Assembly: GCA_015061495.1 (NCBI GenBank)
Contig: SUWL01000014.1
Location: 1 to 44,102 of the forward strand
Reading direction: 5' to 3'
DNA from: Lentisphaerota bacterium
GTDB lineage: Bacteria > Verrucomicrobiota > Lentisphaeria > Victivallales > Victivallaceae
DNA: 44,102 nucleotides
Within the stretch, counting starts at the first letter, position 1. Each line of letters starts with the position of its first letter. Below, in pieces: positions 1 through 44,102 of this stretch. The notes below the pieces were generated by a model that made no database searches, was not told where the DNA came from, and was given only the letters and a program-made list of their open reading frames with translations. The position numbers and the translations under genes were made by a program.

Positions 1-222
1 GATGTCAGCACTCAAACGCTGTTCGGCAAGTTCAAAGGAGACCCGGGTACGGGTACTTGGTTCAACAAAGAAGTTCACCACCGTCATGCCCCGCAACGCA
101 GGCACTTTTTTTACCCGCCGTTCGGAAACCTTTTTGAATTCAGCGGCAGTATCGAGGATGTAAGTTATCTCCTCGGCGCTCAAGTCATACAGACCGAGCA
201 GATCTTTTCTTTTCCACTGCAT
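1..222 (-). CDS. pyrB: Aspartate carbamoyltransferase, N-terminal part (cut by window edge)
   Basis: The first 74 codons of the catalytic chain that condenses carbamoyl phosphate with aspartate, the first committed step of pyrimidine synthesis in the cytoplasm. The translation begins [15 protein letters not shown] and contains the carbamoyl-phosphate-binding signature [14 protein letters not shown], with Ser-Thr-Arg-Thr-Arg at residues 56-60, diagnostic of the ATCase/OTCase family. ATCase rather than OTCase is favoured because pyrR lies 33 bp upstream on the same strand, the usual pyrR-pyrB order. The start is the ATG complementary to 220-222. The rest lies outside the window. Confidence 0.9.
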
Positions 223-255
223 GATATTTTCCCGTTGTTATTATTGTATATAAAG

Positions 256-804
256 TTATTTGGTATTCCAATTCACATCGTATATTCCGGCAGCAAGACC
301 GGAAGAATCCTCAAAATTGACCAGAACTTTCCGTTCTGCCGGCAACGTCACATTCAAACCGACAAAATCCGCCCGGATAGGAAATTCCGGTTCGCCGCGG
401 TCAACCAGAACCGCCAGCCGGATCAAACCGGGTCTGCCGTAGTCGGTCAACGCATCCAGCGCCGCCCGGATCGTGCGCCCGGTGGACAACACATCATCCA
501 CCAGAATTATATCCAGATCGTTGACATCAAAAGGTATCACCGTTTCATGGATCATGGGAAGCAGTTTGCGCGTGCCGATATCATCCCGGTACATCGTGAT
601 ATCCAGCATGCCGAAATCCGCCTGATAACCGGCTTGAACCAGATGCTCATGCAGTTTTTTTGCCAGCGGCACTCCCAGCTGATGGATACCAACCAGGGCG
701 AATTTCCGCTTGGTATTGCAAAAACTTGCAGCGATCTGTCCGGCAAGCTGCCCGATGGCATCATTCATCTGCGCCGCATCAAAAAGTTGTTGATAAGAAC
801 TCAT
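256..804 (-). CDS. pyrR: PyrR: uracil phosphoribosyltransferase / pyrimidine operon regulator
   Basis: 182 residues, the normal PyrR length. The PRPP-binding loop of type I phosphoribosyltransferases is clear at about residues 99-111 (IILVDDVLSTGRT), preceded by the GIHQLGVPLA segment at 39-48. The later VDRGEPEFPIRADFVG stretch matches the PyrR-specific region (VDRG-EL-PI-ADFVG). Family members bind pyr mRNA in response to UMP and have weak UPRTase activity. It is followed by pyrB after 33 bp, so the two form an operon. Its promoter at 834-862 predicts a leader of only about 23 nt, which leaves no room for the classical antiterminator/terminator in front of pyrR. RNA-binding regulation of this operon is therefore not supported here. 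Confidence 0.92.
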   Translation of the reverse strand: MSSYQQLFDAAQMNDAIGQLAGQIAASFCNTKRKFALVGIHQLGVPLAKKLHEHLVQAGYQADFGMLDITMYRDDIGTRKLLPMIHETVIPFDVNDLDIILVDDVLSTGRTIRAALDALTDYGRPGLIRLAVLVDRGEPEFPIRADFVGLNVTLPAERKVLVNFEDSSGLAAGIYDVNWNTK

Positions 805-833
805 GCTTATTTCTCCGTTTATATCCGTGTCAT

Positions 834-862
834 AATATACCGTACCAAATCACTGCATGCAA
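834..862 (-). promoter_or_regulatory. pyrR promoter
   Basis: On the minus strand TTGCAT (857-862), a 17-bp spacer, then TATATT (834-839). The start point would be near 827, about 23 nt before the pyrR ATG. A GGAG ribosome-binding site lies between. Confidence 0.75.
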
Positions 863-883
863 GAAAACCTGCAGATATTCCGC

Positions 884-3400
884 TCATTTTTTTTCAGGAA
901 CGACCAAAACTTCCACTCCGGCTGGCGATGCAAAATACTTTTTCACCGCCGCATTGAATTCTTCACAACTCATACTCCGGATACGCTCTTTTCTGCTGTA
1001 CAAATCGTCAACACATCTGCCGTAGTAAGCATCCATTACCGCAGTGCGCAGCAGTATATCCGCACTGTCAAAAGATCTGTCCAGATCAAATATCTGCCCC
1101 CGTCTGGCAGCTTCAAACTCCTCTTCACTCAAACCGCGTTTTCCCAGACGTCCGATCTCGTCATTGAGCAGTCCCATCACCTTTTCCCCTGCACCATCAG
1201 CGGTCATAGCATAAAAACTGATCGCTCCGGGGTGGAATCCGGCAAAGAAACTCATGCCGACGGAATAACTTAATGCGTGATCTTCACGAACCGATTTGAA
1301 AAGATTGGATGCCAGACCGTTTTCCGCCTGGTGGAGTATTTCCAGAATATCGATATCGTCACTCTCCGCCGTTCTGACTCCGGGAAGCATCCGCAACACC
1401 ACCGTTTGTTCTCTTGCCAATGCGATCTGCTCCCGGCTGATATCCGCCGCAAATCCCGGCAGCGGCGGACGGCTCAACGCCGTACCGTCAGCAATCAGTG
1501 ATGCGGAAATCATCTCTCCCCACCCGGCGGCATCCGAAGCAGTGCAATCTCCGGCAAAACCGCAAATAACCGGCAGAGAAGAACGGCAATTCCGGTAAAA
1601 TCCGGCTATTTCATCCCGGTCAAGCCGACTGATATCAGCAGCAGTGCCGCACTTTGCCCATGAATAAGGATGGGAACCGAAAAGTTTTTTTACCGCACAG
1701 TCATACGCCGACTTGAAAGGATCTGCCGCCCGGGCTTTGAGCAGTTCCAACGCCCGGATCTTTTCTCTTTCCACGGCGGCTGCTTCAAAGTGCGGTTCAG
1801 CAAGCATTGAGCAGATCAGATTTACTGCCGCAGTCATTTTTCGTTTGGGTAAAGTAAACTCCATGGTAATGGAATTCGCACCGGAAGAAACTTCAAATTC
1901 CGCACCGGTCTCATCCAGTTTACGCAGAAATTCCGCTTCATTATACTTGCCGCATCCGGCTGTTAAAAGCGCCGCCGTAAGAGAAGATACTCCTGCTTTA
2001 CCAACGGGTTCGTGCAAAGCTCCTCCGGGCATCACCAGAAAAAATGTACAAAGCGGCAGCTGCTTATCCGGCGCATGAAAAAGCTGCATCCCCCCGGAAA
2101 CGGCGACCCGGTTCAACTCCACCGCCGGAGTTTGACTTTTACGGACATCATTTGCCGGACGGCTGTGCTGATGGACGATCGCCCAACGGGACAGATCAAG
2201 ATATTTTGCCGCGGCCTGCTTTACCTCATCAATGCCGGTTTTCTGCAGGTATTCAAGATACATATCAGCTGCACCAGGATTACGGTCATAAATAACGCCT
2301 CCGGCAATTTCACCGGCAATATTCACCGGATCACGCAAACCGCGCAAATGGTCGGCAAATTGCTGACCTTTTTCTCTTTCCACATGGGAACGGGAAATTC
2401 TGCCTTTTGCCGCCGATTCCAACTGACGCATGATACCGCTGCGGAAGCGGGACATTTTCCCCGGTTCACATCTCCCGGAAATACCGCCGAGGGATATTTT
2501 GCCCAATGAATAACAGAAACTGTGAATTCCGATCCCCAGCGGGTTATCCATGATCAATGCCCGGTTGAGCATGGAAGATTCCCCGGTGCCAAGCACACCG
2601 AAAAGCAATTCCAGAGCCGGAAGTTCCGGATCGCCGAATCCCGGCAGACGGCATCCCATAAAGAGCCTTTCATGCGGATCCGGGAAAATCAATTCACTGC
2701 ATCGGCAGGCTGCTGGCAGCGGATCATCCGGCAGAACCGATTCCGCAAGATGTGAACGCTTCCAATCTCCCAGCAATTCTGAAACCGCTTCTGAAAACCC
2801 GGCAAAATCAATATCGCCAACTGCGACCACCACACATCTGTCCGGGGTATAACGCGCCGAATGATACTCCAGGGCCATTTCACGGGTAACTTCAGCAATC
2901 ATCTCCTTATATCCGATCACCGGATGGCGCAACGGATGCGCGGCAAACATGGTGCGCATGAATTTCTCGTGCAAACGGCGGTCAGGATTATCCATGCCCC
3001 GCTCACACTCCCGCAGGATCACTTCTCTTTCAGCGGCGAAGCGGGAATCCGGCAATTCGGGGAAACGCACCATGCTTGAGAGCATTTCCACCCCTTTGCG
3101 CCAGAACTCCCGGGGCAACTGCATCCGGTAACAAGTCCGGTCATAACCGGTATAGGCATTGACGTCCCCTCCCATGGTATTGACCGTATCTGCAATCGCA
3201 TGGCCGGGGAAATTGCGGCATCCCTGAAACGCCATGTGTTCAAGGAAATGAGATAATCCGCAACCGAGAAATCCGGCCTCATGGATACTGCCGCTGGCAA
3301 TATGGATCTGCAGTTCCACAGAAACACCCCGGCGACGGAAACAGCAAAGTTGAACTCCATTATCCAGTTCGGCGAATTGTGTACTGCTTAAAATATTCAT
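884..3400 (-). CDS. M16-family (insulinase/pitrilysin-like) zinc metallopeptidase
   Basis: 838 residues, the length of a two-half M16 protease. The inverted zinc motif HFLEH is at residues 51-55, and the third ligand is Glu131 in REVILRECERGMDNP, the expected spacing downstream. The C-terminal half (from about residue 425, MQLFHAPDKQLPL) repeats the fold without an HxxEH, as in the inactive halves of the family. No signal peptide or membrane segment is seen, so a cytoplasmic peptide-degrading or processing role is most likely. The substrate is unknown. It is the last gene of the ffh operon, starting 7 bp after the Minf_1886 gene. Confidence 0.88.
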   Translation of the reverse strand: MNILSSTQFAELDNGVQLCCFRRRGVSVELQIHIASGSIHEAGFLGCGLSHFLEHMAFQGCRNFPGHAIADTVNTMGGDVNAYTGYDRTCYRMQLPREFWRKGVEMLSSMVRFPELPDSRFAAEREVILRECERGMDNPDRRLHEKFMRTMFAAHPLRHPVIGYKEMIAEVTREMALEYHSARYTPDRCVVVAVGDIDFAGFSEAVSELLGDWKRSHLAESVLPDDPLPAACRCSELIFPDPHERLFMGCRLPGFGDPELPALELLFGVLGTGESSMLNRALIMDNPLGIGIHSFCYSLGKISLGGISGRCEPGKMSRFRSGIMRQLESAAKGRISRSHVEREKGQQFADHLRGLRDPVNIAGEIAGGVIYDRNPGAADMYLEYLQKTGIDEVKQAAAKYLDLSRWAIVHQHSRPANDVRKSQTPAVELNRVAVSGGMQLFHAPDKQLPLCTFFLVMPGGALHEPVGKAGVSSLTAALLTAGCGKYNEAEFLRKLDETGAEFEVSSGANSITMEFTLPKRKMTAAVNLICSMLAEPHFEAAAVEREKIRALELLKARAADPFKSAYDCAVKKLFGSHPYSWAKCGTAADISRLDRDEIAGFYRNCRSSLPVICGFAGDCTASDAAGWGEMISASLIADGTALSRPPLPGFAADISREQIALAREQTVVLRMLPGVRTAESDDIDILEILHQAENGLASNLFKSVREDHALSYSVGMSFFAGFHPGAISFYAMTADGAGEKVMGLLNDEIGRLGKRGLSEEEFEAARRGQIFDLDRSFDSADILLRTAVMDAYYGRCVDDLYSRKERIRSMSCEEFNAAVKKYFASPAGVEVLVVPEKK

Positions 3401-3407
3401 TTCTGCA

Positions 3408-3806
3408 TCAATCTATAAAAGGAAGTTTATCCGACTTGCGACGCACTGTCCGGATTTGTGCCACCTGCGGAAAAAGCGGTCTGCCGGTATTGAAATCCTC
3501 CGGAGAATCCTCCTTGGATGCTCTCAACAACCCGGCATTGATCAGCAAATAGACCACCTCTCCGACATGGCTCTCATGGGTCAAGCCCCAACTTGCCAAC
3601 ACCTGCGAAGCCACCACACCATAGGTAATCGTGGCAAACTCCCGGATGCCGTCAAGCAGTTCAGCAGCCGAAACATGCCGTTCCCGGGCAAGCCGGGCAA
3701 CTGAAAACGTCACCGCATCGGAAACAAAACCGTAAACTTCAATATCAAAACGCGGTTCTTTTGCCGCAAGTGCGGCGATTTTACAGGCAAAATCAGATTC
3801 CATCAT
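3408..3806 (-). CDS. Minf_1886 family protein (PVC-lineage conserved hypothetical)
   Basis: 132 residues matching from memory the conserved family called Minf_1886 (TIGR04138), which is largely confined to Planctomycetes, Verrucomicrobia and Lentisphaerae. Recognisable parts are FDIEVYGFVSDAVTFSV near the N-terminus, the ELLDGIREFA segment, a WG--HES--GEVVYLLINAGLL core, and SPEDFNTG near the end. It appears all-helical and soluble, with no cysteines or known catalytic motif, and its function is unknown. It sits 12 bp downstream of the membrane-protein gene and 7 bp upstream of the M16 peptidase in the operon led by ffh, which hints at a link with protein export or quality control. Confidence 0.8.
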   Translation of the reverse strand: MMESDFACKIAALAAKEPRFDIEVYGFVSDAVTFSVARLARERHVSAAELLDGIREFATITYGVVASQVLASWGLTHESHVGEVVYLLINAGLLRASKEDSPEDFNTGRPLFPQVAQIRTVRRKSDKLPFID

Positions 3807-3818
3807 TCACCGGCACGG

Positions 3819-4616
3819 TCAGAAGGGGCGTCCCTGCTGGCGCTGATTTTTCATTTTAGGTTCTTCCAGTGCCAGAGCATACCAGATATCTCCGAATCCG
3901 GAGTTGCTGAAGTGCTTGACTTTGCCGTTGGTCAAACGGTCGGCGTTTTCCAACAACGTCTGATGGTCACTGGTTTTCATAGCGTTGCGCAGAGCATCCA
4001 ATGCTGCCGGCACATCATCCTGTTTGATTTTGATCCAGGCGTATACCGAAGCGAGAAAAGCGCCGTTTTCGCCTTTGAAGCGCCAACACTTCTGCTTGTA
4101 GAATTTGTCGATCCCGGAATCATTGTTCCTGTACATCCGCGCCAGTTTGATACCGATGCTCTGGGGGTCAAAGAGCAGTGATTTAGGCAGCAATTCGTCA
4201 ACTTTGGAATACTCCCGCATCTGATAGTACAATTGGACTTTCATGGCATTGATCTGTTTGGGCAGCATCATATTCCAGACGTAGAATTTTTTGAATCCGT
4301 CAAGTTCCGTCAAGGCTTTGCGGATCGCTTCAAACTGGATTTTTTCCAATGTCTGTCTGGCGGCATTCATGCTTGACGGCGGCCGGCGGTTGAACATTTC
4401 CAACTGCCGGTTGACCTTCATCTGACCATCGCTCATAATCTCCTGGATCTTCATTTGTCTGCCCATGATCAAACGGCGCAGAATAAGGCTGAAAAGTATC
4501 CATGCGATGACCAGCGCAATAAGCGTACAGGTGATTCCCCAGCCCAGTCCCCAGGTACGGTATGAATAGTATCCAGATGCTCCGGCAATGGCAAAAATGA
4601 TCAATGTTCCCAACAT
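3819..4616 (-). CDS. Membrane-anchored protein of unknown function with helical repeat-like domain
   Basis: 265 residues. Two hydrophobic segments at about 3-20 and 26-46 form an N-terminal membrane hairpin. They are followed by a basic stretch (RRLIMGRQ) and a long, charged, helix-rich region with TPR-like spacing (for example AFLASVYAWIKIKQDDVPAALDALRNAM, given here only as an indication of Ala-rich paired helices). The tail is basic. I do not recognise the family. It lies 21 bp after ffh and 12 bp before the Minf_1886 gene, so it is co-expressed with the SRP protein. A role at the membrane in protein targeting is an inference from position only. Confidence 0.7.
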   Translation of the reverse strand: MLGTLIIFAIAGASGYYSYRTWGLGWGITCTLIALVIAWILFSLILRRLIMGRQMKIQEIMSDGQMKVNRQLEMFNRRPPSSMNAARQTLEKIQFEAIRKALTELDGFKKFYVWNMMLPKQINAMKVQLYYQMREYSKVDELLPKSLLFDPQSIGIKLARMYRNNDSGIDKFYKQKCWRFKGENGAFLASVYAWIKIKQDDVPAALDALRNAMKTSDHQTLLENADRLTNGKVKHFSNSGFGDIWYALALEEPKMKNQRQQGRPF

Positions 4617-4637
4617 AGCAACTCTCCTGTATGAATA

Positions 4638-6083
4638 TTAACGTTTCCGTTTACGCTGTTTCGCACGCTCTTTTTTGGCAAGTTTAGCCAATTTTTTCTT
4701 ATGTTCCTGCGCTTTTTTGCTAAGTGCGGCAGGAGCACCGATTATACCGCCTCCAGGAGCGATTTCCGGCATGGTTCCGGTGGCAGCCATACGTCCGAGC
4801 AAACCGCTGGGGCGCATCATTTTGCGCATCATTTCAAACTGTTTGACAAAACTGCTGACCGCCTCAACCGGCAAACCGCAGCCTCTGGCGATACGTTTTC
4901 TGCGGGAAAAGTCGATCAGATCCGGATTTGCCCGTTCCTCTTTGGTCATGGAGTGGACCATGGCCTCCATGCGGGTGAACTGACTTTTATCCACTCCGGA
5001 AAGCGCACCGGATATCTGTTTGCCGCCGGGCAGAAACTTCAAAATCCCTTCCATGCCGCCCAAACGGCTGATCTGTTTGAGTTGAGCGAGGAAGTCATTG
5101 TAATCGAACTTGTTTTTCTTCAGCTTTTCCTGAAGCTTTTTAGCCTCTTCCTCATCGATTTCAGCGGCGGCTTTTTCCACCAGTGAAACCACGTCTCCCA
5201 TGCCCAGAATACGACCCGCCATGCGGTCGGGATGGAAAAGTTCAAGGGCTTCAAGTTTTTCACCGAAACCGGCAAATTTCACCGGCACACCGGTCACTTT
5301 GCGGATGGAAAGTGCCGCACCGCCGCGGGCGTCACCATCAAGTTTGGTGAGAATAAAACCGGTAAGTTCCAGAGCTTTATGGAAATTCTCTGCAACGGAG
5401 ACCGCTTCCTGCCCCAATGCCGCATCGGCGACCAGCAAAATTTCATCCGGATTGACTGCCTGCCGGATGCGGATAAGCTCTTGGATCATCGTTTCGTCGA
5501 TCTGTAAACGACCGGCGGTATCGATGATCACACAGTCGAAATTTTCACGTTTGGCAACCGCAAGAGCATCACAGGCGATAGCTGCGACATTGACACTGGT
5601 TCTTTCCACATGAACCGGGACATTGATCTGGGCGCCGAGAGCAGCCAGCTGGTCGATAGCCGCCGGACGGTAGACGTCTCCGGCGACCAGCATCACCTTT
5701 TTGCCGCTTTTGCGGAGATTCAACGCCAATTTACCGGCCGTGGTGGTTTTACCGCTGCCGTGAAGTCCGACCAGCATGATCACCGCCGGACGATTCTGCA
5801 AATTCAACTCTTTTGCTCCGGAACCGAGCAATTCGACCAGTTGATCGTGGACGATCCGGACGATCTGCTGCCCGGGAGTTACGCTTTTAAGCACATCCTG
5901 ACCGATGCAGGACTCTTTTACCGCCCGGATGAATTCATCTGCAATCGCAGCATTGACGTCAGCCTCCAGCAATGCCAGCCGGATATCCCGCATCGCCTCG
6001 GCGATGTTGGATTCCGACAGGCGGCTCTCTCCACGGAGTTTTTTAAAAATACCATGGAGTTTGTCACTCAATGAATCGAACAT
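4638..6083 (-). CDS. ffh: Signal recognition particle protein Ffh (SRP54 GTPase)
   Basis: 481 residues with the N, G and M domains in order. The G1 loop GLHGSGKT is at 106-113, DTAGR at 188-192, and TKLDGDARGG at 246-255. The methionine-rich M domain follows, with the RNA-binding segment SRRKRIARGCG. Ffh binds 4.5S RNA and delivers ribosome-nascent chains to FtsY at the membrane. The partner RNA gene ffs is also in this window, at 31914-32020. The protein ends in a long Lys/Arg-rich tail (about 20 residues after residue 460), longer than in E. coli Ffh. It is the first gene of a four-gene operon with a strong promoter at 6136-6164. Confidence 0.97.
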   Translation of the reverse strand: MFDSLSDKLHGIFKKLRGESRLSESNIAEAMRDIRLALLEADVNAAIADEFIRAVKESCIGQDVLKSVTPGQQIVRIVHDQLVELLGSGAKELNLQNRPAVIMLVGLHGSGKTTTAGKLALNLRKSGKKVMLVAGDVYRPAAIDQLAALGAQINVPVHVERTSVNVAAIACDALAVAKRENFDCVIIDTAGRLQIDETMIQELIRIRQAVNPDEILLVADAALGQEAVSVAENFHKALELTGFILTKLDGDARGGAALSIRKVTGVPVKFAGFGEKLEALELFHPDRMAGRILGMGDVVSLVEKAAAEIDEEEAKKLQEKLKKNKFDYNDFLAQLKQISRLGGMEGILKFLPGGKQISGALSGVDKSQFTRMEAMVHSMTKEERANPDLIDFSRRKRIARGCGLPVEAVSSFVKQFEMMRKMMRPSGLLGRMAATGTMPEIAPGGGIIGAPAALSKKAQEHKKKLAKLAKKERAKQRKRKR

Positions 6084-6135
6084 TTTTGTGATTTCCTTTA
6101 TCTGTTAATAATACTAAAACACAATATCATCTCTT

Positions 6136-6164
6136 AATATACCTTGCCGAACTCAATCCGTCAA
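6136..6164 (-). promoter_or_regulatory. ffh operon promoter
   Basis: Minus strand TTGACG (6159-6164), 17 bp, TATATT (6136-6141). The predicted start near 6129 gives a leader of about 46 nt carrying AAAGGAA upstream of the ffh ATG. Confidence 0.8.
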
Positions 6165-6282
6165 GAGGTTTTTCAATTAAATTACCGCAATTCAAAAAAA
6201 AACTTGACAAAATGCCGGTAACGCTTATTTTTATTTGGCGGATGATCGGCAAAATCTTTATTTAAATGTCAATATTACGCGG

Positions 6283-6311
6283 TTGACAAATCGTGATATT
6301 TGTGATATATT
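6283..6311 (+). promoter_or_regulatory. zupT promoter
   Basis: TTGACA (6283-6288), 17 bp, TATATT (6306-6311): the closest to consensus in the divergent region between ffh and zupT. A leader of about 50 nt follows. A second TTGACA at 6204 has no convincing -10. Confidence 0.82.
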
Positions 6312-6367
6312 CCTGTATGTGACACACCGCAGTAGTACTTTGCAATAAATAATTGAGGATCCGGGAA

Positions 6368-7174
6368 ATGACACATTTTGACTCTTCACAGCTGATATTC
6401 GCATTGCTGCTGACCGCCGGAGCGGGTATAGCGACGGCTCTGGGCGGATGCATCGCATTTTTTTTCAATCGTTCCAACCACAAATTTCTCTCTTTTGTTC
6501 TGGGACTGTCTGCCGGAGTGATGATCTACATATCGCTGGTCGAATTGCTGGCAGAATCCCGCAGCACCCTGATTTCCCTCTACGGTCACCGTCCCGGAGC
6601 ATTTTTCGCCATTGCCGCATTTTTCGCCGGAATCGCGATCGCCATGATGATCGACAAACTGATCCCATCCCATGAAAACCCCCATGAGTTCCGGAGCGTG
6701 GAAGAGATGGACTCCCCGAAACACCATGACCGCCTCCTGCGCAGCGGAACACTCTTTGCTCTGGCTGTAGGCATACACAACTTCCCCGAAGGCATGGCGG
6801 TATTCATCTCCTCGCTGGCCGATCCGGGAACCGGTATATCAATCGCCATTGCCGTGGCGATCCACAACATTCCAGAAGGCATCACCGTATCCGTACCGGT
6901 CTACCACGCCACCGGCAGCCGCAAAAAAGCATTTTTATGGTCGCTTTTGTCCGGGCTCGCTGAACCGCTGGGAGCGTTGGCGGCATGGCTGATCCTCGCT
7001 CCGTTTCTCTCGCAAACACTGCTGATGCTGATTTTCGCTTCGGTTTCCGGGATCATGATCTACATCTCCTTTGACGAACTTCTGCCGCTTGCCGAAGAGT
7101 ACGGCGAACACCACACCTCTATTGCCGGGGTCATCATCGGCATGCTGATTATGGCGGTGTCTCTGGCAATTTGA
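6368..7174 (+). CDS. zupT: ZIP-family divalent metal transporter, ZupT-like
   Basis: 268 residues with about eight hydrophobic segments and the two ZIP signatures in helices IV and V: HNFPEGMAVF and HNIPEGITVS, whose His and Glu residues bind the metal. Family members import zinc, iron and other divalent cations across the inner membrane. The start chosen is ATG 6368, which has GAGG 9 bp upstream; a TTG 15 bases earlier would lack this site. It is preceded by its own promoter, with no ferric or zinc operator that I can recognise. Downstream, the promoter of the next gene begins directly after the stop. Confidence 0.9.
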   Translation: MTHFDSSQLIFALLLTAGAGIATALGGCIAFFFNRSNHKFLSFVLGLSAGVMIYISLVELLAESRSTLISLYGHRPGAFFAIAAFFAGIAIAMMIDKLIPSHENPHEFRSVEEMDSPKHHDRLLRSGTLFALAVGIHNFPEGMAVFISSLADPGTGISIAIAVAIHNIPEGITVSVPVYHATGSRKKAFLWSLLSGLAEPLGALAAWLILAPFLSQTLLMLIFASVSGIMIYISFDELLPLAEEYGEHHTSIAGVIIGMLIMAVSLAI

Positions 7175-7176
7175 GA

Positions 7177-7205
7177 TTGCAAAATCTCTGCAGACAGTGT
7201 ATATT
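7177..7205 (+). promoter_or_regulatory. Promoter of the lipobox-kinase gene
   Basis: TTGCAA (7177-7182), 17 bp, TATATT (7200-7205), starting 3 bp after the zupT stop. The GTG at 7197, which would otherwise extend the next reading frame, lies inside this promoter, so translation must begin downstream. Confidence 0.75.
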
Positions 7206-7232
7206 ACCGGAACGACAGAAGAAAAATCATCA

Positions 7233-8435
7233 ATGCACGGAAAAAAAATGCCAAAAATAAGTTTTTTGATCTTTTTAAGTCTGCTGTTTTTCTGCGGCTG
7301 CCGCTTTGGCAGAGTGCCGGAATACGGAGAATTCACTACCCGTTTCAAAGGCGAACGCACCGAACTGTTTTGCGGAGAAAAAAGGTGGGACTTCGCTGAT
7401 TTCGTCAAAGCCGAATTGAAATCCCATCCGGAAATGGAGTGCGCCGATCTGGTCAAATTCTGCTGTCAGGCAGCATGCGGGATCGACCACGCCGACAGTG
7501 ATGCTGCTGCCAAATTTTATCAGGAATACAACGCCGCGGCGACCGATAAAAATGCGGAATTGATCACCGTGACCTCACCGGATACCGCCAGAGTCAATCT
7601 GGGCGAGTGGAAAAAGTCCGGATTGCCGCCGGAGTGGCTGTTCCGCATGAGCATCGCAGAGAGTTCATTTCCGGATCACAAGGAAAAATTTCAGGAATAT
7701 CTGGCGACAGCAGCCCTGCTCATCCCGGAAAGCAGCGTAAAGTTTTCAGTAGACGATTTCCTGAAATCTGCCGCTGAAATCACCCGCGAAACACACAAAA
7801 TCCATATCCCGCACAGTCAAAATTACCTGCAGAAAAATTCCTCTTACCGGGTGATAAGCACCCGCTACCTGCATGTCATGCCGGTACTCGAAGCAGCGGC
7901 AGCAGTCATCAGGAAAAATCCTGCCGACAAAAAAATCATCGCCATCGACGGCAGATCCGCTTCCGGAAAAACCACTCTGGCATCCCAGTTGAAATTGATC
8001 CTCAATGCGCAGGTGATCCACATGGATGATTTTTTCCTGCCGGTCAATATGCGCACCAAACTGCGTTATGAACAAGCCGGCGGAAATGTCCACTATGAAC
8101 GGTTCAAGGAGGAAGTTTTGCCGCATCTCCGGAAAAACACCGCATTTTCCTACCGGATATTTGATTGCAAAAAAAACAAGTTTCACGGCAACCGCATGAT
8201 CTGGCCGGGCGATTGGCTGATCGTGGAAGGTGCTTACTGCATGCATCCGGAATTCGGTGACTACTCGGATCTCAAGGTCTTCTGCGACATTTCCCCGGCG
8301 GAACAGATGCGAAGGATCTATGACCGCAACGGTTTCCGTGCTGCGGAAAATTTCCGTTCCCGCTGGATACCGCTTGAGGAAAATTACATCAGCACATTCA
8401 AAATCGACCGCAATGCCGATTTGATCATCAAATGA
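7233..8435 (+). CDS. Uridine-kinase-like P-loop protein with N-terminal lipoprotein-type signal
   Basis: 400 residues from ATG 7233; ATG 7248 is an alternative. The C-terminal half is a phosphoribulokinase/uridine-kinase-like domain: Walker A GRSASGKT at 240-247, HMDDFFLP from 263, and an R-rich lid followed by WIPLEENY near the end. The middle region (LVKFCCQAACG and beyond) resembles the N-terminal domain that precedes such kinases in some Firmicutes, recalled from memory. The oddity is the N-terminus: two Lys, a run of hydrophobic residues (FLIFLSLLFF) and Cys-Gly-Cys, which looks like a lipoprotein signal although kinases of this type are cytoplasmic. The start is constrained because the promoter overlaps any earlier codon. 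The substrate is unknown. Confidence 0.75.
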   Translation: MHGKKMPKISFLIFLSLLFFCGCRFGRVPEYGEFTTRFKGERTELFCGEKRWDFADFVKAELKSHPEMECADLVKFCCQAACGIDHADSDAAAKFYQEYNAAATDKNAELITVTSPDTARVNLGEWKKSGLPPEWLFRMSIAESSFPDHKEKFQEYLATAALLIPESSVKFSVDDFLKSAAEITRETHKIHIPHSQNYLQKNSSYRVISTRYLHVMPVLEAAAAVIRKNPADKKIIAIDGRSASGKTTLASQLKLILNAQVIHMDDFFLPVNMRTKLRYEQAGGNVHYERFKEEVLPHLRKNTAFSYRIFDCKKNKFHGNRMIWPGDWLIVEGAYCMHPEFGDYSDLKVFCDISPAEQMRRIYDRNGFRAAENFRSRWIPLEENYISTFKIDRNADLIIK

Positions 8436-8515
8436 GCTGATTGCAAGTTATTGCCGCATCGTTGCAATGCAATTCGTCTAAACGCCCCTTAACGGTCCCC
8501 CCTCCGTCGATGAAC

Positions 8516-8554
8516 AAAAAAAAAAGCTGTTGCAAAATGGTATTCTGCAGCAGC
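8516..8554 (-). terminator. Intrinsic terminator after the tRNA
   Basis: On the minus strand GCTGCTGCA pairs with TGCAACAGC (one mismatch), followed by ten T. It lies 12 bp after the tRNA 3' end. Confidence 0.8.
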
Positions 8555-8566
8555 GATTTATTTTTA

Positions 8567-8643
8567 TGGTGGATCCAGACGGACTTGAACCGCCGACCCG
8601 GAGATTATGAGTCACCTGCTCTAACCGACTGAGCTATGGATCC
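8567..8643 (-). tRNA. tRNA with CAU anticodon (Ile2 more likely than elongator Met)
   Basis: A complete cloverleaf of 74 nt plus an encoded CCA. The acceptor GGATCCA/TGGATCC is fully paired. The D stem is GCTC/GAGC, the anticodon loop CTCATAA (anticodon complementary to 8607-8609), and the T loop TTCAAGT. The anticodon stem GGTGA/TCTCC has one U-U opposition at 29-41. The GAGCAGG-GACTCATAA context looks more like tRNA-Ile2, read as AUA after TilS lysidine modification, than like elongator Met, but this cannot be settled by eye. It is not the initiator. Promoter at 8658-8686, terminator at 8516-8554. Confidence 0.93.
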
Positions 8644-8657
8644 GGATGATATTTATA

Positions 8658-8686
8658 AATATACCCCGGGAAATTATCTTTTTCAA
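8658..8686 (-). promoter_or_regulatory. tRNA promoter
   Basis: Minus strand TTGAAA (8681-8686), 17 bp ending in a GC-rich CCCGGGG, then TATATT (8658-8663). The start would be about 8 bases before the mature 5' end. Confidence 0.75.
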
Positions 8687-8713
8687 GTGCATTCATCACT
8701 TTTTTTCATATTT

Positions 8714-9811
8714 TCACTCTTTTTTGAGCGTAAGCAAAACAATTTCCGAACGATGTCCCAAGCGCAACGGGAAACCATTCCAGATCCCCGTGCCGTTGGA
8801 AATAAAAACCCGGGTGCCATCGACCTCATATTCACCGGAATACATACCCAGATTGAAGAACGCCACCAACAGATCCAATCCGTAGATCATGCCGCCATGA
8901 GTATGACCGGATAATTGCAACTCCACCCCTGTCCGGGCTGCATACGGAGCCAGTTTGGGCTGATGCGCCAGCAATATTCTGAACGGACGCTCCGAAACAC
9001 CGGCAAATGCCTTTTCCACATCCGGCATCGCCTCCCCGAATTTCCGGGCAGTCGGATCGGTAACTCCCCCCAGCGCAAGATCAGTCAATGGAAATTCACA
9101 CCGGTTGTTCAACATCCTTACGCCGCAGCTGCGGATAAATTCATTCCACTGCTTGTACCCGGAATAATATTCATGATTGCCCGGCACACCGAACACTCCC
9201 AAACGGGCTTCCAGATGGCGGATTTCCTGCAAGTCTTTGCCGCGCACATCTGCTCTGCCGTCCACAAAATCGCCGGTGATAACGATCAGATCCGCTTGCA
9301 AACCGTTGGTCAGCCGAACGATTTCACGTACCCGGTCAGCGCCGGTAAACGGATCGACGTGAATATCACTCAAATGCGCGATGGTCAATCCGTCCAATTC
9401 ATCCGGCAACTCCTTGAAAACCAGCTCTTTTCTGGTAATTACCGGAGTTTTCATCCCTTCGTACATCCCGTAAGATACCAGCATTGCCGAAATAACCATA
9501 GCGCCGATCAGCCACCTGCCGCGCTTCATTCCCAGACGTCTGCCAATTATCCAGAAGTACACATCGATCAACACCAGCCAGATGGTAAAAAACATCTGCA
9601 CTGCAAACAGCCAGGTAAAAGGCAGCAGAACCCATGCCGGAAGTTCCGGATTGAAAAGAGTCTTACTGCCAAACAACCGCAATACGTAAAATTTACCGGC
9701 GATCAGCAGCACGACGATGGACAGCAATATTTTCCATATCCGGCGGATTTTCAACGGCATTATTACCCGGACGATCATCAGCGAACCGGATAACAGCAAA
9801 TATATCCACAT
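8714..9811 (-). CDS. Membrane-anchored calcineurin-like metallophosphoesterase (YaeI/YkuE type)
   Basis: 365 residues. About four hydrophobic segments occupy the first 130 residues. A metallophosphoesterase domain follows with all five motifs: LSDIHVD, ITGDFVDG, GVPGNHEYY, LAHQPKL and LSGHTHGG, which hold two metal ions. Homologues such as E. coli YaeI act on UDP-2,3-diacylglucosamine or related lipids, or have unknown substrates. The start is the ATG at 9809-9811, which shares one base with the nadA stop (TAATG), so translation is coupled to nadA. An in-frame start 57 bases further upstream lies inside nadA and is rejected. It is the third gene of the cysK-nadA operon. Confidence 0.88.
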   Translation of the reverse strand: MWIYLLLSGSLMIVRVIMPLKIRRIWKILLSIVVLLIAGKFYVLRLFGSKTLFNPELPAWVLLPFTWLFAVQMFFTIWLVLIDVYFWIIGRRLGMKRGRWLIGAMVISAMLVSYGMYEGMKTPVITRKELVFKELPDELDGLTIAHLSDIHVDPFTGADRVREIVRLTNGLQADLIVITGDFVDGRADVRGKDLQEIRHLEARLGVFGVPGNHEYYSGYKQWNEFIRSCGVRMLNNRCEFPLTDLALGGVTDPTARKFGEAMPDVEKAFAGVSERPFRILLAHQPKLAPYAARTGVELQLSGHTHGGMIYGLDLLVAFFNLGMYSGEYEVDGTRVFISNGTGIWNGFPLRLGHRSEIVLLTLKKE

Positions 9812-10716
9812 TATTTGGACAACTCCAGCATTTTTTCGATCGGTTTCCGGGCTTTGGCGATGGCCCATTCATCCAACTGCACCTGGCATGAAAGATCACG
9901 CAGTACGCTGGCGATTTTATCCAGAGTGATTTTTTTCATATCTTCGCATACCGGATTATTTTCCAGAGGATAGAACTTCTTGTCCGGATTTTCCTTTTTC
10001 ATCCGGTGGATAATGCCGATTTCAGTACCGACGACAAACTCCGATGCCGGAGAATCAGCAACAAACTTCAACATCCCCCCGGTACTCAACGCTTCATCTG
10101 CCAGCGCGGTAACTTCCACCCGGCACTCGGGATGAACCATCACCACCGCGCCGGGATGATCCTGCCGCGCCTGACGGATATCATCCGGAGTGATCCGGTT
10201 GTGGATCGGACAGCAGCCATTCCACAACTCCATCGGACGGTCAAGTTTTTTTACCAGATTACCGCCCAGATTGGCATCCGGGAGAAACATCACTTTTTGA
10301 CCGGCAGGCAGAGATGCCACGATCTTTTCTGCATTGCCGCTGGTACAGCAGATATCCACTTCGCTTTTGGTTGCCGCAGTGGTGTTGACATAGGCAATCA
10401 GCAACGTATCCGGATTGTTTTCCCGGAATTTGCGCACATCCGCCGGATCAGCCATATCCGCCATCGGGCAGCCGGATTCCGGAGCCGGATGCAGAACGAT
10501 CGAATCCGGAGACAGTATCTTGGCAGTTTCTGCCATAAAACGGACACCGCACAGCACGATCACCTTTGCCTGACAATCCGCGGCTATGCGTGCCAGTTCC
10601 AGAGAATCCCCGCTGAAGTCAGCGATATCCTGAACCTCCGGCAAGGTATAATTGTGCGCCATGATGACCGCATTGCGGGCGGCTTTCAATTCGGCGATTT
10701 CCTGAATAATATCCAT
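9811..10716 (-). CDS. nadA: Quinolinate synthase
   Basis: 301 residues. It condenses iminoaspartate with dihydroxyacetone phosphate to quinolinate in NAD synthesis. The N-terminal AHNYTLPEVQDIADFSGDS is typical. The three cysteines that hold the [4Fe-4S] cluster are Cys83 (SGCPMAD), Cys169 (CCPIHN) and Cys257 (NPVCEDMKK), positions that match the Thermotoga enzyme. No nadB or nadC lies alongside. It follows cysK by 18 bp with a strong AAGGAGG site. Pairing a cysteine synthase with a cluster enzyme may help cluster supply, but this is only a guess. Confidence 0.96.
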   Translation of the reverse strand: MDIIQEIAELKAARNAVIMAHNYTLPEVQDIADFSGDSLELARIAADCQAKVIVLCGVRFMAETAKILSPDSIVLHPAPESGCPMADMADPADVRKFRENNPDTLLIAYVNTTAATKSEVDICCTSGNAEKIVASLPAGQKVMFLPDANLGGNLVKKLDRPMELWNGCCPIHNRITPDDIRQARQDHPGAVVMVHPECRVEVTALADEALSTGGMLKFVADSPASEFVVGTEIGIIHRMKKENPDKKFYPLENNPVCEDMKKITLDKIASVLRDLSCQVQLDEWAIAKARKPIEKMLELSK

Positions 10717-10734
10717 AACTTGACCCTCCTTATT

Positions 10735-11652
10735 TCAATCAAACAGCCAGGTGGAAAGATACCTCTCTCCGGTATCCGGAAGCAATACCACGATATTTTT
10801 ACCGGCAAATTTTTCACTTTGTGCAACCTGAAGCGCCGCATACAATGCCGCTCCGCCGGAAATACCGATCAGCAGTCCCTCCTGTTTTGCCGCTTCCCGG
10901 GCAGTTTTTCCGGCATCGTCAGCCGAAACGGTAATTATCCGGTCAAAAAGCGACACATCGGCAACAGCCGGAATAAACCCTGCACCGATCCCCTGCAATT
11001 TATGCGCCCCGGCACTCTTCCCGGAAAGCACCGCACTGGTATCCGGCTCGACAGCAATGATCTGGACTGCCGGATCGCGCTCCTTAAGGTATTTGCCGAT
11101 ACCGGTCAACGTGCCTCCCGTACCGACTCCGGCAACAAAGGCATCGATTTTACCATCTGTATCTTGCCACAACTCAACGGCGGTCGAATCGTAGTGTGCC
11201 TGCGGATTGGACAAATTGGCAAACTGCTGCGGAATAAAAGCCCCGGGGATCTGCTTTTGCAGTTCTTCGGCTTTGGCAATTGCGCCAGCCATACCGGCAT
11301 CACCGTCGGTCAAAACGATTTCCGCGCCGAATGCAGACGCAAGTTTACGCCGCTCCACGCTCATGGTTTCCGGCATGGTCAAAATCAACCGGTATCCTTT
11401 CACGGCGGCGGCGATCGCCAGCCCGATCCCGGTATTGCCGCTGGTCGGTTCAATAATCACCCCTCCTGCTGAAAGCAATCCGCGTTTTTCCGCATCGGCG
11501 ATCATGGCGGCACCGACCCGGTCTTTCACCGAACCGCCGGGATTGAAAAATTCAACTTTTGCCAGTACATTGGCTTTTGTTCTGTTCAATTTATTTATTT
11601 TCACCAGCGGTGTCCCGCCGATTTTTTCCAGAATATTTGCTGCAATATTCAT
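10735..11652 (-). CDS. cysK: Cysteine synthase (O-acetylserine sulfhydrylase)
   Basis: 305 residues, the usual length of the PLP-dependent fold II enzyme that makes cysteine from O-acetylserine and sulfide. The PLP lysine is Lys43 in FFNPGGSVKDRVG, the phosphate/substrate loop PTSGNTG is at 69-75, and GISGGAA lies near the C-terminus. This is the first gene of the cysK-nadA-metallophosphoesterase operon. It is divergent from the HAD gene, and the two candidate promoters sit back to back with 2 bp between them. Confidence 0.95.
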   Translation of the reverse strand: MNIAANILEKIGGTPLVKINKLNRTKANVLAKVEFFNPGGSVKDRVGAAMIADAEKRGLLSAGGVIIEPTSGNTGIGLAIAAAVKGYRLILTMPETMSVERRKLASAFGAEIVLTDGDAGMAGAIAKAEELQKQIPGAFIPQQFANLSNPQAHYDSTAVELWQDTDGKIDAFVAGVGTGGTLTGIGKYLKERDPAVQIIAVEPDTSAVLSGKSAGAHKLQGIGAGFIPAVADVSLFDRIITVSADDAGKTAREAAKQEGLLIGISGGAALYAALQVAQSEKFAGKNIVVLLPDTGERYLSTWLFD

Positions 11653-11706
11653 AAAATATTCACTCCCGAAGACTGTTTTTTCTGAAAAAGTATACTCCTT
11701 TTACCT

Positions 11707-11735
11707 AACATACAGTCAAATGAGATAAATTTCAA
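11707..11735 (-). promoter_or_regulatory. cysK operon promoter (candidate)
   Basis: Minus strand TTGAAA (11730-11735), 17 bp, TATGTT (11707-11712). A second TTGACT closer to the gene has only a 19-bp-spaced TATACT. Confidence 0.5.
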
Positions 11736-11737
11736 AC

Positions 11738-11766
11738 TTGTTTTCCCCCGGCGACGGTGCTATATT
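11738..11766 (+). promoter_or_regulatory. HAD gene promoter
   Basis: TTGTTT (11738-11743), 17 bp, TATATT (11761-11766). The leader is about 68 nt and lacks a clear Shine-Dalgarno sequence before the HAD ATG. Confidence 0.7.
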
Positions 11767-11840
11767 ATAAAAAAATGCGGATATTGTGCCGGATTTCACG
11801 GACATCAGATATTTCACAACCAATGGGACACTGAATAACA

Positions 11841-12413
11841 ATGAAAAAAACGCTTCTGGCTCTGGATATCGGCAATGTCTGTGTCCGGATAGATCCTCCG
11901 GGATTCGCGGCGAAATACGGCTGGGAACGGCTGCCGGCAGAACTTTCGCAACTTCTCATGCAGTATGAGACCGGCATCATCCGGGATGAAGCTGCTTTTT
12001 TACAGCAAGCCGCCGCTTTTTTTCAAAACCGTTATCCGGCAGAGTACATCAAACAGACCTTCAATCAAATTCTGGTGGAACCGGTTCCCGGCATGGAAGA
12101 ACTGGCCGGTGATTTTGAAAATATGGGGGTGACAGCGATCTTTTTTTCCGATATTTCCCCGACTCATTTGGCAAGAACCCGGGAGTTGTTTTCAACCTTT
12201 GACCGGATTTCCGGCGGTATATTCAGTTTTGAATCCGGCGGCTTGAAACCATCTGACCGGATGTTCGACCGTTTTGAAAAACTCCACGGCACTCCGGATC
12301 TGTACGTCGATGACCGCGCCGATCTGATCAATGCCGCAAAAGAGCGTGGATGGAATGCGGAAATTTTTGTTTCCGCTGAAGATTTACGCAAAAAACTTCG
12401 CTTATTGAGTTGA
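11841..12413 (+). CDS. HAD-superfamily hydrolase (YihX-like)
   Basis: 190 residues. Motif I is LDIGNVCV, the DxGNV form seen in YihX-type sugar-phosphate phosphatases; motif II FFSDIS; motif III lysine in GGLKPSDRMF; motif IV YVDDRADLI. The small helical cap between motifs I and II fits subfamily I. It is probably a cytoplasmic phosphatase of a small phosphometabolite. The ATG at 11841 lacks a good ribosome-binding site, but motif I starts at residue 9, so no later start is possible. Confidence 0.83.
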   Translation: MKKTLLALDIGNVCVRIDPPGFAAKYGWERLPAELSQLLMQYETGIIRDEAAFLQQAAAFFQNRYPAEYIKQTFNQILVEPVPGMEELAGDFENMGVTAIFFSDISPTHLARTRELFSTFDRISGGIFSFESGGLKPSDRMFDRFEKLHGTPDLYVDDRADLINAAKERGWNAEIFVSAEDLRKKLRLLS

Positions 12414-12438
12414 CTTTTTCATCAAACACGGATATAGT
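12410..12438 (+). promoter_or_regulatory. Promoter of the secreted-protein/ygiQ pair
   Basis: TTGACT (12410-12415) overlaps the HAD stop codon, followed by 17 bp and TATAGT (12433-12438). Confidence 0.72.
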
Positions 12439-12491
12439 ATATCAGAATTTTTACTGCTGTAATCGTAACACCGTAAATGTCGAGTATGATA

Positions 12492-13013
12492 ATGAAAAAA
12501 CTTCTCTTTTTTTCCGCTCTTTTTTGTTCACTTTCTCTAACTGCCGCAGGAACGATGCATTGCCGCTCCGGAATGATCTCCGCCGCCGAAGTAAGCACTG
12601 CTGATATCAAAATCGCCAATTTCACCGGATTCGGATTCCGTTTGCCCATCCCCGCCAAATGGGGATATGCCACTGTTACGATCACGCCAAGCGATATGCG
12701 GGTGGTGAGTATCTTTGACTACTCTCTGGAAATTTCCGGAGTAAAGTATCCATGCGTTGCCATCTGGAACGGTAAACAGTTTGAGTACACCGTTAAAGAT
12801 GTTCAAAGTTCCTCTCCGGTACAGCTGTTATTTATCATCGACAAAGATATGATCATCGGCAGTCGAACCACCAATATCAAACTGCGCAGCAATCTTTCCG
12901 AAGCAAAAGATATGTATACCATCAGCGTGCCTTTTACCGTCATTGGCAAAAAAATGCCCACCGTTCCGGCAAATATCCCGGCGGCAGGTATTCTGGAGCT
13001 GCCCGCGAAATGA
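12492..13013 (+). CDS. Small secreted protein of unknown function
   Basis: 173 residues from ATG 12492; ATGs at 12477 and 12486 are also possible, and none has a strong ribosome-binding site. The N-terminus MKKLLFFSALFCSLSLTAAG is a clear Sec signal peptide, with cleavage expected after the Thr-Ala-Ala region. The mature part is beta-strand rich (FRLPIPAKWGYATVTITP, then a conserved-looking YPCVAIWNG) and ends in a Pro/Ala-rich tail. I do not recognise a family. Its stop overlaps the ygiQ start by 4 bases (ATGA), so the two genes share a transcript although their roles look unrelated. Confidence 0.78.
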   Translation: MKKLLFFSALFCSLSLTAAGTMHCRSGMISAAEVSTADIKIANFTGFGFRLPIPAKWGYATVTITPSDMRVVSIFDYSLEISGVKYPCVAIWNGKQFEYTVKDVQSSSPVQLLFIIDKDMIIGSRTTNIKLRSNLSEAKDMYTISVPFTVIGKKMPTVPANIPAAGILELPAK

Positions 13014-14725
13014 GCACTCCCGCACCTTTTCTGCCGACATCCGCCGAGGAGATGAAAGCCCTGAAATGGGATGCTTTGGATATTCTGATTATTACCGGTG
13101 ACTGTTACGTTGACCATCCGTCATTCGGAGCGGCGATCATCGGCAGACTTCTGGAACATCGCGGCTACAAAGTCGGCATCATCGCCCAGCCGGATTGGAA
13201 AACTCCGGAAAGTTTGAAAGTTATGGGTACTCCCCGTATCGGTATCGGAGTGACCAGCGGAAATATGGATTCCATGGTCAATATTTACACTGCCGGACGG
13301 CGGATGCGCCGGGACGATATGTTTTCTGAAAATGGAAAAACCGGCAACCGCCCGCCGCATGCACTGGTCGTTTACGCCCAGCTTGCCCGGCAGGCTTTCC
13401 CCGGCAAACCGGTACTGACCGGCGGTCTGGAAGCAAGTTTGCGCCGGGTCGCCCATTATGATTACTGGCAGGATAAAATACGTCCGTCCATGCTGCTGGA
13501 TACCAAAAGCGATATTCTCGTGTACGGCATGGGAGAACGCCCCGTCACCGAAGCATTTGACCGGATGCGGGACAATATGCCGCTGGACGGCATCAGAGGG
13601 ACAGCCCGTTTGCTGGGCAAAAAGGCGGCACTGGATTTTGACCGCACCAACTATGTTGAACTGCCCTCCTACGAGGAGATCCTCAACAACAAAGATGCTT
13701 TGATGACTGAAACAAAATTGCTGGAAGCCAACATGAATTACTACAGTGCTTCCGGTCTGATCCAGCAATACGGCGACCGGCTGCTGGTCATTGAGCCTCC
13801 GGCAGAACCGCTTACCGAAAAGGAACTTGACGAAGTTCACGAACTTGCTTACGCCCGCAAACCGCACCCTAAATATAAAGGCAGGATCCCCGCATTTGAT
13901 GCGATAGCGGACTCGATTCAGGCGGTTCGTGGCTGTCCGGGCGGCTGCGCTTTTTGCGGATTGGTTGCCCATCAGGGGCGGACGGTGATGAGCCGCAGTG
14001 AAAAATCCATCGTCCGGGAAGCGGAATACATCTCTTCACGTCCGGAATTTAAAGGGACGATTTCTGACGTCGGCGGTGCCGCCGGAAATATTTTCGGCAG
14101 TTCATACGATACCGAAAAGTGCAAAAAATGCCACCGGGTAAGTTGTCTTTTTCCCAAGCCCTGCCCTTCCTACAAATGCGATGGACAAGCGATGGTGCAT
14201 CTGCTGCGTACTTTGCGGAAAATGCCGAAAATCCGCCATTTGTATATCAATTCAGGCATCCGTCTGGATCTCTGTTTGCGGCAGAAAGAACTGCTTTATG
14301 AATTGATCGCCCATCATGTTTCCGGTCACATGAAAGTTGCTCCGGAGCATCTGCATCCCACGGTGATGAAACTGATGCGCAAAGGCACTCCGGAAGAGTT
14401 CTTTGAATTTATGCGCGAATTTGAACGCATCAGCAAGGAGTGCGGTCTGGAACAATATCTGATCCCGTTGTTTATATCCAACTTCCCCGGATGCACCGGT
14501 AAAGAGATGAAAACGGTCGATGATTTCCTCAACAAGCACCATTGGAGTCTGCAGCAGGTACAGGATTATATCCCGCTGCCGATGACCATGGGAGCTGCGA
14601 TGTATTACACGGGGAAAGCCCCTGACGGCACTCCGATCGAAGTCAACCGCGGTCTTGCGGAACGGCGCGAACAAATCCATGTACTGAAAAAACGCCGCAC
14701 CCCGTTCCGTGGCAAAAAGCGGTAA
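13010..14725 (+). CDS. ygiQ: YgiQ-family radical SAM protein
   Basis: 571 residues, matching the UPF0313/YgiQ family. The cluster-binding cysteines are Cys309, Cys313 and Cys316 in RGCPGGCAFCG (CxxxCxxC form). Other family hallmarks are the N-terminal ITGDCYVDHPSFGAAIIGR and GGLEASLRR, then PCPSYKC in the middle and KVAPEHLHP. The usual N-terminal B12-binding-like region and C-terminal YgiQ domain are present. The reaction is unknown. The start is the ATG overlapping the preceding stop by 4 bases. Confidence 0.93.
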   Translation: MSTPAPFLPTSAEEMKALKWDALDILIITGDCYVDHPSFGAAIIGRLLEHRGYKVGIIAQPDWKTPESLKVMGTPRIGIGVTSGNMDSMVNIYTAGRRMRRDDMFSENGKTGNRPPHALVVYAQLARQAFPGKPVLTGGLEASLRRVAHYDYWQDKIRPSMLLDTKSDILVYGMGERPVTEAFDRMRDNMPLDGIRGTARLLGKKAALDFDRTNYVELPSYEEILNNKDALMTETKLLEANMNYYSASGLIQQYGDRLLVIEPPAEPLTEKELDEVHELAYARKPHPKYKGRIPAFDAIADSIQAVRGCPGGCAFCGLVAHQGRTVMSRSEKSIVREAEYISSRPEFKGTISDVGGAAGNIFGSSYDTEKCKKCHRVSCLFPKPCPSYKCDGQAMVHLLRTLRKMPKIRHLYINSGIRLDLCLRQKELLYELIAHHVSGHMKVAPEHLHPTVMKLMRKGTPEEFFEFMREFERISKECGLEQYLIPLFISNFPGCTGKEMKTVDDFLNKHHWSLQQVQDYIPLPMTMGAAMYYTGKAPDGTPIEVNRGLAERREQIHVLKKRRTPFRGKKR

Positions 14726-14747
14726 CTTCACCGGTGCGATGATTGGT

Positions 14748-15029
14748 TCAGGAGAGTTTTTTCAGCGCATCAATTCCGCTCATTCCGGGGAGAACCCCCA
14801 ATTTTCCGGCGGCAGAAGAGACGCTTTTCACCTCTGCGGCAAACATATCTTCATAACTGGATACGCCGGAAACGATCGCCAGCGCGTGTCCGAATTTTTC
14901 AGCGGCAGCCAGATTCACATACCCGCAGCCAAGTGCGCCATTGGCTGATTTGATCAGCAGGATCTTGATGCCGAACATCTCCCAGCATCCGGCTTCAAAC
15001 ACCATATCTCCGTATGTGATTTTATCCAT
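14748..15029 (-). CDS. DUF1805 (YunC-like) protein
   Basis: 93 residues with the DUF1805 pattern: LLIKSANGALGCGYVN, then EKFGHALAIVSGVSSYEDM and the final LGVLPGMSGIDALKKL. YunC of Bacillus is a small cytoplasmic protein of unknown function. It has its own promoter (15072-15100) and a GAGGTGAT ribosome-binding site. It is convergent with ygiQ at a distance of 22 bp, with no obvious terminator between them. Confidence 0.85.
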   Translation of the reverse strand: MDKITYGDMVFEAGCWEMFGIKILLIKSANGALGCGYVNLAAAEKFGHALAIVSGVSSYEDMFAAEVKSVSSAAGKLGVLPGMSGIDALKKLS

Positions 15030-15071
15030 TTCATCACCTCATGATAATTTTTGATTTGGTCAATTTTGCAT

Positions 15072-15100
15072 AATATAACACCGATACCGGAATTTTTCAA
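15072..15100 (-). promoter_or_regulatory. DUF1805 gene promoter
   Basis: Minus strand TTGAAA (15095-15100), 17 bp, TATATT (15072-15077), located just after the araC-type gene's stop. Confidence 0.78.
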
Positions 15101-15106
15101 TCGGCA

Positions 15107-15862
15107 TCACTCTCCGGTCACTTTCCGCCGGAATTCGGCAGGAGTTATTCCGGTATGCTGACGGAAGCGCCGGTAAAAGACCTCAAGCGAAGCAAATCCG
15201 CTCATTTCTGCAACTTGTTTGATCGGTATCCCGACACGTTCGGCAAGCAGTTCCTTTGCCATATTCACCCGGCATTGCAGCAAATATTTGTGTGGAGAAC
15301 TCTGCAAGTGCTTGTGAAACAAGGCAAACAATCGAGATGCACTGATTCCGGCATATTCCGCAAGTTCCTCAACCGACGGAGCGGTAACCGGATCATTATT
15401 CAGCTTGCGGCAGACCATTTTCAACGCCGCCGGAAGCGGGGATTCTTTTATCTGCTGACGAAGCAGAGTACCGAGGCAATAAGCGAAAATTTCTTCTCTG
15501 TCAAGTTTGCGCTGCATGGTAAAATTGAGCATATCATCGACGAAGCGGCTCAAATCCGGTACACCTCCCCATTTGCTGACCCGGGGAACCTGCCTCGCAG
15601 TACCGTCTGTTTCAAATTTGCACACAAAACAACGGTACGGTTCAGACGGCGATGTATAGCTGATCGTCCACTCCCCTGGCTGATGCCAGAAAATCGTTCC
15701 CCGGCGAAACTCTTCGCCGCCGCGCCCGGGGAAATAAACCATCCCATCGGTAATAACCTCCACCAACTCGGTCCCATCGGGAATTTGATAAGGCTTTATC
15801 GGGGTTCGCGGCGCACTGAAAAAAAAAGCACCCAGCAGACTTTTATAATGATCACCAAACAT
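15107..15862 (-). CDS. AraC-family transcriptional regulator
   Basis: 251 residues. The N-terminal cupin-like sensor domain covers about 1-120 (VYFPGRGGEEFRRGTIFWHQPG). The C-terminal double helix-turn-helix covers about 155-248, with the first helix pair around VEELAEYAGISASRLFALF and the second around IKQVAEMSGFASLEVFYRRF, then GITPAEFRRK. It is divergent from the isomerase/oxidoreductase operon. A direct repeat between the two genes (15887-15916) is its likely binding site, so it probably activates that operon in response to a sugar. Its own start ATG 15862 lacks a strong ribosome-binding site. Confidence 0.92.
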   Translation of the reverse strand: MFGDHYKSLLGAFFFSAPRTPIKPYQIPDGTELVEVITDGMVYFPGRGGEEFRRGTIFWHQPGEWTISYTSPSEPYRCFVCKFETDGTARQVPRVSKWGGVPDLSRFVDDMLNFTMQRKLDREEIFAYCLGTLLRQQIKESPLPAALKMVCRKLNNDPVTAPSVEELAEYAGISASRLFALFHKHLQSSPHKYLLQCRVNMAKELLAERVGIPIKQVAEMSGFASLEVFYRRFRQHTGITPAEFRRKVTGE

Positions 15863-15886
15863 GTTTATCCACCAATAACATAGTAT

Positions 15887-15916
15887 TTTCAGTCAAAAAA
15901 CAATAGTTTCAGTCAA
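15887..15916 (+). promoter_or_regulatory. Direct repeat, probable AraC-type activator site
   Basis: TTTCAGTCAA occurs at 15887-15896 and again at 15907-15916, 20 bp apart start to start, about two helical turns. The second copy ends one base before the -35 region of the operon promoter, the usual place for an AraC activator. Confidence 0.7.
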
Positions 15917-15944
15917 TTGTATTTTACTATACATCTGCTATATT
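15917..15944 (+). promoter_or_regulatory. Promoter of the isomerase/oxidoreductase operon
   Basis: TTGTAT (15917-15922), 16 bp, TATATT (15939-15944). The -35 is poor and directly abuts the repeat, as expected for an activator-dependent promoter. Confidence 0.65.
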
Positions 15945-16012
15945 AAAAATGCAAGCGTAAAGAGATTGCGCCTGCTGAAAAAAATTCAACTTATCAAACA
16001 AGAGGTAGGATC

Positions 16013-16810
16013 ATGCAAAAAGAGATCGCCGTTCAGTTGTATTCCGTCCGGGAATACGCAAAGAAAGATTTCATCAATGCTCTGAAAAAAATTGCCGATA
16101 TCGGCTTTTGCGCCGTAGAACCTGCCGGCTTCTGGAATATCCGGCCCTCGGAATTCAAAAAAATCGTCAACGATCTCGGTATGGAAGTATGCTCATCGCA
16201 CTCCCCGTGGGCGCGAACTGCGGAAACTCTCGGAGAAGTCATGGACCTCGCCGATGATCTGGATATCAAAACCATCGTCTGCGGTTACGGGGCAGCAGAC
16301 TTCAAGGATACCGATGCGATCAAACGTACCGCCGACAACACCAACGCCATGCTGGAGATCCTCAAACGCAACGGCTACGATCTTATGCAGCACAACCACT
16401 ACTGGGAATTCCAGCGGATCGACGGCGAACTCAAATATGAGATCTACCGCAAATTATGTCCCGGTGTAAAATATCAGATCGATTGCTACTGGTCAACATC
16501 CATCGGCAAAGAAGATCCCCGCGAAATGCTTAAAATATTCCTGGATGATACCGTTTCCATCCACATAAAAGACGGTGCATACCACGATTGTTCCGGTTAC
16601 ACTATGAAAGACGGCATTCTGGATTGCAAAATCGACCTGCTGCCCCTCGGTGACGGTGAATTGCCCATTCCAGATCTGATCAAACTGATTCCAGACCGTA
16701 TCAAAAATATTATCGTGGAACTGGATTACTGTAATATTGAAATGTTTGAAGCACTCAAACGCAGTTACAACTATCTGACCTCCACCGGACTGGTCGCCGG
16801 ACATAAATAA
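16013..16810 (+). CDS. Sugar phosphate isomerase/epimerase (xylose isomerase-like TIM barrel)
   Basis: 265 residues of the AP-endonuclease-2/xylose isomerase-like fold. The start is VQLYSVREYAKKDF, followed by IGFCAVEPAGFW. Later segments carry the metal ligands: HNHYWEFQ, YQIDCYWS, SIHIKDG and the final IIVELDYCN. Such proteins interconvert sugars or inositols, often together with a Gfo/Idh/MocA dehydrogenase, as here (next gene 17 bp downstream). The strong GAGGTAGGATC site supports the start. The exact substrate cannot be told. Confidence 0.9.
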   Translation: MQKEIAVQLYSVREYAKKDFINALKKIADIGFCAVEPAGFWNIRPSEFKKIVNDLGMEVCSSHSPWARTAETLGEVMDLADDLDIKTIVCGYGAADFKDTDAIKRTADNTNAMLEILKRNGYDLMQHNHYWEFQRIDGELKYEIYRKLCPGVKYQIDCYWSTSIGKEDPREMLKIFLDDTVSIHIKDGAYHDCSGYTMKDGILDCKIDLLPLGDGELPIPDLIKLIPDRIKNIIVELDYCNIEMFEALKRSYNYLTSTGLVAGHK

Positions 16811-16827
16811 TCAGGAGTTGCAAAATT

Positions 16828-17946
16828 ATGAAAAAAACCGGTATCGGTATTGTCGGATGCGGCATGATCTCCCAAGCATATTTCAATGCCGCCAAACGTT
16901 TCCGCAACATCAAAGTCGTCGCCTGCTGTGATGTTTTCCCGGAAAAAGCCGCTGAAAAGGCGGAAGAATTCAACTGCCGGGCACTCTCTTATCAGGAGCT
17001 GCTCAATGACCCGGAAGTGGAAATCGTTCTCAATCTCACTCCGCCGCAGGCACACTGCCAGGTGTTGACCGACGCACTCAACGCCGGAAAACATGCCTAT
17101 ACAGAAAAACCATTCGGTATCGATGATGCCGAAGTCAATGCCGTTTGCGAACTGGCAGCCAAACTCGGCTTGCGTCTCGGTTGTGCGCCGGACACCTTCC
17201 TCGGCGGCGGCTTGCAAACTGCCCGCAAAGCCATAGACGACAACTGGATCGGCAAGATTTTAAGCGGCACTGCCATCGTTCAGGGCAGAGGTCCGGAAAA
17301 ATGGGGGCATGCACCATTTTTCTACGACAAAGGTGCCGGTCCGATGCTCGATCTGGGTCCCTATTATGTAACCGCTCTGGTTTCCCTGCTCGGTCCGGCA
17401 AAAAGTGTTACCGCAGTGACAGCCAAAGGTTCTGAATACCGCACTTTTGGCGAAACCGTCGCTCCGCAATATCAGGATAAATACCAGCCGTTTGACCGCT
17501 ATCCGGTCAATGTGGATACCCATCAGACCGGCATCATCGAATTTGAAAACGGTGCAGTGATCACCATGATCGCCAGTTTTGATGTCTTCCGCCACTGCCA
17601 TAACCCCATCGAACTTTACGGCAGTGAAGGTTCTCTGATCGTCCCTGACCCCAATACTTTCGGTGGAGAAGTCAAAGTTTTCCGCCGCGGCATGGATGGT
17701 TTTGAAAAACTCCCCCTGCCATTTATCTATCAGGAAAACAGCCGCAGTATCGGTATTGCGGATATGGCTAAAGCGATCAATGACCACCGTCCGCACCGTG
17801 CATCAGCAGAATTGGCGCGCCATGTCATTGAAATCATGTTTGCCTTTGAAAAGTCCGGAGCTTCCGGTAAAAAAGTTGCCATTAAAAGCCGCTGTGAACG
17901 TCCAGCTCCGCTCCCTTTGGGGCTGACTGACGGCGAACTTGACTGA
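16828..17946 (+). CDS. Gfo/Idh/MocA-family oxidoreductase
   Basis: 372 residues. The N-terminal Rossmann fold begins GIGIVGCGMISQAYF with the GxGxxS-type nucleotide loop. The YTEKPFGID segment contains the conserved EKP lysine, and HQTGIIEFENGAV lies in the C-terminal beta domain. Family members oxidise or reduce sugars or inositols with NAD(P). It forms an operon with the preceding isomerase under the AraC-type regulator. A GC-rich hairpin follows at 17980-18010. Confidence 0.92.
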   Translation: MKKTGIGIVGCGMISQAYFNAAKRFRNIKVVACCDVFPEKAAEKAEEFNCRALSYQELLNDPEVEIVLNLTPPQAHCQVLTDALNAGKHAYTEKPFGIDDAEVNAVCELAAKLGLRLGCAPDTFLGGGLQTARKAIDDNWIGKILSGTAIVQGRGPEKWGHAPFFYDKGAGPMLDLGPYYVTALVSLLGPAKSVTAVTAKGSEYRTFGETVAPQYQDKYQPFDRYPVNVDTHQTGIIEFENGAVITMIASFDVFRHCHNPIELYGSEGSLIVPDPNTFGGEVKVFRRGMDGFEKLPLPFIYQENSRSIGIADMAKAINDHRPHRASAELARHVIEIMFAFEKSGASGKKVAIKSRCERPAPLPLGLTDGELD

Positions 17947-17979
17947 AAACCGGCGGGATACCCCCTCTCTGAAAAACAT

Positions 17980-18010
17980 AACGGCGGCTGCAAACTTTGC
18001 AGCCGCCGTT
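17980..18010. terminator. Bidirectional hairpin between convergent genes
   Basis: A 15-bp perfect inverted repeat (AACGGCGGCTGCAAA and its complement) around a single base. It is followed by AAAATTTT on the plus side and by a TTATGTTTTTC tract on the minus side. It separates the oxidoreductase from the convergent C_GCAxxG_C_C-like gene. Confidence 0.7.
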
Positions 18011-18024
18011 AAAATTTTGATCGG

Positions 18025-18345
18025 TTATTTGCGGAAAAGCTCTACCAGTTCCGCCCCGGTACGCACACACTCCACGCAAGGATACGGGGGTGTGCCCGCT
18101 TTGATTTCCCGGCAGGATTCCGCTCCGGCGGCGGCACAAAACCGTTCGATAACGTCCGCATGCAGCTCTTGCGGAATCAGAAGCAAAGCAGCATGCAATG
18201 CGCCGCAACGCCCCTGTGGAGCTTTGCCGCCACCGCAACACTGCAATTCTGCAGCCAGCTGCTCTTCACCGGCTCCGGCGGCAACTGCCTGCGCACAATT
18301 GTGCATTTTGGGTACTGCGGTAAATAATTCAACTGCTTTACTCAT
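18025..18345 (-). CDS. C_GCAxxG_C_C-like cysteine-rich protein
   Basis: 106 residues from ATG 18345, supported by GGAGTGACT just upstream; the open frame extends further but without a start signal. The cysteines follow the C_GCAxxG_C_C pattern: HNCAQAV, CCGGGKAP--GRCGALHAAL, ESCREIKAG and YPCVECV. The family is thought to be redox-active, and its biochemical role is unclear. No signal peptide. It lies 13 bp after the beta-helix gene, so it is probably co-transcribed with it. Confidence 0.72.
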   Translation of the reverse strand: MSKAVELFTAVPKMHNCAQAVAAGAGEEQLAAELQCCGGGKAPQGRCGALHAALLLIPQELHADVIERFCAAAGAESCREIKAGTPPYPCVECVRTGAELVELFRK

Positions 18346-18358
18346 AGTCACTCCGCGA

Positions 18359-19669
18359 TTATTGCCAAAGATACTGGGCGCCATAACCTTTGACCGCACC
18401 GAAAAATTTGATCGCACTGTCAAACGGATACGGATTGGCAAACATGGACACTTTGGATGTGATCTTGCCCTGCTTATTCAATCCCCAGGCGGCACGGAAC
18501 TGATTGATCGGGGAATTTTCATCATAATCAACCTTTTCCGAATAAGTTGCATTAAGGAATGCCTGCAGATAATTCATATCCATAACGTTTTTGAACACAG
18601 CAGGATCGGCAAGTCCGATGTTGCCTTCCATGCTCTCCATACCGTCGGCATCAGCGACATCTTCAAAGCCGTCATCTTCGACTTTCAGGAACTGAATATT
18701 CGGGCTGATCGTGATCGCCACATCCGCCTTTTTGTTCATGAAGAAAATGTTGTTATCAAGCAGCACCTTTTTCTGCTTCGGATTGCCTTTGGTATTGTCA
18801 AACGCGGACATGCAAGTCAGCCCGAGGATGTTGTGATGGATATTGCTGACGACTCCGGCATTGGCACGGACACCGAATCCCATATCTTCAAAAGTTTTGG
18901 TTCTCGTCCAGGTAAAAAGCACCGTATTCATGGCAAATTCATAATTGACCATAAACGGCTTGCCATTGGTACTGCGCACTTCGGCACCAACCATGCGGCA
19001 GCCGACGAAAACATTGTTCAGAATCCGGACATTGCCCTGGAAATGCTGCACATTGACCGCATAATTACTGCTGTTGAGAAACAGGCAGTTCTGGATAACC
19101 AGTGTGCCACTGGTATTCGCATGGAGCAGATAACGGTCGATCGACGGATTGGGAGATTTGCCCTTGGCAGGAGGAATGGTCAACATGCCGTCCGCAAAAC
19201 CGGCTGGCTTACCCTCTACTGCATGGTAGTTATTCGCCAGAGTGTGATCAAAGATCAATCCGTCAATAAAAACTGAACTGCCCGGACCGGCATTGCGGGT
19301 ATCAATGGTCAAAGTGCCGAATACCGGTTTCGTAGCATTCTGCTTGTTGGTCGGACGCAAAAGCGTCTGGTATTTCACCGGATTACGCGCGGAAAAATCT
19401 GCTGAATAGCCGCCGATGATCGAAACCGGTTTATTCAAATTGATCCAGCCGCAGGACATTTTGCCATGATAAGTGCCTTCTGCGACATGGATAACATCTC
19501 CGGGACGGGCAATTTCGATCGCTTTCCAAATATTTTTCAGCGGAGCAGTCCGGGTTCCCGGATTCTTATTTTTTCCGCCTTTTTGAAGCACAAAAATATC
19601 GGCAGCCGAAATAGAAAACAGCACAGCGCCGAACAGCAGCATCAAACTTTTTTTCAACAGATTCATCAT
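18359..19669 (-). CDS. Secreted right-handed beta-helix protein
   Basis: 436 residues. The signal peptide MMNLLKKSLMLLFGAVLF ends at about Ile-Ser-Ala-Ala-Asp. The mature N-terminus (FVLQKGG-NPGTRTAPLKNIWKAIE, then ARPGDVIHVAEGTYHG) is the entry repeat of parallel beta-helix proteins (pectate-lyase/DUF1565 type). Asn-rich ladder segments follow, for example VIQNCLFLNSSNYAVNV and RILNNVFVGC. It probably binds or cleaves polysaccharide outside the cytoplasm, but no catalytic residues can be assigned. The start at 19669 has GGGTGTGAT upstream. It lies downstream of the lipoprotein triplet on the same strand. Confidence 0.82.
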   Translation of the reverse strand: MMNLLKKSLMLLFGAVLFSISAADIFVLQKGGKNKNPGTRTAPLKNIWKAIEIARPGDVIHVAEGTYHGKMSCGWINLNKPVSIIGGYSADFSARNPVKYQTLLRPTNKQNATKPVFGTLTIDTRNAGPGSSVFIDGLIFDHTLANNYHAVEGKPAGFADGMLTIPPAKGKSPNPSIDRYLLHANTSGTLVIQNCLFLNSSNYAVNVQHFQGNVRILNNVFVGCRMVGAEVRSTNGKPFMVNYEFAMNTVLFTWTRTKTFEDMGFGVRANAGVVSNIHHNILGLTCMSAFDNTKGNPKQKKVLLDNNIFFMNKKADVAITISPNIQFLKVEDDGFEDVADADGMESMEGNIGLADPAVFKNVMDMNYLQAFLNATYSEKVDYDENSPINQFRAAWGLNKQGKITSKVSMFANPYPFDSAIKFFGAVKGYGAQYLWQ

Positions 19670-19714
19670 ATCACACCCATATTCAAATATCAAATGACCG
19701 TTTTACAGAACACA

Positions 19715-19746
19715 ACACCCGCCGCATGCGGACACACGGCAGGTGT
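19715..19746 (-). terminator. Hairpin after the lipoprotein triplet (weak terminator)
   Basis: A 10-bp stem ACACCTGCCG/CGGCGGGTGT (one G-U) with a 12-nt loop on the minus strand. No T-run follows, so it may only attenuate read-through into the beta-helix gene or protect the 3' end. Confidence 0.4.
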
Positions 19747-19760
19747 ATGTGCAAATAAAA

Positions 19761-19946
19761 TTATTGACCGATCGGATTGATGACCAGACCATCACCGTAA
19801 ACGGCACTTTCAATGGAAAGACCGAAGAAGGTCTGATAGTAGACATTCTTGGAACGCGGTCCGGAGGTCGGAGTACGGGAAGATCCGCAACCACTGATCA
19901 CGACAGCCGCAAGAGCTGCAACGGCAAAAACGACGATTTTTTTCAT
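19761..19946 (-). CDS. Tiny lipoprotein, tandem copy A
   Basis: 61 residues: MKKIVVFAVAALAAVV, then the lipobox ISGC, giving a mature lipopeptide of about 42 residues that starts CGSSRTPTSGPRSKNV. The C-terminus (GLVINPIGQ) differs from copies B and C (GLIVNQK), and it has Tyr where they have Trp (NVYYQT versus NVWYQT). CAGGAGTGAAAA serves as ribosome-binding site. It is the last transcribed of three near-identical genes. The family is not recognised. The signal and lipobox predict an envelope location. Confidence 0.85.
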   Translation of the reverse strand: MKKIVVFAVAALAAVVISGCGSSRTPTSGPRSKNVYYQTFFGLSIESAVYGDGLVINPIGQ

Positions 19947-19984
19947 TTTTCACTCCTGATAATCGTTATTTGAAACCGGTAAAA

Positions 19985-20164
19985 TTACTTCTGATTGACG
20001 ATCAGACCATCACCGTAAACGGCACTTTCAATGGAAAGACCGAAGAAGGTCTGATACCAGACATTCCTGGAACGCGGTCCGGAGGTCGGAGTACGGGAAG
20101 ATCCGCAACCACTGATCACGACGGCGGCAAGAGCTGCTACAGCAAAAACGACGATTTTTTTCAT
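19985..20164 (-). CDS. Tiny lipoprotein, tandem copy B
   Basis: 59 residues and nearly identical to copy C. Signal MKKIVVFAVAALAAVVISGC, lipidated Cys20, then GSSRTPTSGPRSRNVWYQ and the shared FFGLSIESAVYGDG ending. Arg replaces Lys at residue 33 relative to the other two copies. CAGGAGTAAAAA precedes the ATG. The mature part is only 40 residues, with many Ser, Gly and aromatic residues and no Cys after the lipidated one. Confidence 0.85.
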   Translation of the reverse strand: MKKIVVFAVAALAAVVISGCGSSRTPTSGPRSRNVWYQTFFGLSIESAVYGDGLIVNQK

Positions 20165-20202
20165 TTTTTACTCCTGATAATCGTTATTTGAGACCGGTAA
20201 AA

Positions 20203-20382
20203 TTACTTCTGATTGACGATCAGACCATCACCGTAAACGGCACTTTCAATGGAAAGACCGAAGAAGGTCTGATACCAGACATTCTTGGAACGCGGTCCGG
20301 AGGTCGGAGTACGGGAAGATCCGCAACCGCTGATCACGACGGCAGCAAGGGCTGCGACAGCAAACAGAATAACTTTTTTCAT
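20203..20382 (-). CDS. Tiny lipoprotein, tandem copy C (promoter-proximal)
   Basis: 59 residues. The signal begins MKKVILFAVAALAAVVISGC, and the mature part starts GSSRTPTSGPRSKNVWYQ and ends GDGLIVNQK. The ribosome-binding site here is GAAAGGATC, different from copies A and B because this copy keeps the original leader. The strong promoter at 20442-20470 drives all three. The function is unknown. High expression and an envelope location (perhaps like Lpp-type small lipoproteins) are inferences. Confidence 0.85.
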   Translation of the reverse strand: MKKVILFAVAALAAVVISGCGSSRTPTSGPRSKNVWYQTFFGLSIESAVYGDGLIVNQK

Positions 20383-20394
20383 CTTTGATCCTTT

Positions 20395-20418
20395 CTATAT
20401 TTCAGGAGTTCTCACCAT
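20395..20418 (-). other. Possible leader mini-ORF before the lipoprotein array
   Basis: ATG with AGAGGAG 6 bases upstream, encoding MVRTPEI then TAG, 12 bases before the copy C start. The same stretch forms an imperfect hairpin (GGAGAACTCA at 20419-20428 against TGAGAACTCC at 20405-20414) that would hide this ribosome-binding site. Confidence 0.3.
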
Positions 20419-20441
20419 TGAGTTCTCCTCTCACACTTAAA

Positions 20442-20470
20442 AGTATACCATGTTTTTGGCAAAATGTCAA
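20442..20470 (-). promoter_or_regulatory. Strong promoter of the lipoprotein array
   Basis: Minus strand TTGACA (20465-20470), 17 bp, TATACT (20442-20447): among the closest to consensus in the window. Confidence 0.85.
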
Positions 20471-20609
20471 GAGGCATTTCACATATTTTTCAAAAAAAAC
20501 GAATATTTATATCTTGTAAAAATAAATGCGCATTCAGTTTGACTTGTGAGCGCAATTATTCGCAACAACGGCTTTGGGATGCAAATTCCACAAAATTTGG
20601 GACATCGAC

Positions 20610-20647
20610 AAAAAAAAATCACCTGCCGGATGAAATTTTCCGGCAGG
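20610..20647 (-). terminator. Terminator of the first SSS symporter gene
   Basis: Minus strand CCTGCCGGA / TCCGGCAGG perfect 9-bp stem with an 8-nt loop, then TGA and nine T. Confidence 0.9.
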
Positions 20648-20669
20648 CAACTGTTGCAAAACAAAGTTT

Positions 20670-22985
20670 TTATTCTTCAGACTGCGATTGTTCTTTTTCG
20701 ATTTCAGCAAAGCGTTTTGCATCTGAAATTGACACTCCGCCATCGACCTGTCCGTTATCCAGCGAATCGACCACCCGGGCTTTGAGATCCCGGAAAAGAC
20801 GGCGCATGTCAATAACTCCGCCAATGACAAACCAGAACGTTGTCACAAATGCCGCCACAGTCGGTACCAGCAAAATTGTCACATAGAAATAGTGTCCCCA
20901 CCACTCAAATTTCCACGGGGAAAATGCATTCCACAAAATCACCAGTACAAAACAGATGATGAACTTGTAAACAAAGGTGTAGAGAAACACACTCCAGGAA
21001 ATAACTTTATCACCGGTGGTAAATTCTTTGGTGATACCCAGCAGACTTTTACAGACATTGGAAAAACTCCATTGGAATTTTTCCGGTTTTTCTTCACTTT
21101 CGCTGTAAACGCCGCGATAAAGCATCCGGTCAAGATTGAACGGTCCTTTGTAAGTCACCCACGAGGCAACCAGATAGGTGATCAGACAGATGATCATGAT
21201 GATGAAGTTGATCTCCACCGAGTTGATGGGGAATTTGCTGGCGGACATCCGCCAGACGATCAACGGTTCAAAGGGTGAAGAGCAGCTTTCAAAAAACGCA
21301 GCGACACTCCCGACCATGCCCTGACTTTCCAGATAGGGATAGACCATATCCGCCCAGTTGCGCTGCAGAAAGATAAATCCGAGCGCCAGCACCATGCCGG
21401 TTATCAACGATGAAAACGCTCCGGTCGTGTTGCCGAACCGGCTGTAAAGACCAAAGAGCATCATCGGCCCTGCCCCCACCCACAATGAGGTCATGATCGA
21501 AACAAACATATTCACATAGTCCAGCTGCGCCATAAAAAATGAGGTAAAGAACCAGAATACTCCGCAACAGATCACCACGACCCGGATGATCAGTACATGC
21601 TTCTCCATGGAAACACCTTTTTTCATAAATGGCAGCACGCAATCCTGGGCGATCGTCTGCGCCGAACAGAATAGACGGGTATCATCCGTGGAAAGCATCA
21701 TCACCAGAATGAACAAGGCAAACAACCCGAGCAGTCCGGTCGGCAGCATATTTTTCAAAATCACCGGCAGCATCATCTGATGATAAAGAGTGTTGAACTC
21801 CTGATAGCGGGCTTCCCCATTGCTTACCCCGCTGCTGGTGAAGTGTTCATGCACAGCATTAAGATGCGGAGTATCTTCATTCACATCATGCGACAGCGGA
21901 GCATCTCTGCCGACCACATGATCCCGCGGCGGCATTTTTGCCAGTTCTTCATTGACCGTATCGCGCACTTCCGGAGCGTCATGACAAACTTCCGCAAGCA
22001 CCTTACTGCTCAAATCATCCCGGATAACTTTAGCTTTGCCGGCAAATGAGTTGTGATTCATCACCACCATCACCAGCAGTGCCAGCAGCAAATACAACAC
22101 GGCAGTAAACATATATCGCCAGGTACCCATGATATTTGCCATTTTCTGCTCATGGGGCGAACGGGCAGACATTTCACTGCAGGAGCCGATCCAGTTTGCC
22201 CGGTTGATAAAAGTCGAATAAATCGTCACCAGCAGTGCAAAGAGGTTGAAGTCACGCATCGCTTCCACATCGTAGGGATTGAGGAAACTCTGCCCATCCA
22301 CCCGGTCGCTCAATACCGGAACGACCATTTCGCTCCAGGAAAATTTGAAAATAATGAAAAATGCAAAAATGATCAGCATCGGATAGCAGATGAATCCCTG
22401 GATCGTATCCGTGACCAGCAGTGACAATGCTCCGCCAAGACAGCAAATAGTCACACAAAGCGTGACCATAATGAAAACCAGGATCATAAATGTCGGAATA
22501 TCCCGGCCGAAAAGATTTATATGCTGCGGCAAACCGATGTAATAGATCATGAAACGTGCCGCCAGAGCCGGACACATACAGTTGGCAAGCAATTCGGCGA
22601 CCGAACGCAATGCCGATGCGTAGATCCGCAATTTACGATTGTAACGGATCTCCAGAAACTGCCCCATACTCAAGCATTTGGTTTCCCGGAAACGGTAGAT
22701 CACGAAACCGGAAAGCGCAATAACCACCGTCAGCGGAGTCAATACATTGTTCCAGAAACTTACCGCAAAACCGGTTTTATAGTTGGCTTCAACATAGCCG
22801 ATCAAGGTCAATACCGCCAATCCCTGCGCCACATTACCCACTGAAATAACATATCTGCCGGCAACCCGTCCGGCTGCCAGATAATCGGATACCCCCCGGA
22901 CATAACGCCGGGAATAAAACCCCATATACACCACAAATATCATCGGGATCACCATGATCCCCCAATCCAATAAACTCATGCTCAA
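20670..22985 (-). CDS. Sodium:solute symporter (SSS family), long form
   Basis: 771 residues with about 14 hydrophobic segments. The N-terminal half has the SSS pattern: GVSDYLAAGRVAGRYVISVGN, then RFRETKCLSMGQFLEIRY, and a MLSTDD motif in the middle. An insertion of about 80 charged residues (around VIRDDLSSKVLAEVCHDAPE) and a C-terminal extension with extra membrane helices make it longer than PutP-type proteins. SSS proteins import sugars, vitamins, amino acids or acids with sodium; the substrate here is unknown. It is a paralogue of the symporter at 39295-41376. A palindromic operator overlaps its promoter. Confidence 0.9.
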   Translation of the reverse strand: MSMSLLDWGIMVIPMIFVVYMGFYSRRYVRGVSDYLAAGRVAGRYVISVGNVAQGLAVLTLIGYVEANYKTGFAVSFWNNVLTPLTVVIALSGFVIYRFRETKCLSMGQFLEIRYNRKLRIYASALRSVAELLANCMCPALAARFMIYYIGLPQHINLFGRDIPTFMILVFIMVTLCVTICCLGGALSLLVTDTIQGFICYPMLIIFAFFIIFKFSWSEMVVPVLSDRVDGQSFLNPYDVEAMRDFNLFALLVTIYSTFINRANWIGSCSEMSARSPHEQKMANIMGTWRYMFTAVLYLLLALLVMVVMNHNSFAGKAKVIRDDLSSKVLAEVCHDAPEVRDTVNEELAKMPPRDHVVGRDAPLSHDVNEDTPHLNAVHEHFTSSGVSNGEARYQEFNTLYHQMMLPVILKNMLPTGLLGLFALFILVMMLSTDDTRLFCSAQTIAQDCVLPFMKKGVSMEKHVLIIRVVVICCGVFWFFTSFFMAQLDYVNMFVSIMTSLWVGAGPMMLFGLYSRFGNTTGAFSSLITGMVLALGFIFLQRNWADMVYPYLESQGMVGSVAAFFESCSSPFEPLIVWRMSASKFPINSVEINFIIMIICLITYLVASWVTYKGPFNLDRMLYRGVYSESEEKPEKFQWSFSNVCKSLLGITKEFTTGDKVISWSVFLYTFVYKFIICFVLVILWNAFSPWKFEWWGHYFYVTILLVPTVAAFVTTFWFVIGGVIDMRRLFRDLKARVVDSLDNGQVDGGVSISDAKRFAEIEKEQSQSEE

Positions 22986-23042
22986 AAACTCCTTTCTTAA
23001 TTCGCTTCTGAATAAAACGGCGGCTGCTCTGTACTCAAAGTT

Positions 23043-23060
23043 TAGTAATACGTTTTACTA
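23043..23060. promoter_or_regulatory. Palindromic operator over the symporter start point
   Basis: TAGTAATACGTTTTACTA: 16 of 18 positions are symmetric. It overlaps the -10 box and the predicted +1 of the promoter at 23057-23085. Its form is similar to LacI/GalR-type repressor sites. Confidence 0.5.
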
Positions 23061-23085
23061 TACCACATCTTTGGAATAAAGTCAA
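23057..23085 (-). promoter_or_regulatory. Promoter of the first SSS symporter
   Basis: Minus strand TTGACT (23080-23085), 17 bp, TATAGT (23057-23062). The leader is about 65 nt and ends with AAAGGAG before the ATG. The rest of the 342-bp gap to 23327 is AT-rich; it holds an isolated TATAAT at 23135 and the plus-strand promoter at 23218. Confidence 0.78.
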
Positions 23086-23217
23086 ATAAAAATCATTGAA
23101 TAATATTACTTTTTTATTGCCTAAAAATACAGCATATAATACCGGACGGATAAAAACGGACTTTGCCGGACGGTGTAAAAAATAAAGAAAAATCAAACAC
23201 ATTTTTCCATTCAGCAC

Positions 23218-23245
23218 TTGAAAAATGCTCATTTTGAATTATACT
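23218..23245 (+). promoter_or_regulatory. Possible promoter of the unidentified ORF
   Basis: TTGAAA (23218-23223), 16 bp, TATACT (23240-23245). Confidence 0.45.
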
Positions 23246-23327
23246 GATTGGCAGAAGTATTTTTACAAATCAAATAAGGCAATTGCCGAAGTAATTCCAA
23301 TTGTCTTAAATAAAAAAAAGCGCAACC

Positions 23328-24044
23328 ATGTCCGGCTTCATAGATATAAACCGTCTGGATTACGTCGATCCGGAACAAATTTACCTGCCTGAAAAATTCA
23401 CCGAATTGCAGCGGCTGCACCGGACATTCCGTTATCAAGCAGTGGAATTTCTGATCAAAAACAGCCTGGAGAAATTTGACGCCCGCAATCAGCCGCCCTC
23501 GTTTCTGGCATTCAGGATATTTTTCCGCAACTTGTGGGAGTGGCACATCCCCGCTGTGGTCACGAAACTTATCAACGGGATAAAAACTCAACTGCCAATG
23601 GTTCCGTACTGTAAATGGGATTGCCTGTGGATATTGAAAACTGCCGTAAAATCCCGCTTTCCGGTATACTTTTGCGACCTGATCATCTTTTTGCCGGATG
23701 ATGGATATCTGCGGAACTTCCAGGAACAATTCTCCCGGAAGTTCCGTAATTCAAATTTTATTTCCACAGTAAAAGTATTCAAGTATCCGGATATCACCGC
23801 CGCCGATCTGGCAAAATTCTGTCTGCGTGGCAATACCTGCAAGATCCTGAAATGCGAATTCGCCCACAATATTTCCACCGGACTGCAAAACAGCAAGATC
23901 AACCTTACCGCAGTTTCAAACAAACGACCTCTCCCGGCGCAAGCAGACGGCTTTGCATTTCCGGATACTTCACGGATACATAATCCAGAAATCCGGACGG
24001 ATCTGCAAGATTGCCATCAAACATGTCGTAATGTGCCGGAATGA
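23328..24044 (+). CDS. Unidentified ORF, possibly a decaying gene fragment
   Basis: 238 codons. The codon choice (many CTG, ATC, GAT, ACC, AAA) is like real genes of this window, unlike the opposite-strand frames, so it has probably been coding. I recognise no family: soluble, aromatic-rich (FRNLWEWHIPAVVTK, FPVYFCDLIIFLPDDGYL), without signal or membrane segments. Two things look wrong. The ATG has no ribosome-binding site and an in-frame stop lies just upstream. The last 140 bases run antisense through the end of the MBL gene. A true product may end near residue 195, with the original 3' end lost. A candidate promoter lies at 23218-23245. Confidence 0.42.
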   Translation: MSGFIDINRLDYVDPEQIYLPEKFTELQRLHRTFRYQAVEFLIKNSLEKFDARNQPPSFLAFRIFFRNLWEWHIPAVVTKLINGIKTQLPMVPYCKWDCLWILKTAVKSRFPVYFCDLIIFLPDDGYLRNFQEQFSRKFRNSNFISTVKVFKYPDITAADLAKFCLRGNTCKILKCEFAHNISTGLQNSKINLTAVSNKRPLPAQADGFAFPDTSRIHNPEIRTDLQDCHQTCRNVPE

Positions 24045-24702
24045 CCATCCGCGTCCCGCTCCATCCGGCAAGATCTGCCGCTTCCTGCCAGGTCATGTTG
24101 CCGATGCAGTTATTGCGCAGCCTGACCGCATCTCTGCCATTGATCGGCAGCAGCATCAAATCCGGCGCCGGATCACTGACTTTACCCAGCAATCCATCGT
24201 AAACACAACAATCTCCGCTGTGATACACACTGCAAAATGGTGCAGAAACCACAAATCCCAAATAGGGATAAAGCCCGTCAGCACCTCTGTCCAGAAACTC
24301 ATGCGCCGCTGCCACTGCCCGGATCGTAATGCCGTGAAAACTCTTTGTTTCACCGTCATTCATCCCCCATATCCGGTCTGCAGGGATTTCAGTGACCGTC
24401 TTTTGTATCGCCCGCGGCAAAACAAATACCGCCCGGGGTGAAGCCGCCGCCATTGCCGCCAAAACCGGACGATCCAGATGGTCGCCATGATCATGACTGC
24501 AGCAGATGATGTCCATACTGCAAAATTCATCTGCCGCAATAAGCGGCGGGATCAACCGGTTGCCGTCCGCACTCAAATAGGGATCGAATGCGATCATCAC
24601 TCCGTTGATTTTCAACAGAAAACTGTGCTGTCCCAAGCGGCACAGACAAATTTCATCTGCCGCAGTTTCCCTGCCGGTAAATTCAGCAATAATCTTGTTC
24701 AT
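23905..24702 (-). CDS. MBL-fold metal-dependent hydrolase (UlaG-like)
   Basis: 265 residues of the metallo-beta-lactamase fold: CSHDHGDHLD carries the HxHxDH metal motif, YHSGDCCVYDG the later metal-binding Asp, and VIPAHYDMF the final His. It resembles the UlaG/L-ascorbate-6-phosphate lactonase type more than glyoxalase II. It is the third gene of a dehydrogenase > SDR > MBL operon, overlapping the SDR stop by 4 bases, which fits hydrolysis of a lactone or phosphosugar made by the two dehydrogenases. That role is an inference. Confidence 0.85.
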   Translation of the reverse strand: MNKIIAEFTGRETAADEICLCRLGQHSFLLKINGVMIAFDPYLSADGNRLIPPLIAADEFCSMDIICCSHDHGDHLDRPVLAAMAAASPRAVFVLPRAIQKTVTEIPADRIWGMNDGETKSFHGITIRAVAAAHEFLDRGADGLYPYLGFVVSAPFCSVYHSGDCCVYDGLLGKVSDPAPDLMLLPINGRDAVRLRNNCIGNMTWQEAADLAGWSGTRMVIPAHYDMFDGNLADPSGFLDYVSVKYPEMQSRLLAPGEVVCLKLR

Positions 24703-25451
24703 TGCATCAACTTCCCTCCGTCAACGACCAAATTCTGCCCGGTCATCGCTCCGGCGGCCCGGGAAAGCAGAAACTTTATGACCGGAACCACATCTTTTTC
24801 ATGCAGCAGAAACGGCAATGCCTGATCCCGCAGCAGATCTGCCTTGTCCTGTTCAGTGACATATTCTGTCAACTGCTTGTCCGTCATTATCCACCCGGGA
24901 GAAACCATATTCACCCGGATCATCTCCCTGCCCAACTCCCTTGCCAGAGCCCGGGTGAACCCCAGCAATCCGGATTTCGCACAGGAATAAAGGGTAAACG
25001 GTGACAAGCCCAACATCCAGTTTGTAGTACCCAGATTGACCACCGCCTTGCCGCTTCCGGCACGCAATCCCGGCAGAGCGGCACGGGATGCCAGAAATGC
25101 CGAACGCAAATTCACCGCGATAAATTTCTCAAACTCCGCTTCATTCGCATCATCAAAATCCACTCTGCCGTCAAATGCGACATTATTGACCAGATAATCG
25201 ACTTTACCGAAGCGATCCAATATGCTTTGCATCCATTGCGCCAACTCGCCGGGAATGCTCAAATCACATACCGCATTGATGATTTTGCCGTTTCCGTAAT
25301 TTTCCGTATCCGTACCGCCGGTGCGGGAACAGCTGCAGACCGTCGCTCCGCATGCGGCAAGTTCCAAAGCAACAGCTCTGCCGATACCGGAACTTCCTCC
25401 GGTAACAACGGCGATCCTGCCGGTAAATTCACTGGTCAAATTCAACCCCAC
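24699..25451 (-). CDS. Short-chain dehydrogenase/reductase
   Basis: 250 residues, classical SDR. The cofactor loop is TGGSSGIG at about 17-24, followed by DYLVNNVAFDG (NNVA replacing the usual NNAG). The catalytic pair is YSCAK, with Thr in GTTNW at the usual Ser position. The substrate is probably a sugar acid or polyol, judging from its partners. The start overlaps the upstream dehydrogenase gene by 10 bases, and the stop overlaps the MBL gene by 4, so the three are translated together. Confidence 0.9.
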   Translation of the reverse strand: MGLNLTSEFTGRIAVVTGGSSGIGRAVALELAACGATVCSCSRTGGTDTENYGNGKIINAVCDLSIPGELAQWMQSILDRFGKVDYLVNNVAFDGRVDFDDANEAEFEKFIAVNLRSAFLASRAALPGLRAGSGKAVVNLGTTNWMLGLSPFTLYSCAKSGLLGFTRALARELGREMIRVNMVSPGWIMTDKQLTEYVTEQDKADLLRDQALPFLLHEKDVVPVIKFLLSRAAGAMTGQNLVVDGGKLMQ

Positions 25452-26482
25452 GGATTGATAATGACTTTATTGCGTTCCGGCTGGCCCATCACTTCAATGG
25501 CTTTGTCGATATCTTTGAGCGAAAAGTTATGGGAAATGATCTTTCCGGGATCGACCAGACCGCGTTCCATAAGCATAATGGCATTCTGCATGGCAAGCGG
25601 AGTCGTACCGAAACTGGCATCCATGCGCCCTTCGAGGAAGTGCGTATGACCGCCGTCAAGTTCAAATTTTTCATGCGTGGTAATGCCGAAAACATTCCAA
25701 CGGGTACCGCGGCGGCGCAGATCGGTCATCAATTTGACCGCCTGGATCGGTCCGGCAGCTTCAATGACCAGATCCGGTCCTTTAGGCAGAATGTCGTACA
25801 CCTGCTCTTTGACATTGTCACTGAATGCATCTATCACATGGGTTGCTCCGCCGACTTTGACCGCATTGCTGCGGGCATATTCACTGCCGTCAATGGCGAT
25901 AAGTCTGCCGGCTCCGGCGGCTTTTGCCACCATCATGCAAAGCAGTCCGATCCCACCGGTACCGATGACCACAACATCTTCCCCTACCTGAATATTACTC
26001 TTTTGCACCACCCCTTTCCAAGCTCCGGATAGCGGTTCAGTCAATGCTGCGGCATCAAAGGAGATATTTGCCGGTTTGTGAAAAATGCACTCTTCTCCGG
26101 TGATCATATATTCGGCAAATGCTCCGGGGCGGACATCTTCCGGCCCGTCGCCTCCGGTGGTATAGGCGTGGTCACAGTAGTGCGTGTTGCCCATGCGGCA
26201 GTTGGTGCATACTCCGCAATATCCGGAAGGCTGACAAATAACTTCGTCCCCCTCTTTGAAATGCACCACTCCGGGACCGACTGCGGCAATAATACCCGAT
26301 GGTTCATGACCGGGAATCAGCGGAAATTCCACATTTTTTCTGATTCCTTTGATCGCTTTATAATCCGTTGCACAAAATCCGCAGGAAATGACCTTTACCA
26401 GAACCTCTCCCGGACCGGGTACCGGAGTGGGAACCTCTTTTAAGACCAGATTATTGAAATTTTCAAGTACAGCTGCCAACAT
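25442..26482 (-). CDS. Zinc-dependent medium-chain alcohol/polyol dehydrogenase
   Basis: 346 residues. Catalytic zinc ligands are Cys in SCGFCATD and His-Glu in PGHEPSG. The structural zinc loop has four cysteines (CGVCTNCRMGNTHYC). The NAD loop is VIGTGGIGLLC. It belongs to the sorbitol/threonine dehydrogenase branch of the MDR family. It is the first gene of the operon, with a strong CAGGAGG site and a promoter at 26523-26551, and is divergent from a ROK-type regulator. Confidence 0.92.
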   Translation of the reverse strand: MLAAVLENFNNLVLKEVPTPVPGPGEVLVKVISCGFCATDYKAIKGIRKNVEFPLIPGHEPSGIIAAVGPGVVHFKEGDEVICQPSGYCGVCTNCRMGNTHYCDHAYTTGGDGPEDVRPGAFAEYMITGEECIFHKPANISFDAAALTEPLSGAWKGVVQKSNIQVGEDVVVIGTGGIGLLCMMVAKAAGAGRLIAIDGSEYARSNAVKVGGATHVIDAFSDNVKEQVYDILPKGPDLVIEAAGPIQAVKLMTDLRRRGTRWNVFGITTHEKFELDGGHTHFLEGRMDASFGTTPLAMQNAIMLMERGLVDPGKIISHNFSLKDIDKAIEVMGQPERNKVIINPWG

Positions 26483-26522
26483 AATAAACCTCCTGTTGTA
26501 AAATTGTCCGCTGACAGGCGTT

Positions 26523-26551
26523 AATATAACACTGCCTCATTCACATATCAA
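26523..26551 (-). promoter_or_regulatory. Promoter of the dehydrogenase/SDR/MBL operon
   Basis: Minus strand TTGATA (26546-26551), 17 bp, TATATT (26523-26528). Confidence 0.75.
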
Positions 26552-26568
26552 GTCTTGATACAAAACTT
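26550..26568. promoter_or_regulatory. Inverted repeat between the divergent promoters
   Basis: AAGTCTTG-ATA-CAAAACTT, seven of eight arm positions symmetric, touching the -35 box of the dehydrogenase operon and 22 bp from that of the ROK gene. It is a likely site for the ROK regulator encoded next door. Confidence 0.5.
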
Positions 26569-26589
26569 TCCAAAAATTTATCCTCCGCC

Positions 26590-26617
26590 TTGAAAAAAAC
26601 ATTTACCGGTGTATTTT
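26590..26617 (+). promoter_or_regulatory. ROK gene promoter
   Basis: TTGAAA (26590-26595), 16 bp, TATTTT (26612-26617). The TTG that would extend the ROK reading frame upstream is this -35 box. Confidence 0.55.
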
Positions 26618-26655
26618 ATATCGGTATCAATCGATTCAGGAAATTTGAAAAAACG

Positions 26656-27786
26656 ATGAAGTCAGCCGAAAAAAGTTTTATCCAGCAGCGTGCGATGCAC
26701 GTTTTCAACCGCTTCAGCGTACTTGCCGCCATTGCCGGCGGCATGCGGACAAGGCGGCAGATCCAGAACGCCGCCGGGTTGTCCTGGGGGACAGTCAGTT
26801 CCTGTGTCCGGGAACTGGCGGCGGAAAACATTCTGACCCTGTCACCGGAACTGCCGGAAAATGCCTTCACCGTCTTTCCGGCGGCAGATGCCCGCAACAG
26901 TTACTGTTTTTTCAACCGGGAAAAACATCTGCTGGCAGGAGTTTCTGTTTCCGCCGATCACCTGGATCTGGAAATCGTCACTCCTGACCGGGAAACCATC
27001 CTTTCCCACACCTTGCAAACCGGTTTTCTGCCGGATGCCGCCGCATTGAAGCAGGCATTGATCCGCCTGTTTGAGGAAACTGCGACCGCTCCGGAAAAAA
27101 TCGCTTATTCCGTTATCGCCCTGACCGGCGCCTTTGACCGCACCGGCAAAATCTGGCTGAAAACTCCGCATCTGCCGCAAGTGGATAAATGGGATCTTGC
27201 CATCTTGTCCGATTCATTGCCCGGCGAAGTGATCTTTGAGCATGACATCATTTCCAAAGCCCGTTCGGTGATGATGAAGCGGCAGGACTCCGGCAACGAT
27301 TCCGCCTTTATCCACTGGGGGAACGGTATCGGACTGACCATCTGCCGGGAGGGAAAATTTCAGGAAGGCCACCGGGGGTTTGCCGGAGAAATCGGCCACC
27401 TGCCCTATCCGGCAGCCAATAATTCCACTCTGGAAACCTGTGCTTCACTGACTGCCGCAGAAGTTTTCGCCCAAAAGCGGCAATGCCCGCTTGATTCACC
27501 GGAAGTCTGGGAGTTTCTCAAACCGCATATATTGTGGTGCTTATCTGCCGTTGCCGGACTTTTTGATCCGGAAGTCATCGTTCTTGGCGGCGAAGTTCCC
27601 GATCTTTTTCCGGAAAAAATCGGGGAATTGTCCGCTGAACTGGAGAAAATTTCATGGATCCCGATACACAACGAATTGAGATTTTATTCCATGAATGAAT
27701 GCAATACCGCTTCCGGTGCGGCATTTGCCGCCGGTGAAGTCCTGCTCGCCAACCTTGCCGAAATGAATAACTGTCAGGAGAAATAA
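26656..27786 (+). CDS. ROK-family regulator (NagC/XylR type)
   Basis: 376 residues from ATG 26656; earlier in-frame codons fall in the promoter. An N-terminal winged helix (about 15-65, TRRQIQNAAGLSWGTVSSCVREL) precedes an actin-like ROK domain with HRGFAGEIGHLPYP and VIVLGGEVPDLF. The usual ROK zinc cluster CxCGxxGCxE is replaced by NNSTLETCAS, so the structural zinc is probably lost. It most likely senses a sugar and controls the divergent dehydrogenase operon and its own fructokinase-like partner. The only upstream AGGA lies 14 bases before the ATG, a rather long spacing. Confidence 0.85.
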   Translation: MKSAEKSFIQQRAMHVFNRFSVLAAIAGGMRTRRQIQNAAGLSWGTVSSCVRELAAENILTLSPELPENAFTVFPAADARNSYCFFNREKHLLAGVSVSADHLDLEIVTPDRETILSHTLQTGFLPDAAALKQALIRLFEETATAPEKIAYSVIALTGAFDRTGKIWLKTPHLPQVDKWDLAILSDSLPGEVIFEHDIISKARSVMMKRQDSGNDSAFIHWGNGIGLTICREGKFQEGHRGFAGEIGHLPYPAANNSTLETCASLTAAEVFAQKRQCPLDSPEVWEFLKPHILWCLSAVAGLFDPEVIVLGGEVPDLFPEKIGELSAELEKISWIPIHNELRFYSMNECNTASGAAFAAGEVLLANLAEMNNCQEK

Positions 27787-27787
27787 A

Positions 27788-28660
27788 ATGATGAAATACG
27801 ATGTCACTGCTGTCGGAGAAGTCCTGTTTGATGAATTCCCGGAACATAAATGCCCCGGCGGGGCAGCCGCCAATGTCGCCGTTATCGGCGCGGAAACCGG
27901 TTTGACTACCGCCCTGATTTCCGCAGTCGGCAATGATCAGAACGGCAGGGAACTGCTCGATATGCTCCACGCTTTTTCCGTGGATACCTCCGCCATTGCC
28001 GTTACAGACCTGCCGACCGGCAGAGTAAAAGTCACGCTCAACGGTACGCATCCTTCCTATGAGATCTGTCTGGATTCGGCATGGGATTTCATCCCCTTCT
28101 CTGAAGCGGCACGGCAAACCGTGCAAAACTCCCGTACGGTGGTATTCGGTTCTCTTGCCCAGCGCAGTGAAACATCCCGGCAGACGATCATACAACTGCT
28201 GAAAAGTGCTCCGGATGCCCGGAAAATATTTGATATCAATATCCGGCAGCACTTCTATTCCAGAGAACTTATCGAAAACTCTCTGCTGCTTGCCGACACT
28301 CTGAAAATCAGCGAAGAGGAATTGCCTGCCGTCGCAGCATGCCTTGAGCTGCCGATCGAACCGGATGCCTTTGCCGCCGCTGTCATGAAAAACTTCACCC
28401 CGGACGAGATCCTTTTCACCTGCGGCGCGAAAGGTGCTGTGATTTACAGCAGAAATGAGCCGAAATTCACAGTTCCGGCACACTCAATTGGAAAAGTGGT
28501 GGATACCGTCGGTGCCGGTGACGCTTTCCTTGCCGGATATATCCGGGGGAGGATCGCCGGAAAAAAACGTTATGATTCTGCTGAACTTGCCTCCCGCACT
28601 GCCGGGGTGGTATGTACCGTTGCCGGAGCGTGGAAAAAACTTCCGGCGGCAGAATTGTGA
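27788..28660 (+). CDS. PfkB-family carbohydrate kinase, fructokinase-like
   Basis: 290 residues. The N-terminus GEVLFDEFPE-CPGGAAANVA and the CLDSAWDFIPF segment are typical of the fructokinase branch. The ATP/catalytic motif DTVGAGDAFLAGY holds the catalytic Asp. It phosphorylates fructose or a related ketose. AGGAG lies 7 bases before ATG 27788. It starts 1 base after the ROK stop and forms a two-gene operon with it. Confidence 0.9.
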   Translation: MMKYDVTAVGEVLFDEFPEHKCPGGAAANVAVIGAETGLTTALISAVGNDQNGRELLDMLHAFSVDTSAIAVTDLPTGRVKVTLNGTHPSYEICLDSAWDFIPFSEAARQTVQNSRTVVFGSLAQRSETSRQTIIQLLKSAPDARKIFDINIRQHFYSRELIENSLLLADTLKISEEELPAVAACLELPIEPDAFAAAVMKNFTPDEILFTCGAKGAVIYSRNEPKFTVPAHSIGKVVDTVGAGDAFLAGYIRGRIAGKKRYDSAELASRTAGVVCTVAGAWKKLPAAEL

Positions 28661-28673
28661 CCCCTGCGGCATG

Positions 28674-28702
28674 TTGAAAAATCCCTTTCTCCGGAGTATA
28701 TT
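28674..28702 (+). promoter_or_regulatory. TauE/SafE gene promoter
   Basis: TTGAAA (28674-28679), 17 bp, TATATT (28697-28702). Confidence 0.75.
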
Positions 28703-28743
28703 ATAGAACATATCGTTATCAACATACTTGCGGGAGTTCATCC

Positions 28744-29511
28744 ATGGATCTTTTTATTGCCGCCATCGTCGTTTTTCTAACTCACCTGCTGGAAGGGATC
28801 GCCGGATTCGGCGGTTCGGTTATGGCACTGCCGTTTCTCGATCTGACGATCGGGCTGAAAACTGCCATACAGATCCTCTGTATTCTGGGATTGGCAATGG
28901 CACTTTATGTTGTCTGCCGCTTTTGGAGTGCCATCCGGTGGAAGGAATTTTTCTACATCGCCCTCTGGGCAGGGATCGGCATGCCGGTCGGCATGATCCT
29001 CTTTGACCGGCTTCCGGCGCAACACCTCTGTATCCTGCTGGGCTTGTTTATGCTCGGTACCGGTATCCACGGCAATTACCGGATATTCCACCCGGCGGCA
29101 AACACTCAAAACAGCAGAGACCTCCGCCGCAGCTGGCTGATGAGGATACTGCTTTTTTGCGGCGGAATAATTCAGGGTGCATTCGGTTCCGGAGGTCCGT
29201 TTATCGTGATCTATGCGGCAAAAGCACTGCCGGACAAAACCCTTTTCCGGGTGACCTTGAGCCTTTTCTGGCTGGTTGCCAATATCTGCCGTCTGACGGC
29301 ATGGAGCGTACAAAAAACGGTATGGAATATGCAGAACTTCAAACTGCTGGCAGTCATCTTTCCGGTAATGCTGGCAGGTTTTATGGTCGGAGACTATCTG
29401 CACCGCAAGGTAAGCGAGCGCCATTTCCGCATCGGCGTATACATTCTGCTGGCGGTCTCCGGTATATTTATGATGGTCAACAATCTGCTTCTGATATTCA
29501 CTCAACGGTGA
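28744..29511 (+). CDS. TauE/SafE (TSUP) family membrane permease
   Basis: 255 residues with about eight hydrophobic segments in two repeated halves. Half one starts LLEGIAGFGGSVMALPFL and half two has GIIQGAFGSGGPFIVIY, the paired glycine-rich repeats typical of TSUP proteins. Members move sulfite, sulfonates or other organic anions, usually outward. It stands alone behind its own promoter next to sugar-catabolic genes. The end overlaps the convergent dnaX stop by 10 bases. Confidence 0.88.
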   Translation: MDLFIAAIVVFLTHLLEGIAGFGGSVMALPFLDLTIGLKTAIQILCILGLAMALYVVCRFWSAIRWKEFFYIALWAGIGMPVGMILFDRLPAQHLCILLGLFMLGTGIHGNYRIFHPAANTQNSRDLRRSWLMRILLFCGGIIQGAFGSGGPFIVIYAAKALPDKTLFRVTLSLFWLVANICRLTAWSVQKTVWNMQNFKLLAVIFPVMLAGFMVGDYLHRKVSERHFRIGVYILLAVSGIFMMVNNLLLIFTQR

Positions 29512-31157
29512 ATATCAATGACTGTTCCGCTGAAAAGATCCACCACTTCCTGAACGACCGGATCACGCTTGACGACTTCGATCAATGCCTGCGGGTTACT
29601 GTTGGCAATACTTTTCTGCAATTTATCCGGTGAATAAGACTCTTCTTTTTCCTTATTAACCTCCGCCGCCGGCATCATTGGCGGCATATTGACCGGCAGA
29701 TCGGCAATATCATCATCCGAATCCGACGGATCTCCACCGGTACATTCCGGAATATCACACACCTGCACAATATCAGCAGGAGGGGCATCTGCAACCGGAA
29801 CTTCATCTACCGCAGGAATTTCTTCTACCGCAGGAGATTCTTCTACCGCAGGAGGTTCTTCCACCGCAGGAGATTCTTCCACCGCAGGAGATTCTTCCAC
29901 CGCAACCGGGGATTCCGGAACAGTCGGCACAACTGCAGCCGGAATCGGCATCTGCACATTTTTTTCCACGACCGGCAGCTGCTCAAGGAACTGCAATTCA
30001 CCGGCAGTCCGCAACTGATTCAACCGGGCAAGAATATCGCTGATACGTACAGCATGAGCTTCACGCATAGCTTTGAGCAGTACCGTTTCCAGATAGACCT
30101 GCTTATTGATCGCATCATGCAGAATTCTGCCTACCGGAGCAATATTTTCCAAAAGGATCTGGATCGATTCCTGCGGGGCAAGTGCGGCGAACTGCCGGTA
30201 CATGGCGATCGCTTCCGGAGATTCATCAAGCAATTCTGCCGGATCTGCCACAATCGTACATAACTGGATCGCCCGCACCGCATAAAGCAGGTCCTCAAAA
30301 AGCGTTTCCAGATTTTTTCCTTTGCCGGCAAGCCGCGCGATCCGGGTGACCACTTCACCGGGTTTATTCTGCAGAATCGCCTGCAGAATCGCATTCAAAT
30401 CCCCCCGGTCGGTCAAACCGAAAAGCGACAACACCTGTGCTTCAGTGATCTGCAATCCGTCTCCTGCGGCAAAAAAGGCGATCATCTGATCCAACAGCGA
30501 CTGGGCATCACGCATTCCACCCTCCGCCGCCCGGGCAATGGCATTGACCGCTTCCGGATTGATCGCAACTTTTTCCGTATCGGCGATCAACTGCAGTCTT
30601 TCTGCGATCAGACGGGTGGGGATCGGCATCAGGTCAAAACGCTGACACCGGGAAATGATCGTCGGAAGCACCTGATGAACTTCGGTGGTGGCAAAAATAA
30701 ATTTTACATGTGCCGGCGGCTCTTCAACGGTTTTCAAAAGCACGTTCCACGCCGCTTTGCTCAACATGTGGACTTCGTCGATGATGTAAATTTTATACTT
30801 GCCGCTGACCGGACGGGTGAGAGCATTTTCTGCAAGTTCCCGCATATCTCCAGTGGAGTTACGGCTGGCGGCGTCGATTTCCAGCACATCCAGACTTTTT
30901 TCCGCCGCCAGCTCCATACAGCTGGGACACTGGCAGCACGGTTCGCCATTGACCGGGTGTTCACAATTCAATGCCTTGGCAAAAATACGGGCAAGCGTGG
31001 TCTTACCGATGCCCCGCGGACCGACAAACAGATACGCATGAGCTGTTCTGCCGCTGTTGATCGCATTGCGAAGCGTTCTTACCACATGTTCCTGACCTAC
31101 CACGTCCGCAAAGCTGCGGGGGCGCCATTTCCGGGCAATGACCTGATATTCACTCAT
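29502..31157 (-). CDS. dnaX: DNA polymerase III subunit gamma/tau
   Basis: 551 residues. This is the clamp-loader ATPase that opens the beta clamp. Walker A GPRGIGKT is at 46-53, zinc-module cysteines are Cys65, Cys74/75, Cys77 and Cys80, DEVHML is Walker B, and IISRCQRF carries the arginine finger. After domain III a low-complexity linker made of an 18-bp repeat (29809-29910) encodes ESPAVE units, then a short tail. It is shorter than E. coli tau. I see no convincing A-rich frameshift site for a separate gamma form. The start ATG shares one base with the rph stop (TGATG). Confidence 0.95.
   Translation of the reverse strand: MSEYQVIARKWRPRSFADVVGQEHVVRTLRNAINSGRTAHAYLFVGPRGIGKTTLARIFAKALNCEHPVNGEPCCQCPSCMELAAEKSLDVLEIDAASRNSTGDMRELAENALTRPVSGKYKIYIIDEVHMLSKAAWNVLLKTVEEPPAHVKFIFATTEVHQVLPTIISRCQRFDLMPIPTRLIAERLQLIADTEKVAINPEAVNAIARAAEGGMRDAQSLLDQMIAFFAAGDGLQITEAQVLSLFGLTDRGDLNAILQAILQNKPGEVVTRIARLAGKGKNLETLFEDLLYAVRAIQLCTIVADPAELLDESPEAIAMYRQFAALAPQESIQILLENIAPVGRILHDAINKQVYLETVLLKAMREAHAVRISDILARLNQLRTAGELQFLEQLPVVEKNVQMPIPAAVVPTVPESPVAVEESPAVEESPAVEEPPAVEESPAVEEIPAVDEVPVADAPPADIVQVCDIPECTGGDPSDSDDDIADLPVNMPPMMPAAEVNKEKEESYSPDKLQKSIANSNPQALIEVVKRDPVVQEVVDLFSGTVIDIHR
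29809..29910 (-). repeat. 18-bp tandem repeat inside dnaX
   Basis: ACCGCAGG-type units begin at 29809, 29827, 29845, 29863, 29881 and 29899, an exact 18-bp period with small variations. They code for a Glu-Ser-Pro-Ala-Val-Glu hexapeptide repeat. Confidence 0.9.
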
Positions 31158-31882
31158 CAAATACTCTCCAAAATCTCTCTCTGACGGACAAATATCTGTT
31201 TCAAACCATGTTCAGCAAGATCGATCAAATCGTTAAGTTCTCTGCGGGAAAATGGCGCACCCTCGGCAGTTCCCTGCACTTCCACAAGTTTACCGGATTC
31301 CGTCATAACCACATTCATGTCAACTTCAGCGCTGGAATCCTCCGCATAACAGAGATCGAGCATCGGCGTACCATTGATAATGCCGACACTGATCGCTGCG
31401 ACCAACTCTTTGAAGGGATTTTCATTTGCCGGAAACAGCCGCTTGCAGCCAATTGCCAGCGCCAGTGAAGATCCGGTGATACTGGCACAGCGCGTACCTC
31501 CATCAGCATCAATCACATCGCAATCCAGATAAAAGGTGCGCTCGCCGAGTTTTTCCAGCTCGACCGCCATCCGCAGTGATCTGCCGATCAACCGCTGGAT
31601 CTCCACTGTCCTGCCGCCCTGTTTTCCGGCGGCGGCTTCCCGGCGGCATCTTTCAGTGGTCGCCGAAGGCAGCATACCGTATTCACAGGTGACCCAACCG
31701 CCGGAAACTTTCTGATTTTTCATCCAGGAGGGAACTTTATCCTCAAAAGAGACGGCCGTCAACACTCTGGTATTTCCGTTGGAAATAAATACCGATGCCA
31801 AGGGGTGAGAGAGATAATCGACATCAAACTTGAGCGGCCGCAATTCATCGCAGGCACGACCATCGATCCGCAGAATGCTCAT
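31157..31882 (-). CDS. rph: Ribonuclease PH
   Basis: 241 residues. This phosphorolytic 3' exonuclease trims tRNA precursors. Recognisable parts are RIDGRACDELRPLKFDVDYLSHPLASV, the phosphate-site GRTVEIQRLIGRSLRM, DCDVIDADGGTRCASITG, and EVDMNVVMTESGKLVEVQGTAEG (segments named for their family match). A GAAAGG site precedes the ATG, directly after the ffs T-run. It is translationally coupled to dnaX downstream. Confidence 0.96.
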   Translation of the reverse strand: MSILRIDGRACDELRPLKFDVDYLSHPLASVFISNGNTRVLTAVSFEDKVPSWMKNQKVSGGWVTCEYGMLPSATTERCRREAAAGKQGGRTVEIQRLIGRSLRMAVELEKLGERTFYLDCDVIDADGGTRCASITGSSLALAIGCKRLFPANENPFKELVAAISVGIINGTPMLDLCYAEDSSAEVDMNVVMTESGKLVEVQGTAEGAPFSRRELNDLIDLAEHGLKQIFVRQREILESI

Positions 31883-31900
31883 GGGCAGGATTCCTTTCTT

Positions 31901-32020
31901 AAAAAAAAGAAACGCCGTGAAACAGATGACTCATGGCCTGTCAGAAATCGCGTAGGGCTGCTTGGTTCCCCACCTGACCCGGTTGGCGTTTCAGACAACA
32001 CACGAGGTCCGTCTCACGGC
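31901..32020 (-). ncRNA. ffs: Signal recognition particle RNA (4.5S type)
   Basis: RNA from about 32020 to 31914, plus a T-run (31901-31908). Domain IV is intact: GTCAGG-TGG-GGAA-CCA-AGCAGC, with the GGAA tetraloop and the symmetric internal loop that binds the Ffh M domain. The ends close with a 10-bp helix (GCCGTGAGAC against GTTTCACGGC, one G-U). GTTTC and eight T follow, so the closing helix doubles as terminator. Length is about 107 nt, the short bacterial form without an Alu domain. It lies between accD and rph, and its promoter is inside the end of accD. Confidence 0.93.
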
Positions 32021-32027
32021 ATTACTT

Positions 32028-32056
32028 AATTTATATCTTCTTCTTGAAAATGTCAA
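32028..32056 (-). promoter_or_regulatory. ffs promoter embedded in the end of accD
   Basis: Minus strand TTGACA (32051-32056) encoded by the Leu-Asp-Ile codons of AccD, then TAAATT (32028-32033) at 17 bp or TATAAA (32030-32035) at 15 bp, overlapping the accD stop. The start would fall at the first base of the SRP RNA helix. Confidence 0.7.
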
Positions 32057-32885
32057 GTAAAAAACTCAATTCTTTTCGTAAATTTTTGCGTTCTACCACC
32101 CGGTCGATCAATCCATGTGCCAAAAGAAACTCCGCAGTCTGGAATCCTTCAGGCAAAACCGACTTGGTAGTTTCCTGAACGACCCGGGGACCGGCAAAGC
32201 CGACCATGGCACCGGGTTCAGAGAGAATAACGTCACCAAGCGTGGCAAAACTTGCCGAAACACCACCGTAAGTAGGATTGGTCATGATCACGATATAACC
32301 GAGATGCTTCTCCCGGTGACGGGCAAGCGCACCGCTGGTTTTTGCCATCTGCATCAGACTTAAAATACCTTCCTGCATACGCGCACCGCCGGAAGCGGTG
32401 ACCAATACCACGGTTTCGTCTTTTTCAGTGGCACTTTCGATCAGCCGGGTAATCCTTTCACCGACAACCGACCCCATGGACGCTCCCATAAAATTAAAAT
32501 TCATCACTCCGAGCGCAAACGGAATGGAATTCAACGTGGCATGACCGCAGGAAACCGCTTCATTCATCCCGGACTTGCGGACATTCTCCTCAAGGCGGGT
32601 CCGGTAACTTTTGGAATCCACAAAATCAAGACGGTCTACAGAAACCAGATCGCCGAACTCCTCTTTGAAACTTCCTTCATCAGTGAGCAATGCAATGCGA
32701 TCCTCAACCGGCATCGGCATGTGATAACCGCAACACCAGCAAACCTGCAAATTGTCTTCCAGCCGCTCAACATAAAGGGTCTGACTGCACTTTTTGCACT
32801 TGATCCAGGAACCGTCGGGAATGACCATTTTACGCTTCACTCCCGTTTTCAATGTCGAGTATTTACCTCTGCTGAAAATAGCCAT
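32031..32885 (-). CDS. accD: Acetyl-CoA carboxylase carboxyltransferase subunit beta
   Basis: 284 residues. It transfers carboxyl from biotin to acetyl-CoA, the first step of fatty acid synthesis. The N-terminal zinc ribbon uses Cys30, Cys33, Cys49 and Cys52 (IKCKKC ... VCWCCG). The crotonase-like core has VVLVTASGGARMQEG and NPTYGGVSASFA. The alpha subunit accA is not in the window. It lies 12 bp after the isochorismatase-like gene, and its 3' end contains the ffs promoter. Confidence 0.96.
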   Translation of the reverse strand: MAIFSRGKYSTLKTGVKRKMVIPDGSWIKCKKCSQTLYVERLEDNLQVCWCCGYHMPMPVEDRIALLTDEGSFKEEFGDLVSVDRLDFVDSKSYRTRLEENVRKSGMNEAVSCGHATLNSIPFALGVMNFNFMGASMGSVVGERITRLIESATEKDETVVLVTASGGARMQEGILSLMQMAKTSGALARHREKHLGYIVIMTNPTYGGVSASFATLGDVILSEPGAMVGFAGPRVVQETTKSVLPEGFQTAEFLLAHGLIDRVVERKNLRKELSFLLDIFKKKI

Positions 32886-32897
32886 AACGCTGTCCTT

Positions 32898-33446
32898 TTA
32901 TTTTATAAGTCCGCTAATAGACTTGAAACAGGGATGCTTGGAATCTCTCAACAACATAAAAAGCACCGTTTCACAACTGTAAATTTCCGCTCCTGCAGCC
33001 CGGAGCGCACTCAATGCCAACTCCCGGTCGTCCTCTTTGCGGCTGCCGACAGCATCGGCAACAACAATGACCCCGTACCCTTCGGCACGGGCATCAAGCA
33101 CACTCTGCAGTAAACAAACATGGGCTTCCACACCGATAAAAATCAAAACTTCCCGTTTCCGGGCAGAGAGCGCTTTGCAGAATCCGGATGCTCCGAAAAC
33201 AGAAAAACTGCTCTTTTCGATCACCGGAGTATCCGCCGGCAAAAGCGAACTTAATTCCGGCAGCGTATTACCCAGATATTTGGGATATTGTTCGGTCACC
33301 ACCGTATCCAATCCCAACTCTGCCGCCCCGCGGAGCATTACCCCGGCACGGTTGATGATCCGCTCCTGACCACTCATTGCGGGCAGCAGTTTGACCTGCA
33401 GATCAACTGCTACAAGCATGGCATTTTCAACGGTCGGAAAAATCAT
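32898..33446 (-). CDS. Isochorismatase-family cysteine hydrolase
   Basis: 182 residues with the Asp-Lys-Cys triad layout: Asp15 in MLVAVDLQ, a Lys in EKSSFSVF, and Cys in IGVEAHVCLLQSVLDA. The EAHVC motif and the FSVFG segment resemble the ycaC/nicotinamidase-like branch. The substrate is unknown; it is cytoplasmic. It is the middle gene of aminotransferase > hydrolase > accD, with gaps of 24 and 12 bp. Confidence 0.88.
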   Translation of the reverse strand: MIFPTVENAMLVAVDLQVKLLPAMSGQERIINRAGVMLRGAAELGLDTVVTEQYPKYLGNTLPELSSLLPADTPVIEKSSFSVFGASGFCKALSARKREVLIFIGVEAHVCLLQSVLDARAEGYGVIVVADAVGSRKEDDRELALSALRAAGAEIYSCETVLFMLLRDSKHPCFKSISGLIK

Positions 33447-33470
33447 ATTGCACCCTTTGCTGTTAATTTA

Positions 33471-34745
33471 TCAGAATTCGCCGCACAACTTTTTAACCGC
33501 CGCCAATTTCACACACACGCAGAAAAGCTTCATCGCCGTCTGCAATTCATCATTGGACGGATAGGTCGGTGCGATCCGGATATTGCGGTCATGCGGATCG
33601 TTTTTATACGGGAAGGTCGCCCCTGCCCCGGTCATCGTAACTCCGGCATTTTTCGCCAGTTCCAGTGTCTTTTTCGCACACCCATCAAGGGTATCCAGAG
33701 AAACGAAGTAACCGCCGCGGGGAGTGATCCATGAAGCGAATGCGCCATCTTTCAACTCGGCATCAAGAGTTTTCAAAACGATATCGAATTTCGGGCGCAG
33801 TACTTCTGCCAGTTCCGCCATGTGTTTTTTCAACGTCGGAGCATCCTTGAGCACCCGCAGTGTACGCAGCTGATTGAGTTTATCGCTGCCGATGGTCTGG
33901 ATGCCCATGTGCTTGAGGATCTCTTTGCGCTCATTGACCGATGATGCCATCATCGCCACACCGGCGCCTGGAAAAGTGATCTTGCTGGTGGAAAAGAACA
34001 TATACGCCCGGTCAGGATTGCCGCCGGCTTCACAGGCAGCAAAAATATCCGCCAATTTCACCTCTTCATAAAGGTGATGGACACCATATGCATTGTCCCA
34101 GAAAATCTTGAAATCCGGAGCGGCAGTTTTCATTTTTCCCAGCCGGGAAACGGTTTCATCACTGTAACAAACCCCCTGGGGATTACTGTAAAGCGGCACA
34201 CACCAGATGCCTTTAATTGCTTCATCTCCGGCGGCAAGTTCCTCAACCATATCCATATCCGGACCATTTTCGGTCATCGGCACCGGGATCATCTCGAAGC
34301 CGAACTCCTGCGTGATTGCGAAATGGCGGTCATATCCCGGACTCGGACAGAGAAATTTCAACTTCGGCAAGCTCCGCCACGCCGGAAATCCGCAACTGCC
34401 GAACATCATCAGACGGACAATGGAATCATACATCAAAGTCAAACTTGAATTGCCGCCGACAATGATCCTTTCCGGATCGATATTGAGAACTTCTCCGAAA
34501 AAACGGCGCATTTCCGGCAAACCGTCCAATATGCCGTAGTTACGGGCATCAGTTCCATCTGCGGCACAGGGATTCTCAAGTTTATCCAACACATTCATAT
34601 TGTGGTCAAGCAAACCGGACGAGGGTTTGCCGCGCGCCATATTCAACGCCAGATTTCTGGAGGAAAATTCCGAATATTCCGCTTCCAACTCAACTTTCAA
34701 TGCTTCAAGTTCAGCGTGTGACCATTCATAAACCGGTTTAATCAT
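33471..34745 (-). CDS. Aminotransferase class I, aspartate aminotransferase type Ic-like
   Basis: 424 residues, PLP fold I. The PLP lysine is in FFSTSKITFPGAG. FWDNAYGVHHLY holds the Asp that contacts the pyridine nitrogen, and YSNPQGVCYSD and GGYFVSLDTLDG are typical. The N-terminus (ARGKPSSGLLDHN) matches the MocR-like/clostridial aspartate aminotransferase group (PF12897) rather than classical AspC. It is the first gene of the operon leading into accD-ffs-rph-dnaX, with its promoter at 34801-34829. Confidence 0.87.
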   Translation of the reverse strand: MIKPVYEWSHAELEALKVELEAEYSEFSSRNLALNMARGKPSSGLLDHNMNVLDKLENPCAADGTDARNYGILDGLPEMRRFFGEVLNIDPERIIVGGNSSLTLMYDSIVRLMMFGSCGFPAWRSLPKLKFLCPSPGYDRHFAITQEFGFEMIPVPMTENGPDMDMVEELAAGDEAIKGIWCVPLYSNPQGVCYSDETVSRLGKMKTAAPDFKIFWDNAYGVHHLYEEVKLADIFAACEAGGNPDRAYMFFSTSKITFPGAGVAMMASSVNERKEILKHMGIQTIGSDKLNQLRTLRVLKDAPTLKKHMAELAEVLRPKFDIVLKTLDAELKDGAFASWITPRGGYFVSLDTLDGCAKKTLELAKNAGVTMTGAGATFPYKNDPHDRNIRIAPTYPSNDELQTAMKLFCVCVKLAAVKKLCGEF

Positions 34746-34800
34746 AATTCTATTATCCCTTGATTAGAAGTTCAGGACAAAATACACAATGCTGGTTTAT

Positions 34801-34829
34801 AATATATCACAACTTTTGCAAATTTTCAA
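34801..34829 (-). promoter_or_regulatory. Aminotransferase-accD operon promoter
   Basis: Minus strand TTGAAA (34824-34829), 17 bp, TATATT (34801-34806), just after the exonuclease stop. Confidence 0.78.
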
Positions 34830-34839
34830 TTTTCGACCG

Positions 34840-35817
34840 TTAAAAAAGTTCGTCCTGGATCTCAATGACCGCTTTTTTCTCCTCAACCACCGGCTTCTGT
34901 GCGGCGGCAAAAGAGAACAGATCATCTTCAAAATCGCCATGTTCCGGCTCGGCAGGCAGTTCCGGCAACTCCTTGAGAATGCTGTTGAATTGATTATCCC
35001 GGCAGATATCTGCGATCAGATGCCAATCCGGCTCATCACGCAGAGGAGGTACTCCGGTTGCCATTTCCGCGGGCAATCCGGTACGCAATCTGATCAGCTC
35101 CCGGTTGCGGCGGACAGTTTCCAATTCCGGCAGCAGCTTCTTGCCAAGTTTGTGCGCCGGGTCGATCAGAGCGGGGTCATCAAGCCACTTTTCGGCAGCG
35201 CCAAACGTTTTCAAAATCTCTACCGCACTTTTCGCCCCAACTCCGGGAACACCGGGAATATTATCTGATGAATCGCCCAACAATGCCAGATAATCCACCA
35301 TTTCTGCCGGAGTGACACCGAATTTCTCAACAACTTCAGCCACCCCCCGCCGTTCAAATCCGCCGCTGGCAGGGATCAGCATCGTCACCCGCTGATCGAT
35401 CAACTGGGAAAGATCCTTATCACTGCTGACGATCTCTACCGTCTTATCCGGATACTGCGCAGCAAATCCGCCGATCAGATCGTCGGCTTCATAATCGGGA
35501 CATTGCAGCTGTTTCCAGCCGAATGCACCGGCGATTTTACGGATCAGCGGGATCTGCTGTTTCAACGGGTCCGGCATCGGCGGACGATTGGCTTTATACT
35601 CCGGATTGAGTTCCATGCGGAATGCAACTTTGCCGCAATCAAAAAGCATGGCACCATATTTGGATGGATGGTTCTTTTCCAGCTGCAGCAGCAGTTTGGT
35701 GAATACATACGCCGCATTCACCGGCTCATTCCGGGAGTTGGTCAACATCCTGATGGCATAAAAGGAACGAAAAATCTGGCTGTACGCATCAACCAGAACC
35801 AGTGAATCCGGCTTCAT
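34840..35817 (-). CDS. Stand-alone 5'-3' exonuclease (PolA N-terminal domain type)
   Basis: 325 residues of the FEN/5'-nuclease family. Acidic metal-binding motifs are CPDYEADDLIGG and IVSSDKDLSQL, and the helix-hairpin-helix is GDSSDNIPGVPGVGAKSA. It matches the first domain of DNA polymerase I without the polymerase part, so it probably removes RNA primers and flaps. The extreme C-terminus IQDELF fits the beta-clamp-binding QxxLF pattern. A perfect palindrome sits in its leader, and its promoter is at 35912-35940. Confidence 0.9.
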   Translation of the reverse strand: MKPDSLVLVDAYSQIFRSFYAIRMLTNSRNEPVNAAYVFTKLLLQLEKNHPSKYGAMLFDCGKVAFRMELNPEYKANRPPMPDPLKQQIPLIRKIAGAFGWKQLQCPDYEADDLIGGFAAQYPDKTVEIVSSDKDLSQLIDQRVTMLIPASGGFERRGVAEVVEKFGVTPAEMVDYLALLGDSSDNIPGVPGVGAKSAVEILKTFGAAEKWLDDPALIDPAHKLGKKLLPELETVRRNRELIRLRTGLPAEMATGVPPLRDEPDWHLIADICRDNQFNSILKELPELPAEPEHGDFEDDLFSFAAAQKPVVEEKKAVIEIQDELF

Positions 35818-35887
35818 AATTCTGTCTTTCTCTCAAAAAAAATAGGTAATGTCCCAAATTTCAAAAAATTCACATCCGAAATCAGTC

Positions 35888-35906
35888 GTTTGCGATAATC
35901 GCAAAC
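35888..35906. promoter_or_regulatory. Perfect palindrome at the exonuclease start point
   Basis: GTTTGCGA-TAA-TCGCAAAC, 8-bp arms without mismatch, beginning at the predicted +1. It could be a repressor site or a stabilising 5' hairpin. Confidence 0.6.
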
Positions 35907-35911
35907 TCACG

Positions 35912-35940
35912 AATATATCACAACCATTATGATTTGTCAA
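35912..35940 (-). promoter_or_regulatory. Exonuclease promoter
   Basis: Minus strand TTGACA (35935-35940), 17 bp, TATATT (35912-35917). The 370-bp gap 35818-36187 holds this promoter, the palindrome at 35888 and the small RNA candidate; about 36000-36030 shows nothing I can interpret. Confidence 0.82.
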
Positions 35941-36034
35941 TCACGCAATAACGGTTTGATCCTGTCGGCTTGTCACAGCACAGTGAAACGAAGACGAATG
36001 GATGCATCGCATCACAACAAATGATACAATAAAT

Positions 36035-36132
36035 AAAAAAAGTTCAAGACTGGTGATCCACAATACATCCGCGAGGAGTAATTATGAAGAGGAGAATTTG
36101 CATACAGACGCATTGCTTCCCCGGTCTTGAAC
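36035..36132 (-). ncRNA. Candidate small RNA (novel)
   Basis: About 98 nt on the minus strand. The first 12 bases (GTTCAAGACCGG, 36121-36132) pair with the last 12 before the T-run (CCAGTCTTGAAC, 36042-36053) with one mismatched position, and seven T follow (36035-36041), as in a terminator. A promoter (TTGAAA, 17 bp, TATAGT, 36140-36168) would start transcription exactly at the helix. Inside, two CTCCTC motifs (complementary to 36073-36078 and 36089-36094) lie in what looks like a large unpaired loop and could pair with Shine-Dalgarno sequences. Short pairs GCAAT/ATTGT and GCG/CGC could extend the stem. It does not match any RNA family I know. Confidence 0.55.
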
Positions 36133-36139
36133 CCTCCAT

Positions 36140-36168
36140 ACTATAGTGCTACTTTCGTTTTTTTTCAA
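36140..36168 (-). promoter_or_regulatory. Promoter of the small RNA candidate
   Basis: Minus strand TTGAAA (36163-36168), 17 bp, TATAGT (36140-36145), 20 bp downstream of the GNAT stop. Confidence 0.65.
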
Positions 36169-36187
36169 ATGCCAGTTCAAAAAAAAA

Positions 36188-36601
36188 TCACATTTTTCTA
36201 TGCTGCCATAACAAATAACCGGATTTTTGCTCCCAATTCAGCTTCCGGTAGAACTCTTCAGTGCCGGGTTCTCCAACCAGTCCGATCCAATCTATCCCGT
36301 GTTTTTCCAGATTTGCCACCAGCAGGGTGATCAAGCCGCGCCCGATCCCCCTGCCCCGGTATGCCGGATCAACGACGACATCCTGAATATACGCATCCGA
36401 ACAGCCATCGGAAAGCACCCGGGCACTACCGACGATCACACCGTCAGCAAACGCCCCCGCCGCCAGAAAAGACCCTTTGAATGCCGGACGGAGAAACGCA
36501 GTATTTTCGCCGGGAGCCACCCAGTTGGCAGAAAGATAAAATCCGGCGATACGCTCAAGCGTATCACCGGAAATATCATCCAGCAAACGATACTCAATCA
36601 T
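36188..36601 (-). CDS. GNAT-family N-acetyltransferase
   Basis: 137 residues, one GNAT domain. The acetyl-CoA pyrophosphate loop is VVDPAYRGRGIGRGL at about 76-90, and EPGTEEFYRKLNW is the usual motif B end. The start shares one base with the argC stop (TGATG), so it is translated from the argC message. A role in arginine synthesis, such as making N-acetylglutamate, is suggested by position only; the sequence looks like a general GNAT. Confidence 0.85.
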   Translation of the reverse strand: MIEYRLLDDISGDTLERIAGFYLSANWVAPGENTAFLRPAFKGSFLAAGAFADGVIVGSARVLSDGCSDAYIQDVVVDPAYRGRGIGRGLITLLVANLEKHGIDWIGLVGEPGTEEFYRKLNWEQKSGYLLWQHRKM

Positions 36602-37629
36602 CAGAGCAACCCGGTTGCTTCATCAATGCCGAACCGGATATTCATACACTGAACAGCCTGCCCTGCGGCACCTTTGGTCAAATTGTCGATACAACTGGTC
36701 ACGATCACTTTGTTGGTATGTTCATCAAAGAAATAACCGATTTCGCAGCAATTGGTCATAAAGACATACTTGGTATCAGCACACCGTTTGGCTGGCAGCA
36801 CCCGGACAAACTGCTCATTGCCGTAAGCGGCATTGAGAACTTCGCCGACCTTTTCCAGAGTACACCCCGGCATGGCATTCATCAGGATCGTTGAGTTGAT
36901 CCCCCGGTTCATCGGAGCGAGGTGAGGGATAAAGTTGATTTTCACCTCTTCCACACCGGCGGCGAATGCCATTTCCTGCTCGATTTCCGGCAAATGACGA
37001 TGCCCGACCGGAGCATACGCTTTAATACTCTCGTTGCATTCCGGGAAAATATACGGCAAATCGACTTTACGTCCGGCACCGGTGCATCCGGAACAACTGG
37101 CAACGACGATGCCTTCAGGAGAGACGATCCCGGCTTTAAGAAGCGGTGCCGTCGGCAGAATACTGCTGGTCGGATAGCATCCGGCACAAGCAACCAGATC
37201 GGCTTTTTTCAACTCTTCACGATAGAGTTCCGGCTGGCCGTAAACCGCCTGTTTGAGCAGCTCCGGAGCGGGATGGTCGGCTTTGTAATACTCTTTGTAT
37301 TTGGCAGTGCTTTTCAAACGGAAGTCTGCAGAAATATCAAATACTTTCACGCCCTTTTCCAACAGCGGGATGGCAAATTCCGTTGCCAGACCGTGGGGGA
37401 GCGCCAATATCGCCGCATCAAAATCGCAATTTTTCATCGCTTCATCCGGAGCGATAAAATTCAGCGGCAAACCGGTAAAACGCGGAAATACCGTTGAAAC
37501 CGGTTCCCCGGCATTTTTTCTGGAAGTGATCGCGGCGATTTCCGCCTGATTATGACGCAACAGCAAACGAAGCAGCTCTTCTCCGGCATAACCGGATGCA
37601 CCGAAAACTGCCACACGGATCTTACTCAT
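36601..37629 (-). CDS. argC: N-acetyl-gamma-glutamyl-phosphate reductase
   Basis: 342 residues. It reduces N-acetylglutamyl phosphate with NADPH in arginine synthesis. The NADP loop is GASGYAGEELLRLL at about 10-23, the nucleophile is Cys151 in ACAGCYPTSS, and the catalytic His lies in VGHRHLPEIEQEM. No other arg genes are nearby. It lies 26 bp after the DUF1846 gene and overlaps the GNAT gene, so the three are one operon. Confidence 0.96.
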   Translation of the reverse strand: MSKIRVAVFGASGYAGEELLRLLLRHNQAEIAAITSRKNAGEPVSTVFPRFTGLPLNFIAPDEAMKNCDFDAAILALPHGLATEFAIPLLEKGVKVFDISADFRLKSTAKYKEYYKADHPAPELLKQAVYGQPELYREELKKADLVACAGCYPTSSILPTAPLLKAGIVSPEGIVVASCSGCTGAGRKVDLPYIFPECNESIKAYAPVGHRHLPEIEQEMAFAAGVEEVKINFIPHLAPMNRGINSTILMNAMPGCTLEKVGEVLNAAYGNEQFVRVLPAKRCADTKYVFMTNCCEIGYFFDEHTNKVIVTSCIDNLTKGAAGQAVQCMNIRFGIDEATGLL

Positions 37630-37655
37630 TTTCTTACCTCATTATATATTACTGG

Positions 37656-39179
37656 TTATTGTTCCATAAAAAGATTGCGGCTGGTAAATACCGGTTCACA
37701 AGTCAGATGCACCCCAAGTTTTCTCAATCCGGTCTCATCTCCGGCAGGAGGAATGTGGCTGATGTGCATTTCGCATCCCCGGAGTTTCTCCAACTGCGCC
37801 AGAGCGAGTGCCGCTGCCGGATTGGACGGGGTGGACACACTCAACGCCGTAAGCGTTTCGACCAGTGCCAGAGAAATCTGCTTATCCGCAAATATTTCAT
37901 GTTTCAAATTACCGACCGATTCAATGACCTGCCGGGAAAGCAAATGCAGATCTGACGGCAGACCGGCAAGATGTTTGATCGCATTGATGATACAACTGGA
38001 TGCAGCATGAAGCAGCGGAGTGTTTTTACCGGTGATAATCGTACCGTCAGGCAGTTCCAATGCCGCTCCGCAAAAGATATTGTCATGGCCGTATTTGAGC
38101 GGATTGCGCTTGGCGGCGGATGCCGCTTTACGGGCAGGTTCGACCACATTGCGCTCCAATTCGCCAATGCCCTGTTCATCCATCAGCAATTTGATCCGTT
38201 CCGGCACGCATGATTCCACTTCTCCCTCTGCGTAGTCCCGCAAAGCTCGGAAGTAACGCCGGATCAATTCCTGTCTGGCGGCGTACTGAACCGCCTTGTC
38301 ATTGGTTATGGCAAAACCGATGCGGTTGACCCCCATATCAGTGGGTGACACGTAGAGCTGCTCCGGTTCCATGATCCGGGCGCAAATCCGTTTTACTACC
38401 GGAAAGATCTCAATATCCCGGTTGTAGTTGACCGCAGTTTCTCCACGGGCCTCAAGATGGAACGAGTCTACCATATTGATATCTCCCAAATCCGCCGTTG
38501 CCGCTTCGTACGCGACATTGACCGGATGCTTCAATGGCAGATTCCAGACCGGAAAAGTTTCAAACTTGGCGTAACCGGCTTTCACCCCGCGCTGATAATC
38601 GTGGTACACCTGCGAAAGACACGTACCCATTTTGCCGGAATTCGGTCCGGGCCCGGTGATGACCACGATAGGACGGTCGGTTTCAATATACTCATTGGCT
38701 CCGAATCCTTTATCACTGACGATGGTTTCCACATCCGTCGGATATCCTTTGATCGGGCGGTGGGTGTAAACTTTGATCCCACGGCGGGAAAGACGGTTGA
38801 TAAAGCCTTTTACCGCCGGCTGATCCCGGTAACGGGTGACCACGACCGCTTTGACATCCAATCCCCAATCCCGCAGATCATCAATCGTCCGCATGGTGTC
38901 GGCATCATAGGAAAGACCGAAGTCGGCACGCATTTTTTTCTCCTCAATCGCACCGGCGTAGATGCAGATGACGATGTCAACCTTATCTTTAAGCCGCTGA
39001 AGGAGTTTGATTTTGGCATCCGGATCAAATCCGGGCAGCACCCGTGCCGCATGGTAATCGCAGATCAGTTTGCCGCCGAATTCCAGATAGAGCTTGTCCC
39101 CGAACTTACCGGCACGCTCCAAAATGGCGGCGGATTGTTCAGCCAGATATTTTTCACTGTCAAAGCCGTTTTTCAACAT
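37656..39179 (-). CDS. DUF1846 (UPF0371) family protein
   Basis: 507 residues, the usual length of UPF0371 proteins. The start GFDSEKYLAEQSAAILERA, then KLYLEFGGKLICDYHAARVL and VVITGPGPNSGKMGTCLSQ match the family. The last segment has a P-loop-like glycine-rich turn. Soluble, no signal peptide. The function is unknown; a nucleotide-dependent enzyme is plausible. It is the first gene of the operon with argC and GNAT, from a promoter whose spacer is a palindrome. Confidence 0.9.
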   Translation of the reverse strand: MLKNGFDSEKYLAEQSAAILERAGKFGDKLYLEFGGKLICDYHAARVLPGFDPDAKIKLLQRLKDKVDIVICIYAGAIEEKKMRADFGLSYDADTMRTIDDLRDWGLDVKAVVVTRYRDQPAVKGFINRLSRRGIKVYTHRPIKGYPTDVETIVSDKGFGANEYIETDRPIVVITGPGPNSGKMGTCLSQVYHDYQRGVKAGYAKFETFPVWNLPLKHPVNVAYEAATADLGDINMVDSFHLEARGETAVNYNRDIEIFPVVKRICARIMEPEQLYVSPTDMGVNRIGFAITNDKAVQYAARQELIRRYFRALRDYAEGEVESCVPERIKLLMDEQGIGELERNVVEPARKAASAAKRNPLKYGHDNIFCGAALELPDGTIITGKNTPLLHAASSCIINAIKHLAGLPSDLHLLSRQVIESVGNLKHEIFADKQISLALVETLTALSVSTPSNPAAALALAQLEKLRGCEMHISHIPPAGDETGLRKLGVHLTCEPVFTSRNLFMEQ

Positions 39180-39210
39180 AATTGATCACCTGTTTTTTTG
39201 CATTCTGTTT

Positions 39211-39239
39211 AAGATAGCACTGCAATGCAGTGAAATCAA
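39211..39239 (-). promoter_or_regulatory. DUF1846-argC-GNAT promoter with palindromic spacer
   Basis: Minus strand TTGATT (39234-39239), 17 bp, TATCTT (39211-39216). The spacer contains the perfect 15-bp palindrome CACTGCA-A-TGCAGTG (39218-39232), a probable repressor site. Confidence 0.68.
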
Positions 39240-39249
39240 TACCGGATAC

Positions 39250-39279
39250 AAAAAAAGCGGCGGGAAATTTCCCGCCGCT
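39250..39279 (-). terminator. Terminator of the second SSS symporter gene
   Basis: Minus strand AGCGGCGGGAAA followed directly by its complement TTTCCCGCCGCT, then a T-run. Confidence 0.92.
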
Positions 39280-39294
39280 ACTGAATTCGTCAAC

Positions 39295-41376
39295 TTATTT
39301 GACCACCGAACCATCGTCCGAATCGTCGACTTTGGAATTGGCAAGCGCCTTGAACAGGTTGACCACGTCGTAGATACCGCCGACAAAGAACCAGACAGTA
39401 CAGCCGACACCGAGGATCAGGGTCACATAGATCTTGAAGTGCCACAAGCTCAACCATTGATCATCGGAGACACCGACCGTGGCGTACTTAATCGAGTAGA
39501 CCACAAAGATCGCCGTCCAGAAAAGGGTCCAGAGGATCGTGGATGCGTAGAGCAGTTTGTCTCCGAGGGTGAACTCCGAAGTGATTCCGAAAACCCGGTG
39601 GATCCAACTGACATGGCCCTGTTCCACGTGTTCGTTGTTGGTGTCATAGATACCGCGGTGGAGCATTTTGTCCAGATTGAAGTCCGGAACATTGCGGAAA
39701 TAATGCTCAAAGAGCGAAATTCCGACGTACAGCAGCGAACAGACGATCATGTTGATCAAAGTAATATACTGACCGTTGATCGGGAAATAGAGTTTGCCGA
39801 CCGTATCCCGGTAATTATTGAGAAATTCCCAACCGGCATGGTCAATAAACCACTGCCCCATGCCGTGAGACCAGGACTGCTGGCAGATAACACCGGTAAC
39901 TGCGATCGCCGCACCGACGAAATAACTGACCCACGCCGCCGTAGTCGTACCGCGTTTCCAGTAAAGTCCGCCGATGATCGCCGCACCCGCACCGGAAACA
40001 ATCGCACCGGTCAACTGGAAAAAGAGCAGTACCGGAGTATTCTGTTCCCAGCAAACGCTGAATACCCATGCAAACACACCAACGAAAATGATACCGAAAC
40101 GCAGTGCCCAGATGTGCTGTTTCGGAGTGAGCGGTTTTTTGCGGAAGGGCATGATGATATCCTGGATCAGGATCGATCCCCAGCTGTGCATGTAAGTGTC
40201 GTCTGTGGAGAGCATCGCCGCAAACATCACTGCGACAAAGAGTCCCAGCAGACCGGAAGGCATGATCAGAGAAAGGGCGATCGGTACCAGACGCTGACCT
40301 CTTTCTGTGGCATTGTCAATGGTAGCGAGCTGATCGTTGATCAAGCCTTTCAATTCCGCAAATTCCGGCAGATTGCCCATGATGGTGATAACTGCCAGCG
40401 GGAAAAGCATCAGCACCAATCCCTGCGCCATTCCGCGCCAGGAACCGAGAATACCAGCCATTTTCTTTTCATGAGGGCTTTTTGCCGCCGCCGCATAACC
40501 GGCAGATCCCTGCCAGCCGCCGCGTCCGTAGAACATGGCAAGAAAACCGATCATGTAATACCAGATATTGAAGTCGCGGACTTTGGTGTTTTCAAAGGGA
40601 TTGATATGCGAAATGCCTTCGCCTTTTTCCAGGGCGGCAGCGATCTGATCCCAGCTGACAAATCCGCCGGAGGTATCCCATTCGCCAAGTTTGAAGATAA
40701 AGAAGATAAAAATCACGAATGCAACATTGCAGAAAAACCCCTGCATGAAGTCGGTCACCATGATGGCGATCTGACCGCCGAATGCACCGAAAAGCACACC
40801 CAAACCGATACAGAATGCCAGCAGAATCGCCCACAGGTTCCAGTTGATCCCAAGCCAGTAAACTGAATCCGGGATCTGGCAGAAGGTCATCAGAAAGCGC
40901 ACCGACACCATCGGAAAAATACCGTAGTTGACAATACCGCTTATAAAGGTGACGATACCGGCACCGACCCGGAACTTACGGCTGTAACGCACTTCATAAA
41001 ACTGTGCCAGAGTAAGGCAGCGGGTTTCACGCATACGGTAGGTAACCCATGCCACCAGCGCCAGAATCAGCGAAAACGGTGATGTGAGCATGCCCCACCA
41101 GGTACCGGCAAAACCGTTTACCATAAAGGCTTCCCAGTTGGCGACCGCACTGATCAGACCAAATCCGGCGATACCTTCGGAAATGCTCATCACATACCGG
41201 CCGGCACAACGGTTGGCAGCCAGAAAGTCCGCCGCATTACGCATGTACCGGTTGCAGTACAGCAATGTTCCGGTGAGGAGCACGATCATACCGATCACGA
41301 TCGCCCAGTCCAAAAACTGCATGCCATCTCTGTAGATTTCGACCTGCCGCACCGCGGCACCAAACAACGACATCAT
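39295..41376 (-). CDS. Sodium:solute symporter (SSS family), second copy
   Basis: 693 residues with about 14 hydrophobic segments. It is a paralogue of the 20670-22985 symporter: the same layout (NAADFLAANRCAGRYVMSISEG, YRMRETRCLTLAQFYEVRY, AMLSTDDTYMHSW), but without its charged insertion near the middle. It also has the C-terminal extension with extra helices (LDKMLHRGIYD is close to LDRMLYRGVYS in the other). The substrate is unknown. The start is ATG 41376 or 41373 with AAAGGGGAAAG upstream. Confidence 0.9.
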   Translation of the reverse strand: MMSLFGAAVRQVEIYRDGMQFLDWAIVIGMIVLLTGTLLYCNRYMRNAADFLAANRCAGRYVMSISEGIAGFGLISAVANWEAFMVNGFAGTWWGMLTSPFSLILALVAWVTYRMRETRCLTLAQFYEVRYSRKFRVGAGIVTFISGIVNYGIFPMVSVRFLMTFCQIPDSVYWLGINWNLWAILLAFCIGLGVLFGAFGGQIAIMVTDFMQGFFCNVAFVIFIFFIFKLGEWDTSGGFVSWDQIAAALEKGEGISHINPFENTKVRDFNIWYYMIGFLAMFYGRGGWQGSAGYAAAAKSPHEKKMAGILGSWRGMAQGLVLMLFPLAVITIMGNLPEFAELKGLINDQLATIDNATERGQRLVPIALSLIMPSGLLGLFVAVMFAAMLSTDDTYMHSWGSILIQDIIMPFRKKPLTPKQHIWALRFGIIFVGVFAWVFSVCWEQNTPVLLFFQLTGAIVSGAGAAIIGGLYWKRGTTTAAWVSYFVGAAIAVTGVICQQSWSHGMGQWFIDHAGWEFLNNYRDTVGKLYFPINGQYITLINMIVCSLLYVGISLFEHYFRNVPDFNLDKMLHRGIYDTNNEHVEQGHVSWIHRVFGITSEFTLGDKLLYASTILWTLFWTAIFVVYSIKYATVGVSDDQWLSLWHFKIYVTLILGVGCTVWFFVGGIYDVVNLFKALANSKVDDSDDGSVVK

Positions 41377-41561
41377 AACTTTCCCCTTTCTTTTTAGTTA
41401 TTTTTGACTGTCGGTTTAATGAAAAATATAAAATATCAGCAATATTCTGAAAATGAATAAAAAAATCCCCTTTGTGCTATATAACGCCGGAAAGACGCTG
41501 ATTATTTTACCGGATTCTTTTTTTTCAGGTATTTTTATTCCGGAAAAGATAATACCTCCTT

Positions 41562-41590
41562 ATTATACCATCGGAGGAAGTTTTTTTCAA
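41562..41590 (-). promoter_or_regulatory. Promoter of the second SSS symporter, with long leader
   Basis: Minus strand TTGAAA (41585-41590), 17 bp, TATAAT (41562-41567). The start near 41555 would leave a leader of about 180 nt, with an AGGTATT/AATACCT hairpin at its 5' end. A weaker TATATT at 41425 has only TTTTCA as -35. Confidence 0.65.
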
Positions 41591-41619
41591 GCAATGTGCG
41601 GAGTTTTTAACTTTTTTTG

Positions 41620-41648
41620 TGGAAAATTTCTCATTCCGGTGGTATATT
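41620..41648 (+). promoter_or_regulatory. rsmB promoter
   Basis: TGGAAA (41620-41625), 17 bp, TATATT (41643-41648). The start would be near 41655, only about 4 bases before the ATG. A TTG at 41617 that could extend the reading frame lies in the promoter. Confidence 0.6.
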
Positions 41649-41658
41649 ATCTGCCATT

Positions 41659-42993
41659 ATGAGAGATTATAAGAATAGAAAAGAACTCGCCCCGGCGAAA
41701 TTCCGGGCTCAACTGAATCTGCTCAACGATGCCGCCCGCCGGGTCTTGAGCAACGGATTCGGCAGGAAACAGCCTGCTGACCGGGTGCTTGCAGCCTATT
41801 TCCGGGAAAACCGCCGATGCGGTTCCCGTGACCGTGCCTTTATTTCCGAGAGCGTCTATGCGGCGTTGCGCTTCTGGGGATTCCTGCGCAAATACCTGCC
41901 GCAAGACCGCCTCGCCGAAGTCGAACAGGGGAATATCCGTCTGACTGCCAGAGAGTTATCTGTTCTGCTTATGGCGGGATGTTTCATCAACGGCGATCAC
42001 GACCATGCCGCGGCGATCTGCGAAGCCTGTTCCATGCCCGCATTGCCTCATGCATTGAATAATCCATGCGCCAGAGCCAATCAGATGGGAGGTTACTTCA
42101 ACACCGATGTACGGTTGACCGACAATGATCTGCTCCCGGAGTGGATTTTTGAAAAACTTCCGGAAAATCTGGATAAAGAAAACTTTTTGAAACTGCTTGC
42201 AGAACGCCCACCGATGTGGATCAGACTGCAAAGCGACGACCGCCAGACCGTGATCGATGAGTTGACCGCTTCCGGAGCAGTAACTGCATTCCACCCGAAT
42301 TTGTCCGATGCCGTGGAAGTCCATGCAAAAATCAATCTTTATACGCTGGAGAGTTTCAAAGCCGGTAAATTTGAGATCCAGGATCTCGCCAGTCAGTGCG
42401 TCAGCATCGTTGCCGCCCCCAAACCCGGAGAAAGATGGTGCGACCCGTGTGCCGGAGCCGGCGGCAAAACCCTCCACCTCGCCCAGTTGATGAAACGCAA
42501 AGGTACGGTCGTTGCCGGAGATATCCGGGCGGCAAAACTGGAAGATCTGCGCCTGCGCGCCAGACGGGCGGGTTTCCCCAATATCATGACCAAAGCACAT
42601 GATGGGGGGCTTTGGAAAGGCAAACACCTGTTTGACGGAGTTCTGCTCGATGCCCCATGCAGCTGTTCCGGAGTCTGGAGGCGCAATCCCGGCGCCCAAT
42701 GGAAACTTGATCCGGCAGAGATCACGGAACTTGCCGCTACTCAACTGCAGATCATGGAAAATTATGCCGGAGCTGTCCGTACCGGCGGAGTGCTGGTATA
42801 TGCGACCTGTTCACTTTTTGATGAGGAAAATCAACTGGTCGTGAAACAGTTTCTCGCCGCCCATGATGAATACAAACTCGACCCGTTTGAAAATCCGCTG
42901 ACCGGTAAAATCGTCCCCGGAATGCTCCGGATCGACAGCATCGACGGCAATTGCGATGCCCTTTTTATGGCAAAACTGCGTAAGGTGAAATAA
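41659..42993 (+). CDS. rsmB: RsmB/NOP-family RNA (cytosine-5) methyltransferase
   Basis: 444 residues. An N-terminal NusB-like helical domain (about 15-145) precedes a SAM-dependent methyltransferase. The SAM loop is DPCAGAGGKTLHLA, the two catalytic cysteines are in DAPCSCSGVWRRNP and YATCSLFDEEN. RsmB methylates 16S rRNA C967; another Nop-type target cannot be excluded. ATG 41659 is the first codon after the promoter, and no ribosome-binding site is present. The stop shares a base with the trmL start. Confidence 0.9.
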   Translation: MRDYKNRKELAPAKFRAQLNLLNDAARRVLSNGFGRKQPADRVLAAYFRENRRCGSRDRAFISESVYAALRFWGFLRKYLPQDRLAEVEQGNIRLTARELSVLLMAGCFINGDHDHAAAICEACSMPALPHALNNPCARANQMGGYFNTDVRLTDNDLLPEWIFEKLPENLDKENFLKLLAERPPMWIRLQSDDRQTVIDELTASGAVTAFHPNLSDAVEVHAKINLYTLESFKAGKFEIQDLASQCVSIVAAPKPGERWCDPCAGAGGKTLHLAQLMKRKGTVVAGDIRAAKLEDLRLRARRAGFPNIMTKAHDGGLWKGKHLFDGVLLDAPCSCSGVWRRNPGAQWKLDPAEITELAATQLQIMENYAGAVRTGGVLVYATCSLFDEENQLVVKQFLAAHDEYKLDPFENPLTGKIVPGMLRIDSIDGNCDALFMAKLRKVK

Positions 42994-43466
42994 TGTCCGC
43001 TCCATTCAACATCGTCCTCTTTCAACCGGAAATACCGCAAAACACCGGAACTATCGGCCGATTGGCAGTATCGACCAATTGCCGCCTGCATCTGATCGAA
43101 CCGCTGGGATTTTCCATTGAGGACAAATATCTCAAACGGGCGGGACTGGATTACTGGCAGCACTTGGCTCCGGCGATCCACAAGGATTGGGAAAGTTTTC
43201 TGGCGGCAGAACAGCCGGAACGGATGTTTTTCATATCCACTCACGGAGAAAAAAACTTCTTCGATGCGGAATATAAATTGGGAGATTACTTGATTTTCGG
43301 CAGAGAATCCGCCGGATTGCCGCCGGAATTTTACGATTATTACAAGGAAGATATGTGGCAGATCCCCATGCCCGGGGAGTTCAGCCGCAGTTTGAATCTT
43401 GCCAATGCCGCAAGCATCGTCCTGTATGAAGCAATGAGGCAGAACCGGGATGAGCTCGGCATTTGA
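42993..43466 (+). CDS. trmL: tRNA (cytidine/uridine-34 2'-O)-methyltransferase
   Basis: 157 residues, the normal TrmL length. SPOUT/trefoil-knot features: VLFQPEIPQNTGTIGRLA at the N-terminus, LIFGRESAGLP, and IPMPGEFSRSLNLANAASIV forming the SAM knot. It modifies the wobble base of tRNA-Leu. It overlaps rsmB by one base (TAATG), a small operon of RNA methyltransferases. Confidence 0.94.
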   Translation: MSAPFNIVLFQPEIPQNTGTIGRLAVSTNCRLHLIEPLGFSIEDKYLKRAGLDYWQHLAPAIHKDWESFLAAEQPERMFFISTHGEKNFFDAEYKLGDYLIFGRESAGLPPEFYDYYKEDMWQIPMPGEFSRSLNLANAASIVLYEAMRQNRDELGI

Positions 43467-43490
43467 AATTTTCAGAAACTGTGATATGTT
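43463..43490 (+). promoter_or_regulatory. fabG promoter (candidate)
   Basis: TTGAAA (43463-43468) over the trmL stop, 16 bp, TATGTT (43485-43490). Confidence 0.5.
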
Positions 43491-43523
43491 ATACACATAA
43501 CCAAATTCAAGGAGGAATGGATC

Positions 43524-44102
43524 ATGTGCAAAAAACTTGAAGGAAAAGTCGCCATCGTTACCGGCGGAGCCCGTGGTATCGGCAAAGCTATCTGCGCCCG
43601 TCTCGCCGCTGAAGGTGCCAAACTGGCGATCGTGGACATCCTGCTGGAAACCGCCCAGCAGACCGCAGACGAATTCACCGCCGCCGGCATCGAGGCAAAA
43701 GCCTATGCCGCCAACGTGGCAAAATTTGAAGATGCCGAAGCCACCGTCGCAGCAGTAGTCAACGACTTCGGCAAATTGGATATCCTGGTCAACAACGCCG
43801 GGATCACCAAAGATACGCTGATGCTCAAAATGACCGAAGACCAGTGGGATGCCGTCATCGCGGTCAACCTTAAAGGTACTTTCAACTTTACCAAAGCTGC
43901 CGTGCGCCCGATGATGAAAGCCCGCGTCGGTAAAATCGTCAATATCGCTTCCGTCGTCGGCAGAATGGGTAACGTCGGTCAGGCAAACTACTCCGCCAGT
44001 AAAGCCGGTGTGATCGCCCTTGCCAAAACCACTGCCAAAGAATTCGGAGCCAGAAACATTCAGGTCAACGCCGTTGCCCCCGGTTATATCGAAACCGATA
44101 TG
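43524..44102 (+). CDS. fabG: 3-oxoacyl-ACP reductase, N-terminal 193 codons (cut by window edge)
   Basis: Reduces 3-oxoacyl-ACP with NADPH in fatty acid elongation. The cofactor loop is TGGARGIG, followed by LVNNAGITKDTLMLKM (typical of FabG), NIASVVGRMGN with the catalytic Ser, and YSASKAG with Tyr and Lys. It ends at GYIETDM at the window edge. The start ATG 43524 has GGAGGA 7 bases upstream; ATG 43517 is in another frame. Confidence 0.93.
   Translation, partial: MCKKLEGKVAIVTGGARGIGKAICARLAAEGAKLAIVDILLETAQQTADEFTAAGIEAKAYAANVAKFEDAEATVAAVVNDFGKLDILVNNAGITKDTLMLKMTEDQWDAVIAVNLKGTFNFTKAAVRPMMKARVGKIVNIASVVGRMGNVGQANYSASKAGVIALAKTTAKEFGARNIQVNAVAPGYIETDM

Follow-up and report, generated by a model that had tools for sequence, protein, structure and literature searches.

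A hairpin RNA gene of 98 nucleotides was confirmed, by sequence comparison, as a real and family-conserved element of the Victivallaceae, bacteria of the gut and of environmental habitats. It lies on the minus strand (36132-36035) of the window, i.e. the whole stretch of 44,102 nucleotides of Lentisphaerota DNA analysed here (Table 1). Its product is probably a trans-acting, Hfq-independent small RNA (sRNA) that would cover ribosome-binding sites of the GAGGAG type and repress the genes behind them. A sigma-70-type promoter belonging to the gene itself would start transcription, and the RNA would end at its own hairpin and U-run. The entire molecule would thus be a single hairpin of the terminator type, with two CUCCUC modules displayed in its 31-nt apical loop. 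These could pair with GAGGAG-type Shine-Dalgarno (SD) sequences of target mRNAs (or with AGGAG via CUCCU), and the full loop could pair with the SD sequence and the start codon together. Such pairing would keep the ribosome off the target mRNA, and it would do so without Hfq. As modelled, the build is unusual, with a doubled seed carried in the giant loop of a terminator-like hairpin.

An earlier note on this DNA had proposed a novel sRNA on the grounds of a promoter with an exact 17-bp spacing, a 12-base terminal inverted repeat, seven T directly after its second arm and CTCCTC occurring twice, 16 bases apart. These features were all recovered at their places, the CTCCTC spacing holding when counted from start to start and the two arms of the repeat (GTTCAAGACCGG and CCAGTCTTGAAC) departing from full complementarity by one C-A mismatch. 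The description of the interior as having little pairing had to be revised, since an inner helix of 13 bp extends the stem and the open part is only the 31-base loop that holds both CTCCTC motifs. Absent from the earlier note were this inner helix, the near-constancy of the loop, the synteny with an exonuclease gene and a possible complementary partner RNA (see below).

The promoter boxes displayed 10 of 12 matches to the consensus (sigma-70-like), and the helix starts after a gap of seven bases from the -10 element, which is the expected start of transcription. Taken alone, this promoter is weak evidence, because two promoter-like sites occurred in a region of 601 bases where shuffles led to expect 1.2; it is the recurrence in homologues that counts. 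The fold of the 98 nucleotides was predicted at -31.3 kcal/mol, a value that none of 200 dinucleotide shuffles equalled (z -4.5), and ensemble mean pairing probabilities in the source genome were 0.22 and 0.25 for the two CTCCTC motifs. The hairpin was not listed by a terminator scan, one restricted to loops of 3-8 bases.

Table 1. Features of the sRNA locus, its surroundings in the window and the partner copies of the source genome.
Feature	Position	Strand	Evidence or remark
-35 element TTGAAA of the putative sRNA promoter	36163..36168	-	similar boxes 5' of homologues
-10 element TATAGT of the putative sRNA promoter	36140..36145	-	17 bases after the -35 element
sRNA gene, predicted transcript (hairpin and U-run)	36035..36132	-	fold, covariance model, covariation
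Outer helix, 5' arm GTTCAAGACCGG	36121..36132	-	repeat, fold, covariation
Inner 13-bp helix, 5' arm	36104..36116	-	fold
31-base apical loop with near-constant TTCTCCTCTTCATAATTACTCCTC	36073..36103	-	fold, alignment
First CTCCTC (anti-SD motif), within TTCTCCTCTTCA	36089..36094	-	alignment
Second CTCCTC (anti-SD motif)	36073..36078	-	alignment
Inner helix, 3' arm	36060..36072	-	fold
Outer helix, 3' arm CCAGTCTTGAAC	36042..36053	-	repeat, fold, covariation
Seven T	36035..36041	-	whole hairpin would double as terminator
Dispersed repeat of ~190 bp with own promoter TTGACA-17-TATATT	35845..36032	-	not part of the sRNA
Stand-alone PolA-type 5'-3' exonuclease gene	34840..35817	-	PF02739, PF01367; usual downstream neighbour
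Small bacterial SRP RNA gene	31917-32014	-	
GNAT acetyltransferase gene	36188-36601		
Semialdehyde-dehydrogenase-family (argC-like) gene	36601-37629		
DUF1846 protein gene	37656-39179	-	beyond the argC-like and GNAT genes
Partner copies, source genome (G000), contig C2	38784-38829, 45285-45334	-	L287, L288, L327

A DNA search of the 34 genomes of the genus gave some match in 32 of them, the sRNA element being mixed there with the dispersed repeat lying downstream of it. A covariance model (R1) was built from 17 aligned homologues of 17 genomes, an alignment in which RNAalifold recorded double changes in 16 of the 20 predicted pairs. With R1 at E <= 0.1, matches occurred in 24 of the 34 genus genomes, one in each (G006 displaying a second, weak one), and in 50 of the 78 Victivallaceae genomes, representing 12 of the 19 genera; the fraction was 29/36 among high-quality genomes. 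At E <= 0.01, 49 of the 137 genomes of the order matched, all of them Victivallaceae. A second model (R2), built from the 53 copies of the 50 R1-positive genomes, matched 50 of the 197 genomes of the class, again all Victivallaceae, and no sRNA was found in the 119 other class genomes (under stricter filters, the best 20 candidates being scored per genome). A pattern scan of named genomes yielded 93 loci, on all of which R1 was run. The sRNA is held by 44 of them, titled Lentisphaerota, Lentisphaerae, Lentisphaeria, Victivallales, Victivallaceae or Victivallis. Three weak matches elsewhere (L145, L088 and L138) were without the long hairpin, two of them resembling complements of gene starts, and were rejected; the remaining 46 loci had no R1 match at E <= 0.1.

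Among the carriers are the gut commensal Victivallis vadensis DSM 14823 (L156) and, with a complete genome, Lentisphaerota strain zth2 (L086), where a tmRNA gene (L070, 125-478, minus strand) lies about 1.2 kb from the sRNA. Two copies each were recorded in G048 (L077), G036 (L079/L083) and G035 (L081/L084), and in the last two genomes one of the two copies lacked one exact CTCCTC. Divergence was greatest in L055 (26.9 bits with R1), which kept locus, promoter and hairpin and has one exact CTCCTC. The sRNA was not detected in 28 of the 78 family genomes, 19 of which have the exonuclease gene, and it is thus dispensable on an evolutionary scale. As to the ten genus genomes without sRNA, the exonuclease gene is present in three and absent from the assembly in seven, so that the locus may simply be missing from these seven assemblies. 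The short loop pattern also occurred in 39 viral-contig stretches (L383-L421), mostly with the same 26-base span. Their R2 scores were at chance level (best E 0.13) and they were not retained; they may come from a conserved viral gene, and no relative of the exonuclease was found in the viral contigs searched for it.

Paired changes in the closing helix, for which the earlier note had suggested a covariance search in relatives, were present. Covariation in the 53-copy alignment was 0.618 versus 0.242 after shuffling, none of 500 shuffles reaching the observed value, and slid partners gave at most 0.144. Pairing cells amounted to 85.5% (63.9% shuffled) and double-changed cells to 246 (86.9 shuffled), counts that lean towards the model, to which the alignment had been fitted; inspection of the raw sequences by eye gave the same picture. 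Changes on both sides were recorded for 20 of 20 pairs, a measure that adds little since shuffles averaged 17.4 and 10 of 500 reached 20. Relatives keeping neither the helix nor the T-run had been named beforehand as what would speak against the RNA. Yet both were kept: the closing helix, with compensatory changes, in 53 copies from 50 family genomes, and the T-rich end in 52 of the 53, with at least five T in a stretch of 8 bases close to the 3' end.

The loop is far more constant. TTCTCCTCTTCA was exact in 50 of the 53 copies, two exact CTCCTC occurred in 49, the whole loop 24-mer was identical in 34, and in 39 the minimum-energy fold left both CUCCUC entirely open. The linker between the motifs measures 2-7 bases and reads TAATTA in 35 copies; in four genomes (L014, L017, L018 and L019) it has an extra A (TAAATTA), which increases the motif spacing by one. 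A drifting helix combined with a near-fixed loop is as expected of a displayed pairing seed. Upstream, a promoter-like site with at least 9 of 12 matches was found within about 50 bases in 40 of 52 copies, at varying offset, against a background of 142 in 3000 random 60-mers of the source genome. As to the features that define trans-acting anti-SD sRNAs, a promoter and a terminator of its own were thus recognised at the sequence level, and an exposed, conserved anti-SD seed by predicted fold and alignment.

The source organism does use SD sequences, since, among 198 sampled starts taken as the first ATG of a long ORF, 55 had GGAG in the SD zone versus 4 in the control zone. Full GAGGAG was rare (3 of 198, versus 1 in the control zone), which would leave room for selectivity in the choice of targets. 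Hfq was found in none of the 78 family genomes versus 5 of 14 control genomes, and with no Hfq detectable, a seed that is displayed by a loop and needs no chaperone fits. No recurring mRNA target with extended complement was found family-wide among the matches listed (22-mer, 14-mer and first-motif pattern). Matches to the loop complement at gene starts were mostly scattered, and the 40 match places examined (one of them, L323, read on the wrong strand) contained only four pairs of related proteins. Two further observations count against the simplest form of the proposal: the conserved TAATTA linker (35/53) is not explained by SD pairing of the two CUCCUC alone, and in the 35 of 53 copies that have an exonuclease match beginning within 70 nt downstream on the same strand, the RNA may have a cis role.

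This gene, coding for a stand-alone exonuclease, was matched 2-245 nt downstream on the same strand in 39 of the 53 copies. Being so close, it must be read through the hairpin or driven from elsewhere, and the arrangement could suggest a cis-acting leader or attenuator in which the hairpin would terminate most transcripts, and exonuclease expression would be set either by read-through or by the loop pairing with the SD sequence of that gene itself. Such a leader is unlikely in view of several observations. First, 12 of the 53 copies are not followed by the exonuclease in the available sequence (three of them have short downstream sequence, 166 nt in one and about 600 nt in two), and in L040 and L049 another gene intervenes, the exonuclease being 1.4 kb away. 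The long ORFs closest to the sRNA of L068 and L072, as mechanically delimited, are on the opposite strand at either side. Second, the exonuclease stands without the sRNA in 18 loci examined from genomes where the sRNA was not detected (L440 and L441 being left out), no version of it being found there. CTCCTC without hairpin was recorded upstream of the gene once in L422 and twice in L435, the best unfiltered R2 match having an E of 1.4. Third, in the source genome the promoter-bearing dispersed repeat separates sRNA and exonuclease gene. A role as exonuclease leader only is ruled out by the copies elsewhere, the inserted genes and this repeat; the sRNA gene is linked to, yet separable from, the exonuclease gene.

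The dispersed repeat itself looks like a scattered or mobile promoter, judging from its sequence. Its TTGACA-type promoter is conserved; in the window copy the palindrome GTTTGCGATTATCGCAAAC comes right after the promoter, and in several copies the repeat stops immediately ahead of a start codon. A query containing the repeat gave 26 matches in the source genome (self included) and 28-35 in some relatives, and the repeat alignment comprised 13 other copies of the source genome and 3 of G011.

Together with its linker, the loop varies less than SD pairing alone would call for, and this uniformity could point to the binding of a protein, either an RNA-binding regulator or a component of the 30S subunit attracted by mimicry of the 16S anti-SD tail. 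CUCCUC resembles the 16S 3' end CCUCCU, and the RNA would in that case be a decoy for a protein or the ribosome. We regard this as more doubtful still than the leader, since sX13 of Xanthomonas, with its C-rich loops, is reported to act on mRNAs with G-rich motifs near their starts (PMC3771888). As for coding on the plus strand, the loop complement does read as a textbook ribosome-binding site and start codon (GAGGAG-TAATT-ATG, then a short peptide MKRR...), yet this is barely conceivable and is contradicted by a reading frame that is not conserved (peptides of 7 to more than 20 residues with differing C-termini, one ATG with an immediate stop (G005, L036), no such start in 10 of the 53 copies by the rule applied) and by covariation and promoter belonging to the minus strand.

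A trans-acting sRNA is thus the reading that we prefer, and comparison with known RNAs placed it outside the families searched. Across the window, the Rfam 15 scan picked up a tRNA and the small SRP RNA above the gathering cut-offs and nothing more. Around the locus there were three sub-threshold matches (E <= 5), the best being a microRNA model with 19 bits versus a cut-off of 64, and seven homologous loci gave only the tmRNA situated elsewhere in L070. The earlier suggestion of a novel sRNA is therefore strengthened, the element having no Rfam 15 match and being conserved with compensatory helix changes. In Firmicutes, RsaE/RoxS, LhrC and the csRNAs pair with SD sequences through unstructured CU-rich motifs; their architecture and taxa are unrelated to those of the Victivallaceae sRNA.

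Closer likenesses were found in two other systems. Cyanobacterial Yfr1 displays the ultraconserved unpaired ACUCCUCACAC, which contains ACUCCUC, between two stem-loops, the unpaired stretch measuring 16-20 nt (PMC2190773). It occurs mostly at one locus, and its counterpart Yfr2 is multicopy, with unconserved loci and a nearly complementary motif (PMC6778093). The Victivallaceae sRNA shares with Yfr1 the ACUCCUC sequence, a usual locus and a possible complementary partner, which mostly lies elsewhere in the genome. In contrast to Yfr1, it is a single hairpin with two CUCCUC in its apical loop, the second of which runs into the inner helix and not into ACAC, so that ACUCCUCACAC was not recovered as such. 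Yfr1 further belongs to a different phylum, and the Victivallaceae sRNA has no Rfam match.

sX13 is reported to be an Hfq-independent RNA with C-rich apical loops encoded next to polA, as are Spot 42 and alpha-r7 (PMC3771888). The C-rich apical loop, the proposed Hfq independence and the restriction to one family recall sX13. The usual neighbour of our sRNA is a gene for a PolA-type 5'-3' exonuclease, which may or may not be a split-off part of polA. sX13 differs by its three stem-loops (CCCC in loops 1 and 2) from the one hairpin with CUCCUC found here. Moreover, sX13 lies downstream of polA and our sRNA upstream of a stand-alone exonuclease gene, this comparison being one by Rfam scan and description only. 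The sRNA thus resembles Yfr1 and sX13 by its anatomy and lacks defining features of both, and we therefore class it as a new family of RNA whose functional kind is a known one. It is new as far as the searched libraries go, and the mechanism proposed from its sequence can be called likely. A Lentisphaerae motif, Acido-Lenti-1 (RF01687), figures in Table 1 of PMC2864571, and no Rfam match to it was obtained here. The available part of a gut metatranscriptome study that names Lentisphaerae and small RNAs draws no link between the two (PMC3050895), and no trans-acting sRNA described for Lentisphaerae or Victivallis was found in the top-ranked literature on their RNAs.

A search for the loop complement uncovered a second element, composed of a 5' segment, GAGGAGTAATTATGAAG, and a strong GC hairpin of varying sequence directly after it. 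Over 14-20 nt, the 5' end of this element is complementary to the sRNA loop, with 0-2 mismatches. Twelve partners were accepted in 10 of the 34 genus genomes: two each in G000 (the source genome) and G025, and one each in G006, G011, G012, G014, G019, G021, G028 and, doubtfully, G033. A model of six of these elements with shortened loops (R3) gave an E of 1.8e-13 on the own-genome copy that is part of the model. Outside the model, values were 4.5e-8 (G028), 3.3e-7 (G021), 3.8e-7 (G014), 2.6e-6 (G006), 5e-4 (G011) and 0.0016 (G033), matches below that of G006 mixing with chance. Weak matches in G073, G059 and G074, in the range of G011, were not accepted. The partner of G028 was found by R3 and was not among the matches of the 14-mer search; that of G014 was among them. 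Promoter-like boxes in the 60 bases upstream reached at least 9 of 12 in seven of the 12 partners, 8 in one and 5-7 in four. Neither a U-run after the hairpin nor a conserved peptide was found in the partner elements, which displayed no Rfam family match.

The two copies of the source genome are 6.5 kb apart and flank two large related genes. In G012, G019 and G028 the partner stands beside the same gene, which we take to be mraY, and on the same contig as the sRNA, 15-17 kb from it; in G014 about 1.4 kb separates partner (L343, C9:37810) and sRNA (L046, C9:36341).

Nine elements from eight genomes were compared with their own sRNA, the element of G021 and both of G025 being left out because no sRNA was found there, perhaps due to a locus absent from the assembly. 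The duplex with the loop was predicted at -24.9 kcal/mol for one copy of the source genome and -23.2 for the second. The own sRNA was the best or tied-best partner in 7 of the 9 comparisons, 6 of the 8 loops being identical (permutation test, 0.054). Matching changes were seen in two genomes: in G006 the element has A to G where the loop has T to C, and in G028 the pair of changes is A to T with T to A. Other cases speak against such matching. G019 and G033 have the same A to G change in the element with an unchanged loop, which leaves a G-U pair, and mismatches between partner and loop numbered two in G011 and one each in G028 and G033.

From this, we tentatively put forward, as a possibility with clearly less than even chances, that the sRNA and this element form a pair of complementary RNAs. 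GAGGAGUAAUUAUGAAG and the GC hairpin would then make up a decoy, imitating a ribosome-binding site and titrating the sRNA, in a circuit similar to Yfr1/Yfr2 and of independent origin, in Lentisphaerota without detectable Hfq. Apart from being a decoy RNA, the partner element could equally be a target or have some other nature.

The element would represent a family-wide sRNA in a phylum for which no described trans-acting sRNA was found in the top-ranked literature, and in organisms without detectable Hfq. One and the same molecule would be both a terminator and the carrier of a doubled anti-SD seed. It also touches a question left open in the sX13 report, namely whether the polA loci of other bacteria encode sRNAs with C-rich loops (PMC3771888). 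Since the type species Victivallis vadensis carries a copy, the sRNA is testable in culture, and, given the possible decoy, a two-RNA circuit could be probed with simple binding assays and reporters.
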